Assembly (NCBI GenBank): GCA_035461305.1
Contig: DATHVN010000109.1
Span: 1 to 64,000 of the forward strand
DNA length: 64,000 nt
Direction: 5' to 3'
Source: Euzebyales bacterium
GTDB taxonomy: Bacteria; Actinomycetota; Nitriliruptoria; Euzebyales; JAHELV01
The position numbers were made by a program, and so were the translations under genes. Shown here one piece after another: positions 1 to 64,000 of this stretch. The notes below the pieces were generated by a model that had not been told where the DNA came from, made no database searches, and worked only from the letters and a program-made list of their open reading frames with translations. Position 1 is the first letter of the stretch. Every line of letters begins with the position of its first letter.

Positions 1-270
1 GACCGGCTGGCCCGCACGATCCGGCGGTGGGAGACCGCCGTGCTCGCGTACTACGCGACCGATGGGCTGTCGAACGCCAAGACCGAAGCGATCAATGGAC
101 TGATGAAGAAGATCCAACGCGTCGGGCATGGCTTCCGCAACTTACGCAACTACCGGCTACGGTTGCTGCTGCATTGCGGCGGCGTCACATGGCAAGATCA
201 ACCCGCCGCGAGACTACGGAAGCGCGCTCCCCGCAAAGCGGTAGAGCCGGCAAAGGTAACTGACCGGGTC
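1..270 (+). pseudogene. ISL3-type transposase, C-terminal fragment
   Basis: The frame is open from base 1, so the 5' part lies outside the window. The translation contains the typical end of ISL3-family DDE transposases: residues reading SNAKTEAINGLMKKIQRVGH, then FRNLRNYRLRLLLHCGG. In that family the protein normally ends about 20-25 residues after the LLLHCG stretch. Here the frame runs on to a stop near 801 without any recognisable continuation, so I place the homologous part at about 1-270 and regard the 3' end as eroded. I see no terminal inverted repeat that I can assign. It marks the left edge of the window as insertion-sequence territory. Confidence 0.75.
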
Positions 271-337
271 AACGCCGCGATGGACCTCCCGACGGCGCCG
301 GCAAGAGGCGTGCCCACGCCGGCGTCGAGAATGGGCA

Positions 338-360
338 GGCCGGGCCACGGTGGCCCGGCC
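338..360 (-). terminator. Perfect 10-bp hairpin, probable terminator
   Basis: GGCCGGGCCA, a CGG loop and TGGCCCGGCC form a perfect stem. It sits 22 bp beyond the stop of the small secreted-protein gene (382-612, minus strand) and after the transposase remnant, so it may act in both directions. No T-tract follows, as is common in high-GC actinobacteria. Confidence 0.5.
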
Positions 361-381
361 CGACGTTGGTGGTTCGAACGG

Positions 382-612
382 CTAGCGGCCGCAAGCCTCT
401 CCGGTCAGGTGGAAGTGGATCACCTCGGCGATGGTGCCGGGTGGGCTCGTGCTGGCCACTCCTCCGATACTCCCACGCAGGCTTTGCACGCCCTGCGAGA
501 CACACGCGCCGTCCGCCGGACCGCCGAACCGCGGCTGCGCGGCAGCAGGCCCCGCCAGGAGCGTCAGTCCGAGCAGCGCCGAAGCAAAGACGGTCAACAT
601 CCGTCGGGTCAT
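382..612 (-). CDS. Small secreted protein, function unknown
   Basis: A 76-residue product. The ATG at 612 is preceded by AAAGGAA at good spacing, so I prefer it to the longer frame that starts at 720. Residues 1-25 form a clear signal peptide: MTRR, a hydrophobic core rich in Leu and Ala, and an A-A-A-Q cleavage context. The mature part is about 50 residues with two cysteines (ACVS near its start and EACGR at the end), which could form a disulfide. I do not recognise the family. It stands alone between the transposase remnant and the small Cys/His gene on the same strand. Confidence 0.65.
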   Translation of the reverse strand: MTRRMLTVFASALLGLTLLAGPAAAQPRFGGPADGACVSQGVQSLRGSIGGVASTSPPGTIAEVIHFHLTGEACGR

Positions 613-744
613 GACTGGGTTCCTTTCGAGTCGGTAGGGAACTGCACACTCGCTTCTTCGTTCGCGAGGCACAGTTCGGACGCACCTTTCTTCCACGCCA
701 GGGCACCCGTGAAACGACAAGCTCTGCTACATGGCACGCCCGCC

Positions 745-993
745 TCAGCGCGTCGGACTATCTCGCATGCCGAGATCGCCGCCGTTATCACGAGTGAGTG
801 ACGCACCGAGTGTGAGCCGTTCGTGACCGGCGGCCGCGTGCTGGTCGCACAGCTGGATCCGCCGCGGGCCGGGCTTGTCGAACCGCCACACGGCGCGGAC
901 CGTCGCCGGCCGAGGGCAGTTGCCGCCACCCTTGCCCATGTTGTAGTCGGTGAGGATCGCGCAGGCGTCCGGGAGTGGTCGCAGGCTCGGCAT
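745..993 (-). CDS. Small Cys/His protein, paralogue of the one at 1819-2043
   Basis: An 82-residue product. The core has the pattern C (residue 11), GGGNC, RAVWRF and LCDQH, then GHERL. This spacing of Cys-Cys-Cys-x2-His suggests a small zinc-binding fold, which is my inference. A second copy on the same strand (1819-2043) shares GNC, P-T-x-RAVWRF, LCDQHA and GHERL. The last 20 or so residues after GHERL are not shared and may be spurious. No Shine-Dalgarno is visible; TAGCCT lies 6 nt before the ATG, fitting a leaderless transcript. Confidence 0.6.
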   Translation of the reverse strand: MPSLRPLPDACAILTDYNMGKGGGNCPRPATVRAVWRFDKPGPRRIQLCDQHAAAGHERLTLGASLTRDNGGDLGMRDSPTR

Positions 994-1128
994 ACGACGA
1001 GGCTAGAACGTACGTTCGACTGGCGTCAAGTGTGACGGCGGCGCTCTGCCCCTTGTCGCGTTCACGCGCTTCTGATGAGATTGGAGCCGACACTGAACGC
1101 TGTTCACGAACCGAGGTGATACGGGCCC

Positions 1129-1830
1129 GTGGAACTGGTCGTCCTCGTCATCACCGGCGTCGTCGTCTACTACGTAGTAACGGGCTTGACGAGGTGGTGG
1201 AACGGCTACCGGAATCGCCACAATCTGCCCCTCCAGGTCGTAGCGTTGACCGTGGTCGTGCTCGTGGCCGTCTGGGTCTCCCAGTCGGCGACCGGCGCGC
1301 GCGTCGCTGACCTGGCGATCGGCGCCGTGTTGGTGTTCGGCGTGCTCGCCGTTGCGGTGCTGGCGGTCGCTGGATGGCGGCGTGGCAGATCGCGACGGGC
1401 GGCTGAGTCGGAGGCTATGACGCGGCCGCGCCGGCCGCCGACGCGACGCAGCGGATCCAGATGGAAGAGCGTCGACAACGCGGCGGGCCGCGAAGTCTTC
1501 GTCTACGCGATGGGCGCGTTCGATAAGCGCAACGGCGAGTGCCGCACGATCAAGATCGGCTCCTCCACGGCGCCCGAACTTCGCTTGGCTCAAGTCCAGG
1601 ACGAACAGGTCGGCCGGACCGAGACCGTCAGGTTGCTCGGCTGGGGCCCCGGTGGTGAGCGTCGCGAGAACATGATGCACCGACGGCTCAACGACTGGAG
1701 GTACGAGGCGTCGGAGTGGTTCGAGCCGTCACCGGAGGTGCTGGCCGCGGTGGCCAAGTTGGAGCGGTTGACCGACGACGGGCGACAGTTGACGCAGGCG
1801 ACGACCACCCGTAGCGCATCACAGGGGTAG
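1129..1830 (+). CDS. Membrane-anchored GIY-YIG/Mug113-like protein
   Basis: A 233-residue product with a GTG start and GAGGTG 10 nt upstream. Residues 2-20, 35-51 and 62-83 are hydrophobic and probably span the membrane. They are followed by a basic linker (84-113) and a soluble C-terminal domain at about 122-207. That domain has the features of the GIY-YIG-related T5orf172/Mug113 family: VYAM (126-129), IKIGSS (141-146), an Arg in ELRLAQVQ, a central LLGWGPGGER, then MMHRRL and EWFEPSPEVL. These proteins are known as phage- and mobile-element-linked nuclease-like domains. A membrane anchor on such a domain is uncommon. It lies between the two paralogous small Cys/His genes on the opposite strand and overlaps the second by 12 bp. 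Whether it cuts DNA cannot be told from sequence. Confidence 0.7.
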   Translation: MELVVLVITGVVVYYVVTGLTRWWNGYRNRHNLPLQVVALTVVVLVAVWVSQSATGARVADLAIGAVLVFGVLAVAVLAVAGWRRGRSRRAAESEAMTRPRRPPTRRSGSRWKSVDNAAGREVFVYAMGAFDKRNGECRTIKIGSSTAPELRLAQVQDEQVGRTETVRLLGWGPGGERRENMMHRRLNDWRYEASEWFEPSPEVLAAVAKLERLTDDGRQLTQATTTRSASQG

Positions 1831-2043
1831 GTCAGTCCTCGACCGTGGCGTCATAGAACTGGACGACCCGCTCAACCGCTCATGGCCGGCGAGCTCGACC
1901 GCATGCTGGTCGCAGAGCAGGATCCGCTTGGGGCCTTCGGGCGGCTCGAACCGCCACACCGCTCGCAGCGTGGGTGGCTGCTGGCAGTTCCCGCTGCCGC
2001 GGCCGCTCACGGCGCACCCGTCGCGGCGTGGCTGTAGTGGCAT
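1819..2043 (-). CDS. Small Cys/His protein, paralogue of the one at 745-993
   Basis: A 74-residue product. It shares with 745-993 the core GNC, P-T-x-RAVWRF, a Pro-rich turn, then I-x-LCDQHA and GHERL, with an extra Cys at residue 10. The conserved Cys and His residues suggest a small metal-binding domain (inference). The final 15 residues overlap the 3' end of the GIY-YIG-like gene and are Ser-rich, so the true domain probably ends at GHERL. The role is unknown. The two copies bracket one gene, which hints at a local duplication. Confidence 0.6.
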   Translation of the reverse strand: MPLQPRRDGCAVSGRGSGNCQQPPTLRAVWRFEPPEGPKRILLCDQHAVELAGHERLSGSSSSMTPRSRTDLPL

Positions 2044-2157
2044 CGCTCCGACAGAATGCCCGCGATGCCTCGAATGTATGTTCGTAGATGGCCGAACCCC
2101 CCGCTCCGCGAGTGGTGCGAGGGGCTCTACTGTTCATCTACCCAGCGAACGCCAGGG

Positions 2158-2337
2158 TCATGCCGGCGCCGACCAAGGTTCACGCAGAATGTGGATACGC
2201 CACCGGTCGCCGTCAGTGTCGACCACCGACAGGGCGATGCGGTCCTTGTAGACGGTGTGCGCTCGGGACACCGACGCGACGTCGTGCTCGGCGGTCAGCG
2301 ACCGCGACACGAGGTATGCGAGACGTTCCGCGTTCAC
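2158..2337 (-). CDS. Small hypothetical protein
   Basis: A 59-residue product if the GTG at 2337 is used. The longer frame to 2412 begins with an Arg-rich stretch that looks non-coding. The chosen part reads like a compact folded protein: an N-terminal helix (ERLAYLVSRSL) followed by strand-like segments (RIALSVVDTDGDRWRIHIL). I do not recognise the family. It follows the Cys/His gene on the same strand. Confidence 0.4.
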   Translation of the reverse strand: MNAERLAYLVSRSLTAEHDVASVSRAHTVYKDRIALSVVDTDGDRWRIHILREPWSAPA

Positions 2338-2706
2338 CGGTCGGCCCCGTCGAGGACGGCCGGAACGTCGCGTAGCAGCTCCTCGAGCCGCTCGACGGGC
2401 TCGGCTTCCCACGCGCCCGGCCGGTCGGCTGGCAGCGCTAGGAGCGCCCTGAGTCGGCTACTACCTGGAGCCACCGACCGCCTGAGCTGTGGAGCGTGAG
2501 GGGCACCGGGTGCATGGTTCTGCGACAGCGGTGGATGGGCGGCGCCGGACGTCTATGCTGGCGGAGCCTGGTCGCACCCGACTGACGGGGGACCAGGCTC
2601 CGTTCGGATCACGGTCCGGCGGAGTGGTCGACCGCCATCCGTGCGACGCGGATGCGGCGGCCCCGCGACCGTTCACGGTGCCAGTTCCACACTGAGGGGC
2701 GATGCG
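2338..2706 (+). other. Intergenic stretch, no gene seen
   Basis: These 369 bp carry no frame with protein-like composition. The only signal I can assign is AGGGGCG at its right end, which is the ribosome binding site for the DUF1232 gene. Confidence 0.5.
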
Positions 2707-3090
2707 ATGGCGCGACCGGGCCCGACGATCCCCGGGGTGGACCAACGTGCCGCCGACCGGGTGCTCGGGGATCCCGTGACCGCCATCGTGTTCGTCAGGG
2801 ACCTCCTGCTGCTGTTCAAGGACTGTGCGTTCGATGCGCGCGTGCCGCGGCGTGACAAGTGGGTGCTGGCGGCCGTCGTCGCGTATGTGCTCAGCCCCGT
2901 CGACCTGATCCCTGACGTCATCCCGATCGTCGGTCAGGTCGACGACCTCTCGATCGCCGTCCTCGGGTTGCGACGTCTACTCCGTGGGGCCGGCCGGGGG
3001 GTCGTGGAGGATCTCTGGCGGGGTACCGACGACGGGCTGGCGCTGCTGTTCAGCGCCGCCGGCATGACGACTTGGAAGGACACGGCGTGA
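2707..3090 (+). CDS. DUF1232 (YkvA-type) membrane protein
   Basis: A 127-residue product. I chose the ATG at 2707 over the upstream frame because AGGGGC lies 7 nt before it. The DUF1232 core is clear: RDKWVLAAVVAYVLSPVDLI followed by PDVIPIVGQVDDL, a hydrophobic helix-turn-helix with the conserved SP-x-DLIPD motif. The family is small, membrane-associated and without an established biochemical role. The 3' end overlaps the next gene by four bases (GTGA), so the two are probably co-translated. Confidence 0.8.
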   Translation: MARPGPTIPGVDQRAADRVLGDPVTAIVFVRDLLLLFKDCAFDARVPRRDKWVLAAVVAYVLSPVDLIPDVIPIVGQVDDLSIAVLGLRRLLRGAGRGVVEDLWRGTDDGLALLFSAAGMTTWKDTA

Positions 3091-3395
3091 GCAAAGGCAG
3101 CCGTAGGAAGCGTGCGACCCGGCCATGGCAGAACCCGAGCGCGCTGCGTGACGTGAGCGACCTCGTCACCGCGTCCCGGTATGATGACGACTTGGAGCTG
3201 CCGGGTTACGAGGTCCGACGGATCGACGGTGCCAGCGCCGCCAAGGAGTACGCCTGCCCCGACTGTGGCAACGTGGTCGCCGAGGGCGAGGACCACGTGG
3301 TCGTATGGCCGGTAGGTGACAGCGACCTGCGGCGCCACTGGCACCACCATTGCTGGCGCATGGAGGTCCGCCGCAGCGACGGCGCGGCCCGCTGA
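3087..3395 (+). CDS. Conserved actinobacterial zinc-ribbon-like protein
   Basis: A 102-residue product with its GTG inside the stop of the preceding gene, indicating translational coupling. An Arg/Lys-rich N-terminus is followed by GASAAKEYACPDCG, then HVVVWP and HWHHHCW. The CPDC pair and the downstream His/Cys cluster could bind one zinc ion (inference). I recognise the pattern as a widespread actinobacterial family often labelled ATP/GTP-binding protein, a label its sequence does not support. No catalytic role is known to me. Confidence 0.7.
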   Translation: MSKGSRRKRATRPWQNPSALRDVSDLVTASRYDDDLELPGYEVRRIDGASAAKEYACPDCGNVVAEGEDHVVVWPVGDSDLRRHWHHHCWRMEVRRSDGAAR

Positions 3396-3408
3396 CCTGC
3401 TTCGTCCA

Positions 3409-3428
3409 CCGGCGGCGCGTGCCGCCGG
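3409..3428 (+). terminator. Hairpin after the 2707-3395 pair
   Basis: CCGGCGGC, a GCGT loop and GCCGCCGG give a perfect 8-bp stem 13 bp after the stop. No U-tract is present. A probable intrinsic terminator or transcript end-stabilising hairpin. Confidence 0.5.
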
Positions 3429-3503
3429 GTTCCGACGTTCGCGGACATCCGACGCAGGCCGCCGCGAGGTTGCCCACCCACATCTGACACGAAGACGCAG
3501 ACA

Positions 3504-4430
3504 GTGAGAGTCGTTGTGCCCAACGTCGAACGCAAACAGACCAGACGAGAGCTGAAGGCCGCCAAGCAGGCCGCGCGCGAGGCGGCCAAGCGCGCCGAAC
3601 GGCGGCGTGCGCTGGTGACCGCGGGCATCGTCGCCGCCGTCCTGCTGGTCGGCGGCGGACTGATCGCGTTCACGATCTTCGAAGAGCAGCAGGCCGCCGC
3701 CGAGCAGGAGCGGCAGGCGGCGCAGGCCGCAAGCGAAGCGGCCCAGCAGGCCAGCGAGGCCGCCGAGGAGGTGGCAAGCCGTCAAGTGGCGTGTGGTGCC
3801 GAGGCACCCGCCGCGGCCGATCCTGAGCGCCAGACGTTCGACGAACCGGAGCAGGTGCTCGAGGAGGGCACCGACTACGGCGCCGTTATCATCACGTCGT
3901 GTGGCGAGGTGACCATCGATCTCGCCGAGGACCGCGCGCCCGAGACGGTCAACAGCTTCGTGTTCCTCTCGCAGCAGGGGTTCTTCGACGGCCTGGAGAT
4001 CTTCCGCAACGCCACATCCATCGGCGCACTGCAGACCGGGTCGGGGACCAACGAGGCGAGCTGGCAGATCGGTTACACGCTGCCCGACGAGCTGGATCTC
4101 GCCGAGTCCGAGGGTTATCCACCGGGAGCCGTCGCGATGGCGAACGCCGGTCCGGACACCAGTGGGAGCCAGTTCTTCTTCGTCTACAACGACCAGTTCG
4201 CCCTCGAGCCGAGCTACACACGGTTCGCCACGGTCACCGACGGCCTCGACGTGCTCGAGGAGATCGGTGCCATCGAGACCATCGGGCCGTCCGGTGAGAC
4301 ACCAGGCGAGGTGGTCTACATCGAGAGCGTCGAGATCGTCGAGGGCCCCTCGGGTGGCGGGGATGCGGCGTCCGAGGCGGACGACGCCGACGCCGGCGGC
4401 CGTTCCGAGGCGCCGGATGGCGAGCGCTGA
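3504..4430 (+). CDS. Membrane-anchored cyclophilin-like protein with altered active site
   Basis: A 308-residue product with a GTG start. A charged N-terminus precedes one transmembrane helix at about 36-58, then an Ala/Gln/Glu-rich probable coiled coil (60-93), a cyclophilin-type peptidyl-prolyl isomerase domain (about 123-280) and an acidic tail. The fold is supported by VAMANAGPDTSGSQFFF and by CGEVTIDL. The catalytic His-Arg of cyclophilins, seen as VHRVV in the next gene, is FRN here (F167, R168), and the following PGF motif is gone. It may bind proline-containing peptides or act as a chaperone rather than as an isomerase. It and the next gene share the sequence around VAC, EQVL and TSCG, so they arose by tandem duplication. 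Confidence 0.8.
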   Translation: MRVVVPNVERKQTRRELKAAKQAAREAAKRAERRRALVTAGIVAAVLLVGGGLIAFTIFEEQQAAAEQERQAAQAASEAAQQASEAAEEVASRQVACGAEAPAAADPERQTFDEPEQVLEEGTDYGAVIITSCGEVTIDLAEDRAPETVNSFVFLSQQGFFDGLEIFRNATSIGALQTGSGTNEASWQIGYTLPDELDLAESEGYPPGAVAMANAGPDTSGSQFFFVYNDQFALEPSYTRFATVTDGLDVLEEIGAIETIGPSGETPGEVVYIESVEIVEGPSGGGDAASEADDADAGGRSEAPDGER

Positions 4431-4479
4431 ACATGCGGCCCGTCCTGCGGGCTGATCACGACGAGGAGTTGATGTTGTC

Positions 4480-5025
4480 ATGGACGTTGCCTGCGACGGT
4501 CAGGTCCCCGAAGGCTACGGCGACCGCAAGCCACAGTTCACCGCCGCCGAACAGGTGCTCGACGCGGGACGACCCACCGCCCGGATCACCACATCGTGTG
4601 GTGACATCGAGATCGAGCTGTACGGCGACGGCGCGCCGGTCACCGCGAACAACTTCGCCTTCCTCGCGGGGAAGCAGTTCTACGACGCCACCATGGTCCA
4701 CCGCGTGGTGCCGGGCTTCGTGATCCAGATGGGCGACCCGACCGGGACGGGGACCGGCGGTCCCGGCTACCGGTTCGCCGACGAGCTCGCGCTCGCCCGG
4801 GAGCACGGCTACGCGCGTGGCACGGTCGCGATGGCCAACGCCGGTCCGGACACCAACGGCAGCCAGTTCTTCATCTGCCTCGACGACGTCGGGCTGCCGC
4901 CGCAGTACTCGGTGTTCGGTCGTGTGACCGCGGGCATGGACGTCGTCGACGCGATCGCCGACGTCCCCCTCCGTGGTGAGTCACCGATGGAGACGGTCTT
5001 CGTCGAGGCCGTCACCCTCGACTGA
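4480..5025 (+). CDS. Cyclophilin-type peptidyl-prolyl cis-trans isomerase
   Basis: A 181-residue product. GAGGAG lies 11 nt before the ATG. It is a nearly complete canonical cyclophilin: TSCGDIEIEL, then MVHRVVPGFVIQMGDPTGTG with the catalytic H74-R75 and the F and Q of the active site, and VAMANAGPDTNGSQFFICL. There is no signal peptide or membrane segment, so it is probably cytoplasmic. It aligns with residues 95-280 of the preceding membrane protein and appears to be the catalytic partner of the duplicated pair, 49 bp downstream on the same strand. Confidence 0.9.
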   Translation: MDVACDGQVPEGYGDRKPQFTAAEQVLDAGRPTARITTSCGDIEIELYGDGAPVTANNFAFLAGKQFYDATMVHRVVPGFVIQMGDPTGTGTGGPGYRFADELALAREHGYARGTVAMANAGPDTNGSQFFICLDDVGLPPQYSVFGRVTAGMDVVDAIADVPLRGESPMETVFVEAVTLD

Positions 5026-5029
5026 CGTC

Positions 5030-5293
5030 TCAGGCGATCCACGTCGCCTGGGGCCTGTCGCCCCAGGTGAGCTGCACGGTCCAGGCGCGCCCGCAGGCCG
5101 GGCACCTGACCTGGGCGCGGCCGTCGGCGGCACCCTGCGGGATGACAACGGCCCGCAGGTGGCAGGGCGTGTGGCTGACGGCTCGCTGCCCGTCTCGGCG
5201 CGCCGGTACGTCGTACGTACTGCCCCATGGGAACAACCCTGTACGTGAGTAGGGCGACGAGGCACGGCCTGACCGCTCCTCTCGTTCGGCCAT
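5030..5293 (-). CDS. Small protein with a C-terminal CxxC element
   Basis: An 87-residue product. The ATG at 5293 has GAGGAG 8 nt upstream, which decides the start over the frame opening at 5326. The first 50 residues are polar and look disordered. The C-terminal part has CHLRAVVIP, then RCPACGRAWTVQL, suggesting a one-zinc ribbon (C56, C75 and C78, with a His nearby). I do not recognise the family. It converges on the cyclophilin gene with 4 bp between the stops. Confidence 0.5.
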   Translation of the reverse strand: MAEREERSGRASSPYSRTGLFPWGSTYDVPARRDGQRAVSHTPCHLRAVVIPQGAADGRAQVRCPACGRAWTVQLTWGDRPQATWIA

Positions 5294-5420
5294 GGCGGCA
5301 GCTCCTCCCTCGTGCCCGCGTAGCATCCAAGAGACTGAGCACTTCGCACGACCACGGGCTGTCGGTTTGTGCGAGACTGCTCTACGCTGCGTTCTGCGTG
5401 AGCAGGCCGTTGCCTGTTGT

Positions 5421-5452
5421 GATACCTATACCAGTTGTCCCATACAGGTGTC
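5421..5452. promoter_or_regulatory. Candidate operator for the adjacent GntR regulator
   Basis: GATACCTATA (5421-5430) and TACAGGTGTC (5443-5452) form an imperfect inverted repeat matching at 8 of 10 positions, centred about 93 bp before the GntR start. GntR/HutC-type regulators often bind such A/T-centred repeats close to their own gene. The assignment is inferred from position and symmetry. Confidence 0.4.
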
Positions 5453-5529
5453 ATCTTGGCTGAGAGCCCAGTTCCCGTCAAGTCGGGTGGTGCGTCGGCG
5501 CATCATGGACGCCGGTGGAGGTGCCGGTG

Positions 5530-6327
5530 ATGTCACTGGACGAGCGGACCAGCCGGCCCCTGTACCGGCAGGTCGCCGACGAGTTGCGCGTGCAGATCCA
5601 GGAGCGGCAGCTGGCACCGGGGCGCCAGCTGCCGACGGAGGCCAGGCTGATGGATCGCTACGGCGTGTCGCGCAACACGATCCGGCTGGCGCTCGGGGTG
5701 CTGCGGACCGAGGGCCTGGTCGTGACCGGTCAGGGACGCGGGTCGTTCGTGGCCGACGTGGCCGTCCGACGACGTCCGCGTGGCTCCGCCGCACTGCAGC
5801 GGCACATCGCGCGTGGCGACGGCGACCCCCTCGACAGCGACCTGAGCGAGGCGACCGACGGTGCTCGGGTCGAGGTCAGCGTGTCGACGCGGCCGGCCCC
5901 GCCCTTCATCGCTGACCGCCTCGGCCTCGAGGCAGGTGACAGTGTCGTCATCCGTCACCGCCTGCGGTTCCGCGACGCCGGTCCGGACCTGAGCAGCGAG
6001 AGCTTCCTGCCGGCCGATCTCGTAGCCGACAGCCCGTTGGGCATGCCCGGGCCACTGCGGGCCGGCGTCGTCGGCCTGCTCGCCGACCTCGGGCACCCGA
6101 TCCGGCGGATTGCCGACGAGATCGGTGTGCGGATGCCCTCGCCCGCCGAGGCGCAGGAGCTGCAGATCGCAACCGGGGTGCCGGTGCTGACGGTGCAGCG
6201 GACCGCGTTCGACCGCGGGGACGCGCCGGTGCTGACCGTGAGTGCCCTGCTGCCCGGCGACCGCCACGTCCTGCGTTACGACGCCGCGATCTCCACCGTC
6301 GACGAGCAGCCCGTCGACGGTGGCTGA
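5530..6327 (+). CDS. GntR-family (HutC-type) transcriptional regulator
   Basis: A 265-residue product. GGAGGT 7 nt before the ATG at 5530 decides the start over the GTG at 5515. Residues 10-75 form the GntR winged helix: PLYRQVADELRVQIQ, LPTEARLMDRYGVSRNTIR and LVVTGQGRGSFV. The C-terminal part (about 105-255) is a UTRA-like effector-binding domain with the usual RHRLRFRD and VLTVQRTAFD stretches. That architecture is typical of HutC-type sensors of small metabolites such as sugars, histidine derivatives or other acids; the ligand cannot be told. A candidate operator lies upstream. No obvious target operon is adjacent on the same strand. Confidence 0.85.
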   Translation: MSLDERTSRPLYRQVADELRVQIQERQLAPGRQLPTEARLMDRYGVSRNTIRLALGVLRTEGLVVTGQGRGSFVADVAVRRRPRGSAALQRHIARGDGDPLDSDLSEATDGARVEVSVSTRPAPPFIADRLGLEAGDSVVIRHRLRFRDAGPDLSSESFLPADLVADSPLGMPGPLRAGVVGLLADLGHPIRRIADEIGVRMPSPAEAQELQIATGVPVLTVQRTAFDRGDAPVLTVSALLPGDRHVLRYDAAISTVDEQPVDGG

Positions 6328-6341
6328 TCCGCCGGCCGGTG

Positions 6342-6734
6342 TCAGTCCTCGTGCTCGTCGATGGTCTCGAGCGGAGGCAGCTCGTCGAGGCTGATCCCCG
6401 GTGACCGGACCCCGCGGTCGTATTCGCGCATCCGCCGCGGGTAACCCACGATCCGGGCGTCATAGAGCGGGACGCCGTGCTTGCGCGTCAGCGACCTGGC
6501 TTGCCTGTCGTCCTTGACCGGCCGACGCAGGTACTCACCGTCGGCCGCGACCACGACCATGGTCATGGCGTAGATCGAGGTGGGCGGCTCCGCGAACGCC
6601 TCGACCCCCGACCGGCTGGACATGAACTCCTCGAGCTCGCCCAGCGTCTTCGCGGTTGGACCACCGCTCGCGGGCTTCTTGCCGCGACGCCGGAAGCGGT
6701 CGAAAAGGCTCACCCGGTCAGTGTAGCGGCGCAT
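6342..6734 (-). CDS. Conserved hypothetical protein coupled to methylmalonyl-CoA epimerase
   Basis: A 130-residue product if the ATG at 6734 is used. That ATG overlaps the epimerase stop (TGATG), so translation is probably coupled; a GTG at 6713 is the alternative. It has a basic N-terminus (SLFDRFRRRGKK), then a domain with LGELEEFM, YAMTMVVVAADGEYLRR and GVPLYDARIVGYP. No membrane segment or known motif is visible. Its position suggests a link to methylmalonyl-CoA metabolism, but that is only context. Confidence 0.6.
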   Translation of the reverse strand: MRRYTDRVSLFDRFRRRGKKPASGGPTAKTLGELEEFMSSRSGVEAFAEPPTSIYAMTMVVVAADGEYLRRPVKDDRQARSLTRKHGVPLYDARIVGYPRRMREYDRGVRSPGISLDELPPLETIDEHED

Positions 6735-7150
6735 CACCGCAGCGTGGGATCCTCGACCAGTTCGACCAGTACGCCCATTGCCGACGCGGGGTGTACGAAG
6801 GCGATGGTGCATCCACGCGAGCCACGTCGCGGATGGTCGTCGACGAGGCGGATCCCGTGTCCGTGCAGCTCGTCGAGCGTCCGCGCCACGTCGCGGACGC
6901 CGTAGCCGACGTGGTGGATGCCGGGACCGCCGTTGCGCTCCATGAACCGTGCCACGGGCGACGCGTCGGACAGCGGCTCGAGCAGCTGGATGTAGCTCTC
7001 GCCGATCGCCAGCAATGCCTCGGCGACCCCGTCGGACTCCATGCGCTCACGGTGGACGACGGTGAGCCCATACAGATCGCGGTGGTACGCGATCGCGTCC
7101 TCGAGGTCCTCGACGGCGTAGCCAACGTGGTCGATCCGCTCCAGTGGCAT
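6734..7150 (-). CDS. mce: Methylmalonyl-CoA epimerase
   Basis: A 138-residue product, the usual length, with GGAGGA upstream. It is a VOC-superfamily protein with two beta-alpha-beta-beta-beta modules. The metal ligands are visible: His in RIDHVGYAV, Gln/Glu in YIQLLEPL, His in IHHVGYGV and Glu in VLVELVED. It interconverts the (S) and (R) forms of methylmalonyl-CoA between propionyl-CoA carboxylase and methylmalonyl-CoA mutase. MeaB, the mutase chaperone, lies 1.6 kb away on the other strand, and a propionyl-CoA synthetase is at 45.4 kb, which fits a propionate route. The downstream hypothetical gene is translationally coupled. Confidence 0.88.
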   Translation of the reverse strand: MPLERIDHVGYAVEDLEDAIAYHRDLYGLTVVHRERMESDGVAEALLAIGESYIQLLEPLSDASPVARFMERNGGPGIHHVGYGVRDVARTLDELHGHGIRLVDDHPRRGSRGCTIAFVHPASAMGVLVELVEDPTLR

Positions 7151-7560
7151 GTGCCGTCCTCCAACCGCCGTGTGCCGCCCGCGCCCACGCTAGCGGTGAC
7201 CCTCCGACCGGGACGGCGCGGGGTGCGGTGCACCTTGGGCCAAGGGCCGGTGTGGGGGACGCCCGCAGCGACAGCGCGCGTGCACTCCCTCCGCCGTCGG
7301 CAGCGTGGGGTGTTCCTCCGGGTGTTCCTCAGCTCTCATCAGCGGCTTCGTGAGGTTCCTGGTCCTCAGGACTACGACCGACCCGCGAGACCGCGCAGCT
7401 GTCGGTCCGCGGACGACGTAGCCCTCTCTGCGTGAGATCGGCAACGAGCCGGGTCGCCCGGGGCGGCCAACCGCTGATCCGGTCGTGCTTCCGCCCGGCC
7501 GGCGGCATGGCGGGAGTCGTCGGCGGGCACGCTCGATCGTGACCCAGAGGGGAGGCACCC
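7151..7560 (+). other. Divergent intergenic region between mce and thiolase
   Basis: These 410 bp have no convincing gene. They hold the promoters of two divergent genes, an exact 11-bp direct repeat GGGTGTTCCTC (7308-7318 and 7320-7330), and GGGGAGG before the thiolase ATG. The repeat may be a regulatory site, but nothing shows this directly. Confidence 0.4.
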
Positions 7561-8742
7561 ATGGACGATGCCGTAATCGTCGGCTACGCACGGACACCCA
7601 TCGGCAGGTTCCAGGCCGGACTTGCGCCACTGACCGCCATGCAGCTCGGCGGCGCCGCCGTCGCGGCCGCCCTCGAGCGTGCGGGCGTAGCTGTGGGGCG
7701 GGTCGACCAGGTGTTCATGGGCCACGTGATCCAGGCTGGCCAGGGCCAGATCACGGCCCGGCAGGCCGCGCGTCACGCGCACATCGGCATGGACGTCCCC
7801 GCGACCACCATCAACAAGGTCTGCCTGTCCGGCACGAGCGCCGTCGCGCTTGCGGCGCAGCAGATCCAGCTGGGTGAGGCCGACGTCGTCGTCGCGGGTG
7901 GGATGGAGTCGATGAGCAACGGCCCCTATCTGCTATCCAGGGCGCGTGGAGGCTACCGCATGGGGGACGCGGAGACCGTCGACGCGACCGTCCACGACGG
8001 CCTGTGGTGCGCGTTCGACGATGCGCACATGGGGGCCGGCAGCGACCGGTCGAACGAGCGGTACGGCATCGATCGTGTGCGGCAGGACGCCTGGGCCGCG
8101 CGGTCGCACGAACGAGCCGCAGACGCGTGGAAGAACGGCCGCTTCGGGGAGGAGGTCGTCCCCGTCGAGGTGCCGCAGCGCCGTGGTGACCCGGTGCAGG
8201 TCGACGCGGACGAGGGAGTCCGCGCCGACACGACGGCAGAGTCGCTGTCGCACCTCCGCCCCGCGTTCAGCTCCGACGGCACGATCACGGCAGGCAACGC
8301 CAGTCAGTTCTCCGACGGCGCGGCGGCGCTGGTGCTGATGAGCGCGGCCCGGGCCCCCGAGCTCGGCATCGAGCCGCTGGGGCGCATCGTCGCCTACGGT
8401 ACGGTGGCCGGCCCGGATCCGTCGCTGCACCATCAGCCTGCGGCGGCCGTGCGCCGTGCGGCCGCGAAGGTGGATCTGCCGCCCGACGGATTCGACGTCT
8501 ACGAGATCAACGAGGCGTTCGCCGCGGTTGCGATCTGCTCGACGGATCTGCTCGGCGTCGACGAGGACAGGGTGAACCCCAGTGGCGGCGCGGTTGCGCT
8601 CGGCCACCCGATCGGCTGCACAGGAGCGCGGCTGGTGGGTACCACGCTGCTCGAGCTGCGCCGCCGTGGAGGTGGGCGTGGAGTGGCCAGCCTGTGTGGG
8701 GGAGGCGGGCAGGGCGACGCGCTGATCGTCGAGGTCTCCTGA
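7561..8742 (+). CDS. Acetyl-CoA C-acetyltransferase (thiolase)
   Basis: A 393-residue product of normal length for the family, with GGGGAGG before the ATG. The nucleophilic Cys is in NKVCLSGTSAVALA. The His of the second active-site motif is in NEAFAAV and GGAVALGHPIGCTGARL, and the acid-base Cys is in SLCGGGGQGDA. The enzyme condenses two acetyl-CoA or cleaves acetoacetyl-CoA, linking fatty-acid, ketone and PHB metabolism. It is followed 26 bp later by meaB on the same strand. A biosynthetic or degradative role cannot be decided from sequence. Confidence 0.9.
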   Translation: MDDAVIVGYARTPIGRFQAGLAPLTAMQLGGAAVAAALERAGVAVGRVDQVFMGHVIQAGQGQITARQAARHAHIGMDVPATTINKVCLSGTSAVALAAQQIQLGEADVVVAGGMESMSNGPYLLSRARGGYRMGDAETVDATVHDGLWCAFDDAHMGAGSDRSNERYGIDRVRQDAWAARSHERAADAWKNGRFGEEVVPVEVPQRRGDPVQVDADEGVRADTTAESLSHLRPAFSSDGTITAGNASQFSDGAAALVLMSAARAPELGIEPLGRIVAYGTVAGPDPSLHHQPAAAVRRAAAKVDLPPDGFDVYEINEAFAAVAICSTDLLGVDEDRVNPSGGAVALGHPIGCTGARLVGTTLLELRRRGGGRGVASLCGGGGQGDALIVEVS

Positions 8743-8768
8743 GCCCACCGACTAGGCTCCTCGCACAG

Positions 8769-9782
8769 ATGGCGTCTCGAAGCGGAACCGCAGACCGTCT
8801 GGAGGCACCGGACGGCGGGGCCGTCGGCCGCGTCCCCGCGGCCGATGCCCTGGTCGACGGACTCCTCGCCGGTGATCGCCGGGCGCTCGCGCGGGTGCTG
8901 ACGCGTATCGAGGACGGGGCGGCCGACGTGGTGCGCGCGGTCGTCCGGCGCCTGCATCCCCACACCGGTCGAGGTGCGCTCGTCGGGATCACCGGGGCGC
9001 CCGGCGCCGGCAAGTCGACGCTTGTCAACGCGCTGATCGCCTCGTGGCGGTCGCAGGGCACCACCGTGGCCGTGCTCGCAGTCGATCCCAGCTCACCATT
9101 CTCGGGTGGCGCGTTGCTCGGCGACCGCGTGCGTATGCAGGACCACGTGCTCGACGAGGGTGTGTTCGTCCGCTCGATGGCCAGCCGCGGACAGCTCGGT
9201 GGGCTGAGCTGGACGACGCCGCAGGCGCTGCTGGCGCTCGATGCGGCAGGCTATGACCGGATCGTGGTCGAGACGGTCGGAGTCGGGCAGGCGGAGGTCG
9301 AGGTCGCTGCGCTGGCTGACACGACGGTCGTGGTCGTGGCGCCCGGCATGGGCGACGCGATCCAGGCCGCAAAGGCGGGCATCCTCGAGGTCGCCGACGT
9401 CTTCTGCGTCAACAAGGCCGACCGGCCCGACGCTGCCCGCACCGTGCGCGAGCTGCGCGAACTGCAGGCTCTCGGTGACGCCGACGGTCTCGACACGCCG
9501 ATCGTGTCGACGAGTGCGAGCACTGATCAGGGGATCGGGGAGCTGCGCACGACGATTGACGCCCACCACGACGCGATGGTCATCGACGACCGGTTGCAGG
9601 AACGCAGACGCGCACGGGCACGGGTGCAGGTTCGCGAGCTCGCGCTGGGCACCGTCCGCGAGCGCGCGTCCGCGGTCGCGGGGGCCAGCGGTCTCGACGA
9701 GCTGGCGGCGGCGGTGGCGCGGCGCGAGTTGGATCCCTACAGCGCCGCGGATGAGCTGCTCGCTGCGCTCGATACAGGCTGA
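8769..9782 (+). CDS. meaB: Methylmalonyl-CoA mutase-associated GTPase MeaB
   Basis: A 337-residue product. I place the start at the ATG at 8769, where the family homology begins. The G-domain is plain: GITGAPGAGKSTLVNALI (Walker A), AVDPSSPFSGGALLGDRVRM, ETVGVGQAEVEV (Walker B) and NKADRPDA for guanine specificity. The C-terminal helical arm is present. MeaB loads and protects adenosylcobalamin in methylmalonyl-CoA mutase. The mutase genes are not in this window; in related genomes meaB often sits with the thiolase and epimerase, as here. Confidence 0.9.
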   Translation: MASRSGTADRLEAPDGGAVGRVPAADALVDGLLAGDRRALARVLTRIEDGAADVVRAVVRRLHPHTGRGALVGITGAPGAGKSTLVNALIASWRSQGTTVAVLAVDPSSPFSGGALLGDRVRMQDHVLDEGVFVRSMASRGQLGGLSWTTPQALLALDAAGYDRIVVETVGVGQAEVEVAALADTTVVVVAPGMGDAIQAAKAGILEVADVFCVNKADRPDAARTVRELRELQALGDADGLDTPIVSTSASTDQGIGELRTTIDAHHDAMVIDDRLQERRRARARVQVRELALGTVRERASAVAGASGLDELAAAVARRELDPYSAADELLAALDTG

Positions 9783-9810
9783 GCTCCGCCACGAACGGAT
9801 GCGCAGGAGG

Positions 9811-11136
9811 TCACCCGGTGGCGTCCTCCTCCGGTGCCGCGGGCTCCGGGGCGGCGTCCGGCGCTGGCTCCGGTGCAGCCGGCGCCGCCTCGTCCGGAGC
9901 GGCCGGCTGCTCGTTGGTCTCCGGCTGCTGCTGCTCCCCGGCGCCCGCAGGTGCCTGCTGGCCGGCGTCGGGTTCGGCCGGCGCCGGCTGGCCGGCGTCG
10001 GGTTCGGCCGGTGCCTGCTGGCCGGCGTCGGGTTCGGCCGGCGCCTGCTCGGTGGTTGGCTCGTCGGTCGGTGCGGGCGCCTCGGTGAAGCGCTGCACCG
10101 CGAGCAGCACGGCCATCGTGAGCAGCGCGCTGATGATCAGGGCCCACAACCATTGCAGTGACCCGCCTCGGCGCGGACGAGTGACCGGTGTGGGTGGGGT
10201 GGGCGGGGTCGACGTCGGCGGAGGTGGTGCATCGGCGTCGCCGACCGACTGTGTGTCTGCTTCGGGTTCCTGCAGCAGGTGTGTGCCGCCAGACGACGGC
10301 GCCACACGCAGCAGCGCCGCGCGCATCTCCTTGGCATCGGCCGGCCGCTGCTCAGGATCCTTCGACAGGGCCTGGTGCACCAGCGCGACCAGCTTGGAAC
10401 CCAGGTCCGGCCGCAGCTCCGCGAGGGGCGGCGGGTCGTCCTCGCGGTGGGCCAGTGCGAGTCCCACCGCACTGTCGTGCTCGAACGGTGGCCGGCCGGC
10501 GAGCATCTCGTAGAGGACGACCGCGGTGGCGTAGATGTCGGACCGCGGTGTCGCCCGTTCGCCCTTGACCTGCTCTGGGGACAGGTACCTGGGCGTGCCG
10601 ATGACCTGGCCTGCCATCGTCAGCCCGGTCGTCGCGCCGTGCGTCGCCTTGGCGATGCCGAAGTCAGCCAGCTTGACACCCGGCAGCTCGTCGGGCCGCC
10701 CGGGGACGACGCCATCCGGCAGCAGGATGTTGGCGGGCTTGACGTCGCGGTGGACCAGGCCCCGCCGGTGTGCCGTGTGCAGCGCATCAAGCACCTGACT
10801 GCCGACGGCGACGGCGTGGTCCGTGTCAAGCCGTCCGTTCCGCTCGAGCACGTCCTCGAGGGTGTCGCCGCGCACGAGCTCCATGACGATGAACGGCTGC
10901 TCCAACGACGTGTTCACGTCGTAGACGGCCACCGCGTGGGGGTGGGTCAGGCTTGCGGCGTTCCGCGCCTCGGCAGCGAAGCGCTGTCGCGCCGTCGCCT
11001 GATCGTCCACGCGCAGCACCTTCACGGCGACCGCTCGATCGAGCAGGTCGTCGTGCGCTTCGTACACCGTCGCCATCCCGCCGCGGCCGAGTTGCTCCCG
11101 CAGTTCGTAGCGACCGGCGAGCACTGTGCCAACCAC
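9811..11136 (-). CDS. Membrane Ser/Thr protein kinase with repeat-rich extracellular tail
   Basis: A 441-residue PknB-type kinase with a GTG start. The kinase domain occupies about 8-270: GRGGMATVYEA glycine loop, VAVKVLR, HRDVKPANILL catalytic loop, DFGIAKATH and GTPRYLSPEQ. A single transmembrane helix follows at about 334-355. The outside part has no PASTA domains; instead it is Pro/Ala/Glu/Gln-rich with a tenfold-residue repeat (EPDAGQQAPA) encoded by a 30-bp tandem DNA repeat. It probably senses an envelope cue or anchors in the wall (inference). TACGAT lies 7 nt before the GTG with no Shine-Dalgarno, fitting leaderless transcription. A PP2C phosphatase at 47.4 kb could reverse its action. 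Confidence 0.9.
   Translation of the reverse strand: MVGTVLAGRYELREQLGRGGMATVYEAHDDLLDRAVAVKVLRVDDQATARQRFAAEARNAASLTHPHAVAVYDVNTSLEQPFIVMELVRGDTLEDVLERNGRLDTDHAVAVGSQVLDALHTAHRRGLVHRDVKPANILLPDGVVPGRPDELPGVKLADFGIAKATHGATTGLTMAGQVIGTPRYLSPEQVKGERATPRSDIYATAVVLYEMLAGRPPFEHDSAVGLALAHREDDPPPLAELRPDLGSKLVALVHQALSKDPEQRPADAKEMRAALLRVAPSSGGTHLLQEPEADTQSVGDADAPPPPTSTPPTPPTPVTRPRRGGSLQWLWALIISALLTMAVLLAVQRFTEAPAPTDEPTTEQAPAEPDAGQQAPAEPDAGQPAPAEPDAGQQAPAGAGEQQQPETNEQPAAPDEAAPAAPEPAPDAAPEPAAPEEDATG
9951..10050. repeat. 30-bp tandem repeat in the kinase gene
   Basis: Three consecutive 30-bp units (9951-9980, 9981-10010, 10011-10040) and a partial fourth differ at only a few bases. Each encodes a 10-residue Pro/Ala/Glu unit of the extracellular tail. 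Such in-frame repeats can change in number by slippage without breaking the frame. Confidence 0.85.
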
Positions 11137-11143
11137 TGAGGCG

Positions 11144-11149
11144 ATCGTA
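11144..11149 (-). promoter_or_regulatory. -10 box TACGAT of the kinase gene
   Basis: TACGAT on the minus strand ends 7 nt before the GTG start. With no ribosome binding site present, the transcript probably starts at the start codon. Confidence 0.4.
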
Positions 11150-11174
11150 GTCGCTCATTCGGCGTGTGCCGGTA

Positions 11175-11744
11175 TCATGCGGACGACGGGCCGAGTGCAG
11201 CCAGCGCACGTAGGTCGGCCTCGTCGAGCAGGCCCGGGATGAGCGTCCGATCGTAGGAGATCGTGGGCACCCCACCGACCCCGTCGCGGCGATGGGCGGC
11301 GAAGCGCTGGCGGATCTCGAGCAGCGCCATGCGGTCGCCGATGCGCCGTGCGGCCTCCTCGGGGGGCAGCCCGACGTCGCCGGCAAGCCGCCGCAGCACG
11401 GCGTGGTCGCCGATGTCATCACCGTCAGCCCAGAACGCGCGGTAGCAGCGTGCCCGCCACGCGTCCGCGCGGTCGAGCTCCCGTGCGAGCTCCTCGAGCA
11501 GGTGGGCGGCCGCGGTCGGTGGCAGCCCGGCGGGCCGCCGCAGCACGACGCCCTCGGCGCGTGCCTGCGCGGCGACGGCGTCGAGCTCGGCGATGAGGTC
11601 GAGCGTCACCGGCAGTGTCGCCTCGACGCCGACGACCTCGGTCCCCTCGATCCGCGCGGGCATGCCCTCGGCGATCAGACGTGTCACGCGGGCCACGGCG
11701 ACCGCCGATGCGGGCGACGTGTAGTCGTGGAGCAGGACCAGCAC
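11175..11744 (-). CDS. DsbA-fold protein, HCCA isomerase / GST-kappa-like
   Basis: A 189-residue product. The GTG at 11744 has GAGCAGG upstream and lies 11 bp after the stop of the dehydrogenase gene; the longer frame upstream is only a shadow of that gene. It begins with a thioredoxin strand, then DYTSPASAVAVARV where redox DsbA proteins have CxxC. The SPxS form is that of 2-hydroxychromene-2-carboxylate isomerases and kappa glutathione transferases. The all-helical insertion follows (HLLEELARELDRADAW, FWADGDDIGD), and the cis-Pro loop is in GVGGVPTISYD. It is therefore more likely an isomerase or transferase than a disulfide enzyme. Fourth gene of the kynurenine-type operon. Confidence 0.7.
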   Translation of the reverse strand: MLVLLHDYTSPASAVAVARVTRLIAEGMPARIEGTEVVGVEATLPVTLDLIAELDAVAAQARAEGVVLRRPAGLPPTAAAHLLEELARELDRADAWRARCYRAFWADGDDIGDHAVLRRLAGDVGLPPEEAARRIGDRMALLEIRQRFAAHRRDGVGGVPTISYDRTLIPGLLDEADLRALAALGPSSA

Positions 11745-11755
11745 GCCTGGCCTGC

Positions 11756-12601
11756 TCAGATCGCCCGGCGCACGGCGGCCATGTCGTCCTCGCCCACGCC
11801 GGCGTCGATCGCCGCTGAGAACTGCGCGGCGACCGCCTCGGCGACCCGCAGCGACAGGTCGTCGCCCGCCGCCTCCAGGATCAACCCCACGTCCTTGCGG
11901 GCCAGCCGCACCGGGAAGCTGGTGGGGTACTCGCCGGCGATCATCATCGGACCCTTGATCTGCGCGTACGGCGCGCCGACGGCGCCACCGTCGATCGCGT
12001 CGAGGAACTGCCGCGGATCGACGCCGAGGTGCTCGGCGAGCGCCATCGACTCGGCGAGCGCGACGGTCAGCGCGGCGATCCACGCGTTGATGACGAGCTT
12101 GAGGCGGCTGGCCTGCCCGACCTCGTCCAGCCAGATCGTCCGCGAGCCGACCGCGTCGAACACAGGGGTCACGCGATCGCGGACATCAGCCGTCCCGGCT
12201 GCGAGCACGACCAGTTGCCCGTCCTCGGCCGGCTTCCTCGTGCCGAGCACCGGTGCGTCGACGTGGACGACCCCCAGGTCCGCGGCGCGGGCTGCGAGCC
12301 TGGCCGACCATGCGTCGCCGACGGTGCTCATCTGCAGCCAGACGACGTCGGATCCGAGGCCCTCGGCGGCGGCGTCGATCACCTCGGCCACCACCGGGCC
12401 GTCGCTGAGCATCGTGATCACGATGTCCGCGCCGTCGACGGCGCCGGCCGGGGAGTCGGCGACGGTCACGCCGGCGTCGGCGAGCTGCTCGGCCCGTTCC
12501 CGGGAGCGGTTCCACACACGCACGGAATGGCCCGCGTCGGCGAGGTTGCGCGCCATCGGCGCGCCCATGTACCCGGTCCCGAGCACGGCAACGGTTGTCA
12601 T
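11756..12601 (-). CDS. NAD(P)-dependent beta-hydroxyacid dehydrogenase (3-hydroxyisobutyrate dehydrogenase family)
   Basis: A 281-residue product. The ATG at 12601 has AAAGAGAC upstream and begins right at the Rossmann strand; the longer frame to 12691 starts with an Arg-rich shadow. Visible motifs are GTGYMGAPMARN (dinucleotide binding, with Arg residues after strand 2 favouring NADP), the substrate loop DAPVLGTRKPAEDGQL and the catalytic Lys in LKLVINAW. Substrates in this family include 3-hydroxyisobutyrate, tartronate semialdehyde and succinic semialdehyde; which one is used is not clear. It lies 116 bp after the kynureninase-like gene on the same strand. Confidence 0.8.
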   Translation of the reverse strand: MTTVAVLGTGYMGAPMARNLADAGHSVRVWNRSRERAEQLADAGVTVADSPAGAVDGADIVITMLSDGPVVAEVIDAAAEGLGSDVVWLQMSTVGDAWSARLAARAADLGVVHVDAPVLGTRKPAEDGQLVVLAAGTADVRDRVTPVFDAVGSRTIWLDEVGQASRLKLVINAWIAALTVALAESMALAEHLGVDPRQFLDAIDGGAVGAPYAQIKGPMMIAGEYPTSFPVRLARKDVGLILEAAGDDLSLRVAEAVAAQFSAAIDAGVGEDDMAAVRRAI

Positions 12602-12717
12602 CGCTGTCTCTTTCGGTCGCTGTCGTCGTGCCCGCCGCGTGGTCCGGCGGCGCCTGCGACCGCTACTCTCGCCGCCCGCGGCGGCTGTCAACCGTCATGG
12701 CTTGTTCGGTCTGGGAC

Positions 12718-13872
12718 CTACAGGCGGTCGATCAGCCGGTCGACGTCCGAGGCGTCGTGGTACACGCCGAATCCGAAGCGCACCCACGAGCCGCGGTGGT
12801 CGACGACCACGCCGCGGCGGGCCAGCGCGGCGGTGACGTCGGCGGCCTGCGGCACCTCGAACGCCAGCAGGTGGCCATGCCGTCCCACCGTGGATGGTCC
12901 CACGACCGGGGTCCGGGTGCCGAGCACCGTCGGACCGCGCTCGGCGAGTGCCCCGAGGAATCGCCGCTGCACGCCACGCACATGGGCGTGGATGTCATCG
13001 ACGGCGACGCCGGCGTCGTCCAGCCACCGTTGCACGGCGTTGAAGCGGTACAGCGGCGTCACGTCGAACGTCGCGCCCATGAACCGCTGGCCGCCCGGGC
13101 CGTAGGCCACCCGTGACGACCCCTCGGCCAGCGAGGAGAAGTCTGCGAACCATCCCGTGTCCCGTGGCCGCGGTCCGTAGCCCGGCGGGCAGTGCGCAAA
13201 GCAGACCCCCTCACCCGCCATCGCGTACTTGTAGCCGCCGGCCACGTAGAAGATCCGGTCCGCCAGCGCGCCGAGATCAGTGGGGACCGCCATGAACCCG
13301 TGGTAGCCGTCGACCACGACGTAGGGGCGCTCGTCGGGGACCGCCGCCACGACCGTGGCGACGTCGACCACCAGGCCCGTGCCGTACAGGACGTGGCTGA
13401 GGAACAGCAGGTCGTACGCGCCGGTCGCGGCCTCCGCCGCCAGTCGCGAAGTCATCGTGTCGGCCGGGTGGACCGGCACCCGGCGGACCGTGACCAGGCC
13501 GTCCTCGGTCAACCGCCGCACCTGCCGCTCGAAGCTTGTGAACTCACCGGCGGTGGTCAGGATGCGCACCGGCACGTCGAGGCACGACATGATCCGCGTC
13601 ACCAGCTCGTGGGTGTTCGGCGCGATCGCGATGGACGCCGGATCCGGCAGGCCGACCCGCCGTGCGATCCAGCCCTGCGCTGCGGGCAGCACCGCGTCGA
13701 AGATGTGCGCCCACTTGTGATCGGCCAGCCGCGTGGCGTCGTGCCAGGCCTCGCGCTGGGCGGCATAGGTCACGTCGGGCCACGGGTGGTGGCTGTGTGC
13801 GGCGACGTGCAGTCGCTCGGGATCGGCCTCGAAGAACCGCGTGAAGCCGACCCGCAGTGCCGCGACGTTCAT
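12718..13872 (-). CDS. Kynureninase-like PLP enzyme
   Basis: A 384-residue class V aminotransferase-fold protein. The PLP site is clear: VVVDGYHGF with D188, and K215 in GGYKYAMAGEG, which matches the YKY arrangement of kynureninases. The start ATG overlaps the stop of tryptophan 2,3-dioxygenase by four bases (ATGA). That coupling is the strongest argument that it cleaves kynurenine or formylkynurenine to anthranilate and alanine. Some substrate residues typical of canonical KynU are not obvious to me, so a related PLP lyase remains possible. No formamidase gene is seen nearby. Confidence 0.75.
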   Translation of the reverse strand: MNVAALRVGFTRFFEADPERLHVAAHSHHPWPDVTYAAQREAWHDATRLADHKWAHIFDAVLPAAQGWIARRVGLPDPASIAIAPNTHELVTRIMSCLDVPVRILTTAGEFTSFERQVRRLTEDGLVTVRRVPVHPADTMTSRLAAEAATGAYDLLFLSHVLYGTGLVVDVATVVAAVPDERPYVVVDGYHGFMAVPTDLGALADRIFYVAGGYKYAMAGEGVCFAHCPPGYGPRPRDTGWFADFSSLAEGSSRVAYGPGGQRFMGATFDVTPLYRFNAVQRWLDDAGVAVDDIHAHVRGVQRRFLGALAERGPTVLGTRTPVVGPSTVGRHGHLLAFEVPQAADVTAALARRGVVVDHRGSWVRFGFGVYHDASDVDRLIDRL

Positions 13873-14963
13873 GATGTCTGGCTGTCGTCCCAGCGGAAAC
13901 CCAGCTGCTCGCGGACGTGAGCGGGCAGACGGGGCAGCGCAGAGCGGGGGATGCAGAACGTCGGGAGGGCGAACAGATCAGGGAACGCGCGGTGGCGCTC
14001 GGCCGCCTTCTGCAGGTACACGTGCCCCGATGTCCCGCCGGTGCCGACCTTGTCGCCGATCATCCGGCGGACCAGCAGCGCGTGACGGTAGCGCCACGCG
14101 GTGAATCCCTCGTCGATGTCGATCAGTGCGACGAGCAGCTGGAACGGCAGGTGGAACATCGGCTCGTCGCGGTACAGCGTGATCAGCAGCGCTGCGAGGA
14201 ACGCGTCGTGGGACAGGTGCCGCTGTCCGCGCGCGACGAGCTCGTCGTGGTGGTCGCGGTCGAACAGCGCCGTGAACCCCTCCACGGTCTGCTCGTGGGC
14301 CGTGAGCTGCTCGGCGCGCGCGTCGTCGTCCAGGCTGGGGTTGTCCACGATGATCCGCCGCTCTCCGCTGAGCATGGCGTCGACCGCACCGCGGTACGCG
14401 GTCCAGAAGTCGTAGTCACCGAACCGAAGGAAGGGGGTGCGCGCCAGCCACCGGTCGAGGTGGTCGCGCAGCGTCGGAGCGCGCTCGGCCGCGACGACGC
14501 GCTCGCGGTCCTCGGGAGTCAGGCGGGAGTGGTAGACCGCCCCCTTGATGCGTAGCCGGGTCTCCGCCGGCACCCCGAGGCGGTTCTCGATCAGCCGGAA
14601 CTGCGCGCTCTGGAACCCCGACGCGGGCACAAGCGCGTCGCGGAAGTCGAGGAAGTCCAACGGGGTCATGGTCTCGAGCACCTCGAGCTGTCCGCGCAGC
14701 AGCGGCTGGATCGACACGATGCGGCGCAGGCGCGCCACCGTCCGGCCCAGCTCGCTGGTCGGAACCGTGTCGGCTGCCATCGTCTCCAAGACCGCGTTGA
14801 GCTCCCAAAGGATCTGCTTGAACCACAGCTCGAACGCCTGATGGACGATGATGAACAGCATCTCGTCGTGGGCGGGTGCGCCGTCGAGCGAGCTGACTGG
14901 ACGCTGCGCGTCGAGCAACTTGTCCAACTCGAGGTAGTCGGCGTAGTAGCGCGGGGCTGCCAT
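13869..14963 (-). CDS. kynA: Tryptophan 2,3-dioxygenase
   Basis: A 364-residue product, longer than the roughly 280 residues of many bacterial enzymes but in the range of the longer bacterial and animal forms. The start is the ATG at 14963 with an AGGCAGGTGA ribosome site. Family motifs are DEMLFIIVHQAFELWFKQIL (substrate pocket with the active-site His), LDFRDALVPASGFQSAQFR and WRYRHALLVRRMIGDKVGTG with the proximal heme His, followed by GTSGHVYL. It opens the tryptophan ring to N-formylkynurenine. First gene of a minus-strand operon with the kynureninase-like gene, a dehydrogenase and an HCCA-isomerase-like protein. Confidence 0.92.
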   Translation of the reverse strand: MAAPRYYADYLELDKLLDAQRPVSSLDGAPAHDEMLFIIVHQAFELWFKQILWELNAVLETMAADTVPTSELGRTVARLRRIVSIQPLLRGQLEVLETMTPLDFLDFRDALVPASGFQSAQFRLIENRLGVPAETRLRIKGAVYHSRLTPEDRERVVAAERAPTLRDHLDRWLARTPFLRFGDYDFWTAYRGAVDAMLSGERRIIVDNPSLDDDARAEQLTAHEQTVEGFTALFDRDHHDELVARGQRHLSHDAFLAALLITLYRDEPMFHLPFQLLVALIDIDEGFTAWRYRHALLVRRMIGDKVGTGGTSGHVYLQKAAERHRAFPDLFALPTFCIPRSALPRLPAHVREQLGFRWDDSQTS

Positions 14964-15018
14964 GGTCACCTGCCTCGGCCGTCGGGTCCGTCGGCCGATG
15001 CTACCCAGCCGTGCGGGC

Positions 15019-15237
15019 TCAGGGGGTCCCGGCGGTCCGCTCCGCCAGGCTCCACGCGAGGAAGGCCAGCAGCTCGGCGGCCTGGTGCGGTTCGAGCGGC
15101 GCGCTGCCCGTGCACCGGTCGCCCGACCACAGCGTGAGGACCATGACGTCGGCCTCGCCATGCCACGTTGCCCGCAGGTCTGAGTGCGACGTGGGCAGTA
15201 GCACCCGTCGAGTCGTTGGTGTCGGCTGGTCGGGCAT
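15019..15237 (-). CDS. Small conserved hypothetical protein
   Basis: A 72-residue product. GAGAGGG upstream supports the ATG at 15237 over earlier starts. The sequence DLRATWHGEADVMVLTLWSG followed by CTGSAPLEPHQAAELLAFLA looks like a small beta-sheet plus helix protein of a kind common in actinobacteria (ATWH...VLTLW pattern). No function is known to me. It is divergent from the GDPD gene. Confidence 0.6.
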   Translation of the reverse strand: MPDQPTPTTRRVLLPTSHSDLRATWHGEADVMVLTLWSGDRCTGSAPLEPHQAAELLAFLAWSLAERTAGTP

Positions 15238-15323
15238 CGCGACCCTCTCGTCCAGCACCATCAAGCCGCGTACGGCGCCCGACGTCAAGGCCCGGGAACC
15301 ACCGGCAGATGACGCCGCCACCT

Positions 15324-15331
15324 GTGATACT
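15324..15331 (+). promoter_or_regulatory. Extended -10 box of the GDPD gene
   Basis: TGTGATACT contains an extended -10 (TG-n-GATACT) ending 6 nt before the GTG at 15338. No Shine-Dalgarno is present, so a leaderless mRNA is likely. Confidence 0.45.
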
Positions 15332-15337
15332 GCGCCC

Positions 15338-16102
15338 GTGCATCCCTTCCTCGACGCACCGCTGCCGCTCGCGATCGCGCATCGCGGGGGCTCGGCCGAC
15401 GGTACAGAGAACACCATCGCGTCCTTCGCGCGCGCGGTCGAGCTCGGCTACCGCCACCTCGAGACAGACGTCCGGGTGACCGCGGACGGCGAGCTGGTCG
15501 CCTTCCACGATCCCGGCCTCGAGCGGGTCGCCGGCACGGATCGGCGGCTGCGGGACCTGACCTGGGCGGAGCTGTCCCGGCTGCGGGTCGGTGGCCGTGA
15601 GCCGGTCCCGCGCTTCTCCGAGGTGCTCAAGGCGTTCCCCGACGCCCGGCTCCTCGTGGACCCGAAATGCGACGGCGCAGTCGACCCACTGATCTCGGCG
15701 CTGCGCGACCACGATGCTGTCGACCGCGTGTGCGTCGGATCGTTCTCCTCCGACCGGCTGCGGCGCGTGCGTGCGGCGTTCGGCGATGCGGTCTGCACCT
15801 CGATGGGACCCGGCGAGGCGCTCCGGCTGCGGCTGGCCGCGTGGCGTGTGCTGCCGCTGTCGGCCGTGCCGACCGAGCCCGCGTGTGCGCAGGTGCCCGT
15901 GCGCTACGGGCCGCTCGTGTTCGCCGAACCACGCTGCATCGCGTTCGCGCACGCCAGCGGTCTGCAGGTCCACGTGTGGACCGTCAACGACCGCGCGACG
16001 ATGACGCGCCTGCTCGACCTCGGCGTCGACGGTGTCATCACCGACGAGCTGACGGTGCTGCGCGATCTGCTGGTCGCACGCGGGCAGTGGCATGGCGGCT
16101 GA
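15338..16102 (+). CDS. Glycerophosphodiester phosphodiesterase
   Basis: A 254-residue product with a GTG start that coincides with the start of homology. The GDPD TIM barrel shows the catalytic AHRGGSADGTENTIASF with His-Arg, then ETDVRVTADGELVAFHDPGL with Glu, Asp and the second His, and later LLVDPKCD and VWTVND near the C-terminus. It hydrolyses deacylated phospholipids to glycerol 3-phosphate and an alcohol. No signal peptide is visible, so it is probably cytoplasmic. The last 11 bp overlap the start of the MFS gene, suggesting co-translation. Confidence 0.88.
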   Translation: MHPFLDAPLPLAIAHRGGSADGTENTIASFARAVELGYRHLETDVRVTADGELVAFHDPGLERVAGTDRRLRDLTWAELSRLRVGGREPVPRFSEVLKAFPDARLLVDPKCDGAVDPLISALRDHDAVDRVCVGSFSSDRLRRVRAAFGDAVCTSMGPGEALRLRLAAWRVLPLSAVPTEPACAQVPVRYGPLVFAEPRCIAFAHASGLQVHVWTVNDRATMTRLLDLGVDGVITDELTVLRDLLVARGQWHGG

Positions 16103-17414
16103 TGTGGTGCGGTCGGGCGTCCGGCGGCAGCAGCGCGCCTGGTACGTCTACGACTGGGCCAACTCGGCGTTCCAGACCACCGTGCTCACCGTGTTCCTCG
16201 GCCCGTACCTGACGGCGCTCGCCGAGGCAGCCGCCGTCGACGGGTTCGTGCGACCTCTGGGAATCCCCGTCCGCGCCGCCGCCTACTACCCCTACCTCGT
16301 GTCCTTCTCGGCGCTGCTGCAGGTGGTGTCGATGCCGCTGGTCGGCGCGCTGGTCGATCGGACCGGCCGTCGCAGGCTGCTGCTGGGCGTGCTGGCCTAC
16401 ATCGGCGCGATCGGCACGATGCTGCTGTACCTCGTCGGTGGTGACGAGTACCTGCTCGGGGGGCTGCTGTTCCTGGTGACCTCGGTCAGCTTCACGTGCT
16501 CGATCGTCGTCTACAACGCCTGGCTGCCCGACATCGCCAGCACCGAGGACCGGGACCGCGTGTCGTCCAGGGGCTGGGCGACCGGCTACCTCGGAGGCGG
16601 GCTGCTGCTGGCCGCGAACCTCGTCCTGCTGCAGCAGGCCCAGGCAGGCGCCCTCGGCCTCGACGTCAGCACCGCGGTGCGCATCAGCCTGGTGTCGGCC
16701 GGCGGATGGTGGGCGATCTTCACGCTGGTCCCGCTCGTGGGCCTGCGTGACGCACCGCCACGCCCGGTCGCGGGCGGTGGCTTCCGCCAGCTTGGCATGA
16801 CCCTGCGGCGCCTCCGCGCCGCCCCCGCGACGCTGTTGTTCCTCGCCGCGTACCTGATGTTCAACGACGGAGTGCAGACCGTGATCTCACAGTCCGCGGT
16901 CTTCGCCGCCTTCGAGCTGGACCTGACCGAGGACGTCATCGTCGTGGCGGTGCTGATCGTGCAGCTCGTCGCGGTCTTCGGCGCGCTGCTGCTCGGATGG
17001 CTGGCGGACCTGGTCGGCGCGAAGAAGGTGGTGCTGGCCAGCCTGCTGATCTGGATCGCCGTCCTCGGCGGAGCGTTCGTGCTGCCGCCCGGTGAGGTGA
17101 TGGCCTTCTACGCGTTGGCGGTGTCCATCGGGGTCGTCCTCGGCGGGACGCAGGCGCTCTCGCGCTCGCTGTTCAGCCACATGATCCCGGACGGCTCCGA
17201 GGCGGAGTACTTCAGCGCCTACGAGATCTCGGACCGTGGCACCAGCTGGATCGGTGCGCTGCTGTTCGGGGTGGCGGTGCAGGCCACCGGCAGCTACCGC
17301 ATCGCGATCGTGTCGCTGGTCGTGTTCTTCGCCCTCGGGTTCGTCCTGCTGTGGTTCGCCGACATCCGCCGGGCCGCCGCCGAGGCAGGCAACCCGGCCC
17401 CTGCACGGGTCTGA
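16092..17414 (+). CDS. MFS transporter, UMF1 (Atg22-like) family
   Basis: A 440-residue protein with about twelve hydrophobic segments. The N-terminal signature RAWYVYDWANSAFQTT is diagnostic for the UMF1/Atg22 type, and the conserved DRGTSWIGALLFG motif appears near the end. The substrate is unknown; family members have been linked to amino-acid efflux. The ATG overlaps the GDPD gene by 11 bp, and the DUF429 gene starts 2 bp after the stop, so the three may form one transcript. Confidence 0.85.
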   Translation: MAADVVRSGVRRQQRAWYVYDWANSAFQTTVLTVFLGPYLTALAEAAAVDGFVRPLGIPVRAAAYYPYLVSFSALLQVVSMPLVGALVDRTGRRRLLLGVLAYIGAIGTMLLYLVGGDEYLLGGLLFLVTSVSFTCSIVVYNAWLPDIASTEDRDRVSSRGWATGYLGGGLLLAANLVLLQQAQAGALGLDVSTAVRISLVSAGGWWAIFTLVPLVGLRDAPPRPVAGGGFRQLGMTLRRLRAAPATLLFLAAYLMFNDGVQTVISQSAVFAAFELDLTEDVIVVAVLIVQLVAVFGALLLGWLADLVGAKKVVLASLLIWIAVLGGAFVLPPGEVMAFYALAVSIGVVLGGTQALSRSLFSHMIPDGSEAEYFSAYEISDRGTSWIGALLFGVAVQATGSYRIAIVSLVVFFALGFVLLWFADIRRAAAEAGNPAPARV

Positions 17415-17416
17415 CA

Positions 17417-18115
17417 GTGCAGCTGCGGGCGGTGGGCGTGGACGGCACCCGCGGCGGCTGGGTCGCGGTCGTGGTCGTCGGCGACGAGATCGCCGACGTG
17501 TGGCGGGTGGCGGACCTTGCGACCGTGGCCGACCGGGTCGGAGCGGTCCCGTTCGGCATCGACATCCCTGTCGGCCTGCTGGATCGGGCGCGGCGTTCCG
17601 CCGACGTCGCCGCCCGCGCCCAGCTGGCGCACACTGCTTCGTCGGTGTTCCCCGCGCCGTGCCGGTCGGTCGTTGACGCGTTCAGAGCCGGCGCCGTCCG
17701 CGACCACGACGGGGCCAACGCGCTGTCGCGACGCGTGATCGGCGTCGGGCTGTCGCGGCAGACGTGGAACCTGGTTGACAAGATCGCCGAAGCCGATGCC
17801 CTGGTCGAGCGCGGGGTCGAGCTGCGCGAGGTGCACCCCGAGCTGGCCTTCCACCAGCGCGCGGTGCGGCCGCTGGCGAGCAAACGCACGTGGAACGGCG
17901 TGATGGCTCGCCTGGCGATCCTGCGCGCGCTGGGGCTGGAGCTGCCCGACCACGTCGAGGGCGGCGACCGGCTGGCACCCGACGACGTCCTGGACGCCGC
18001 GATCGTGGCGTGGACCGCGGCAGGGGCGCACCACCGGGCGGAGCTGCGCAGCAACCCCGACCCGCCCCGGGAGTGGGACCGCGGCCGTCCGATCGCCATC
18101 TGGACGCGTCCGTGA
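17417..18115 (+). CDS. DUF429 domain protein
   Basis: A 232-residue product. The GTG at 17417 lies 2 bp after the MFS stop and begins at the conserved core VGVDGTRGGWVAV. Other DUF429 features are FGIDIPVGL, a VFPAPCRSV segment, the RRVIGVGLSRQTWNLV stretch, EVHPELAF and DVLDAAIVAWTA. The fold is RNase H-like and the Asp residues resemble its metal site, but no activity is established. It probably ends the GDPD-MFS operon. Confidence 0.8.
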   Translation: MQLRAVGVDGTRGGWVAVVVVGDEIADVWRVADLATVADRVGAVPFGIDIPVGLLDRARRSADVAARAQLAHTASSVFPAPCRSVVDAFRAGAVRDHDGANALSRRVIGVGLSRQTWNLVDKIAEADALVERGVELREVHPELAFHQRAVRPLASKRTWNGVMARLAILRALGLELPDHVEGGDRLAPDDVLDAAIVAWTAAGAHHRAELRSNPDPPREWDRGRPIAIWTRP

Positions 18116-18140
18116 CCTGCGCCGGCGTCCGTGGCCCGGT

Positions 18141-18220
18141 GCGGTGCGCCCGATGGGACGGACCGGTGGCGTGCGCCGATGGGTCCGGCCGGCGGGGTGC
18201 GTCCGATGGGGCCGGCCCGA
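18141..18220. repeat. Three imperfect 26-28 bp tandem units in a gene-free gap
   Basis: Units starting near 18141, 18169 and 18194 share the core TGCG-x-CCGATGGG followed by CGG or CCGG. They lie in a 370-bp gap (18116-18485) between DUF429 and DUF4126 in which I see no gene. The rest of the gap has no clear structure. Confidence 0.55.
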
Positions 18221-18485
18221 AGCTTAGTCGGCCGTCCGCGTTGGCCTGGTAGAGCGCCAGGTGCCCACTGGTCAGCGCCGCGCCGGCGTCGCCGGCGTTC
18301 CCGAGCGCGGCCACACCGATCTGAAACGGCATGCGCAGCGGCTCCTGGCCGGTCGCGAGCGGCTGGCGTACACGGTTGCCATACCCAACCTGTCGTCTCC
18401 GCGCGGCGCCACCGCACGCGTCGCGGGCTGCAGCCGCGCCGATGATGCTGTCGGCACGAGGTGACCGACCTACGTGCGCTGGGTG

Positions 18486-19094
18486 TCAGACCGGCGGCTG
18501 TCCCGTCAGCACCTCGCCTCGGCGCCGACGGCGCTCGCGGTGCCGGCGGATGCGTGAGGCGACGGCCACCACGAGCACCAGCCCGGCCAGCAGCAGCGTC
18601 GCCGCGACACCCGCAGCCAGCCACGGTGCCGCGACCGCCAGGGTGATGAGCCCGGCGACCGTGACGTCCTCGGCGACACTCACGGCGATGTTGCTCGCCG
18701 GCTCCGGGGAGGCGTTGATCGCTGCGCGCAGCCCCGCCTTGACGGCGTGGCTGGCCAGAGCGCTCAGCCCGCCGGCCGCGGCGGCGAGGGCCTGCTCGAC
18801 CGACGAGGCGTCGCCGGCCAGCAGCAGCCCGATCGCCGCGCCGAGGATCGGCCGGATCGCCGTGTGCACGGCGTCCCATGTCGAGTCGAGCCATGGGATC
18901 TTGTCGGCGACGAACTCCAGCCCGTAGAGGACGGCCGCGCCGACCAGGATCTCGGTCCGCTGCAGCGCCACGGGGATCGCGTCGACGCCCGCGTGGCGGC
19001 CGAGGAGGCCCATGACCAGCACGACGGCGTACGCGTTGACGCCGGTGGCCCAGCCAGAGGTGAACACCCACGGCACCAGGTCGGCCACGGTCAC
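18486..19094 (-). CDS. DUF4126 membrane protein
   Basis: A 202-residue product with a GTG start preceded by GGGAG. It has about five hydrophobic segments; the pattern SGWATGVNAYAVVLVMGLLG, LEFVADKIPWLDSTWDAVH and a long Ala/Val-rich second half ending in an Arg-rich tail is that of DUF4126. These are inner-membrane proteins of unknown role. Divergent from the DUF4870 gene at 19242. Confidence 0.75.
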   Translation of the reverse strand: MTVADLVPWVFTSGWATGVNAYAVVLVMGLLGRHAGVDAIPVALQRTEILVGAAVLYGLEFVADKIPWLDSTWDAVHTAIRPILGAAIGLLLAGDASSVEQALAAAAGGLSALASHAVKAGLRAAINASPEPASNIAVSVAEDVTVAGLITLAVAAPWLAAGVAATLLLAGLVLVVAVASRIRRHRERRRRRGEVLTGQPPV

Positions 19095-19241
19095 TGCTCC
19101 CAGTCTGGTCGGGACATCGGGGACACCCCGTGTCCGGGTCAGGGACCGAGGGGCCGAACCCGTCGGATCCCTGATGGTCCGGGGGCGTCCGCCGGGTCAG
19201 AGTCGTAACCATCACGGTATCCCCTGAGGAGCACGCTCGAC

Positions 19242-19739
19242 ATGATGACTGAGACAGAGACGGACGCGCCGGACACGACGACGGCGCAGGACGATACGAC
19301 GAGCACCACCACGGCCGACCGCGCGGCCGGTGACGCCACAGGCGCGGCACCCCAGCTACCTCCACCCACGACGGGCGGACCGACGCCGTCGGCCGACAGC
19401 CGCAACCTCGCGGTCGTCGCGCACCTCTCGGCGCTGATCGGCCTGGCCGGCGTGCCGTCATTCATCGGACCGCTGGTCGTGTGGCTGCTGCACCGCGACC
19501 GTGATCCGTGGGTGGCCGAGCAGGCGCGCGACGCCCTGAACTTCAACCTGTCGCTGCTGGTCTACGCCGGAGCGGCGCTCGCGCTGACGATCCTGACCGT
19601 CGGGCTGGGCCTGCTGGTGGTCGTCCCCACCGCCATCGTGGCTGCCGCCGGCTGGTTGGTGGCGACGGTGCTCGCCGCGGTCAGGGCGGCCGACGGTGAG
19701 CGCTACCGCTACCCGTTGACGCTGCAGTTGATCAGCTGA
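19242..19739 (+). CDS. DUF4870 (Tic20-like) membrane protein
   Basis: A 165-residue product with GAGGAG upstream; either of two adjacent ATG codons may serve. A Thr/Asp-rich disordered N-terminus (1-50) precedes three hydrophobic segments: HLSALIGLAGVPSFIGPLVV, LLVYAGAALALTILTVGL and the following helix. The motif WVAEQARDALNFNLS between segments 1 and 2 is typical of DUF4870. Function is unknown. A strong hairpin follows at 19770-19810. Confidence 0.8.
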   Translation: MMTETETDAPDTTTAQDDTTSTTTADRAAGDATGAAPQLPPPTTGGPTPSADSRNLAVVAHLSALIGLAGVPSFIGPLVVWLLHRDRDPWVAEQARDALNFNLSLLVYAGAALALTILTVGLGLLVVVPTAIVAAAGWLVATVLAAVRAADGERYRYPLTLQLIS

Positions 19740-19769
19740 CCCGTGGCGCTCCGACCGCGCCGCGCCGAC

Positions 19770-19810
19770 GGCCGGGGTCGACGGATGCGATGCATCGCGT
19801 GACCCCGGCC
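19770..19810 (+). terminator. Long hairpin after the DUF4870 gene
   Basis: GGCCGGGGTC (19770-19779) and GACCCCGGCC (19801-19810) form a perfect 10-bp stem. The 21-nt loop holds a second perfect palindrome, GCGATGCATCGC (19787-19798), and a T-rich stretch (TTCGTCGTGTT) follows. The best terminator candidate in the window. Confidence 0.65.
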
Positions 19811-20839
19811 TTCGTCGTGTTGGATGATCTCGACCGGCGTGGACCGAACGGTCCATTGTCTGGTCCTCGCACCGGTGTTCCATGGAGTACTTCAGATCGG
19901 GGCGATCTCCGTTGCCCTGGGCTGCATCACACTGCGTCGGGGGCGTGCGGAGGCGCACCCCGCACCACGCCGTGGAGCGTGGTTCAGGCAGCGGCGGCAG
20001 GTTCCCACGGGGAGCGGCGACGCGGGCAGCGGCCTGCGGACTGGTCGGCGTGCACGGGCAGTACGGTGACCGGTGACGGTGGCTCCGTGGAGGCCCAGGC
20101 CAACGGGCCGGAGCAGGGCGGCAAGCAGGTCGCCTCCACGAGTCGTTGGCCGAGGTCGACGTCGAGACGGTGACCTCGTGGCCCTGGGTCTCGACCCGTC
20201 TTCGGGGGGCCAGGTCCACGCCGACCGCGTGGCCGCCATGACGGGTGGACGGTTCACATCAAGCCACGCGCGGGCGACGAGCTCGTCCCGCCGCTCGAGG
20301 CGCTCGACGGCCGTCGAGAGAGGTGGTGTGCCATGGACCACACCGCGTCGCTCTGTGACGTGGGCAGGAAGCCCCCGTGATTGCCGGAGCCGTGCCAGGA
20401 CATCGTGCGCGCCCGCCGCCCACGATGCGAACACGATCATGATGGTCCGGTACGACGTCCGGAACCCTGCGGCGCTGCGGTCCGTCCAGGAGTCGGGCAC
20501 CGAGCTGGCCCCTTCCTCGGGACGTGTTCGAGGCCGCCAGACGGTGTCGTTCGAGCTCTACGACGAGTTCGCCTCGTCCGACCGCGACTCCCAGGCTGTC
20601 TTCGCTTTGATGGGACGCGTACCAGCAGAGCGTCCGGGTGCGACATTGGTCCGGCGAGCCCGTCATCCTCGAGCAGGCGCGACCGCGGCAGTGGCGGTGG
20701 ATCCGACGGCGGCTGACGGCGCGTGGTTGGTGACGACCGTCGAACGGCCGGGCGGCGGCCCGGCCGCGCCGCGGTTTGCGTGATCACGCGCGCACCTGCT
20801 AGAGCAGGGGCACCGCGTCCACCGACCCCGGGGATTCGC
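19811..20839 (+). other. About 1 kb without a recognisable gene
   Basis: All frames here are short or have Arg/Ser-rich, low-complexity translations typical of non-coding GC-rich DNA. I cannot assign any family. It may be a decayed gene or regulatory DNA upstream of ung; nothing in it decides between these. Confidence 0.4.
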
Positions 20840-21553
20840 ATGGCGGAGCAGCCCACGTTGGCAGCCGACGACGACCAGGCCATCCGCTACATGCGCGACA
20901 AGGTTGGTCCGGGCTGGGCGGTGCCGATGGCGTCCCAGCACCGCAACCTCGCCCGGCTCGGGGACTTCCTGCGCGCCGAGCAGGCGTCGGGACGGCGCTT
21001 CCTGCCCTCGGCGAGCCGCATCCTGGCCGCGTTCCGGCAGCCCTTCGACGATGTGCGCGTGCTGCTGGTCGGCCAGGACCCGTATCCGACGCCCGGGCAC
21101 CCGATCGGCCTGTGCTTCTCGGTCGCGCCCGACGTACGCCCCCTGCCCAAGAGCCTGGCCAACATCTTCACCGAGTACCAGTCCGACCTGGGCCTGCCGG
21201 CACCGTCCAACGGCGACCTCACGCCGTGGACGAGGCAGGGCGTCATGCTGCTCAACAGGGTGCTGACGGTGCGTCCCAGCGACTCCGCCTCGCACCGGGG
21301 CAAGGGGTGGGAGGCGTTCACCGAGCAGGCGATCCGCGCGTTGGTCGCCCGTCGCCGGCCCATGGTGGCGATCCTGTGGGGCCGCGACGCCCGCAGCCTC
21401 AAGCCCATGCTCGGCGACACGCCGATCATCGAGAGCGCGCATCCCAGCCCGCTGTCGGCGTCCCGCGGCTTCTTCGGCTCACGCCCGTTCAGCCGCACCA
21501 ACGCCCTGCTCGAGCAGCGCGGCGCCGCCCCGATCGACTGGCGGCTCCCCTGA
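20840..21553 (+). CDS. ung: Uracil-DNA glycosylase, family 1
   Basis: A 237-residue product; the ATG at 20840 is where homology begins. The water-activating motif is [20 protein letters not shown], in the actinobacterial form with Pro in place of the usual His after GQDPY. The leucine loop is [20 protein letters not shown], and [19 protein letters not shown] is conserved. It removes uracil from DNA in base excision repair. A second, family-5 type glycosylase is encoded at 33559-34248. Confidence 0.92.
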
Positions 21554-21601
21554 CCCCTGGATGACGGCAATCGCGTAGGGCCGCCCCGACCTTCGCTGCC
21601 T

Positions 21602-21691
21602 CACCTCGATGTTCGCATCACCACCTCGAACTTCGCATCACCACCTGTGGCATCGAACGGTGAGGTCAGGGGACCGCACCGTGAGGTCAGG
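21602..21691. repeat. Short direct repeats downstream of ung
   Basis: Two abutting 20-bp units (21602-21621 and 21622-21641; 18 of 20 identical, core CACCTCGA-x-x-TTCGCATCAC) are followed by two copies of GTGAGGTCAGG spaced 21 bp apart (21660-21670 and 21681-21691). The last copy overlaps the stop of the HAD gene. They could be a mobile-element scar or a regulatory array; I cannot decide. Confidence 0.55.
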
Positions 21692-22472
21692 AAGCGTTGA
21701 CCGTCGTCAGGATCATGTCGGCGGCGCGGGTCCAGCCCGACGGGCCGATGCCGTCGATGCGGGTCAGGTTCTCGACGTCGAGGTCGGCCCACGTACCGTC
21801 GGGGCGCTGCACCAACATCGCGATGTCTGCGGCGGCGAGCATCGCGGTGTCGTTGTGCGTGTCGCCGATGCCGTAGATGAGCGGGCGCTGGCCGTAGTCG
21901 ACCGAGAACAGCTCGCGCAGGATCCCGACCGCGGCACCCTTGTCGTGGTGTCCGCTCGCGGTCCAGAAGCGGGCGCCGCGCTGGAGGCCGAGGTCGACGT
22001 CGCCGAGGGCCTCGCGCAGCGCCGTCTCGTCCGCATGGCCGTCGATGACGAGGAACGGCTCTGTGTGATCCCGGTCTCGGGCGCACGCTGCGGCCTCCAC
22101 GGACAGCCCGGTCCGGTCGGCGATCTCGTCGGCGTCCATGTCACCGAAGCCCCGCAGGGTCACGCCCAGCGCCCCCGCGGCCCGTGCTAGCCGTTGGCGG
22201 ACCTCCTCGTAGCCGAGCCCGAGCACCACGACCGGTCCGGCGTCGTCGTGGACCGCTGCACCGTTCTCGATCACGAACCGACCGGTCAGGCCGAGGTCCC
22301 TGCGGTGCAGCTGCTGCTCCGCGCGGGTCTTGGCGGAGCAGCAGACGACCGGGACGCCGGCGTCGGTCAACACGGCGACCATCGCGGCCGCGGGCCCGGG
22401 TTCGTAGGTGTCGTGGTCGAGCAGCGTGCCGTCGAGGTCGGTGACCACGACGATCGGTGCAGTGATGCCCAT
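21687..22472 (-). CDS. HAD-IIB phosphatase, mannosyl-3-phosphoglycerate phosphatase type
   Basis: A 261-residue product. GGGTGGGG upstream and the start of homology support the ATG at 22472. Motif I is VVTDLDGTLLDHDTYEPG with the nucleophilic Asp, motif II is VVCCSAKTRAEQ, and motif III/IV is ASGHHDKGAAV plus IGDTHNDTAML. The DHDTY and SKTRAE-like stretches point to the MpgP subgroup, which makes mannosylglycerate, a compatible solute. No mannosyl-3-phosphoglycerate synthase gene is seen here, so glucosyl or other sugar phosphates remain possible substrates. Confidence 0.75.
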   Translation of the reverse strand: MGITAPIVVVTDLDGTLLDHDTYEPGPAAAMVAVLTDAGVPVVCCSAKTRAEQQLHRRDLGLTGRFVIENGAAVHDDAGPVVVLGLGYEEVRQRLARAAGALGVTLRGFGDMDADEIADRTGLSVEAAACARDRDHTEPFLVIDGHADETALREALGDVDLGLQRGARFWTASGHHDKGAAVGILRELFSVDYGQRPLIYGIGDTHNDTAMLAAADIAMLVQRPDGTWADLDVENLTRIDGIGPSGWTRAADMILTTVNAS

Positions 22473-22541
22473 GCACCCCACCCTCCCCAGGCAACGACGT
22501 CCTGCAACGAGCACCTCGACGCCACCGTCGCGGCGGCTGGG

Positions 22542-22547
22542 TAGCCT
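22542..22547 (+). promoter_or_regulatory. -10 box TAGCCT of the ABC operon
   Basis: TAGCCT ends 6 nt before the ATG at 22554 and there is no Shine-Dalgarno, which suggests a leaderless mRNA for the three-gene ABC operon. Confidence 0.4.
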
Positions 22548-22553
22548 TGGCGC

Positions 22554-23534
22554 ATGGCCTCCGAAGCAGGTCCGGTCGCCGCGCGATCGGGTGACGCCGC
22601 GACCGACCCGCACGGGTCGCTGGTCATCGCGCGTGGGCTGACCAAGCGCTTCGGCGACTTCACCGCCGTGGACGGCATCGACTTCGACGTCCGCACCGGC
22701 GAGGTGTTCGGGTTCCTGGGTCCCAACGGCGCCGGCAAGACGTCGACCATGCGCATGATCGCCGCGGTGTCACCGTTGACCGACGGCACGCTGCGCGTGT
22801 TCGGCCGCGACCCCGACGCCGACGGTGCCGAGATCCGTGCGCGGCTCGGCGTTGTGCCGCAGGAGAACAACCTGGACGAGGAGCTGTCGGTCGCCGACAA
22901 CCTCTACATCTACGGCCGCTACTTCGGCACGCCGAGGGCCCAGGTGCGCGCGCGGATCCCCGAGCTGCTGGAGTTCGCGCAGCTGACCGAGCGCGCCGCC
23001 GACAAGGTCACGGTGCTGTCGGGCGGCATGAAGCGACGGCTGGTGATCGCCCGCGCGCTCATCAACACGCCGTCGATGGTGCTCCTCGACGAGCCGACGA
23101 CCGGGCTTGACCCGCAGGCGCGCCATCTCGTCTGGGACCGGCTGCGCGAGCTCACCCAGCAGGGCGTGACGCTGCTGCTGACCACGCACTACATGGACGA
23201 GGCCGAGCAGCTGTGCGACCGGCTGGTCGTGCTGAGCGACGCCCGCATCGTGGCAGCGGGGTCACCGCACGAGCTGATCGCGACCCATGCTGGACGCGAG
23301 GTCGCTGAGGTCCGCTTCGTGCCTGGTGGGCGGGACGGCGCCCTCGCGGCGCTCGACGGGATCGGATCGCGCCAGGAGGTGCTGGCTGATCGGGTGATCC
23401 TCTACGGCGAGGACGCCGAGCGGCTGACGGCGGCGGTCCGCCGACGCGACGTGCAGGTCGCCAGCACGCTGATCCGGCGTGCCTCGCTGGAGGACGTGTT
23501 CCTCCGGCTGACCGGCCGTGGGCTGATCGAGTGA
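22554..23534 (+). CDS. ABC-2 type exporter, ATP-binding protein
   Basis: A 326-residue ATPase of the DrrA/NodI type. Walker A is GPNGAGKTST, the Q-loop is VVPQENN, the signature is LSGGMKRRL, Walker B is MVLLDEPTTGLDPQ, and the H-loop is LTTHYMDEAE. The C-terminal extension of about 90 residues is usual for drug- and polysaccharide-type exporters. It overlaps the first permease gene by four bases, and the second permease overlaps that one, so the three form one operon. The substrate is unknown. Confidence 0.9.
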   Translation: MASEAGPVAARSGDAATDPHGSLVIARGLTKRFGDFTAVDGIDFDVRTGEVFGFLGPNGAGKTSTMRMIAAVSPLTDGTLRVFGRDPDADGAEIRARLGVVPQENNLDEELSVADNLYIYGRYFGTPRAQVRARIPELLEFAQLTERAADKVTVLSGGMKRRLVIARALINTPSMVLLDEPTTGLDPQARHLVWDRLRELTQQGVTLLLTTHYMDEAEQLCDRLVVLSDARIVAAGSPHELIATHAGREVAEVRFVPGGRDGALAALDGIGSRQEVLADRVILYGEDAERLTAAVRRRDVQVASTLIRRASLEDVFLRLTGRGLIE

Positions 23535-24352
23535 CGCTGCACCCGCGCGTTGAGGACGCCATCCCGCGACCCGTACGCGGCGGCCCGCTGGCCGGTGCCA
23601 TGCGGGTGCTCGAGGGGCACCTGGTCGCCTACCGGCGGACGTGGCGCGGCAACGTGGTGACCACGTTCGTCAACCCCGTGCTGTTCCTGTCGGCGATGGG
23701 GCTGGGTCTGGGCTCGCTCGTCGACCGCGGCGCCCAGCTGGGGTCGGTGTCCTATCTGACGTTCTACGCATCTGGCCTGCTGGCAGCCCAGGCGATGCAG
23801 ACCGGTGTCGGGGACGCGGCGTTCCCCGTCATGGCCGGGTTCAAGTGGACGAAGACCTACCACTCCGCGCTGGCGACCCCGATCGCGATCCGTGACCTGG
23901 TCCTCGGACAGGCCGCGTTCATCCTGCTGCGGGTGACGCTGGCGGCCGTCGCCTTCGGGCTCGCGGCCGCCGCGTTCGGCGCGTTCCCGCTGACCGCTGC
24001 GCTGGCGGCCCTGCCCGTCGCGCTCCTGTGCGGCCTCGCCTACGCGATGCCGGTGATGGCGTTCACCGCGTCCCGGGAGAGCGAGACCGCGCTGATCAGC
24101 GTGTTCCGCTTCGGGTTGGTGCCGATGTTCCTGCTCTCGGGCACGTTCTTCCCGCTCGATCAGCTGCCGACCTGGCTGCAGGCGGTGGCGCGGCTCGTGC
24201 CACTGTGGCACGCGATCGAGCTGGTCCGGGCGATCACGCTGACCGACGCCTCCACCTGGCCGTGGGCGGCGCACGTCGCCTACCTGCTGCTGTGGCTCCT
24301 GGTGGGCGCGGTCCTGGCCCCACGGTTCTTCCGCCGCAGGCTGGTGGCGTGA
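23531..24352 (+). CDS. ABC-2 type exporter permease (first)
   Basis: A 273-residue product with a GTG inside the stop of the ATPase gene. Six hydrophobic segments and the ABC-2 signature region FRFGLVPMFLLSGTFFPLDQ are present. A soluble N-terminus (EGHLVAYRRTWRGNVVTTFV) precedes the first helix. It forms the membrane channel together with the next gene. Confidence 0.87.
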   Translation: MTLHPRVEDAIPRPVRGGPLAGAMRVLEGHLVAYRRTWRGNVVTTFVNPVLFLSAMGLGLGSLVDRGAQLGSVSYLTFYASGLLAAQAMQTGVGDAAFPVMAGFKWTKTYHSALATPIAIRDLVLGQAAFILLRVTLAAVAFGLAAAAFGAFPLTAALAALPVALLCGLAYAMPVMAFTASRESETALISVFRFGLVPMFLLSGTFFPLDQLPTWLQAVARLVPLWHAIELVRAITLTDASTWPWAAHVAYLLLWLLVGAVLAPRFFRRRLVA

Positions 24353-25152
24353 TGGTGCTGGGCCAGGTGATCGCAGCCGCGGCGGTGCGGGCAGGCGGCG
24401 CGGCCAGGGTGATCGAGCGCGACATCCTCGTGACCCGCAACAGCTGGCTCGTGTTCGTGTCCGGGTTCGTCGAACCGGTGTTCTACCTGTTCGCGATCGA
24501 CGTCGGCCTGGGCGGCCTGGTCGGCGACGTGACCGGGCCGGACGGCACCCCGGTCAGCTACGCCGCCTTCGCGGCGCCCGCTCTGCTGGCCGCATCGGCG
24601 ATGAACGGCGCCGTGTACGAATCGACCTTCGGCATCTTCTTCAAGATGAAGTGGGGCCGGATCTACGACGGGATGCTGGCCACGCCGCTGACGCCCACCG
24701 ACGTGGCGGTGGGTGAGATCGGCTGGTCGCAGTTGCGGGGGCTGGCCTACGCGTGCGCATTCATGGTCGTCATGGCCGTGATGGGCCTGATCGCGTCACC
24801 ATGGGCCGTGCTCGCTGTACCGGCCGCGATCCTCATGGGCTTCGCGTTCGGCGCCGTCGGCATGGCGGTCGCCACCTGGATGCGCAGCTGGGTGGACCTC
24901 GACCTGGTCAACCTCGCGCTGCTGCCGCTGTTCCTGTTCTCGGCCACGTTCTACCCGCTGGACGTCTACCCGCGGCCGTTGCAGGTGCTGACCCAGCTGT
25001 CACCGCTGTACCACGGGGTCGCGCTGATCCGCGGCCTGACGCTGGGGGCGATCGACTGGCAGCTGGGCGTCCACGTCGCCTTCCTGCTCGCGATGGCCGC
25101 CGTGGGCGCCGTCGTCGCGTCCCGCCGCCTGCACCGCCAGCTGCTGCCGTGA
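24352..25152 (+). CDS. ABC-2 type exporter permease (second)
   Basis: A 266-residue product whose ATG shares its A with the preceding TGA stop (TGATG). It is homologous in layout to the first permease: [20 protein letters not shown], six hydrophobic segments and [20 protein letters not shown] as the ABC-2 signature. A heterodimeric permease with one ATPase is the usual form of lipid, drug or teichoic-type exporters. Confidence 0.87.
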
Positions 25153-25219
25153 GCGACGCGCCACCCGTGGCCGGTGCGACCTAGCATGGTCGACGAGGCC
25201 GATGTCTGAGGAGGCGCAC

Positions 25220-25891
25220 ATGTGGTTCGCCCGGAAGAAGACCGAGATGGTGGCACCGTCTGAAGCACTGCCGGGGCGTGACCGGCCCGTGCCGACGGCG
25301 TCGACCCACCTGGTCACCGGCCAGCCCCTGCACCCACCGTTCCCCGACAGCACCGTGCAGGCGGTCTTCGGCATGGGCTGCTTCTGGGGCGCCGAGCGGT
25401 TGTTCTGGCAGACCGACGGCGTGGTGACGACCGCCGCGGGCTACGCAGGTGGATCCACGCCCAACCCCACCTACGAGGAGGTCTGCTCGGGCCGGACCGG
25501 CCACACCGAGGTCGTGCTGGTCGTCTACGACCCCGCCGCGGTGAGCTACGACGTGCTGCTCAAGGTGTTCTGGGAGAACCACGACCCGACGCAGGGCATG
25601 CGCCAGGGCAACGACGTCGGCACCCAGTATCGCTCGGCGATCTACACGACGACCGAGGAGCAGCGGGCGCGGGCTGAGGCGTCCCGCGCCGCGTACCAGG
25701 CGGCGCTGACCAACGCGGGCTTCGGGGAGATCACGACCGAGATCGCCGACGCCGGGCCGTTCTACTACGCCGAGGACTACCACCAGCAGTACCTGAAGAA
25801 GAACCCCCACGGCTACTGCAACCACGGGTTCTGCCAGGTCGCCTACGACCCTGAGCAGACGCCGACGAAGGTCGAGCTGCCGCAGGACTAG
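25220..25891 (+). CDS. msrA: Peptide methionine sulfoxide reductase MsrA
   Basis: A 223-residue product. GAGGAGG 5 nt before the ATG at 25220 favours it over the ATG at 25202. The catalytic motif is [34 protein letters not shown] and [11 protein letters not shown] are all present. Resolving cysteines are in the C-terminal [10 protein letters not shown]. It reduces methionine-S-sulfoxide in proteins with thioredoxin. An N-terminal extension of about 50 residues before the domain is typical of the longer MsrA form. Confidence 0.93.
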
Positions 25892-25904
25892 GGCCTGCTT
25901 CGGA

Positions 25905-25932
25905 CCGGTCGTGAACCGGGGCGCAGCTGCGC
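25905..25932. terminator. Weak hairpins between convergent genes
   Basis: CCGGT / ACCGG (25905-25919, 5-nt loop) is followed by the perfect palindrome GCGCAGCTGCGC (25921-25932). They lie between the stops of msrA and the convergent methyltransferase gene and may end both transcripts. Confidence 0.35.
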
Positions 25933-25970
25933 CGAATGCCCGCCGGGACCGGGAGACAGGTTCTGGACGC

Positions 25971-26795
25971 TCAGGCGACCGCTCGCTCGGGTTGTGGCTC
26001 CTCGGACACGTCGACGTCCCACCACGCGGTCACGACGGTCCGTGTGGTCGGCACGCCGAGCTCGCTGACCAGCGCCGCGACCTCCTGACGGCGGTCGTCG
26101 CCGACGGCCAGGCGCTGGCATACGAACGCGACCTTGTCGTCCAGATCGGCGCCGTGGAGGCTGTTGGGCCGCTCCCACCGCTCGTGGCGGGGCGCGTAGC
26201 CGAGGTCGGCGAACACCTCGAGGGCGTCGTCGGCGGTGGGGACGTGCGGCCGCTCGACATCGTGGACGGCACGCCAGTACGGGCGGAGCCAGTCCAGGGG
26301 ATGGCGGGTCGGGAACTCCAGGACGACGCGGTGGCGGGCGTGGGCGGTCAGCGCCTCGGCGAACGGCACCAGGGGCGCGACGTTGTAGATCACGTGGAGG
26401 CACACGACGACGTCGGCGACCGGGGCTCCGGCGGCCGCCTCGGGCCACGTACCCTGCACGGTGCGGACCGCCACGCCCGCGCGTCTGGCGGCCTCCGTGA
26501 AGGCGCGGAGCATCTCAGCGCTCTGGTCGGCGCCGATCAGCAGGCCGGCACGGTCCGCCAGGGGCAGGCTGCCCGCTCCGCCGCCGCAGCCGACGTCGAG
26601 CACGGACCCGCCCTCGGGCAGACGTGCGGCAGCGCGGCCATGGGTGATCGTCGGCGGCTGGCGCACCGCCTCGTCGGCGAGCTCGCTGAACCGCCGGACC
26701 GAGAACGCATGCGGGTCCGCGGGTGCGGCCGCCAGGATGCGGTCGGGGATCGCCCACCGCGCCAGGCCCTCACGCCACTGGTCCGCCGCGGTCAC
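25971..26795 (-). CDS. SAM-dependent methyltransferase
   Basis: A 274-residue class I methyltransferase. The SAM-binding motif I is VLDVGCGGGAGSLPLA; the acidic residue at the end of strand 2 is in IGADQSAEM, and motif IV is DVVVCLHVIYNV. An N-terminal helical region (WAIPDRILAAAP) and a C-terminal extension are of unknown role. The GTG overlaps the stop of the upstream FAD-reductase gene by four bases (GTGA), so the two are co-translated. The substrate may relate to that reductase, for example a quinone or polyprenyl compound (inference). Confidence 0.8.
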   Translation of the reverse strand: MTAADQWREGLARWAIPDRILAAAPADPHAFSVRRFSELADEAVRQPPTITHGRAAARLPEGGSVLDVGCGGGAGSLPLADRAGLLIGADQSAEMLRAFTEAARRAGVAVRTVQGTWPEAAAGAPVADVVVCLHVIYNVAPLVPFAEALTAHARHRVVLEFPTRHPLDWLRPYWRAVHDVERPHVPTADDALEVFADLGYAPRHERWERPNSLHGADLDDKVAFVCQRLAVGDDRRQEVAALVSELGVPTTRTVVTAWWDVDVSEEPQPERAVA

Positions 26796-27955
26796 GGTCG
26801 ACCGTCACGCGCACGGTCCTGCGGCAGCCGGGACGCGCGCCACAGCCCGGCGGCGATCGTGCGCATGGTCACGGGTGTCAGCGCTCCCTTTCCGAAGGCG
26901 AGGTCGGCGAGCAGGTGGGACGTCGCGGGCGACCGTGCCGCCGCGTGCACGAGGTGGTCGAGCACCGCACCGGTGCCGGCCAGCCGTGCCAGCCAGCGCG
27001 TGCTCCGGACGTGGGCGCCCAGGGCCGCGCGCAGCAGTGCACGATACCCGTCGAGCGGCGCCGCGGGCGCACGCACAGCGGCCTGCGCAGCCAACCTGCC
27101 GCTGAGGAGGGCGTAGAAGATGCCCTCGCCGGTGATCGGGTTCACCAGGGACGCGGCGTCGCCGGCCAGCAGCACCCGGTCGTCACCGAGGTGCATGCCG
27201 CCGGTCGAGAGGGGGAGCCGGTGGCCGCGCACGTCGGTCGCGCGCGCCCCGTGCGGCAGCAGCGCCACCATCCTGCGCTCCAACCGCGCGCGCGGGACGG
27301 GTGCCGCGCCCGCGAACACGCCGTAGCCGACGTTCGTGTGCTCGCCGTCGATCGGGAACGACCAGGCGTACGCCAGACCGGCGGTCCGCTCCCACAGCAG
27401 AAGCATCTCCGACGGTCCGTCGGGCGCCGGCGCGTAGCCGCGGATCGCGACGCCGGTGTGCCGCGGTGCCGCGGTGCCGACCGTCAGACGGCGCAGCTGC
27501 GAGTTCGCGCCGTCCGCACCGATCACGACGCGGCCCGCCACCTCGCCCTCCGTCGTCCGGAGACGCACGAGGCCGGCGTCGAGCTCGACCGCTCGCACCG
27601 TCGCTGTGCACCACGACGAGACGGTCGCACGGGCCGCCGCGGCGAGCCTGGCGTCGAGCACACGCCGCGGGATGACGTAGCCGGCCGCCGGTGGTGCATC
27701 GGCGACCTCCCGGCCACGGGGCGAGCGCAGGCGCAGCCGCGTCACCGGCGGCGATCCATCGACGACGCCGGGGACGCCGAGGCGGCCGAGCTCGGCGACT
27801 GCGTCGGGGCTCAGGCCGTCACCGCACGGCTTGTCGCGGGGGAAGGTCGCGCGTTCGACCACCGCGACGGCCGCGTCGGGCGCTACCCGGCGCGCGGTCA
27901 GGGCGGCGGCCGCACCCGCCGGGCCCGCGCCCACGATGACCAGGTCGTAGACCAT
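26792..27955 (-). CDS. Geranylgeranyl reductase-family FAD oxidoreductase
   Basis: A 387-residue product starting at the ATG at 27955. The FAD fold is clear: LVIVGAGPAGAAAALTARR at the N-terminus, RATFPRDKPCGDGLSP (the PCGDG motif of the geranylgeranyl reductase group), VVIGADGANSQLRR in the middle and LLAGDAASLVNPITGEGIFY near the end. Members saturate isoprenoid chains of lipids or menaquinone, or hydroxylate aromatics. It is co-translated with a methyltransferase. A polyprenyl synthase lies far off at 63.6 kb. Confidence 0.8.
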   Translation of the reverse strand: MVYDLVIVGAGPAGAAAALTARRVAPDAAVAVVERATFPRDKPCGDGLSPDAVAELGRLGVPGVVDGSPPVTRLRLRSPRGREVADAPPAAGYVIPRRVLDARLAAAARATVSSWCTATVRAVELDAGLVRLRTTEGEVAGRVVIGADGANSQLRRLTVGTAAPRHTGVAIRGYAPAPDGPSEMLLLWERTAGLAYAWSFPIDGEHTNVGYGVFAGAAPVPRARLERRMVALLPHGARATDVRGHRLPLSTGGMHLGDDRVLLAGDAASLVNPITGEGIFYALLSGRLAAQAAVRAPAAPLDGYRALLRAALGAHVRSTRWLARLAGTGAVLDHLVHAAARSPATSHLLADLAFGKGALTPVTMRTIAAGLWRASRLPQDRARDGRP

Positions 27956-27993
27956 GCGACCAGGGTGACACCGGTGCATGGCCCGCGGCGCAT

Positions 27994-27999
27994 TAGCAT
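27994..27999 (+). promoter_or_regulatory. -10 box TAGCAT of the HIT gene
   Basis: TAGCAT ends 8 nt before the GTG at 28008, inside the short divergent gap with the FAD-reductase gene. No Shine-Dalgarno is visible. Confidence 0.4.
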
Positions 28000-28007
28000 G
28001 CTCGGTC

Positions 28008-28448
28008 GTGACCACTCCCGATCCGTCCTGCGCGTTCTGCCGTGTCGTCGCCGACGACGATCCCGACGTGCTCGTGTACCGCACCGACCAGGTCGTCGGC
28101 TTCCTCGACATCCGGCCGGTGTTCCACGGCCACGTCCTGCTGGTCCCGCGGGCGCACCACGAGACGCTGGACGACGTGCCGGCCGCGCTGGCCGCACCAC
28201 TGCAGACCGCGACGCAGGTCACCATGCACGCGCTCCGTGAGGCCGTTGGTGCGCAGGGAGCGTTCGTCGCCAGCAACAACGTCGTCAGCCAGAGCGTGCC
28301 CCACCTGCATTGGCACGTGGTCCCGCGCACGCGCGGCGACGGGTTGCGCGGCTTCTTCTGGCCGCGCCACCCCTACGCCGACGAGGCCGCCCTCCAGCAG
28401 ATGCGCGAGCGCGTCCGCGCCGCCATCCAGGCGGCGATGGCCCGCTGA
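28008..28448 (+). CDS. HIT-family nucleotide hydrolase/transferase
   Basis: A 146-residue product, start GTG. It has CAFCRVVADDDPDVLVY at the N-terminus, GHVLLVPRAHHETLDD, and the histidine triad in SVPHLHWHVVPR (H-x-H-x-H). HIT proteins hydrolyse AMP-linked phosphoramidates or dinucleotides. The CxxC plus His residues suggest the zinc-containing subgroup. The C-terminal RGFFWPRHPYADEAA matches actinobacterial homologues. Confidence 0.88.
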   Translation: MTTPDPSCAFCRVVADDDPDVLVYRTDQVVGFLDIRPVFHGHVLLVPRAHHETLDDVPAALAAPLQTATQVTMHALREAVGAQGAFVASNNVVSQSVPHLHWHVVPRTRGDGLRGFFWPRHPYADEAALQQMRERVRAAIQAAMAR

Positions 28449-28598
28449 CCGCGTGACGGCGAGCGTCGGCGAGCCGTGCGTGGGGGGATCCGAGGGTGCG
28501 TGCGGCCTCGACGGCGAGCATCGGAGGAGCCGGGCTGCGGCGCGCCCGCCTGGCGGCAAGCCGCTCGGCGCGCAGGCCGTGTGCGCGGCTGACGCGGC

Positions 28599-28781
28599 TC
28601 AGGCGTCCGGGCCGGAGGAGGGCGGTCCCAGCCGGTGCAGGTGGCGCCACAGCAGGCCGTGGGCGGCCACGCCGACCAGCAGCACGATCGCCGCCGACCA
28701 GATGCCGAACGCGGCGCAGATGAGCGCCGCGGCAAGTGCGCCCGCCACGAGGACGGCGCGCATCGCGTTGACCTGCTCCAT
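28599..28781 (-). CDS. Small two-helix membrane protein
   Basis: A 60-residue product with GAGGAGC before the ATG. Two hydrophobic stretches (about 8-25 and 27-45) are followed by WRHLHRLGPPSSGPDA. It lies 9 bp after the stop of the kinase gene on the same strand and is probably co-transcribed. No family is recognised. Confidence 0.6.
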   Translation of the reverse strand: MEQVNAMRAVLVAGALAAALICAAFGIWSAAIVLLVGVAAHGLLWRHLHRLGPPSSGPDA

Positions 28782-28790
28782 CGCTGCTCC

Positions 28791-29927
28791 TCAGCTGGGG
28801 ACCCACCACATGGTAGGTCGTGCGCCGGCCAGCACCGCGGCGGTCGCCGGTGCCTCCGGGTGGTCGCGGACGGCCAGGAACAGCAGCACCAACGCGACGA
28901 CCAGCAGGACCAGCAGGCCCGCACCCCATGCCAGCGCGCGACGCAGCTGGCGGCCCTCCTCGTCGACTGGGACGGGGGGCAGCGCCTTGTGGGGCGTCGG
29001 GGTGTCCGGCGGGTGCTCCACGTCGCCGTCGCTCGCGTCCGGCCTGGGTCCGGCGTCGTCGTCCCCGGGCCTCGTGCCATCGGGCGCCATGCGCAGCGAC
29101 GGCGGTGCGAACGTGTCGCCCTCGGTGACTGCGTCGAGCGCAACCGCCACCTCGGCGGCGGCTGGGCGCGTGGCGGGGTCCTTGGCCAGCAGGCCGTCGA
29201 TCAGGGGCGCGAGCGGTCCCAGGTGCTCGCCGGGGCGGTGGGGTCGCTCGCGCACGGCGCGCGTCGTGGCGACCGACCCGGCGTCGGAGAACGGCGCGCA
29301 ACCCTCGATTGCGAAGTACAGGGTGGCGCCCAGGCCGTAGAAGTCGGCCATCGGCCCGACCCGCTCGCCGCGTGCCTGCTCCGGCGCCATGTACGCCGGT
29401 GTGCCCAGAACGCTGCCGGCCGCGGTCAGCGCGGGATCGTCGCCGAGCAGCGCGATGCCGAAGTCGGTGATGTAGACGCCGCAGTCGCCAACGAGGACGT
29501 TGCTGGGCTTGACGTCGCGGTGCACCACGTTTGCGGCGTGGACCGCCAGCAGCGTCGCGAGCAGCGACTGGCCGACCTGAGCGGCGCGCTGTGGTGTCAG
29601 CGTCCCGGTCCGGCGGACGACGCGGGTCAGGCTCGGCGCCTCGATCAGCTCCATGATCAGCGACACCTGCGCGCCGTCGTCGTACACGTCGTAGACCTGG
29701 ACCACGCCCGGCGTTTGCAGCTTGGCGACCGCCTGCGCCTCGCGCATCGCCCGTGTACGGCTGCGCGTGCTGCGCGACTCACTGAGCACGATCTGCTTGA
29801 TCGCCACGGGCCGCCGTAGGTGCAGGTCCTCACCGCGCCAGACGGCACCCGAACCACCGCGCCCGATCAAGGAACGCACCACGTAGCGGCCCGCGATCAG
29901 CTGGGTGCCGGGTTGGGGCTGTGTCAC
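28791..29927 (-). CDS. Membrane Ser/Thr protein kinase
   Basis: A 378-residue product. The GTG at 29927 has GGAGA upstream and begins just before the kinase domain, so the longer frame to 30077 is rejected. Motifs are IGRGGSGAVWRG, VAIKQIV, HRDVKPSNVLV, DFGIALLG and GTPAYMAPEQ. A Pro/Asp-rich linker (about 275-325) leads to one transmembrane helix (about 328-350) and a short 25-residue outer tail, so it has almost no sensor domain outside. Its input is therefore probably cytoplasmic or through partners such as the small membrane protein downstream. Confidence 0.88.
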   Translation of the reverse strand: MTQPQPGTQLIAGRYVVRSLIGRGGSGAVWRGEDLHLRRPVAIKQIVLSESRSTRSRTRAMREAQAVAKLQTPGVVQVYDVYDDGAQVSLIMELIEAPSLTRVVRRTGTLTPQRAAQVGQSLLATLLAVHAANVVHRDVKPSNVLVGDCGVYITDFGIALLGDDPALTAAGSVLGTPAYMAPEQARGERVGPMADFYGLGATLYFAIEGCAPFSDAGSVATTRAVRERPHRPGEHLGPLAPLIDGLLAKDPATRPAAAEVAVALDAVTEGDTFAPPSLRMAPDGTRPGDDDAGPRPDASDGDVEHPPDTPTPHKALPPVPVDEEGRQLRRALAWGAGLLVLLVVALVLLFLAVRDHPEAPATAAVLAGARPTMWWVPS

Positions 29928-30061
29928 CTGGTCTCCACAGGTGGCCGGTGTGAGACGGCGCGGTGGTGTCCGGTCGCGCGCCACGCGACGCCAGCTCGGT
30001 TCGCCGTATTCCGCTGGTGACGCATACCGTAGCGGAGCGCGCCGAGACAGGGAATGGAACA

Positions 30062-30838
30062 ATGCCATCTGACCCACGGATCGCCGTCGTCACGGGCGCG
30101 TCGAGCGGGATCGGCGCCGCCGTCGCGCGCCGCCTCGCCGACGACGGCATGACGGTCGTAGCGGTCGCGCGACGTGTCGACCGCCTGGACGCGATGGCGG
30201 CTGACCGTCCCAGGATCGTCGCCCACGGTGCGGACGTCGCCGATCGCGCCGCGGTTGACGGCCTCGCCGAGCGCGTGGGCGCGCAGTTCGGCCGGTGCCA
30301 CGTGCTCGTGAACAACGCGGGCGTCCGTGGGGGAGCGTTCACTGGGCCTGGGAGCGTCGACGGCCTGCTGCACACCATGCAGGTCAACTTCGTCGGGGCC
30401 GTGCACACGACCGTGGCCCTGCACGACCTGCTCGCATCCAGCGCCCCGAGCCAGATCATCAATGTGGGGTCGGTGTCGGGCAAGGTCGGTGCCGGACCGC
30501 CCGACTACTGCGCGTCGAAGTTCGCCCTCGTCGGGTTCTCCGAGGCGTTGTCGCTGTCGTGGGCGCACAAGGGCATCGCCGTCACGCAGCTCAACCCGGG
30601 GTTCATCGCAACCGAGGGCTTCCCGCAGAGGCGACTGGTCGCGTCGCGCCTCAGGCGGTTCGTCGGCGCCCCCGAGGACGTCGCCGCCGCGGTGGCCGAC
30701 GTCGTGGCGTCACCGGTTCGCGAGCGCACCGTGCCGCGGTGGTACCGGTCGCTGGTGACCCTGCGCCATGTCGCCCCGCCGCTGTTCTGGGCCTTCGCGT
30801 CGCGCACGTCACGGGCGCGTGGCACCCGCGACGGCTGA
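30062..30838 (+). CDS. Short-chain dehydrogenase/reductase
   Basis: A 258-residue classical SDR. The ATG at 30062 lies at the start of homology. It has VVTGASSGIGAAVARRLAD (cofactor binding), VLVNNAGVRGG, the catalytic Ser in INVGSVSGKVG and the Tyr/Lys in DYCASKFALVGF. The Arg residues after strand 2 (VARRVDR) favour NADP. The substrate is unknown. Its stop overlaps the start of the PhoD-like gene (TGATG). Confidence 0.85.
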   Translation: MPSDPRIAVVTGASSGIGAAVARRLADDGMTVVAVARRVDRLDAMAADRPRIVAHGADVADRAAVDGLAERVGAQFGRCHVLVNNAGVRGGAFTGPGSVDGLLHTMQVNFVGAVHTTVALHDLLASSAPSQIINVGSVSGKVGAGPPDYCASKFALVGFSEALSLSWAHKGIAVTQLNPGFIATEGFPQRRLVASRLRRFVGAPEDVAAAVADVVASPVRERTVPRWYRSLVTLRHVAPPLFWAFASRTSRARGTRDG

Positions 30839-32370
30839 TGGTCGACCCGCAGGCCGTCTTCGCCTGGGGCGTTGCCGCCGGCGACCCCGCACCCGACGGC
30901 GTCATCCTGTGGACCAGGGTGCCGGCGTCTGAGACCGCTCCGGTCGACGCGGCCTGGACGATCGCCACCGACCCGGCGATGCGCGACGTCGTCACGACCG
31001 GGAGCGCAGCCGCGGCTTCGGGCACCGACTGGACCGTCAAGGTGCGGGTGCGCGACCCCGGGCTGCGCCCGTTCACCACGTACTGGTACCGGTTCGAGGC
31101 CCTGGGCGCGAGCAGCCGGACGGGACGGTTCAAGACGCTGCCCGACCCGGACATGCCCCTGGGCCGTCTGCGTCTCGGGTACGTGTCATGCCAGGACTTC
31201 ACGTCCGGGCGCTTCCACGCACTCCGGTTGCTGGCTGACGCGGACGTCGACTACGTGCTGCACCTGGGCGACTACATCTACGAGTCCGCCGACGACCCGC
31301 GGTTCCAGCGTCGCGGCCCTGCCGACCGTCGGTTGGTCCTTCCGGGTGGCCGGGTACGGGCCGAGACCCTCGACGACTACCGCTGGCTGTACCGCGCGTA
31401 TCGTCGCGACCCGGATCTCCAGCGCCTCCACGAGCGCTTCGCCGTCATCCCGATCTGGGACGACCACGAGTTCGCCAACGACGGCTACGGGGTCCACGAC
31501 ACCGACACCACCGACGAGGCGGCCAACGCCGACCCTGCCCGGCGCAGTGCAGCCTCGCAGGCCTGGGCGGAGTACCTGCCCGCCGACGTGGCCTTCGACC
31601 CGACCGCGGAGCCGCTCGACCAGATCCGCATCTACCGTCGTGCCGTGTTCGGCGACCTCGTCGACCTCGTGGTCACCGACGAACGCCTGTACCGCGACGG
31701 CCCGCCCTGCGGTCTCGCACGACAGGACCGGTACGCGACCCGCGGCTGTGCGGCGCGCCACGCCCCCGACCGCACGATGCTCGGTGCCGACCAGCGGCGC
31801 TGGCTGATCGACACGCTGACCGGCTCGTCACGCCCGTGGAAGCTGTGGGCCAACGAGACGATGCTGCTGCCGTTCCGGCTACCGGGGTGGCTGGTGCGCC
31901 GCCTGCACCCGCACGCGGGTGACGTGCCGATGCGGTCGGAGGTGCTGGTCAGCCTCGACCAGTGGGACGGCTACACGGCCGAGCGGGCGACGCTGGCCGA
32001 CGCGCTGGTCGACGTCGACGGCCTGGTCGTGCTGACGGGCGACCTGCACTCGTTCATCACGGGGACGCTGCGGACCGATGACGGACGGGTCGTCGCGACC
32101 TGCCTGATGGTCGGCTCGGTCACGTCGGCCAACCTCGCCGAGATGATCGCTGGGCGCACGCTGCCGAGCGTGCCGCTGCCACTGACCCGGCTGATCCGTG
32201 GCTCGAACCCGCACCTGTCCTACGTCAACTCGAGCGCCCATGGCTACAACCTGCTCGACATCACGCCGGACCGGCTGCGATGCGACATGGTCGCGGTCAG
32301 CGGGGTGCGCGCCCCGTTCGCGTTCCAGTGGACCTTGCACACCGTCGAGGTCGCGGCGCCCCCGCGGTGA
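30838..32370 (+). CDS. PhoD-like alkaline phosphatase/phosphodiesterase
   Basis: A 510-residue product. It opens directly with the PhoD fibronectin-like domain (FAWGVAAGDPAPDGVILWTR, TTYWYRFEA), followed by the metallophosphatase domain: YVSCQDF, HLGDYIYE, IPIWDDHEFANDGYG and VVLTGDLHSF give the expected metal ligands. The secreted PhoD enzymes start with a twin-arginine signal. None is present here and the start is fixed by the TGATG overlap with the SDR gene, so this protein is probably cytoplasmic. Confidence 0.88.
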   Translation: MVDPQAVFAWGVAAGDPAPDGVILWTRVPASETAPVDAAWTIATDPAMRDVVTTGSAAAASGTDWTVKVRVRDPGLRPFTTYWYRFEALGASSRTGRFKTLPDPDMPLGRLRLGYVSCQDFTSGRFHALRLLADADVDYVLHLGDYIYESADDPRFQRRGPADRRLVLPGGRVRAETLDDYRWLYRAYRRDPDLQRLHERFAVIPIWDDHEFANDGYGVHDTDTTDEAANADPARRSAASQAWAEYLPADVAFDPTAEPLDQIRIYRRAVFGDLVDLVVTDERLYRDGPPCGLARQDRYATRGCAARHAPDRTMLGADQRRWLIDTLTGSSRPWKLWANETMLLPFRLPGWLVRRLHPHAGDVPMRSEVLVSLDQWDGYTAERATLADALVDVDGLVVLTGDLHSFITGTLRTDDGRVVATCLMVGSVTSANLAEMIAGRTLPSVPLPLTRLIRGSNPHLSYVNSSAHGYNLLDITPDRLRCDMVAVSGVRAPFAFQWTLHTVEVAAPPR

Positions 32371-32419
32371 CGCGTCGAGGTTCCTCGACTTCCGTCGTCG
32401 TGTGCGGCATCGTCTGTCC

Positions 32420-33547
32420 ATGGGTACTCCGATCGACCGCGCCGCACATGTCCGGGCCACGGCGGAGCCTCGATCCCAGGGGGCACGGCGGGATCTGACG
32501 GCGCTGCCGAAGGTCCATCTCCACCTGCACCTGATCGGCTCGATGCGCCCACGCACGCTCGCCGACCTCGCCCGCCGCAACGGCGAGTGCCTGCCCGCCG
32601 AGCTGTCCGCGCTGACATGCCGCGTCAGCTCGCCGCCGACGACCTACCACGGCGTCACGCCGACCGAGGCGGACGTCCGGGGCTTCGCGCGGTTCGACGC
32701 CCTCTACGTCGCCGCGAAGCGTCAGGTGCGTGGCCTCGACGATCTCGGGCGGCTCGTCGGCGAGCTGGCGGCCGACGAGGCGGACGCGGGATCGCGCTGG
32801 GTCGAGGTGACGGCGAACCCCAGCCTGTACCACGGGCGGCTTGGGCCCGACGAGGCGGTGCTGGAAGCACTGCTCGAGGCGGGCCGCCTGGCCCAGCGCA
32901 CGACCGGTGTGGGCGTCGGCTGGGTCGTCAGTGCCGACCGGCGCTTCCCGGACCGCGCGACGTCGCTGGCCGAGCTGGCCGTGCGCTACGCCGGTGACGG
33001 GGTCGTCGGCTTCGGGCTGGCCAACGACGAGGCCGCCAACCCGACGACCGCCTTCGGGCCCGCGTTCGACATCGCCCGCGACAGGGGCCTGCTGTCGGTG
33101 CCGCATGCGGGTGAGCTGACCGATGCGGCCGACATCGTCGGAGCCGTCGACCGCTTGGGCGCGGATCGCATCGGCCACGGGATCCGCGCGATCACGGACC
33201 GCCGGGTGCTTGAGCAGCTCGTCGACCGGCAGGTCTGCCTCGAGGTGTGCCCCGCGTCGAACGTCGCGCTCGGCGCCATCGACCACCTGGCGGAGCACCC
33301 GTTGCCGCAGCTGCTGGCCACGGGGTGCGCGGTCACGCTCGCGGCCGACGATCCGCTGCTCTTCGGGTCGGGCCTCGCCGACCAGTACCTGATCGCCAGA
33401 CGCGTGTTCGGTCTCGACGATGCCGAGCTCGCCGAGCTCGCACGCTGCGGCATCCGCGCGGCCGGCTGCCCGCCGCACCTGCGCGACGAGCTGCTCGCCG
33501 AGGTCGACGACTGGCTGGCGGACGTGCCGGCGGACGCGGCGGCCTGA
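32420..33547 (+). CDS. Adenosine deaminase-family protein
   Basis: A 375-residue amidohydrolase; the ATG at 32420 is taken because homology starts at about residue 33. Zinc and substrate residues are in LPKVHLHLHLIGSM, a His-Ala-Gly-Glu in SVPHAGELTD (catalytic Glu), RIGHGIRAI and LAADDPLLFG (zinc Asp). CPASNVALG matches CPTSN of adenosine deaminases. It converts adenosine to inosine, or a related nucleoside such as aminodeoxyfutalosine in menaquinone synthesis; sequence alone does not settle this. Confidence 0.85.
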   Translation: MGTPIDRAAHVRATAEPRSQGARRDLTALPKVHLHLHLIGSMRPRTLADLARRNGECLPAELSALTCRVSSPPTTYHGVTPTEADVRGFARFDALYVAAKRQVRGLDDLGRLVGELAADEADAGSRWVEVTANPSLYHGRLGPDEAVLEALLEAGRLAQRTTGVGVGWVVSADRRFPDRATSLAELAVRYAGDGVVGFGLANDEAANPTTAFGPAFDIARDRGLLSVPHAGELTDAADIVGAVDRLGADRIGHGIRAITDRRVLEQLVDRQVCLEVCPASNVALGAIDHLAEHPLPQLLATGCAVTLAADDPLLFGSGLADQYLIARRVFGLDDAELAELARCGIRAAGCPPHLRDELLAEVDDWLADVPADAAA

Positions 33548-33558
33548 CACGACGCCGC

Positions 33559-34248
33559 TCAGGCGTCCAGCACTCCGCGGGCCGTGATGAACACGTCGTC
33601 GAGCATCTCCGGCGTCAGGCGACCGGTGAACGTGTTCTGTTGGCTGGGGTGGTAGCTGCCGAGAAGCGTGTACCCGCCGACCGTGGCCCGCGCGCCGTGG
33701 CCGAACCGCGGTCGGGGATGGACCGGGCCGAGCTGGCGCAGCAGCGCCTGCCATGCGAAGCCGCCGAGGGCGACCAGCAGGCGGGCCGGCAACAGCTCCA
33801 GCTCGCTGTGCAGCCATGCCGCGCAGGTGTCCCGCTCGGTGGCCGTCGGCCTGTTGGCGGGGGGCGCGCACCGCACCGCGGCGGTGATCCAGCAGTTCCG
33901 CAGCGTCAGGCCGTCGCCGCGCCGCCGCGACGTGGGCTGTGACGCGAAGCCGGTCCGGTGCAGTGACGCGTAGAGGAAGTCCCCGGAGCGGTCACCTGTG
34001 AACATGCGGCCCGTGCGGTTCGCGCCGTGGGCCGCGGGCGCCAGGCCGACGACCACCATGCGCGCAGCGGGGTCACCGAACCCCGGCACCGGACGTGCCC
34101 AGTAGTCCCAGTCGGCGTAGGCCGCGCGCTTGTCGCGACCCACGCGCTCGCGCCACGCGACCAGCCGTGTGCACGCCCGGCACCGCGCCACGCGGTCCGA
34201 CAGCACCTCGAGGCCTGTGGCGTCCGCCGCGGGCGTCCCGCCGGTCAC
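33559..34248 (-). CDS. udgB: Family-5 uracil-DNA glycosylase (UdgB-type)
   Basis: A 229-residue product with GTG start overlapping the upstream stop by four bases. It contains four cysteines positioned for an iron-sulfur cluster (CRACTRLVAW; CWITAAVRCAP; RDTCAAWL), motif A as VVVGLAPAAHGANRTGRMFT lacking the catalytic Asp/Asn of family 1, and the C-terminal LGSYHPSQQNTFTG loop. Family-5 enzymes remove uracil, hypoxanthine and other deaminated bases. It is coupled to a degenerate PPK2 ORF, a pairing without obvious functional sense. Confidence 0.88.
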   Translation of the reverse strand: MTGGTPAADATGLEVLSDRVARCRACTRLVAWRERVGRDKRAAYADWDYWARPVPGFGDPAARMVVVGLAPAAHGANRTGRMFTGDRSGDFLYASLHRTGFASQPTSRRRGDGLTLRNCWITAAVRCAPPANRPTATERDTCAAWLHSELELLPARLLVALGGFAWQALLRQLGPVHPRPRFGHGARATVGGYTLLGSYHPSQQNTFTGRLTPEMLDDVFITARGVLDA

Positions 34249-34637
34249 GTGACGACGGCGTCGTCGAGATCGGGATCGGCCGCGCGGTCCCCCGGGCCCA
34301 TCGTCCGCAACGTCGAGACCACCAGCTGGGCGACGCCCGCGTTGCGTACCGACCGCAGGTCAGCGGGCACCACATGCCGCGGCGCCGCATCGGTGGAGGT
34401 CTCGGCGATGGCCTCTTCGAACGCAGCCATGACGTCTTCCCAGTGGGCGCGCATGTCGACGTCGCCGCGGTTGAACTTCCTGTGCTTGTCGGGCTCGTCG
34501 AGCCTGGCCCGTACCCGCTCGCGCTCGTGGCGGTGCGCCGTGCCGCGCAGTTCCAGCGTGTCGCGAGGGTTCCGCCGCGCGAGCTGTGGTGCCTCGCCTG
34601 GCGGGATGCGGGTCGGTGCCAGCAGGTCCGGGTCCAT
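34245..34637 (-). pseudogene. Core-deleted polyphosphate kinase 2 remnant
   Basis: An intact ORF of 130 residues. Residues 1-35 resemble the N-terminus of PPK2 proteins (RIPPGEAPQLARRNPRDT), and residues 40-115 the C-terminus (RLDEPDKHRKFNRGDVDMRA, then ETSTDAAPRHVVPADLR). About 140 residues in between are missing, including the P-loop (GMDTSGKGG in intact enzymes) and the Walker B segment. Conserved Trp residues of the C-terminus (KHW, APW, KWYRN) are replaced here (KHR, APR, RSVRN), which indicates relaxed selection. It cannot be a kinase. The 3' end overlaps udgB by four bases. An alternative is a new small protein kept for another role. Confidence 0.75.
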
Positions 34638-34675
34638 CGGCGGAGTGTAGGCGCTCGTCGGGTGCCCGGTACCGT

Positions 34676-35752
34676 CTACTCGCGATCCTCCGACCACTCG
34701 GGGCATCCAAGCGTTTCCCAGATCCGCTCCCGCACCAGCAGCTGGTAGCCGACCCACTCCTGGGCGAGGCGGCGGCCACCGACCAGGAGCCTGGTCACGA
34801 AGTCGCGGGACCGCGCAGGCAGCCACGCCGTCAGCACCCGCACCTGCTCGATCGGCAGCGGCGTCGCGGGCGACGGTGTCCCGTGGCGCACGAGCAGGTC
34901 GTACATTTGAGCCGCGGGCTCGACCTGCGGCAGCCCCGCTGCCGCCGCCCGCTGGTCGGCACGTCGCGCGGTCTCGAGGTCGGTGGCGTCGAGGTCGCCG
35001 TAGTACAGGATCCGGTCGATGGTCCGGTCGAGCGTGCGCGCGAACTGGACCGAGCTCGCGAAGTAGGAGCCCGCGCCGTGGGCGACCAGGCCGATGGCGG
35101 TCGACGGTGCCTCCACCAGCGCGCGGCGGACGCTGGCGAACATCTCGTGGCCGGACACGACGAGCAGGGTCGCCGTCTGCCCGACCGCGCTGTACACGAA
35201 CGGGGGTGGCACCGGGACGCAGCACAGCAGCTCCCAGCTGAGCCGGTGCGGACCGAACAGCTCGGTCGTGGCGAGCTCGTGCAGCCGGTCCTCGTGGCCC
35301 GCGCCGAACAGGTGCAGCGACCGTTCCCGCGGGGGCACGATGACTGCGGTCGCCGCCTCCTCGGCCAGCCAGCGATTGATCCGCAGCAGGTCGTCGAGCT
35401 GAGCCTGCGTCAGCTCGACCTCCGCCGCCCACGCCAGCTCCGGCGCCCACCGCTCGGCGCGCGCGATCCCGAGCCGCTGCGTCCGCTCGGATGCCGGCAG
35501 CATCTCGATGCGGCGGGGCAGCGGAGGGTCGCGCCGGTCCCACGCGCGAGGGTTCACGGGTAGCGACAGCCAGCTGGCCTGCTCCAGCTCGTCCAGCGCG
35601 CGACGGAGACGCTGGCGGCGGTCGTCGGCGACCAGCAGCTCGGGCGCCGAGCTCAGGAAGCAGCTCCAGATCTCGGCGAGCTGGATCCGGTCCCGCTCGA
35701 CCGCCAGCAGGCAGCGGCGCAGCCGCCAGGCCAGCGGGCTGAGCTCGCTCAC
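34676..35752 (-). CDS. JetD-like (DUF2220/Toprim) protein of a Wadjet-type locus
   Basis: A 358-residue product with a GTG overlapping the stop of the upstream gene (GTGA). Residues 1-130 form a helical N-terminal part as in JetD. Residues about 195-275 match the Toprim-like DUF2220 domain: LLVVSGHEMFASV, a Gly-rich HGAGSYFASSVQFA and ILYYGDLDATDLE with the DxD pair (GDLD, 252-255). JetD is the nuclease subunit of Wadjet, which cuts plasmid DNA. In intact JetD proteins the first motif carries a catalytic Glu (VVEN); the aligned position here is S200-G201, so nuclease activity is doubtful. Its partner ORF is itself an apparent deletion product. Confidence 0.65.
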   Translation of the reverse strand: MSELSPLAWRLRRCLLAVERDRIQLAEIWSCFLSSAPELLVADDRRQRLRRALDELEQASWLSLPVNPRAWDRRDPPLPRRIEMLPASERTQRLGIARAERWAPELAWAAEVELTQAQLDDLLRINRWLAEEAATAVIVPPRERSLHLFGAGHEDRLHELATTELFGPHRLSWELLCCVPVPPPFVYSAVGQTATLLVVSGHEMFASVRRALVEAPSTAIGLVAHGAGSYFASSVQFARTLDRTIDRILYYGDLDATDLETARRADQRAAAAGLPQVEPAAQMYDLLVRHGTPSPATPLPIEQVRVLTAWLPARSRDFVTRLLVGGRRLAQEWVGYQLLVRERIWETLGCPEWSEDRE

Positions 35753-37959
35753 CGGCCCCGTGGGACAACGGCGACCGTGTCCGCCCGTCTCCACATATGT
35801 GTCGCCTCGACCCTGCCCTGCTCGCTCTCGCCGACCGTCGCGCGCTCCACGTGGAGGTTGCCGGACCGTGCGTCCCGACGCTCGTTGCGCAGGCGGATCC
35901 AGTGTGGCAGCACCCCGACCGCCTCGCGGTCGTCGACCGCTGTCGCATAGACCAGCTGCACCCCCATCGCGTCCGCTAAGCGTCGCTGCAGCTGCAGCAG
36001 CGTGACGTTCGACGACGTGCCGATCGGGTTGTCGAGCGTGAGCATCCCGCCGGCCGTCTGCGTCTGGCGGACCTGGGCACGCAGCCGCGCGAGCGTGCAG
36101 TACAGCAGGATGGCCGCCGTCAACTGTTCGCCGCCCGAGAACGTGGCGAGCTCGGTGACCGGGACGCGCTGGGGCCGCAGGGCCGGGTTCGGCTTGAGGA
36201 TCTGGACCGCGAACCCCTCGACGCCGACGGCCGCATGCACCGCGCGCTGCAGCAGTGGCACGCCTGCGGGACGCACGCCCTCGTCGACGAGCTCGTCGAC
36301 CATCACCTCGAGGCGTGCGAGCAGCTCGTCGTCGATCGCCGGTGCGGCGTAGCGGATATGCAGGAAGCGCTGGTCGGACCACTCCCCGAAGCCCGCCGGC
36401 AACGCCGAGACCTGGTCGGCCTGGCGCAGCAGCCACAGCCCGCGCTGGGTGTCGGCGGCGATCTCGCGTACGAGCAGACGCCGGTGGGCGGTGAGCTCCT
36501 CCAGCTTCTGCTCACACTGGGTCAGGCGCATGCGCAGCTGGTCGACGAGCGTTGCGTTGTCGCGCGCCACTCCCACCGGGTCGCTGCCGAGCCGCTCGCG
36601 GATAGGGCCGTCGAGCGGTGAGAACCGGTCGTCGGTCACGAAGCGCCGGACGTCGGCAGCGGCGCCGGCCGCCGCGCCCCCCGCGCGGTCGACGCGGTCC
36701 GCGCCCTCGTCGATCCGCGTGAGGAGGTCGTCGACCAGAGCCCGGGCGCGACCAGGGTCCTCGGGCTCCCACGCGGCGGGGGCGAACCGGCGGTCGTCGC
36801 CGAGGTCGATCAGCTCGGGCGTGTCGCCGTCGTCGGCGGCGCCGTCCTCGCCGCGGCGGGGCTGGAGCAGCAGGTCGATCATGTCCGACAGGCGGACGGG
36901 GCGCGGCGGCACCGGACCGGTCACGCCGGCCACGAAGCGCGCGACGGCGGGCAGGCCCTCGGCCGCCGTGCAGGCCAGGAGTGGGCCGAGCAGCTGATCG
37001 CCCAGCTCGAACGCACGGCTGTCGGTGCTGACCGTGAAGCGTTGGCGCTCCTGCTCCTCGAGGAACGTGGTGCGTGCGCGCAGCAGCAGGGCGTGCAGCT
37101 CGAGGTGGCGCAGCTGGCAGTCCTCGATCAGGTCGAGGAGGATGCCGGCGGCGGGGCGCGTGTCGTGCTCGCCGGCCAGCCCGCGCACGGTGGCGACGAG
37201 GTGGCGCTCCGTCTCGAGGCGCTCGGCGAGGTGCGCGAGCGCATCCGCCAGCAGGTCGGGTACGTCGGCCTGCCAGTCGACCTGGCGGATGTCGTGCCGT
37301 GTCGCGTCGAGGACGCGCTCGACGTTGGAGGCGTACTGGATGGAGCGCAGGCGTGCGGCACGCGCCGTGTGGACGGCCTGATCGAGCCTCCCGCGCCGCA
37401 ACTGGGACGCCAGGATGGCCTCCGCCGCCGCGTGCGCGTCGGCGATGTCGCGGTCGAGTGCTCCAACGAAGAGGATCACCGCCTCGTCGGTGGCACGCAG
37501 CACCACGCTGCCGTCCGGCGCCTCCACCTCCTCCAGCAGCTTGAACGCGACCTCGGCCCGACGGTGGCGGCGGCCCGACCAGTCGCTGTAGGGCAGCGCG
37601 AACGCCTCCCGCCGGTGACGGTCGTTGAGCAGTCCCGTGACGACGGCGTCGGCGACCCGTCGGGACTCCTCGGGGGGACGGTCCGGCGCCGACATCCGCG
37701 CGAGCTGGGCCAGGCGCTGGCGCACCTGCTCGCCGGTTGCGCCGAACTCCAGGCCCATGTGGTCGATGACGGTGTCGATGGCTGCCAGCGCGAGGCCGCG
37801 CAGGTCGTAAGGCGACCAGTCGCCGTCGCGCAGCGCCTTGCCTGCCTCCAGGTCGTGCAGCGGCGCGGTCCGCAGCAGGGCCCTGACGCGACGCACGAAG
37901 CTGTCATCAACCCACGGTGCGTCGGTGAGCGGGAGGCGGGGCGTGGCCGTGTCGACCAT
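35749..37959 (-). CDS. JetA-JetC fusion ORF, probable Wadjet deletion product
   Basis: A 736-residue ORF with no frame breaks. Residues 1 to about 430 resemble the JetA/MukF-like kleisin subunit: a helical N-terminus, LRATDEAVILFVGALDRDIA, ASQLRRGRLDQAVHTARAAR, then LLLQPRRGED and an acidic stretch. Residues about 470-736 resemble the end of the JetC SMC protein: a coiled-coil helix, the ABC signature FSGGEQ (607-612), Walker B TLDNPIGTSS (about 636-645) and VQLVYATAVDD. No Walker A motif exists anywhere, and no JetB-like gene is present. The simplest reading is an in-frame deletion from late jetA through jetB to late jetC. An SMC half-head without its Walker A half cannot hydrolyse ATP alone. 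JetD-like gene follows with a 4-bp overlap. Confidence 0.65.
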   Translation of the reverse strand: MVDTATPRLPLTDAPWVDDSFVRRVRALLRTAPLHDLEAGKALRDGDWSPYDLRGLALAAIDTVIDHMGLEFGATGEQVRQRLAQLARMSAPDRPPEESRRVADAVVTGLLNDRHRREAFALPYSDWSGRRHRRAEVAFKLLEEVEAPDGSVVLRATDEAVILFVGALDRDIADAHAAAEAILASQLRRGRLDQAVHTARAARLRSIQYASNVERVLDATRHDIRQVDWQADVPDLLADALAHLAERLETERHLVATVRGLAGEHDTRPAAGILLDLIEDCQLRHLELHALLLRARTTFLEEQERQRFTVSTDSRAFELGDQLLGPLLACTAAEGLPAVARFVAGVTGPVPPRPVRLSDMIDLLLQPRRGEDGAADDGDTPELIDLGDDRRFAPAAWEPEDPGRARALVDDLLTRIDEGADRVDRAGGAAAGAAADVRRFVTDDRFSPLDGPIRERLGSDPVGVARDNATLVDQLRMRLTQCEQKLEELTAHRRLLVREIAADTQRGLWLLRQADQVSALPAGFGEWSDQRFLHIRYAAPAIDDELLARLEVMVDELVDEGVRPAGVPLLQRAVHAAVGVEGFAVQILKPNPALRPQRVPVTELATFSGGEQLTAAILLYCTLARLRAQVRQTQTAGGMLTLDNPIGTSSNVTLLQLQRRLADAMGVQLVYATAVDDREAVGVLPHWIRLRNERRDARSGNLHVERATVGESEQGRVEATHMWRRADTVAVVPRGR

Positions 37960-38241
37960 GGGGCTGGAGCCTATCGAGCGGTGTCAAACCGATTTGCAGC
38001 CTCGGAGGCCCGTGACGATCGCCGGCCGTGAGGTCGACCACTGCAGCCGGCGGTACGCATCCGAGCGCGTTTCCCAGCTGTACCTGGGCGGAGTCCCGAG
38101 CGAGATGGCTTGGGTGCCGTGGGAGAGGGTCGTGACACTGATGACAGATGACCAGGCGAAGTCCATCGCCCGACTCTGGGGCGCACGCAGGGTTGGAACG
38201 ACATCGTCGACCCCTGACGATCGACGATCCTCAGCGACTGC
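37960..38241 (+). other. Gap upstream of the Wadjet-like locus, possible small ORF
   Basis: A GTG at 38012 with GGAGG just upstream opens a frame reading TIAGREVDHCSRRYASERVS and PSEMAWVPWERVVTLMTDDQ, which looks protein-like for about 65 residues before turning into the antisense shadow of the next gene. It may be the start of a truncated small gene. Family unknown. Confidence 0.3.
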
Positions 38242-38675
38242 TCAGAGTCCGTTCGGCGGCAGCGCGAACACGTGGGGAAGCATCGCAACCGGGATGCCCG
38301 CTGCCAGCGCAAGGGTGTTCGTAGCTGCCGCCGGAGGGACGCACAGCTCGGGACGTCCGCTGAAGACGACGGCCGTCTCCATACCTAGCCGCGGAGCCTG
38401 CATGACCCACTCGGCGACTTCGAGGTGCAGTTCGCCGATGTTGGGTCCGCTGCTGGAATAGAAGTCCGATAGGTCCTCCACCTGAACGCCGATCTGTGGA
38501 AGAACACCGGACAGCCAACCGCGGATGTCGGGCTCGTCGATCAGGTGGAAGACTTCTCCATGTTCCCGATGCGGTGGATGATGGCCGTACGCGCGTCAGC
38601 TGCCTCCTGGGGCATCAGTTCGCCAATCGCCGAAGGCAGCCGCATCGGCCCGATGATCGTGAGTGAGCCAGCCAT
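38242..38675 (-). pseudogene. Frameshifted hypothetical gene
   Basis: Two minus-strand frames carry consecutive protein-like sequence. The first runs from the ATG at 38675 (MAGSLTIIGPMRLPSAIGEL, then ARTAIIHRIGNME) and stops at 38541. The second, in another frame, continues from about 38560 (VFHLIDEPDIRGWLSG) through DFYSSSGPNIGELHLEVAEW to a stop at 38242. The join at GGAGAAGTC fits a duplicated GA dinucleotide. Without the shift the product would be about 140 residues. The family is not recognised. A GTG at 38481 could still start the second half. Confidence 0.5.
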
Positions 38676-38733
38676 TCATCAGCATTCTGTCGATCGAGCG
38701 GTAGCACCCCGTCCTGGCGACGTGCTCGATCAG

Positions 38734-39093
38734 TCAGACGACGATGTCATCGCGCAGTCCGAGGACCGGCCGCGCAAGGCGATCGATCTCTTCCTGTGGA
38801 ACGCCGAGCTCCTGGAGAGCTACGACCAGGTGGCCGACAAGTGTGTCGAACTCGCCGTTCGTGATGTCCAGATGCTCGTCGGCATCGCGCATGCTGGCAC
38901 CAGAGTAGGTGTTCGGGCCACCGGCGACGGCGGTGATCATCGCGCGCTGGTGAGCCTTGAGGCGCGCGAGGTTCACCCCTTCGAAGTGGTGGTTGACGCG
39001 TTCGTCGGCGAGCACCTTTCGATAGAAGAGGTCCACCGCGGCCCGGACTGCATCAGTACCGCCGATCCTGTCATACGGTGGTCTGCGGCGCAC
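38734..39093 (-). CDS. Group 1 truncated haemoglobin with altered proximal site
   Basis: A 119-residue product, the normal trHbN length, start GTG at 39093. The two-over-two globin pattern is visible: YDRIGGTDAVRAAVDLFYRK (with the B10 Tyr at 24), AHQRAMITAVAGGPNTYSG, then ITNGEFDTLVGHLVVALQEL. In this group the proximal heme His lies in the MR-x-x-H segment before the LxIT motif. Here that segment reads MRDADEHLDIT, with Asp at the proximal position (72) and a His two residues later (74). Heme binding may be shifted or lost. It overlaps the end of a frame-disrupted upstream gene and lies between two pseudogenes. Confidence 0.75.
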   Translation of the reverse strand: MRRRPPYDRIGGTDAVRAAVDLFYRKVLADERVNHHFEGVNLARLKAHQRAMITAVAGGPNTYSGASMRDADEHLDITNGEFDTLVGHLVVALQELGVPQEEIDRLARPVLGLRDDIVV

Positions 39094-39608
39094 CGTCTCC
39101 CAGAGCCATCGTCTTCTCCTGTTCGTCCCGTTCGAATGGTCGTACGTCAGGCACTGTCACGATCGTCTCGCGAAGTCCGAGAATCGTCGGCGTCAACTGC
39201 TCAACGAGCCGGGGATCCTCGGCGGGTACGAGGCGCGCGTGTACTGGGACGGCGTTCAGTTCGTGGTGCCTCGCCGATCTCGGCGCGCCGGGCGCGGGCG
39301 AACGCGACGGTCTGCGCCCAGAACTCGCCGTCGTCGTCCTGCTCCCACCAACCGGTGACCTCCTCACGAAGTCCGTGACGACGGACGTAGTTCAGTAGCG
39401 CACCCACCTGCCGCTCGCTGATCGTCTCGCCGGGATCGCTCGACTGCTGCGCTGCGGTCTCGAGCGCGGCCAGATCCCGGACGAGTTGGGCTTCCGTATC
39501 ACGGCGGATCGCGCCGGTTCGCGCGAGAACGGTCACGGCGAAGTCCGGCCGATCCGGCTCCTCCCAGAAGTAGGCGAGCAGGCGCGCATGGGGGTGCGAG
39601 ATCGTCAT
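39071..39608 (-). pseudogene. Frame-disrupted hypothetical gene upstream of the globin
   Basis: The ATG at 39608 opens a frame with protein-like sequence (HPHARLLAYFWEEPDRPDFA, LNYVRRHGLREEVTGWWEQD, ARARRAEIGEA), after which it becomes Arg-rich and stops at 39201. From about 39270 a second frame continues in protein style (HHELNAVPVHARLVPAEDPR, then LTPTILGLRETIVTVPDVRP) to a stop at 39071, overlapping the globin start. Read together they make about 178 residues. I do not recognise the family. A sequencing error is an alternative to a true frameshift. Confidence 0.5.
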
Positions 39609-40663
39609 GCGGCCCGGTTGTCGTCTTCCGACGTCTGGCGCGTACGTGTTACCTCGAGCCGATGCGCCAGCACGTCGTGTTCGACTGCCCTCCAGCATGG
39701 CCCCTGACCCTTCGATCACGGCATGCTACTACGATGAGTCTGGTCAGCGTAGCAATATGTTGGCATGTGACCACTCGGATGGGCTAGTCAAACGGCGGTT
39801 TTCGCCGGAACGGCGGTGTCGCCCGGCCGGAGGCGCGGTGCGACACCGGATTCCTCGGCCGGGACCGGGCCTGCATTTGTCACGACCGACATCGACGTAC
39901 TGGCAGCTGATCGATGCACGCCGTCGCCCAGCGGTCCCATCCGAGCGCCAGCGGGTCTTGGCGCTCGTACACGGTATCGCCGATGCGACGGCGACCACGT
40001 TGTTCGCGGGCAAACCGCACGCTGGAGGTCGTCGACCACATCGGCGACCTGCCGGCTGACGTGGATGGTGATCCCAACGCGCACCGAGCACTCGGCTTGC
40101 GCCCAGCCCGTGTCATCACCAGGACTCCTCGTGGCAGCTTGCTGACGCAACAGTCGTGTCCGGTGCTGGCGCCGGCTGGAGGTCCAGGGCAATCGGTGTA
40201 GGGCCGCTTCGGATGGTCGTCGCTGCCCCGCGCACACTGCATTCCGGCGTTCCGGTGCTTCTCGACTTCATTGCGGACTGGTTCGTGAGACGTTGATCCA
40301 CGACTCTCGTGGCTCGACCTGGATCGAGGCGACACCTGCCGATCCGTCGGACCGGGGGCAGGGGTTCGAACCTGATGTTCTGCCCGCCCGTCGTCGATCA
40401 CAGCCACGCGACGTCCCCACACGCCACAGGCGGACGGATCGAACGAAGCGCTGGCCGCTCTCACGACGTCTGTGCCGAAGTCCTCGATGCGACCGGGGCA
40501 ACCGCGTCGCGATCTCACAGATGCGTGAGCGGTGACTACCTCCAGTCGGTGACCGCCCGTCGCCGACCTCCATGCGCAGCCGAAGCTGTCCGACCACCGC
40601 TTCTCGGCGACCACGGCCGACCGCGTGCGGCGGTCGGGACTCAAGCCCTGACGCCCGGGGCGG
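39609..40663 (+). other. About 1 kb with no recognisable gene
   Basis: No frame on either strand reads like a folded protein for more than about 30 residues. It contains the palindrome GGTTCGAACC (40363-40372) flanked by GGGCAG (40356-40361) and CTGCCC (40380-40385), which recalls a tRNA T-arm, but no complete tRNA can be folded. With the neighbouring broken genes it looks like decayed accessory DNA. Confidence 0.4.
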
Positions 40664-42001
40664 TCAGGCCACCGTCTCGATCGTCGGGCGCAGGTCCCGT
40701 TCGGGCGGCGTCCACGTCATGGCGTCCGCCGGCACCTGGTCGCCGGATCGTATGTCGCGGACGCTGTCGCTGTCGACCTCACCGTGGGCCGGGAACCACA
40801 CGAAGGGGATGCCGCGGCGGTCGGCGTGGCGGATCTGCTTTCCGAAGCGGACTGGCTCGTGGAACACCTCGGCGGCGATGCCGCGTGCGCGCAGCTCCCG
40901 GGCGATCGCGGCGGACCGGTCCCGGGTCTCCTCGGCGACCAGAGCGACCAGCACGCACGTGGGTGTCGAGCGCGAGGCCGCGATGGCGCCACCGCCCAGG
41001 AAGCGCCCGAGCAGGCGGGATACGCCGACCGAGACACCGACACCGGGCAGCGCGTGCCCGTCGCCGGACGCCAGGTCGTCATAGCGCCCGCCCGAGCAGA
41101 TCGACCCGAGGTCGGCGTGGCTCTCGATGGTCGACTCGTAGACGGTGCCGGTGTAGTAGTCGAGACCGCGGGCGACGTGCAGGTCGGCCAGGACCGAGCC
41201 GTGCGGTAGCGCGGAAGTGGCTGCGATCACGGACGCCAGCTCGTCGACGCCCCGTGCCAGCAGGTCGTCGGTGACGCCGAGCGCCGCGACCTCGTCGACG
41301 AAGCCCGTGTCGGGCGTCCGGATCGTCGCCAGCCGGAGCCAGCGGTCCGCCTCGGCGTCGTCCATGGCGACCTGGTCGCACAGCATCTCGCGCACGGCGG
41401 CCGCGCCGACCTTGTCGACCTTGTCGAGCGCGCGGACGACCTCGGTCGTGTCCTCACGGCCCAGGCCGGCACCGAAGCCGTCGAGGATGCGACGGTTGCT
41501 GACCAGCACCGTGGCGCGTGGAACGGGCAGGGTCGCCAGCAGCTCGTGCATGATCACCGGCATCTCGGCGTCGAAGTGCAGCGGCAGCTCGCCGTCGGCG
41601 ACGACGTCGAGGTCGGCCTGGTAGAACTCGCGGTACCGCCCCTCCTGCGGTCGCTCGCCACGCCAGACCTTCTGGATCTGGTAGCGCTTGAATGGGAAGC
41701 GCAGGTGCCCGCGGAACTGCCGGACGTAGCGCGCCAGCGGCACGGTCAGATCGAAGTGCAGGCCCAGCTCGTCGGCGTCGTCGTCACCTTGCAGCCGGCC
41801 GACGGTGTAGATCTCCTTGGTCGTCTCGCCCTGGTGCACGAGGTGCTCCAGCGGCTCCACGGCGCGCGTCTCCAACGGCACGAAGCCGTAGAGCTCGGCG
41901 AGGTGCCGGATGCGGTCGAGCAGCTCCTGTTCGACCATCCGCTGCTCGGGCAGCCACTCGGGGAAGCCGCTGAGCGGTGTGATCTGCGATCTGGAGGACA
42001 C
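40664..42001 (-). CDS. hisS: Histidyl-tRNA synthetase
   Basis: A 445-residue product starting at the GTG at 42001 (GGAAGG about 10 nt upstream); a GTG at 42025 is the alternative. Class II motifs are present: LTVPLARYVRQF region, motif 2 in KVWRGERPQEGRYREFYQAD, the histidine motifs VARGLDYYTGTVYE and SICSGGRYDDL, and motif 3 in VGVSVGVSRLLGRFL. The C-terminal anticodon-binding domain (VLVALVAEETRDRSAAIA to the end) is complete. It charges tRNA-His. The gene stands alone, divergent from the malic enzyme. Confidence 0.93.
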   Translation of the reverse strand: MSSRSQITPLSGFPEWLPEQRMVEQELLDRIRHLAELYGFVPLETRAVEPLEHLVHQGETTKEIYTVGRLQGDDDADELGLHFDLTVPLARYVRQFRGHLRFPFKRYQIQKVWRGERPQEGRYREFYQADLDVVADGELPLHFDAEMPVIMHELLATLPVPRATVLVSNRRILDGFGAGLGREDTTEVVRALDKVDKVGAAAVREMLCDQVAMDDAEADRWLRLATIRTPDTGFVDEVAALGVTDDLLARGVDELASVIAATSALPHGSVLADLHVARGLDYYTGTVYESTIESHADLGSICSGGRYDDLASGDGHALPGVGVSVGVSRLLGRFLGGGAIAASRSTPTCVLVALVAEETRDRSAAIARELRARGIAAEVFHEPVRFGKQIRHADRRGIPFVWFPAHGEVDSDSVRDIRSGDQVPADAMTWTPPERDLRPTIETVA

Positions 42002-42129
42002 TGCGATGACGACCTTCCACACCACGCCCGCACGGCGTGGCGGCGTGTGACACGGGGTCGGAAGCGTAGCAGCGGCACCTCGGCTCCGGCCGTCCGCGCG
42101 CCCGCCCCCGGATGCCGGGCACGACCCGA

Positions 42130-42159
42130 TTGCACTGTACCCACACGGGTGCGTAGCAT
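42130..42159 (+). promoter_or_regulatory. Promoter of the malic enzyme gene
   Basis: TTGCAC (42130-42135) and TAGCAT (42154-42159) are separated by 18 bp. The -10 box ends 7 nt before the ATG at 42167 and no Shine-Dalgarno is present, so the mRNA is probably leaderless. Confidence 0.55.
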
Positions 42160-42166
42160 CCGTGAC

Positions 42167-43588
<1,422 letters not shown>

Positions 43589-43619
43589 TCTCCGCAGCGG
43601 CCGGTGGCGATCGTGACCG

Positions 43620-44190
43620 TCAGCCCGCGCTGAGGCTGACGCCGAGCACCGGGCCTGCCAGCGCGACCATCACGAGCGTGATGAGCACGATGCCGACGCC
43701 GTTGAGGATGATGCCGGTGCGCGCCATCTGCTGGATCGCGGGAAGCCCGCCGACGCCTCGACCTGCTGACCGATGAACGCGTCGACGCCGGTTGCCGCTG
43801 GTGGCGGCCGCGAGCGACAGCCCGCCGCCGAACAGCAGCACGATGCCCCACGGCGGCTGCGTCGCCGACTCCCAGTCGAGCACGAACACACCGGCTCGCG
43901 GGTGATCGGCCACGCGAACAGCACCATGGCGGCGCCGATGGCGATCGCGGCATCGTCGCTGCCCTCCAGCGTGGTACCGGCCGCCCAGCCCTGCAGCGGG
44001 GTGCCGATGATCCACAGCAGCGCCGTGAGCGCGAACACGCCCGCGACCACCTTCTCGCCGCGAAGGCGGTGCCCAGCTTGGAGGACGGTCGCGACGCTCG
44101 GCGCGCCACGTCCCGTGATGCTGCTGCCGATCGGGCCTGGCGGTCCTTGAGCTGGTGTTCGACCGTGTGGAGCACGTCGATAGCCTCCGG
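43620..44190 (-). pseudogene. SLC13/DASS-type carboxylate transporter remnant
   Basis: Pieces of the C-terminal part of a sodium:dicarboxylate symporter appear in order but in different frames: GEKVVAGVFALTALLWIIGT with AAMVLFAWPITREP (about 43890-44070), VLDWESATQPPWGIVLLFGG (about 43800-43885), GVDAFIGQQV (about 43765-43795), and MARTGIILNGVGIVLITLVM to a stop at 43620. At least two frameshifts and the absence of the N-terminal half make it non-functional. The DWE-x-x-x-x-PWG and LFGGGLSLA motifs are family markers. It lies between the malic enzyme and quinone reductase genes; a C4-dicarboxylate importer next to malic enzyme would have made sense. Confidence 0.7.
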
Positions 44191-44339
44191 CCGGTACCCT
44201 GCGACGCACCGGATAGACCTCCGGGTCCCCACCCGCCACGAGGTGGGCGGGGAGGCGGGTTCCGCGTACAGGTGCCGCGTGGTCCACGCCAGCGACCGGC
44301 GGGATCCCCCGGCGGACGACAGCGACGGAGGAAGCGGAC

Positions 44340-45305
44340 ATGAAGGCGATCCGAGTGGGCGCGATCGGCGGACCGGAGGAGCTGCAGCTGCGCGACGTCG
44401 ACGACCCCACGCCGGAACCCGGCGAGGTGCTGGTCCGCGTGGCCGCCGCTGGGCTGAACTTCATCGACGTCTACCACCGGACGGGCCGGTACCCGCTCGA
44501 CGTGCCGACCGGCATTGGCATGGAGGGCGCCGGCGTCGTCGAGGAGGTCGGCGCAGGCGTCACCGACGTCACTGTGGGTGATCGCGTCGCGTGGGCGGAT
44601 GTGCTCGGCTCCTACGCCGAGCTGCAGACCGTGCCGGTGTACCGCGCGGTGGTGGTACCGGAGGAGATCCACCTGGAGGTGGCCGCGGCGGTCATGCTGC
44701 AGGGCATGACCGCGCACTACCTGGTCACCAGCACCTTCCCGCTGCGCGCCGAGGACACGGCGCTGGTCCATGCCGGAGCCGGGGGGGTGGGTCAGTTCCT
44801 GGTCCAGCTCGCGTCGCGGACCGGTGCGCGCGTACTGGCGACGGTGTCGACCGCCGAGAAGGCCGAGCTGGCGGCCGCGGCGGGAGCCCACGAGGTCATC
44901 CGCTACACCGAGGTCGACTTCGCCGAGGAGGTCGAGCGCCTGACCGACGGCGGCGTGGACGTCGTCTACGAGTCCGTTGGCAGGGAGACGTTTGACCGTA
45001 GCCTGACATGCCTGCGCACGCGCGGCTACCTGGTGCTCTACGGCCAGTCCAGCGGACCCGTCGAGCCGTTCGACCCGCAGCGGCTGGCCGCCGGGGGGTC
45101 GCTGTTCCTGACGCGGCCCACGCTGTTCCACTACATCGCCACGACGGAGGACCTGCGATGGCGGGCCGGCGAGCTGTTCGACGCCATCGCCGAGGGCAGC
45201 CTGACCGTGCGCATCGACCGCGAGCTGCCGCTGTCCGACGCTGCTGAGGCCCACCGCTACATCGAGGGGCGCGGCACGCGTGGGAAGGTGCTGCTGGTGC
45301 CCTGA
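44340..45305 (+). CDS. NADPH:quinone oxidoreductase (zeta-crystallin type)
   Basis: A 321-residue MDR-superfamily protein with GGAGGA before the ATG. It has the GroES-like half (RVAAAGLNFIDVYHRTGRYP, GIGMEGAGVVEEVG) and a Rossmann half with HAGAGGVGQFLVQLA as the NADPH motif. The Cys and His residues that bind zinc in alcohol dehydrogenases are missing, as expected for quinone reductases. It reduces quinones with NADPH. Confidence 0.88.
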   Translation: MKAIRVGAIGGPEELQLRDVDDPTPEPGEVLVRVAAAGLNFIDVYHRTGRYPLDVPTGIGMEGAGVVEEVGAGVTDVTVGDRVAWADVLGSYAELQTVPVYRAVVVPEEIHLEVAAAVMLQGMTAHYLVTSTFPLRAEDTALVHAGAGGVGQFLVQLASRTGARVLATVSTAEKAELAAAAGAHEVIRYTEVDFAEEVERLTDGGVDVVYESVGRETFDRSLTCLRTRGYLVLYGQSSGPVEPFDPQRLAAGGSLFLTRPTLFHYIATTEDLRWRAGELFDAIAEGSLTVRIDRELPLSDAAEAHRYIEGRGTRGKVLLVP

Positions 45306-45382
45306 CCGGCGCGTCGCGTCTGGCCGCTCGGGGCGTTGGGTACGCTGCGCGTCGCCGACCCGACGTCGAAGGAGCGCGTGAC

Positions 45383-47293
45383 GTGACCTCAGGCAGCGAC
45401 AGCGATAGGTCGTGTGGTGTGACCTATGCAGAGCAGTTCCGCCGCAGCGTCGACGATCCCGGTGGGTTCTGGCGGGAAGCGACAGGACTGATCACGTGGG
45501 ACACCGAGCCGGAGACCGTGCTCGACGCCAGCGACCCGACCCACCCCCGCTGGTTCGCCGACGGGCGGCTGAACACCTGCTACAACGCCGTGGACCGTCA
45601 TCTCGACGAACGGGGTGACCAGATTGCGATCGTCCACGACTCGCCGGTGACCGACAGCATCACCCGCCTGACGTACCGGGAGCTGCACGACCAGGTCGCC
45701 CGGTTCGCCGGCGCGCTGCGCGACCTCGGTGTCGAGACCGGTGACCGCGTCATCATCTACATGCCGATGGTGCCTGAGGCGGCGATCGCGATGCTGGCCT
45801 GCGCACGGATCGGCGCCGTGCACTCGGTGGTCTTCGGCGGGTTCGCGCCCCGCGAGCTGGCCGTGCGCATCGACGACGCCACGCCCAAGGTCCTGGTCGC
45901 TGCGTCCTGCGGCATCGAGCCGGCGCGGGTCGTCGAGTACATGCCGATCATCAACCGGGCACTCGACATGGCGACCCATCAACCCGATGCGTGCGTCGTG
46001 CTCCAGCGTGACGCCCGTCCCGCCGATCTGACCGAGGATCGCGATCACACGTGGGCCGACGTGATGACGGCGGCGGAACCTACCGACTGCGTGCCGTTGG
46101 CCGGCGACGACCCTCTCTACATCCTCTACACCTCCGGTACGACGGGCAAGCCGAAAGGTGTGCTGCGTGACAACGGCGGTCACGCGGTGGCGTTGCGTTG
46201 GAGCATGCCGAACATCTACGACACCCATCCGGGTGAGGTGTTCTGGGCCGCGTCGGACGTCGGCTGGGTCGTCGGCCACTCGTACATCGTCTACGCGCCG
46301 CTGCTGACGGGCTGCACCACGATCATGTACGAGGGCAAGCCGGTCGGCACCCCGGACGCGGGGGCGTTCTGGCGGGTCATCGCCGACCACGGAGTGCACA
46401 CGCTGTTCACCGCACCGACCGCGTTCCGGGCGATCAAGAAGCAGGACGCGGAGGGGGCGCACCTCAAGGGCCACGACCTGTCGCACTTCCGCGCGCTGTT
46501 CCTCGCCGGCGAACGCACGGACCCGGACACCTACGACTGGGCGACCGGCCTGCTGGACCGCCCGGTGGTCGACCACTGGTGGCAGACCGAGACCGGGTGG
46601 CCCATGGTCGCCAACCCGATCGGCATCGAGCAGCTGCCCATCAAGCCTGGCTCGGCCGCCGTGCCGGTCCCGGGGTGGCGGGTCGAGGTCCTCGAGGAGC
46701 ACGGCCGCCAGCAGTCGGCAGGGGAGGAGGGCGCGATCGCCATCCGCGTGCCCCTGCCCCCGGGTGCGCTGCTCACCGTGTACGGCGACGACGACCGCTA
46801 CGTTCGCGAGTACCTGTCGAGGTTCGACGGCTACTACCTGACCGGCGATGGCGGCTACATCGACGAGGACGGCTACGTGTTCATCATGGGCCGCACCGAC
46901 GACGTGATCAACGTCGCCGGTCACCGTCTGTCGACCGGCGCGATGGAGGAGGTCGTCGCCTCGCACGCCGACGTCGCCGAGTGCGCCGTCGTCGGCGTGG
47001 CCGACCAGATGAAGGGCCAGCTGCCCGTCGGCTTCGTGGTCCTCAAGGCCGGCGTCGACACCGATCACGATGTGCTGCGGGCCGAGCTGGTGCACATGGT
47101 GCGAGACGAGGTCGGCGCAGTCGCGGCGTTCCGTGACGTGCGCGTCGTCGACAAGTTGCCCAAGACGCGGTCCGGCAAGATCCTGCGTCGTACGATGCGC
47201 AGCATCGCGGACGGCAGGGACTACGCGACGCCGTCGACGATCGAGGATCCTGATGCGCTGGCGACCATCGAACGGGCGGTGGGTCGTTCCTGA
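45383..47293 (+). CDS. prpE: Propionyl-CoA synthetase (acyl-CoA ligase)
   Basis: A 636-residue ANL-family ligase, GTG start with GGAG upstream. Motifs are RLTYRELHDQVARFAGALRD, the P-loop YTSGTTGKPKGV followed directly by LRDNGGHAVAL, which is the PrpE-type continuation, HWWQTETGWP, TGDGGYIDEDGYVFIMGR and the acetylatable Lys in KTRSGKILRR. It makes propionyl-CoA from propionate, ATP and CoA; acetate is often a weaker substrate. It fits with the epimerase and MeaB genes at 6.7-9.8 kb. Confidence 0.88.
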   Translation: MTSGSDSDRSCGVTYAEQFRRSVDDPGGFWREATGLITWDTEPETVLDASDPTHPRWFADGRLNTCYNAVDRHLDERGDQIAIVHDSPVTDSITRLTYRELHDQVARFAGALRDLGVETGDRVIIYMPMVPEAAIAMLACARIGAVHSVVFGGFAPRELAVRIDDATPKVLVAASCGIEPARVVEYMPIINRALDMATHQPDACVVLQRDARPADLTEDRDHTWADVMTAAEPTDCVPLAGDDPLYILYTSGTTGKPKGVLRDNGGHAVALRWSMPNIYDTHPGEVFWAASDVGWVVGHSYIVYAPLLTGCTTIMYEGKPVGTPDAGAFWRVIADHGVHTLFTAPTAFRAIKKQDAEGAHLKGHDLSHFRALFLAGERTDPDTYDWATGLLDRPVVDHWWQTETGWPMVANPIGIEQLPIKPGSAAVPVPGWRVEVLEEHGRQQSAGEEGAIAIRVPLPPGALLTVYGDDDRYVREYLSRFDGYYLTGDGGYIDEDGYVFIMGRTDDVINVAGHRLSTGAMEEVVASHADVAECAVVGVADQMKGQLPVGFVVLKAGVDTDHDVLRAELVHMVRDEVGAVAAFRDVRVVDKLPKTRSGKILRRTMRSIADGRDYATPSTIEDPDALATIERAVGRS

Positions 47294-47310
47294 GGGCGCA
47301 CGCGTCGACT

Positions 47311-47326
47311 GTCCGGCCGGCCGGAC
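47311..47326. terminator. 16-bp perfect palindrome after prpE
   Basis: GTCCGGCC and GGCCGGAC abut without a loop, 17 bp after the stop of prpE. It can form a short hairpin and may end the transcript; a protein-binding site is the alternative. Confidence 0.35.
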
Positions 47327-47409
47327 CGCGGGGTGCAGCGGCTACAGGGCGTGTGCGAAGATGTTCAGAGGGCATCCTGCTCCTGCAGTCGAGGACAGGC
47401 GGAGGCGGC

Positions 47410-48129
47410 GTGAGGTTGAGCAGTGCTGCGGGAAGCCACGTGGGGTTGATCCGCCCCCAGAACGAGGACAGCTACCTGTGTGAGCCTCCCCTGTACGTGG
47501 TCGCCGACGGCCTCGGCGGTCACGCGGCGGGTGAGGTGGCGTCCGCGCTCGTCGTGGAACGTCTCGGCGAGCTGCGCTTCGACGAGGACACGACCGCCGA
47601 CGCCGCGCAGCATGCGCTGACGGAGGCGGTGCGCGACGCCAACCGCAGGATCCACCACTCCGCCGCCGAGGACCCGCAGCACGCCGGCATGGGCACGACC
47701 GTGACAGCCGCTGTCGCGGTGGGCGAGACACTGTGCTTCGCCCATGTCGGCGACAGCCGCGGCTACCTCCTGCGGGGTGACGGGCTGTCGCAGATCACGG
47801 AGGACCACACGCCCGTCCAGCGTGCGGTCCGCGCCGGCGTGATCTCCGCCGAGGAAGCCCTTCACCACCCCAGCAGGCACGTGCTGGCGCAGGCGGTAGG
47901 GCTCGATGTCGACGTCGAGATCGACACGCCACGCGTTGACCTGCAGCCCGGCGACCGGGTCGTGCTGTGCACTGACGGCATGACCGACCCGATCCCCGAC
48001 GCCGACATCCCCGGCGTGATCGGTGACGCCGACACCCCGGAGGCCGTCGTCGAGGCGCTCATCACGGCGGCGCTGCAGCGCGGAGGCCCTGACAACGTCA
48101 CGATCGTCGTCATCGACGTCGCAGCATGA
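47410..48129 (+). CDS. PP2C-type Ser/Thr protein phosphatase
   Basis: A 239-residue product; GGAGG before the GTG at 47410 decides the start. PP2C motifs are GLIRPQNEDSYL, LYVVADGLGGHAAGEVAS (metal Asp residues), MGTTVTAAVAV, HVGDSRGYLL, CTDGMTDPI and GGPDNVTIVVI. Metal-coordinating Asp residues are intact. There is no transmembrane segment, unlike PstP. It is the probable counterpart of the two membrane kinases in this window. Confidence 0.9.
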   Translation: MRLSSAAGSHVGLIRPQNEDSYLCEPPLYVVADGLGGHAAGEVASALVVERLGELRFDEDTTADAAQHALTEAVRDANRRIHHSAAEDPQHAGMGTTVTAAVAVGETLCFAHVGDSRGYLLRGDGLSQITEDHTPVQRAVRAGVISAEEALHHPSRHVLAQAVGLDVDVEIDTPRVDLQPGDRVVLCTDGMTDPIPDADIPGVIGDADTPEAVVEALITAALQRGGPDNVTIVVIDVAA

Positions 48130-48211
48130 TCAGTCAGACGTGGTCGCGCGACACGTCGCCCTGGCGACGCGGTGGTCGGCGGGGCGGCCGGACCCACGAC
48201 GGGAACGGCTG

Positions 48212-48856
48212 ATGTCCGCGCGCGGCCGGACGTCGCTCGTCGAACGTGCGGCCGCGCTCGGTGTCACCGACCAGCGGGTCCTCGACGCGATGGCCCAGGT
48301 GCCGCGGGTGGCGTTCGTGCCGCCGTCGGCCAGGTTGGTCGCCAACCGCGACGCGCCCATCCCCATCGGACACGGGCAGACCACGTCGCAGCCGACGTTG
48401 ATCGCGCACATCGTCGCCTCGCTCGAGCTGGCGCCCAACGACCGGGTGCTGGAGGTCGGGACCGGGCTCGGGTACCAGACGGCGCTGCTGGCGCTGGTCG
48501 CTGAGCAGGTCTACAGCATCGACCGGTTCGCTGACCTGGTCGAGACCGCACGCGGCAACCTCGCCTCCCGCGGGATCCACAATGTCGTCCTCACGGCGGG
48601 CGACGGAACCCTGGGATGGCCTGAGTACGCGCCGTTCGACGCGATCGTGGTGTCCGCGGCCTTCGCCACGGTGCCGCCGCCACTCGTCGAGCAGCTGGCG
48701 GAGGGCGGACGGTTGATCCAGCCGCTTGGTGAGCAGCACGGCGACGACCTGGTCCGGTTCGTCAAGCGTGGCGGCAAGCTGGTCGTCGACCGGCACCTCG
48801 GTGCGGCCCGCTTCGTCCCGCTGCGGGGTGACCACGGGCTGGCCGACGACCGTTGA
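48212..48856 (+). CDS. pcm: Protein-L-isoaspartate O-methyltransferase
   Basis: A 214-residue product, ATG at 48212 with GGGAA upstream. The family motifs are VPRVAFVPPSAR, IPIGHGQTTSQPTLIAHIVA, LEVGTGLGYQTALLALVA (SAM binding), GDGTLGWPEYAPFDAIVVSA and LVEQLAEGGRLIQPLG. It methylates isoaspartyl residues in aged proteins and so starts their repair. It follows the PP2C gene on the same strand. Confidence 0.9.
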   Translation: MSARGRTSLVERAAALGVTDQRVLDAMAQVPRVAFVPPSARLVANRDAPIPIGHGQTTSQPTLIAHIVASLELAPNDRVLEVGTGLGYQTALLALVAEQVYSIDRFADLVETARGNLASRGIHNVVLTAGDGTLGWPEYAPFDAIVVSAAFATVPPPLVEQLAEGGRLIQPLGEQHGDDLVRFVKRGGKLVVDRHLGAARFVPLRGDHGLADDR

Positions 48857-48914
48857 GCGCCGGCGGGGTCCCGGTCGCGCGGTGTGACGTCGACCGCGCG
48901 GTGGCCTGACCGCC

Positions 48915-49724
48915 ATGCCCGTGATGGTGACCGGAGCCGAGCAGGGGCTCGGAGCCGCCGTGACCGATCAGCTGCTGGCGTCCGGTGGTGAGGTCCGCGC
49001 CTTCCTCGACGCGACCGACGTCGGTGCCGACGCGGCGGCCGCGCTGCGTGCGCGTGGCTGCAAGGTCGCGGTGGGCGAGCTCGACGACGAGGGGCACCTG
49101 GAGGCCGCGCTCGCGCAGGTGCACACCGTCGCGCACTGTGTCGTCGGGCCCCTGCTGGAGCCAGCCGTGCAGGTCGTGAACGCCGCGACGCTCGCGAGTG
49201 CACTGCTCGGCGCAGGCGTGCGCCGGCTGGTGTGGGTCCGCGAGTTGGCTGTCGACCCGGCCAACCGGTACCTGGCCGCGCTCGATGAGATCGGCGCGCT
49301 GTTCGAGGAGCTGCCTGTGGAGACCGTCACGCTGTCGACCGCCCTGAGGTACGGGCCCGCCGATCGGTTCACCCGGAGGCTCGCCAGCGGGTGGGTGCCG
49401 GCGACCGACGTCGATCTCGCGACGCCCCACGCGCCGATCCACGTCGACGACGTGACCCGGGCCGTCGTCACCGCCGACCGGCAGCGTGATGCGGTCGCCG
49501 ACCTGCACATGCGCCTCGGACTGCTCGGGCCCGAGACCATGCCGCTGGGGGATCTGCTCGGACGGCTGGGTGCGGCCGCCGTACGCGGCGGGAAGCCGTC
49601 CGGCGACGCGCCCGCATGGGTCGCCGACTGGCTGTCCCACCCCGCGGTCGCGCCGCCGGACGGTTCCGCGCCCATGACGGTGGCGCGGGGGGCGACCCAC
49701 CTGCAGAGCCCGGCCTCCCGCTGA
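48915..49724 (+). CDS. NAD(P)-binding SDR-like protein (NmrA type)
   Basis: A 269-residue atypical SDR. The N-terminus VMVTGAEQGLGAAVTDQLLA is a Rossmann motif, although the last Gly is shifted. It continues AGVRRLVWVRELAVDPANRY and TVTLSTALRYGPADRFTRRL, as in NmrA/epimerase-like proteins. The classical YxxxK is not evident, so it may be a regulatory or redox-sensing protein. It starts 58 bp after pcm on the same strand. Confidence 0.65.
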   Translation: MPVMVTGAEQGLGAAVTDQLLASGGEVRAFLDATDVGADAAAALRARGCKVAVGELDDEGHLEAALAQVHTVAHCVVGPLLEPAVQVVNAATLASALLGAGVRRLVWVRELAVDPANRYLAALDEIGALFEELPVETVTLSTALRYGPADRFTRRLASGWVPATDVDLATPHAPIHVDDVTRAVVTADRQRDAVADLHMRLGLLGPETMPLGDLLGRLGAAAVRGGKPSGDAPAWVADWLSHPAVAPPDGSAPMTVARGATHLQSPASR

Positions 49725-49796
49725 CCGTGTGTTAGTACCGGCACCGCGAGGGGGTACACGCACACGGCGTGCCCATCGATTCCAAGGCGGTCCGAA

Positions 49797-49979
49797 GTGA
49801 GCAACGAGTACTACTGGTGCCAGAAGCATCACCGCGTCGAGACGAGCGCCGGGACGTGTCCCGAGCGCGACCTGCTCGGTCCCTACCCGACCGCCGACGC
49901 CGCGCGCAACTGGAAGCAGCAGCACGATGCGCGCGAGGACCGGTGGGAGGAGCAGGACGAGGCCTGGGAGGGGAAGTGA
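49797..49979 (+). CDS. Small conserved actinobacterial protein
   Basis: A 60-residue product, GTG start. The pattern YYWCQKHHRVETSAGTCPER, then LGPYPTADAARNWKQQHDAR and a Glu/Trp-rich tail is found in small actinobacterial proteins with a SPOR-like label; the two Cys and two His could bind zinc. Its TGA shares the A of the next gene's ATG, so it is translationally coupled to the enoyl-CoA hydratase. Confidence 0.7.
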   Translation: MSNEYYWCQKHHRVETSAGTCPERDLLGPYPTADAARNWKQQHDAREDRWEEQDEAWEGK

Positions 49980-50782
49980 TGCCCGACGGCATGGAGCGGC
50001 AGGTCGGTGAGCACGTGGTGCTGTCGGGAGCCGGCGACGGCGTCGTGACCCTGCGGATCGACCGCCCACCCGTGAACGCCCTGAACTTCCAGGTGTGGGA
50101 CGAGCTGCTCGAGGCCGCCACGCTGCTGTCGACGGATGCCGAGGCCCGGGCCGTGGTCCTCTGGGGTGGCGAGCGCATGTTCGCCGCAGGCGCGGACATC
50201 AAGGCGATGGCCGGCGAGTCGTTCCAGAGCTTCGCCGCGCGCGCGGGCGCCCTGCAGGAGGCCCTGCGTGCGGTCGCGCGCCTGCCCCAGGTCGTGATCG
50301 CAGCGGTGACAGGCTACGCCCTCGGCGCGGGCTGCGAGCTGGCGCTGACGGCGGACTTCCGCTTCGCGGCCGCGGACGCCAGGCTGGGCCAGCCCGAGAT
50401 CCTGCTCGGCATCATCCCGGGGGCCGGGGGCACACAGCGCCTGCCACGCCTCGTCGGCATCCAGCGCGCCCGCGAGCTCGTGTACTCCGGCCGGATCGTC
50501 GGCGCCGACGAAGCGCTCGACATCGGGCTCGTAGACGGCGTGTGCGCAGCGGACGAGGTGTACGACGTGGCGCTCGAGCAGGCCCGGGCCTACGCCCGTG
50601 GTCCGTTCGCCCTCCGGCTGGCGAAGCAGGCGATCGACCAGGGCATGGAGCTGGACCTCGACGCCGCACTGCGCCTCGAGTCGTCGCTGTTCACCGCATG
50701 CTTCGCGACCGAGGACCGTCAGATCGGCATGCGCTCGTTCATCGAGCGCGGCCCCGGCAAGGCCGAGTTCACCGGCCGCTGA
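49979..50782 (+). CDS. Enoyl-CoA hydratase/isomerase
   Basis: A 267-residue crotonase-fold protein. Motifs are NALNFQVWDELLEA, the oxyanion-hole region MFAAGADIKAMAG and GYALGAGCELALTADFRFAA, with the catalytic Glu in LGQPEILLGIIPGAGGTQRL. The two Glu residues of true hydratases appear to be present (CELAL and PEILLG). It hydrates trans-2-enoyl-CoA in fatty-acid beta-oxidation. Coupled to the small protein upstream and converging on the VOC gene. Confidence 0.88.
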   Translation: MPDGMERQVGEHVVLSGAGDGVVTLRIDRPPVNALNFQVWDELLEAATLLSTDAEARAVVLWGGERMFAAGADIKAMAGESFQSFAARAGALQEALRAVARLPQVVIAAVTGYALGAGCELALTADFRFAAADARLGQPEILLGIIPGAGGTQRLPRLVGIQRARELVYSGRIVGADEALDIGLVDGVCAADEVYDVALEQARAYARGPFALRLAKQAIDQGMELDLDAALRLESSLFTACFATEDRQIGMRSFIERGPGKAEFTGR

Positions 50783-50807
50783 CGTCGGTCAGCGGGAGCG
50801 CTGGGCT

Positions 50808-51542
50808 CTACCGGCGGGGGCTCAGGACGCAGAATTCGTTGCCCTCCGGATCCACGAGGACGACCCACGTCACGTCGTCGGCCTGGCCGACGTCGGCAGG
50901 CTGGGCTCCCAGTGCGCGCAGCCGGGCCACCTCCGCGTCCTGGTTGTCGTCGACGAGGGGCGCGACGTCGAGGTGCACCCGGTTCTTGCCGGGGGTCGGG
51001 TCCGGCACCGCGACGATGTCGAGCGCCGGCGGCCTCCCGTCGGGGTGGCACAGGGTCGCGACCAGATGGCTCTCCGCGCGAATCTGCCAGCCGCTCGCCT
51101 CCGCCCAGAAACGGGCGAGCCGGCCCGGGGCCACTGCGTCAACGACGATGGCGGCGAGCGTGCCGGGCTCGTCGAAGCGCGAGTCCGGCGCCAGCACGCA
51201 GCACTCGTTGCCCTCGGGGTCGGTCAGCACGACCCAGCTGACGTCGGTCTGGCCGATGTCGGCGTGCTGCGCACCACGGGCGACGAGGCGTTCGACGATG
51301 GCATCCTGATCCGCCGCCGTGGCGCTGGCCAGATCGAGGTGGATGCGGTTCTTGCCCACCTTCGGCTCCAGGACCGGCACGAAGACGAGTGCGATGTCGG
51401 CCTCGGGGCCACCTGCCGGCTCCACCGCCGCCTCCCGGTCGTCGGTGTGCACCACCGACCAGCCCAGGGCCTCGGCCCACCACCGGGCCTGCGCGACGTG
51501 GTCGTTGCACGCGATGACGACGTGCTGCAGCCGTGTCCCCAT
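50808..51542 (-). CDS. Tandem VOC (glyoxalase-like) domain protein
   Basis: A 244-residue product made of two similar halves (about 1-120 and 125-244). Each has an R-x-x-FWAEA or RWWAEALGW entry, a GKNR-x-HLD motif and an end of the form DPEGNE-F/C-CVL. The halves clearly arose by duplication. Such single-chain VOC proteins act as antibiotic-binding or dioxygenase-like enzymes; the function here is unknown. Metal ligands are not obvious in either half. Confidence 0.75.
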   Translation of the reverse strand: MGTRLQHVVIACNDHVAQARWWAEALGWSVVHTDDREAAVEPAGGPEADIALVFVPVLEPKVGKNRIHLDLASATAADQDAIVERLVARGAQHADIGQTDVSWVVLTDPEGNECCVLAPDSRFDEPGTLAAIVVDAVAPGRLARFWAEASGWQIRAESHLVATLCHPDGRPPALDIVAVPDPTPGKNRVHLDVAPLVDDNQDAEVARLRALGAQPADVGQADDVTWVVLVDPEGNEFCVLSPRR

Positions 51543-51629
51543 GCGTGGCAGCCTTCCACCGCAAGCGGGCCACACGCAACCGCCGTGGGCGTCCCGGGCA
51601 CGGTCACGCGAACGCTAGGCTGCCCGATC

Positions 51630-52083
51630 ATGGAGTACCTCGACGCCGCGTGGGATGCGGGCATCACCTCTGTCGACGTCGCGCGCTCCTACGGTCGGGC
51701 CGAGGCGTTCCTGGCCGCGTGCTGGAGCCGTCCGCGGGCCCGATGCTGTCGACCGCCCACGAGGCGGGCATGAGGTGATCGTCAAGGAGGGCGTCGCCAA
51801 CGACCGGCTGACGCCACGGGGTGGCGACCCGGTCGTCCGCGGCGTGCTCGACCCGGTCGGGGCGCGCCAGGGGGTGACGACCGATGCGGTCGCGCTGGCC
51901 GCGGTCCTGGCGCAGCCGTGGGCCGACGTCGTCCTGTCGAGCGCCGCGACCGTCGCGCACCTGCACGCCAACATGCGGGCGTTCGACGTGCGGCTGACTT
52001 CCCGGGACGGCGACGCGCTGGACGGCATCGCGGAGCAAACCGACACCTACTGGGATCACCGTGGTGACCTGCCGTGGGGGTAG
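51630..52083 (+). pseudogene. Aldo/keto reductase remnant
   Basis: The ATG at 51630 (TAGGCT box 8 nt upstream) opens EYLDAAWDAGITSVDVARSY with GRAEAFLAA, the cofactor/catalytic Tyr region of aldo/keto reductases. The frame then turns into Arg-rich sequence. From about 51770, in another frame, the C-terminal part follows: VIVKEGVANDRLTPRGGDPV, VALAAVLAQPWADVVLSSAA and YWDHRGDLPW to a stop at 52083. Roughly the central half of the protein and the frame are lost, so it is inactive. Confidence 0.75.
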
Positions 52084-52135
52084 GCACGCCGCGGACACCG
52101 TCTCGCCAGTGCAGGGCGGCCCGTGGCGCGAGAAT

Positions 52136-52151
52136 GTTACCGTCGGGTAAC
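52136..52151. promoter_or_regulatory. Palindromic operator upstream of etfBA
   Basis: GTTACC, GTCG, GGTAAC is a perfect inverted repeat 21 bp before the etfB start. TTACC-n4-GGTAA palindromes of this form suit TetR-type regulators of acyl-CoA genes. The regulator is not in the window, and the assignment is inferred. Confidence 0.5.
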
Positions 52152-52171
52152 CACGAGAGCCGGAGGAGCCT

Positions 52172-52963
52172 GTGAGGATCATCTGCCCTGTCAAGCGGGT
52201 GCCGGACACCGCCGCGACCAAGCACGTGGACCCTGACGATCACACCGTGGATCGCGACCGGTCCGACCCGGTGCTCAATGCCAACGACGAGTGGGCGATC
52301 GAGGAAGCGCTGCAGATCGCCGAGCGCACGCCGGGTACCCAGATCATCGCGTTGTGCATGGGTCCGGACGAGGCGGGGTCGACGGTGCGCAAGGCGCTCT
52401 CGTACGGGCTGGATGGCGCGATCCAGGTGACGGATCCGGCGCTGGCCGGCAGTGACGCGGCAGCGACGGCGCGCGTCCTGGCCGGGGCCCTGGCGGGCGA
52501 GGACTATGACCTGATCGTGATGGGCAACCAGTCGTCCGACGCGCGGACGATGCTGGTGCCGGCGATGCTCGCGGCGCACCTCGGGGTGCCGGCGCTGACG
52601 TTCGTGCGCGACCTGCAGATCGACGGCGACGTCGTCACCGCGCAGCGGGAGACCCCGGCCGGCTATCAGGTGGTGCGGGCGCGGAGACCGGTCGTGGTGT
52701 CGGTGGTCGAGGCGATCAACGAACCGCGCTATCCCACGTTCAAGGGGATCATGGCGGCCAAGAAGAAGACCATCGACGTGCGCGACCTGGCGGCGATCGA
52801 CGTACCGGCAAACCGGGTGGGCCTGGATGGGTCGGCCACTGCGGTCGTGGACGTGGTGCCTCGGCCGCCGAAGCAGGCGGGCCGCGTGGTGACCGATGAT
52901 GGATCGGGCCAGCTGGGCGCGAGGGCGCTGGCCGACTGGCTGGTCGAGCAGAAGATCCTGTAG
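52172..52963 (+). CDS. etfB: Electron transfer flavoprotein beta subunit
   Basis: A 263-residue product, GTG start with GGAGGA upstream. It has IICPVKRVPDTAATKHVDPD, NANDEWAIEEALQIAE and ALCMGPDEAGSTVRKALSYG, followed by MGNQSSDARTMLVPAMLAAH and the ETF-beta signature VVSVVEAINEPRYPTFKGIM. The beta subunit binds AMP and pairs with EtfA to pass electrons from acyl-CoA dehydrogenases to the quinone pool. EtfA follows 11 bp later. A palindromic site lies just upstream. Confidence 0.92.
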   Translation: MRIICPVKRVPDTAATKHVDPDDHTVDRDRSDPVLNANDEWAIEEALQIAERTPGTQIIALCMGPDEAGSTVRKALSYGLDGAIQVTDPALAGSDAAATARVLAGALAGEDYDLIVMGNQSSDARTMLVPAMLAAHLGVPALTFVRDLQIDGDVVTAQRETPAGYQVVRARRPVVVSVVEAINEPRYPTFKGIMAAKKKTIDVRDLAAIDVPANRVGLDGSATAVVDVVPRPPKQAGRVVTDDGSGQLGARALADWLVEQKIL

Positions 52964-52974
52964 GAGGACCGGAC

Positions 52975-53946
52975 ATGACGATACTGGTGGTTGTCGAGCA
53001 CGACGCCGGAAGGCTGGGCAAGGTCTCGGGGCAGATCCTGACCGCGGCGCGTGGGCTGGCCGACGACGTGCACGCCGTCGCATGGGGACCGGGCGCGGCC
53101 GACGTCGACGGGCGGGTGGGAGCGTTCGGTGGGTCGGTGGTGCACGTGTCCGACGATCCGATCGTGACGGCGTATGCAACGGGTCCACAGGCCGCGGTGG
53201 TGGCGGCGGCCCTGGACGCGTCGGGCGCGGACACCCTGCTGTATCCGGCGGATCCGTTCGTCACCGACGTGGTCGCGACGGTCGCGGTCGCCCGCGATGC
53301 CGGCGTGATCACCGACGCGGTCGACCTCGCGGTCGGCGACGATGGCGGTCTGATCGCGACGAAGGCGATCTTCGGTGGCGACATGATCTCGACCTGCAGG
53401 GTCAGGCCCGGCCTGCTGGCGTGCATCGGTGTGAAGGCGAACGCGTTCACCGCCGAGGAGGCCGGTGGCGACCCCGCCGCGGTCGACGTGCTCGACGTGA
53501 CGGTGGACGACGCAGCGCGTGCCATCGAGGTGGTCGACGTCGTGGAGCAGTCGTCGGGGGACCGGCCCGAGATGACCGAGGCGTCGATCATCACCGCAGG
53601 TGGGCGCGGCCTGGGTGACGCCGAGGGGTTCCGCCTGATCGAGCGGTTGGCCGATGCGCTCGGAGCCGCGGTGGGTGCCTCCCGGGCTGCGACCGATGCC
53701 GGCTGGTATCCCCACCAGCATCAGATCGGTCAGACGGGCAAGACCGTCGCCCCGCAGCTGTACATCGGTTCGGGGATCTCGGGGGCGATCCAGCACCGCG
53801 CGGGCATGCAGACCTCGCAGCTGATCGCGGCGATCAACACCGACGGAGACGCGCCGATCTTCTCCATCGCCGACTTCGGGGTCGTGGGGGACCTGCATGT
53901 GGTGATCCCGGCGCTCATCGAGGAGATCGAGCAGCGCGCCGGCTGA
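52975..53946 (+). CDS. etfA: Electron transfer flavoprotein alpha subunit
   Basis: A 323-residue product with AGGAGG before the ATG. The N-terminal domain (VVVEHDAGRLGKVSGQILTA, LYPADPFVTDVVATVA) is followed by the FAD domain: GRGLGDAEGFRLIERLADAL, GASRAATDAGWYPHQHQIGQ, TGKTVAPQLYIGSGISGAIQ, and DGDAPIFSIADFGVVGDLHV. Conserved Arg, Ser and Thr residues around FAD are present. It forms a heterodimer with EtfB and is part of the same operon. Confidence 0.93.
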   Translation: MTILVVVEHDAGRLGKVSGQILTAARGLADDVHAVAWGPGAADVDGRVGAFGGSVVHVSDDPIVTAYATGPQAAVVAAALDASGADTLLYPADPFVTDVVATVAVARDAGVITDAVDLAVGDDGGLIATKAIFGGDMISTCRVRPGLLACIGVKANAFTAEEAGGDPAAVDVLDVTVDDAARAIEVVDVVEQSSGDRPEMTEASIITAGGRGLGDAEGFRLIERLADALGAAVGASRAATDAGWYPHQHQIGQTGKTVAPQLYIGSGISGAIQHRAGMQTSQLIAAINTDGDAPIFSIADFGVVGDLHVVIPALIEEIEQRAG

Positions 53947-53949
53947 CCC

Positions 53950-54483
53950 GTGGACGCCGCACCGATCATCAGGCCCGTCCGCGCCGACGAGCACGACCGC
54001 GTCGCCGAGCTGACCCTCGCGGCCTACGAGCGGCTCGGCGTCGACGTCGGGCCCTACCGCGCGTCGCTCGCCGACGTCGGCGCGCGCGCCATGGCGGTGG
54101 AGGTGCTCGTCGCGGTGCGGGGCTCGAATGTGGTGGGCGCCGTGACCTACGTGCCGGACCGCGACAGCGCCTACGCCGAGTTCGATGATGCGGACGCGGC
54201 GGGGATCCGCATGCTCGCGGTGGACCCGGACGTGCAGGGCACAGGCGTCGGCACGGCGCTCGTCGAGGCGTGCGTCGCCCGGGCGGCTGCGACGGGACGC
54301 AGCAGGATCGTGCTGCACAGCACCGCCGACATGGCGGCTGCGCGGCGGCTCTACCGTCGCCTCGGGTTCCGGCGCGCGCCGGATCGGGACTGGCAGCCCC
54401 AGCCCTACGTCGCTCTGCACGGCTACGTCCTCGCGCTCGACACTGCCGCGGCGGCCGGCAGAGCGCGTAGCGTGGGCACATGA
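53950..54483 (+). CDS. GNAT-family N-acetyltransferase
   Basis: A 177-residue product, GTG start 3 bp after etfA. The acetyl-CoA site is in IRMLAVDPDVQGTGVGTALV, with the usual Q/G-x-G-x-G/A loop, and ARRLYRRLGFRRAPDRDW follows. The substrate is unknown. Its stop overlaps the cysteine desulfurase start by four bases. Confidence 0.85.
   Translation: MDAAPIIRPVRADEHDRVAELTLAAYERLGVDVGPYRASLADVGARAMAVEVLVAVRGSNVVGAVTYVPDRDSAYAEFDDADAAGIRMLAVDPDVQGTGVGTALVEACVARAAATGRSRIVLHSTADMAAARRLYRRLGFRRAPDRDWQPQPYVALHGYVLALDTAAAAGRARSVGT
54468..54473 (+). promoter_or_regulatory. -10 box TAGCGT before the cysteine desulfurase gene
   Basis: TAGCGT lies inside the GNAT gene and ends 6 nt before the ATG at 54480. 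No Shine-Dalgarno is seen, so an internal leaderless start is possible in addition to the operon transcript. Confidence 0.35.
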
Positions 54484-55631
54484 TCTACCTCGACCACGCC
54501 GCAACGACGCCGCTCGCACCGGAGGCGCTCGCCGCGATGCTGCCGATGCTCGAGGACGGCTACGGCAACCCGTCGTCGATCCACCAGGCCGGGCGGACGG
54601 CCCGCGCCGCGGTCGAGCGCGCCCGTGAGCAGGTCGCGGCCGCCCTCGACGTCCATCCTCTCGACGTGCTGTTCACCTCCGGCGGCACCGAATCCGACAA
54701 CCAGGCAGTCAAGGGCATCGCGTGGGCGGCCCGGGACGCCGGACGTGGCGAGCACCTGATAACCACCGCGATCGAGCACCACGCCGTGCTCGACGCGGTC
54801 ACGTGGCTACGCGACGCGCAGGGCTTCGACGTGACCGTCGTCCCAGTGGGATCCGACGGCCTCGTGGATCCCGACCGCGTGCTCGACGCGGTGACCGACC
54901 GCACGGTGCTCGTGTCGATCATGGCGGCCAACAACGAGCTGGGAACCGTCCAGCCGCTCGACGTCGTCGGACCGCGGCTCGCCGAGGGCGACGTGTGCCT
55001 GCACACCGACGCCGTGCAGGCGTTCGGCCGGACGCCGCTGCGCATCGACGACTGGCACATCGGCGCACTGTCGCTGTCGGCGCACAAGTTCAACGGGCCG
55101 AAGGGCGTCGGGGTGCTCGTGCTGCGCCGCACGGTGCCGGCGACCCCGGTGCTGCACGGTGGGGGACAGGAGCGCGGGGTGCGGTCCGGAACGTTCAACG
55201 CGCCCGCCATCGTCGGCTGTGGTGCGGCGGCCGAGCTCACGATGGCTGGCGTCGAGGACGAAGTGCCGCGGCTGCGTGCCCTGCGTGACACCCTCATCGA
55301 CGGCCTGTGCGTCCTCGACGGTGTCACGCTGAACGGGTCGCCGACCGTCAGGCTGCCCCACAACGTCCACCTCGCGGTTGCCGGCTGTGACGGTGAAGCG
55401 CTCATCACGGCGTTCGACGCCGGCGGGGTGTGCGCTTCGGCCGGTTCGGCATGCCAGTCCGGTGCCGCCGCGCCCAGCCACGTGCTCGCGGCGATCGGAG
55501 CGGACGCGGACAGCGCGCACGTCCGGCTGACCTGCGGCCGGACCACGACCGCCGACGACGTCGATCGCGCGATCCCGATCATCCGCGACGCGATCAAGCA
55601 CCTGCGCGACCACGGCGGAGGCTTCCTCTAG
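54480..55631 (+). CDS. Cysteine desulfurase (IscS/NifS-type)
   Basis: A 383-residue class V PLP enzyme. It begins IYLDHAATTPLAPEALAAML, has FTSGGTESDNQAVKGIAW, TAIEHHAVLD, HTDAVQAFG, the PLP Lys in LSLSAHKFNGPKGVGV, and the catalytic Cys in CASAGSACQSGAAAPSHVL. This is the IscS/NifS short-loop class I form. It transfers sulfur from cysteine to acceptors. The mnmA gene downstream indicates a role in tRNA 2-thiouridine synthesis. Confidence 0.92.
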   Translation: MIYLDHAATTPLAPEALAAMLPMLEDGYGNPSSIHQAGRTARAAVERAREQVAAALDVHPLDVLFTSGGTESDNQAVKGIAWAARDAGRGEHLITTAIEHHAVLDAVTWLRDAQGFDVTVVPVGSDGLVDPDRVLDAVTDRTVLVSIMAANNELGTVQPLDVVGPRLAEGDVCLHTDAVQAFGRTPLRIDDWHIGALSLSAHKFNGPKGVGVLVLRRTVPATPVLHGGGQERGVRSGTFNAPAIVGCGAAAELTMAGVEDEVPRLRALRDTLIDGLCVLDGVTLNGSPTVRLPHNVHLAVAGCDGEALITAFDAGGVCASAGSACQSGAAAPSHVLAAIGADADSAHVRLTCGRTTTADDVDRAIPIIRDAIKHLRDHGGGFL

Positions 55632-55696
55632 GCTCGTGAGACCGATCCCACGCATCCGCACTGGAACACGCGTTCGATCGGTGTCAAGATGGTGAC

Positions 55697-55972
55697 ATGC
55701 GGGGTGATCGGATCGAGATCGTGGTCGACACCGGTGACGGTGTGCAGACCTTCGACGTGGTTGCCACGCGAGCGGGTCGGCGGGTCGAGGCGTCGACGAG
55801 CCGGAGCGTGGTGGAGGTCGTTGAGCTGACCCGCGGAGGCACGATCGTGCGGACCGCCCGTTTCATGGCCAACCGCGTGGTCGCGCTCGTCGAGCACCCG
55901 GCGAGTGAGCAGCGCCGTCCTTCCCCGACGCCCGACGACGCACTGGCGCTAGCCCTGCCCGACGCGGGCTGA
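55697..55972 (+). CDS. Small conserved hypothetical protein
   Basis: A 91-residue product. It has alternating strands (RIEIVVDTGDGVQTFDVVAT, SRSVVEVVELTRGGTIVRTA) followed by RFMANRVVALVEHPA, then a disordered tail. The composition and the FMANRVVALVEHP pattern resemble small actinobacterial proteins of unknown function. It sits between cysteine desulfurase and mnmA on the same strand. Confidence 0.6.
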   Translation: MRGDRIEIVVDTGDGVQTFDVVATRAGRRVEASTSRSVVEVVELTRGGTIVRTARFMANRVVALVEHPASEQRRPSPTPDDALALALPDAG

Positions 55973-56044
55973 GGCCGGACCTGCACGCGCGGACCCGCGT
56001 GCCGTGCCGGCACCGGGGTGGATGTGGGCGCCGGGCGGCGCGCG

Positions 56045-56050
56045 TATCGT
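56045..56050 (+). promoter_or_regulatory. -10 box TATCGT of mnmA
   Basis: TATCGT ends 6 nt before the ATG at 56057; the only purine-rich stretch (GAGG) is too close to the start to serve as a ribosome site. A leaderless mRNA is likely. Confidence 0.4.
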
Positions 56051-56056
56051 GAGGTC

Positions 56057-57145
56057 ATGCGCGTGCTCGTGGCGATGTCGGGCGGCGTCGACTCGTCGAT
56101 GGCCGCCGCGCTGCTCGTGGAGCAGGGCCACGACGTCACCGGGGTCCATCTGAAGATGGCCGATACGCCGTCGGGCCTGCCGGGCAGGGGCTGCTGCACG
56201 CTCGACGACGCGCGCGACGCCCGTCGCGTCGCGGACGTCCTCGGCATCCCCTTCTACGTGTGGGACCTGTCCGCCCCGTTCAGGGCCAGGGTGGTCGACG
56301 ACTTCGTCGCCGAGTACGCGGCCGGCCGCACGCCCAACCCCTGCGTGCGCTGCAACGAGCGCGTGAAGTATGCGGCCCTGCTGCAGCGCGCCCGGGCGAT
56401 GGGCTTCGACGCGCTGGCGACCGGTCACCACGTCCGGCTGCGCCACGCCGCGGGGCGCTGGCGCCTGCTCCGCGCCGCCGACCCGGACAAGGACCAGACC
56501 TACGTCCTCTACATGGCGACCCAGGAACAGCTCGCCCACACGTGCTGGCCGGTGGGGGAGCACACCAAACCGGCGCTGCGGCGCATGGCGTCCGAGCGCG
56601 GGCTGATCACGGCGCGCAAACCCGACAGCCATGACATCTGCTTCATCCCGTCGGGCGATCTGTCCGGCTTCCTGCGGCCCCGTCTGGGCAGCCGTCCAGG
56701 TCCGGTGATCGGCCCCGACGGCCGGGAGCTCGCCCGCCACGACGGTGCCTACCGGTTCACCGTCGGGCAGCGGCGGGGGCTGGGTGTGGCCGGCAGTGCC
56801 GAACCGCTCTACGTGACCGCCATCGTCGGCGACGAGGTGCACGTCGGTCCGCGCGCGGCGCTCGAGGCGGTCGAGGTGCGCGCGACCGACGTCACGTGGG
56901 TGGCCCGCGCGGTGCCCCGGCCCGGTGGCCTGACCGCCCAGGTTCGGTACCGTGGTCGTCCGCTGCCCGCGACGCTCGCACGCGACGGCGACGGACTGCG
57001 TGTGCGCTTCCACGCCGACCGTCCGGTCGGTGTGGCGCCCGGACAGGCTGTCGTGGTCTACGCCGGTGACGAGTGCCTCGGTGGCGGCACCATCGCCACG
57101 GCGACCCCGGCGCGGGCCACAGCCGAGAGCGTGGCCTCGTCGTAG
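56057..57145 (+). CDS. mnmA: tRNA-uridine 2-sulfurtransferase MnmA
   Basis: A 362-residue product, ATG at 56057. The ATP-pyrophosphatase P-loop is AMSGGVDSSMAAALLVEQG. The catalytic cysteines are in TPNPCVRCNERVKYAAL and DSHDICFIPSGD. DKDQTYVLYM and FTVGQRRGLGVAGSAEPLYV are conserved. It thiolates U34 of tRNA Lys, Glu and Gln using sulfur from the cysteine desulfurase upstream. The last 29 codons overlap the 3' end of the gene on the other strand. Confidence 0.93.
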   Translation: MRVLVAMSGGVDSSMAAALLVEQGHDVTGVHLKMADTPSGLPGRGCCTLDDARDARRVADVLGIPFYVWDLSAPFRARVVDDFVAEYAAGRTPNPCVRCNERVKYAALLQRARAMGFDALATGHHVRLRHAAGRWRLLRAADPDKDQTYVLYMATQEQLAHTCWPVGEHTKPALRRMASERGLITARKPDSHDICFIPSGDLSGFLRPRLGSRPGPVIGPDGRELARHDGAYRFTVGQRRGLGVAGSAEPLYVTAIVGDEVHVGPRAALEAVEVRATDVTWVARAVPRPGGLTAQVRYRGRPLPATLARDGDGLRVRFHADRPVGVAPGQAVVVYAGDECLGGGTIATATPARATAESVASS

Positions 57146-57714
57146 GCGTCGCGCACGGCGGGTGCACCGCGCAGGTAGCGGGCGATGGCCTTCGGGCCGA
57201 GCCGGTGGGACTCGGCCAGCCCGGCCGCTATGGTGCGCAGGTACGCCGTCGCAGGCGCGGCGCGCCGCGGCAGCCCGTCAGACGTGAACGTCACGATCGG
57301 CACACCGTCGATGCGTCCGCAGCACACGAGCATCGGGTAGTTGCCGCCTCCGGCGCGCACCGGCGTGCCCGGTGGCAGGGCGCCGACGTCGGTCGGCAGG
57401 GCGATGCCGCCGTTCTCCTGGGCGTGCACGTCGGTGAACTGGCCGGTGCGCAGCCGGTACATGCGTGCCAGGGTCCGCCCGTGTGCAGTGACGTCGACGA
57501 AGGCCATGCCACCACCACCCCACGTCCGTGACGCGCCGCCGAAGCGCAACCGCCAGGGCAGGTGGAACGGACGGTCCTCGGCAGGGGGCGTGCGGTCGCG
57601 TGCCCCCCGGTAGCGGCGGCGCCCGCCGACCGGCGTGCCGCCGTGCAGGTAGCGCTCGAACCGGTGTCGGGACAGGTTCGAGCCGTAGCTGGCGTACCAC
57701 ACGTGCGACAACAT
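57058..57714 (-). CDS. Gamma-glutamylcyclotransferase-like protein
   Basis: A 218-residue product. It starts with HVWYASYGSNLSRHRFERYL, the YGSNL motif of the gamma-glutamylcyclotransferase fold, and continues with GGGGMAFVDV, YRLRTGQFTDVHAQENGG and a C-terminal helical part (RTIAAGLAESHRLGPKAIAR). Homologues in actinobacteria are often mislabelled histone deacetylase. GGAGG lies only 1 nt before the ATG, so the TTG at 57711 may be the real start. The 3' end overlaps the 3' end of mnmA by 88 bp. The YGSNL suggests a cyclotransferase, but the usual catalytic Glu is not clear. Confidence 0.7.
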   Translation of the reverse strand: MLSHVWYASYGSNLSRHRFERYLHGGTPVGGRRRYRGARDRTPPAEDRPFHLPWRLRFGGASRTWGGGGMAFVDVTAHGRTLARMYRLRTGQFTDVHAQENGGIALPTDVGALPPGTPVRAGGGNYPMLVCCGRIDGVPIVTFTSDGLPRRAAPATAYLRTIAAGLAESHRLGPKAIARYLRGAPAVRDAYDEATLSAVARAGVAVAMVPPPRHSSPA

Positions 57715-57821
57715 GCCTCCACGTAGTGTGCCGCACCGCCTGTTGCGGGGAGCGGGTCCCTCACATCGACGGATCTCACTCCACGGACGGGCTCGGCCGC
57801 CGCCGCTGGCGACGGACGTGA

Positions 57822-59933
<2,112 letters not shown>

Positions 59934-60005
59934 CAGCGCTGGCGTGGAGGCGGCGATGGTAGCGTCGGGCCCATCTCCGACCACGCATCGGCAGGCATGC
60001 ACACC

Positions 60006-60302
60006 ATGACCCTCAGCATCGACGACGTCCGCCATGTCGCGAACCTCGCACGCCTCGCATTCGACGACGACCAGCTCGAGCAGCTGCGCGAGGAGCTCGG
60101 TCGGATCCTCGGCTACGCCGAGCAGATCGACGAGGTCGCGACCACCGACGTCCCTCCGACCAGCCACGCCTATCGGCTGACCAACGTCTGGCGCGACGAC
60201 GACGTCCGGCCGTCGCTGGAGCCCGCGGCGGCGCTCTCGACGGGACCGGCGATCGAGGACGGCCGCTTCCGCGTTCCGCGCATCATCGACGAGGACGCGT
60301 GA
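60006..60302 (+). CDS. gatC: Asp-tRNA(Asn)/Glu-tRNA(Gln) amidotransferase subunit C
   Basis: A 98-residue product. AGG lies 10 nt before the ATG at 60006 but only 1 nt before the one at 59997, which decides the start. Family residues are [40 protein letters not shown] and [20 protein letters not shown]. It stabilises GatA in the amidotransferase. The stop overlaps the gatA start. Confidence 0.9.
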
Positions 60303-61816
60303 TGACGGCCGGGAGGCCGACCGACCCGGTCGCCGTCGACGCGACCAGCCTGCTCGGCATGCTCGACGCCGGCGACGTCTCTGCGGAACAGGTCGTGGCC
60401 GCCCACCTGTCACGCATCGCCGAGCACGACGGCGAGGTGCACGCGTTCCTCTCCGTGCTCGACGAGCAGGCTCTGGACCACGCGCGGGACATCGACCGAC
60501 GGCGCTTGGCCGGCGAGCCGGTCGGGCCGCTGGCCGGCGTCCCGGTCGCGCTCAAGGACGTCCTGTGCACGCGCGGGGTCACCACGACATGTGGCTCGCG
60601 CATGCTCGCCGATCACCGGCCGCCCTACGACGCGACCGTCGTGACGCGGCTGCGGGATGCGGACGCGGTGCTGGTCGGCAAGGCCAACATGGACGAGTTC
60701 GCGATGGGCTCGTCGACGGAGAACTCCGCCTTCGGCGTCACCCGGAACCCGTGGGACCTCGGCCGCGTGCCCGGGGGTTCCTCCGGTGGGTCGGCCGCCG
60801 CGGTCGCGGCGCACTTCGCGCCGCTCGGGATCGGCACCGACACGGGCGGCTCCATCCGTCAGCCGGCCGCCCTGTGCGGTGTCGTCGGCGTGAAGCCGAC
60901 GTACGGCCGCGTCAGCCGGTACGGGCTCATCGCCTTCGCGTCGTCGCTGGACCAGGTCGGCCCCTTCGCGCGGTCGGTCACCGACGCAGCGCGGCTGTAC
61001 ACGGCCATCGCCGGTCACGATCCCCGCGACTCGACGTCGATCCCCGAGGACGTGCCGCGCCTCGCGGCGACGCTGGAGGACGGCGTCGAGGCCCTGCGCG
61101 TCGGTGTCGTGTCCGAGGCGCTGGACGAGGGCGTCGAGCGCGGTGTGGCGGCCCGGGTCCGGGAGGCGGCGCAGCTGCTCGGCAAGCTCGGTGCCGACGT
61201 CGTCGACGTCAGCCTGCCCCACGCCCGGTACGGCATCGCCGCCTACTACCTCATCGCGCCCAGCGAGGCGTCGAGTAACCTCGCCCGCTACGACGGGGTG
61301 CGCTACGGCCTGCGGGTCGACGGCGACACGACCGAGGCCATGATGGCCGCCACGCGCTCCGCAGGGTTCGGGCCCGAGGTCGTCCGGCGGATCATGATCG
61401 GCACGTACGCGCTGTCGGCCGGCTACTACGACGCCTACTACGTCAGCGCCCAGCGCGTGCGCACGCTGATCATCCGTGACTACGAGGCCGCCTTCGAGCG
61501 CTGCGACGTGGTGTTGAGCCCGACCTCGCCGTCGACGGCGTTCGAGATCGGTGCAAAGACCGACGACCCGCTGGCCATGTACCTCAACGACGTGTTCACC
61601 GTGCCGGCCAGCCTCGCAGGCATGCCCGCGCTGTCGATGCCGGCCGGGCTCGACGACAGCGGCCTGCCGGTCGGCGTGCAGCTCGTGGCGCCGTTGTTGG
61701 ACGAGGCCGTCCTGTTCCGCGCCGCACGGGCCCTGGAGGCCGAGCTGGCGTTCGACCCGGTGCCACGCGGCGCCAACGCGCTGCATGCGCCGGCCGCCGT
61801 TCGAACGAAGACATGA
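60302..61816 (+). CDS. gatA: Glu-tRNA(Gln) amidotransferase subunit A
   Basis: A 504-residue amidase-signature enzyme; its ATG shares its A with the gatC stop. The Ser-cisSer-Lys triad is visible: Lys in [13 protein letters not shown], the cis-Ser in [15 protein letters not shown], and the nucleophile in [19 protein letters not shown]. It releases ammonia from glutamine for transamidation of mischarged tRNAs. The operon continues with gatB. Confidence 0.94.
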
Positions 61817-61931
61817 GCGGAGACGTCTGCGCGGCGCCACACCCTCGGCGTGGCATGACGGCCCCGATCCGTCCGGCGGGCACGGCACGCCCATCGTCGG
61901 CCGGACGGAGTGACGAGAAGGTGCGACCAGC

Positions 61932-63407
61932 ATGAGCAGCGGCCCGATCGAGCAGGCGACCGAGTACGAGGCCGTGATCGGCCTCGAGGTGCACGTCGAG
62001 CTGTCGACGGCGACCAAGATGTTCTGTGGCTGCGCCACCGACTTCGGGGGCGAGCCCAACAGCCGCACCTGCCCTGTCTGCCTTGGCCAGCCCGGTTCGC
62101 TGCCAGTCCCCAACGCGCGAGCGATCGACTACGCCATAAGGCTCGGCCTGGCACTGGGCTGCGAGATCATCGACCACAGCCAGTTCCACAGGAAGAACTA
62201 CTTCTATCCGGACATGCCGAAGAATTACCAGATCTCGCAGTACGACGTGGCGATCTGCGAGCGCGGCCACCTCAACCTCGACCTGGACGGGCAGACGACG
62301 CGCGTCGGCATCCATCGCGTCCACATGGAGGAGGACACCGGCAAGACGGTCCACGTCGGTACGTCCGGGCGCATCCACGGCGCCGACTACAGCCTTGTCG
62401 ACTACAACCGCGCCGGGATCCCGTTGCTCGAGGTGGTCTCCGAGCCCGACCTGCGCTCGGCCTCGCAGGCGCAGGCGTACCTGGCCGAGCTGCGTGCGAT
62501 CGTGCTGGCGCTCGGCATCAGCGACGCGAAGCTCGAGGAGGGCTCGATGCGGTGCGACGCGAACATCTCACTGCGCCCGCGCGGCCACACGGTGTTCGGC
62601 ACCAGGGTGGAGGTCAAGAACCTCAACTCGATCCGGTCCCTGGGACGGGCGGTCACCCACGAGATCGAGCGCCAGGGCGACCTCCTGCGTGACGGCGTCC
62701 CGGTGACCCAGGAGACCAGGCACTGGGACGAGGACGCCGGGCACACCTCGACGTTGCGGGCCAAGGAGGAAGTCTTCGACTACCGCTACTTCCCGGATCC
62801 CGACCTGGTCGCGATCGAGCCGCCGGCAGCGTGGATCGATGAGCTGCGCGACGGGCTGCCGGAGCTCCCGGCGGCCGCCCGAGCCCGCCTGCGCGGCCTG
62901 GGGCTGGACGCCGACCGGGCGGCGACACTGGTCTCGGCGGGCCTGGCCGACGTCCTGGACGAAGCCGTTGCGGCCGGCGCGCCCGGAGGCGACGCCGGGA
63001 AGTGGCTGACCAACGAGGTGCTCGGCTGGAGCAACGAGCACGGCGTCGATCCGTCGGCCCTGACGCTGACGGGCGCGCACCTCGCCGAGCTCGTCGCGAT
63101 GGTCAACGACGGCACGCTGTCGACCAGGTTGGCCCGGCAGGTCCTCGACGGCGTCCTCGCGGGCGAGGGGGCACCGTCCGAGGTCGCTCACGACCGTGGC
63201 CTGGAGCAGGTGTCGGACACCGGCGAGCTCGGGCGCATGGTCGACGAGGCGATCGCCGCGCAGCCCGACGCCGCGCAGCGCGTCCGGGACGGCAACCACA
63301 AGGCGATCGGTGCGCTGGTCGGCGCCGTCATGAAGGCCAGCCGCGGGCAGGCCAACCCCGCCCTGGTCAACGACCTGCTGCGCGCCCGGCTGGTCGACGA
63401 CGCATGA
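61932..63407 (+). CDS. gatB: Asp/Glu-tRNA amidotransferase subunit B
   Basis: A 491-residue product with AGAAGG upstream of the ATG. It has EAVIGLEVHVELSTATKMFC with the zinc-binding Cys, CPVCLGQPGSLPVPN, KNYFYPDMPKNYQISQYD, the activating DYNRAGIPLLEVVSEPDLRS and FDYRYFPDPDL, followed by the C-terminal YqeY-like tail domain. It phosphorylates the tRNA-bound Glu or Asp before amidation. The gap after gatA (115 bp) is the only break in the gatCAB set. Confidence 0.94.
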   Translation: MSSGPIEQATEYEAVIGLEVHVELSTATKMFCGCATDFGGEPNSRTCPVCLGQPGSLPVPNARAIDYAIRLGLALGCEIIDHSQFHRKNYFYPDMPKNYQISQYDVAICERGHLNLDLDGQTTRVGIHRVHMEEDTGKTVHVGTSGRIHGADYSLVDYNRAGIPLLEVVSEPDLRSASQAQAYLAELRAIVLALGISDAKLEEGSMRCDANISLRPRGHTVFGTRVEVKNLNSIRSLGRAVTHEIERQGDLLRDGVPVTQETRHWDEDAGHTSTLRAKEEVFDYRYFPDPDLVAIEPPAAWIDELRDGLPELPAAARARLRGLGLDADRAATLVSAGLADVLDEAVAAGAPGGDAGKWLTNEVLGWSNEHGVDPSALTLTGAHLAELVAMVNDGTLSTRLARQVLDGVLAGEGAPSEVAHDRGLEQVSDTGELGRMVDEAIAAQPDAAQRVRDGNHKAIGALVGAVMKASRGQANPALVNDLLRARLVDDA

Positions 63408-63496
63408 GTGCCTCGAGCAGCGTCAGCGGTAGGGACATGTCATGAGCGGCGCGGCGGGCTGTAACCGGCGGGCGAACGGGCCCGTCACGCCTTCCG

Positions 63497-63512
63497 AGGA
63501 CCCTCGGGTCCT
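63497..63512 (+). terminator. Short hairpin after gatB
   Basis: AGGACCC, a TC loop and GGGTCCT form a 7-bp stem 90 bp after the gatB stop. It may end the gatCAB transcript. The tight 2-nt loop means only part of the stem would pair. Confidence 0.4.
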
Positions 63513-63579
63513 ACCATTGCCTGGCCCACGAAGGCGGAGACGGTGATGAAGCGACCGTGGACCCTGCTCGACGCGCACG

Positions 63580-64000
63580 ATGGTTGACACGTCGTCGGCA
63601 GTCGACCTGACCGTGGACCCGCTGCGCGTGGTCTCCGAACCCGTCAATGCGCTCCTCACGGAGTTCCTCGGCGCACGGGAGCGTCAGCTGACAGACCTCG
63701 ACCCCCGGCTGGCGCCCATCGTGCGGGCCGTCAACCAGCTGGTGCTCACCGGCGGGAAGCGGATGCGGCCGGCCTTCGTCTACTGGGGGTACCGCGCGGG
63801 CGGCGCACCCCACACCGACACGATCTGGCACACGGCGGCGGCGTTCGAACTGCTCCAGAGCTTTGCTCTGATCCACGACGACGTCATGGACCGCAGCACG
63901 CGACGGCGCGGGCGGCCGGCGGTGCACGTCGCGCTGGCGGCGCACCACCGCGCCGCCGGACTGCGCGGTGACGGGGACTGGTTCGGTGTGGGCGCGGCCA
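63580..64000 (+). CDS. Polyprenyl diphosphate synthase, 5' part
   Basis: The frame from the ATG at 63580 is open to the window end (140 residues), so the 3' end is missing. The family is clear from VLTGGKRMRPAFVYWGYRAG (substrate-binding KRMRP) and the first Asp-rich motif LIHDDVMDRSTRRRGRPAVH. It elongates allylic diphosphates to geranylgeranyl or longer chains for quinones or carotenoids. No ribosome site is evident. Chain length cannot be read from this part. Confidence 0.88.
   Translation, partial: MVDTSSAVDLTVDPLRVVSEPVNALLTEFLGARERQLTDLDPRLAPIVRAVNQLVLTGGKRMRPAFVYWGYRAGGAPHTDTIWHTAAAFELLQSFALIHDDVMDRSTRRRGRPAVHVALAAHHRAAGLRGDGDWFGVGAA

What the first reader, a model, noticed from the sequence alone, without database searches (positions are those of the whole stretch)
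34676..37959. Collapsed Wadjet locus: JetA-JetC fusion ORF followed by a JetD-like gene
A single uninterrupted 736-codon ORF has a JetA/MukF-like N-terminus and the C-terminal half-head of a JetC-type SMC (FSGGEQ, Walker B), but no Walker A, no JetB and no long coiled coil. The JetD-like gene follows with a GTGA overlap. Either this is the scar of an in-frame deletion that removed the middle of jetABCD, or a minimal relative of Wadjet in which the kleisin carries half an ATPase head and needs a partner in trans. The second possibility would be new.
Basis: partly seen in the sequence, partly recalled or inferred. Interest (0 to 1): 0.75.

Follow-up and report, generated by a model that had tools for sequence, protein, structure and literature searches.

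The report
Eroded Wadjet operon with fusion scar
A bacterial anti-plasmid machine (Wadjet type III) has lost its middle in one deletion that happened to leave a single uninterrupted gene, so the fused gene is almost certainly a broken remnant, while the DNA-cutting partner gene beside it survives here and, alone, in a sister species.

Summary
The minus-strand ORF 35749-37959 (736 codons) joins residues 1-398 of a type III Wadjet JetA to the last ~337 residues of a type III JetC; jetD (34676-35752, GTGA overlap) follows. Relatives carry four separate genes, and one in-frame deletion of ~4.4 kb (end of jetA, all of jetB, first ~1,110 codons of jetC with Walker A) explains everything. No other genome searched has the fusion (the whole class, 66 genomes; 397 across the phylum). 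The host assembly (~98% complete) has no jetB and no JetC N-terminal half, so no partner in trans. Both halves evolved no faster than in the sister's operon, so the deletion is probably recent; no minimal machine need be invoked. Assembly error cannot be excluded without reads. Unexpected: sister species G001 has its own deletion from the jetA start to the jetC end, again open in frame into jetD, and keeps only jetD, which shows no acceleration. The genus's JetD also lacks the usual Toprim Glu-Asn motif. An orphan JetD with its own role is the most novel reading left open.

The parts
36766..37959 (-). jetA-derived part of the fused ORF (residues 1-398): kleisin N-terminal part; JetA C-terminus missing
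   Evidence: PADLOC JetA3 3e-114, profile 6-395/504; DNA colinear with G002 C97 from 36769; alignment A1
36763..36769 (-). deletion junction (resolved to about 6 bases)
   Evidence: blastn breakpoints against G002
35749..36765 (-). jetC-derived part of the fused ORF (about residues 399-736): C-terminal half-head with FSGGEQ signature and Walker B region
   Evidence: PADLOC JetC3 1e-81, profile 1113-1448/1453; alignment A2
34676..35752 (-). jetD, intact ORF, start overlaps the fused ORF's stop (GTGA); DLD motif kept, Toprim motif 1 is SGHEMF instead of ENxxTY
   Evidence: PADLOC JetD3 1.2e-83
34245..34637 (-). neighbouring PPK2 gene with an in-frame internal loss of 141 residues including Walker A; relaxed constraint (context, not a Wadjet gene)

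Best explanation
The locus is the remnant of a type III Wadjet operon (jetABCD) that suffered one in-frame deletion of about 4.4 kb between jetA codon ~398 and jetC codon ~1113. Shown: what is missing (JetA C-terminus, JetB, JetC Walker A, hinge and nearly all coiled coil) and that nothing in the held assembly supplies it. Inferred: the protein cannot form a composite ATPase head or an SMC ring, so plasmid restriction is lost; jetD is still translated through the preserved GTGA coupling; the deletion is recent compared with the split from the sister species; the locus is in repeated decay in this genus.
For: Profile matches switch from JetA3 395/504 to JetC3 1113/1453 at one point. Sister genome G002 has jetA, jetB, jetC (split by a contig end) and jetD in the same chromosomal context; G023 has the intact operon on one contig. 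The fusion is unique to this genome. jetB and the JetC N-half are absent from the assembly with working positive controls. No acceleration of the fused halves. Independent erosion nearby: PPK2, G001 jetABC loss, G018 jetC truncation without jetD. All four subunits and JetC ATPase are required in studied Wadjets (PMC10586767).
Against: The reading frame survived the deletion (1 in 3 by chance) and both halves still look constrained, which a selected fusion would also give. No reads were available, so the junction itself is not verified.
Confidence: 0.77

Rival explanations
1. Assembly artefact or strain chimera: the organism carries intact jetABCD and the assembler joined jetA to the jetC 3' end.
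For: The genome is a draft of 237 contigs with 4.14% contamination; in the sister genome the same operon is broken by a contig end inside jetC; the fused halves show no decay.
Against: The contig is 132 kb and colinear with the sister on both sides. In the sister the longest exact word shared by the two breakpoint regions is 12 nt and not at the junction, so there is no k-mer to collapse on. No jetB or JetC N-half on any other contig. The locus is truly eroded in G001 and G018.
Confidence: 0.13
2. The fusion is a functional minimal Wadjet relative: a kleisin carrying half an ATPase head that works with a partner in trans.
For: Open frame; dN/dS 0.15-0.20 in both halves; no change at invariant columns.
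Against: Unique to one genome; no N-terminal SMC half and no JetB detected in the assembly; JetA C-terminal part missing; recency explains the constraint.
Confidence: 0.04
3. Compatible with the scar, but different in emphasis: jetABC decays while jetD is actively kept, because JetD has a role without JetABC. The in-frame relics act as leaders that keep jetD translated.
For: Window and G001 have different jetA-jetC deletions and both leave an open frame from the jetA start to the jetD GTG. G001 JetD is not accelerated (24 unique changes against 23 in G002; hisS 26:22) with dN/dS 0.23, while the 20-codon jetC relic before it differs from G002 evenly over codon positions (8, 8, 10). Genus-wide JetD motif change SxHE[TM]F.
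Against: The relic is only 60 nt and its alignment is short; two in-frame events have a 1 in 9 chance; window JetD is faster (48 unique changes against 24 and 23); in G018 the jetD end was lost and jetA/jetB kept.
Confidence: 0.28

Closest known systems
Wadjet type III (PADLOC JetA3, JetC3, JetD3)
   Same: Both halves of the fused ORF and the JetD gene match type III models strongly; same gene order A..C-D and GTG(A) coupling to jetD; same chromosomal context as the intact sister operon
   Different: No JetB, no JetC N-terminal half (Walker A), no hinge or long coiled coil, JetA C-terminus missing: cannot be complete
Spontaneous Wadjet deletion mutants (C. cellulovorans jetABCD deletion, PMC12287153; M. 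smegmatis EptABCD null mutation, cited in PMC10586767)
   Same: Natural or spontaneous loss of the system by mutation or deletion
   Different: Here the deletion is internal to the operon, leaves an in-frame fusion and keeps jetD
MukBEF / MksBEF
   Same: Model of the fusion finds MukF N-domain, MukE-MukF and MukB head structures
   Different: Those are complete SMC-kleisin-KITE sets; no fused kleisin-half-head

Membership tests
Wadjet type III (functional system) | JetA kleisin, complete | tested here: not met
   JetA3 profile covered only to 395/504; sister JetA covers 6-483
Wadjet type III (functional system) | JetB (KITE) present | tested here: not met
   No match in the own genome at E<=10; found in G002, G006, G018, G023, G100, G396
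Wadjet type III (functional system) | JetC with Walker A (N-terminal half) | tested here: not met
   Only profile 1113-1448/1453 present; N-half not found in the own genome
Wadjet type III (functional system) | JetC C-terminal half-head with signature and Walker B | tested here: met
   FSGGEQ and LTLDNPIG, no change at invariant columns
Wadjet type III (functional system) | JetD nuclease gene present | tested here: met
   JetD3 1.2e-83
Wadjet type III (functional system) | JetD Toprim motif 1 Glu and DxD | tested here: inconclusive
   DLD kept; Glu-Asn of motif 1 replaced by Ser-Gly with a Glu three residues on, also in the intact sister
Wadjet type III (as an eroded descendant) | Homology of every retained segment and shared locus with an intact operon | tested here: met
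   Colinear DNA with G002 on both sides of the junction; PADLOC type III
   No NCBIfam match up to E 1
SMC-kleisin fold (MukF/JetA and MukB/JetC) | Structural similarity of the two parts | tested here: inconclusive
   Top PDB hits are JetABC, MukBEF and MukEF chains (best E 9.7e-4) but mean pLDDT 67.5 and TM-scores below 0.2 on the query
Wadjet | Restricts small circular plasmids | not testable with these tools
   Needs an experiment

The most novel reading that the evidence does not exclude
In this genus JetD has been freed from Wadjet: after independent losses of jetABC it is kept under purifying selection as a near-orphan, translated behind in-frame relics of jetA-jetC, with a changed Toprim motif and a function that does not need the SMC motor.
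Probability: 0.2. Interest if true: 0.65.

Novelty: new member of a known kind. Interest (0 to 1): 0.36.

Why it matters
It removes a candidate 'minimal Wadjet' and replaces it with a deletion scar whose age is bounded. The genus gives a small natural series: intact jetABCD (G002), jetA-jetC fusion with jetD (window), jetD alone (G001). That series makes it testable whether JetD has a life without JetABC, and how plasmid-defence operons die.

Tried and rejected
PDB sequence search with the JetC-part profile gave chance matches only. Pfam and NCBIfam gave no match for the fusion. One genome-contig scan and one viral-contig scan for the fusion: one distant JetA in Actinomadura, nothing viral. 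Recombination at a long direct repeat was rejected: the 12-nt word shared by jetA and jetC in G002 is not at the window's junction. Decay of the fused ORF was looked for and not seen. Systematic internal deletions as an assembly signature: only one further case was flagged by the scan of the 64 kb, though that scan was coarse and missed PPK2. A first own-genome search with full-length JetC failed technically and was replaced by the JetC N-half.

Full report
What is there. The minus strand carries an uninterrupted 736-codon ORF at 35749-37959, followed by a 358-residue ORF at 34676-35752 whose GTG start overlaps the preceding TGA. PADLOC places residues 14-398 on JetA3 (profile 6-395 of 504, 3e-114), residues 399-728 on JetC3 (profile 1113-1448 of 1453, 1e-81) and the second protein on JetD3 (1.2e-83). 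Pfam gives only a sub-threshold JetD_C match and NCBIfam nothing.

What the intact version looks like. G002, of the same genus, has jetA (476 aa), jetB (247 aa) and the first 332 residues of jetC at the end of contig C97, and the last 1126 residues of jetC plus jetD at the end of contig C133; the contig break lies inside jetC. PADLOC confirms JetA3 over 6-483/504 and JetC3 over 2-316 and 407-1450. PADLOC has no match for this jetB; its identity rests on its place in the operon and on homologues in the other operons. G023, of the same order, has the operon on one contig with a 1492-aa JetC. The window is colinear with C133 up to position 36763 and with C97 from 36769, so the junction is resolved to about six bases. 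From the G023 positions (12078 and 7631) about 4.4 kb is missing: the jetA 3' end, jetB and about 1,110 codons of jetC, including the Walker A (LRNGGGKSS in G002).

Uniqueness and partners. None of the 66 genomes of the class and none of 397 genomes sampled over the phylum has the fusion; nearly all relatives that match carry jetA and jetC as separate ORFs about 6 kb apart. The host assembly (97.98% complete) has no match for jetB or the JetC N-terminal half at E up to 10, while the same queries find them in six other genomes. A partner in trans is not in evidence.

Age and constraint. Against G002 the JetA part has dN/dS 0.20 and the JetC part 0.15, at the level of neighbouring genes. With G023 as outgroup, window-specific and G002-specific amino-acid changes are 21:23 (JetA part) and 11:12 (JetC part), and no column invariant in the other homologues has changed. 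A rough estimate of mine from the 32:35 total is that the gene can have been free of constraint for only about a tenth of the time since the two species split. Milder departures are N162I at a near-invariant JetA site and Thr in place of Lys/Arg beside Walker B, a position that varies elsewhere. A recent deletion, an assembly error and a still-selected fusion all predict this pattern. The first is favoured because the fusion is unique, the partners are missing and the locus is being eroded elsewhere. An assembly error lacks a repeat to act on: in G002 the longest word shared near the breakpoints is 12 nt and is not at the junction.

Erosion of the locus. The PPK2 gene next to jetD has lost 141 residues in frame, with its Walker A; its tail has dN/dS 0.63 against G002 and has lost conserved tryptophans and basic residues, so it looks like an older pseudogene. 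In G018 (same order) jetA and jetB remain, jetC is cut after about 260-270 residues, and no jetD was found in the 18 kb read. In G001 (same genus) the uracil-DNA-glycosylase-like gene and hisS lie 1.4 kb apart with only jetD between them. There the jetA start codon is followed in frame by 20 codons that align with the end of jetC, then the GTGA of jetD. The join lies at a near-repeat: GTCGATGCGAC at the jetA start and GTCGACGCGAC near the jetC end of G002.

JetD. In G001 JetD has 24 unique amino-acid changes against 23 in G002 (hisS 26:22; UDG-like 8:14) and dN/dS 0.23, although jetABC is gone. The 20-codon jetC relic before it differs from G002 evenly over codon positions (8, 8, 10), whereas window and G002 differ there as 3, 4, 12. 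On only 60 nt, this suggests that the G001 deletion is not new and that JetD is kept without JetABC. In the window JetD has 48 unique changes, more than the two control genes predict, so the case is not uniform. All three species replace Toprim motif 1 (EN..[TS]Y in the other type III JetDs read here) by SxHE[TM]F and keep DLD. Whether the shifted Glu can serve is open. PDB entry 8q72, titled JetABCD(E248A), suggests a catalytic Glu in type I JetD; that it corresponds to motif 1 is my inference.

Fold. A model from 15 aligned sequences (mean pLDDT 67.5, pTM 0.38) has its best PDB matches to JetABC (9qxx_B, E 9.7e-4), MukBEF (7nyw_A) and MukE-MukF (3euh_B) chains, with MukF 1-287 (1t98) further down. 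Scores are weak, but the identities agree with the profile assignments.

Function. In studied Wadjets all four subunits are needed, and cleavage requires ATP and a working JetC ATPase (PMC10586767). The locus should therefore be dead as a plasmid-restriction system, with JetD still translatable. Spontaneous loss of Wadjet by deletion is documented (PMC12287153), and PADLOC's authors describe a broken jetC and defence-system pseudogenes (PMC9252829). I rate the deletion scar at 0.77, assembly error at 0.13 and a functional minimal fusion at 0.04. Selection on jetD alone (0.28) is compatible with the scar and is not additive with it.

Noticed in passing
L055 1208-2322 (G001:C125): Orphan jetD in a same-genus species, behind a 21-codon relic that starts with the jetA ATG and ends with the jetC stop (MVDATPTRRCAGTRTSPFGAR).
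   Followed up: partly
window 34676-35752; L010; L055: JetD of all three species of the genus has SxHE[TM]F where other type III JetDs have the Toprim motif EN..[TS]Y; the DLD motif is kept.
   Followed up: partly
window 34245-34637 (-): PPK2 gene with an in-frame loss of 141 residues including Walker A and a relaxed tail; the genome has another PPK2 on contig C134.
   Followed up: yes
L012 5735-8800 (G018:C21): A complementary scar in another family: jetA, jetB and the first ~260-270 residues of jetC remain, the rest of jetC and jetD are not found.
   Followed up: partly
window 37990-40676: 2.7 kb between the fused jetA and hisS that is absent from G002; it holds a bacterial globin ORF (38734-39093, Pfam Bac_globin 1.6e-18) and stretches without clear genes.
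   Followed up: no
window 51755-51766: Another internal deletion against G002 (132 residues of the G002 ORF at C97 12508-13524 missing), not clearly in frame.
   Followed up: no
G003 (same genus): Neither hisS nor the UDG-like gene was found in this 96% complete assembly, so the state of the locus there is unknown.
   Followed up: no
G238:C1:983286-984347 (L033): A second, more divergent JetA-like ORF in a genome that already has a type III JetA.
   Followed up: no
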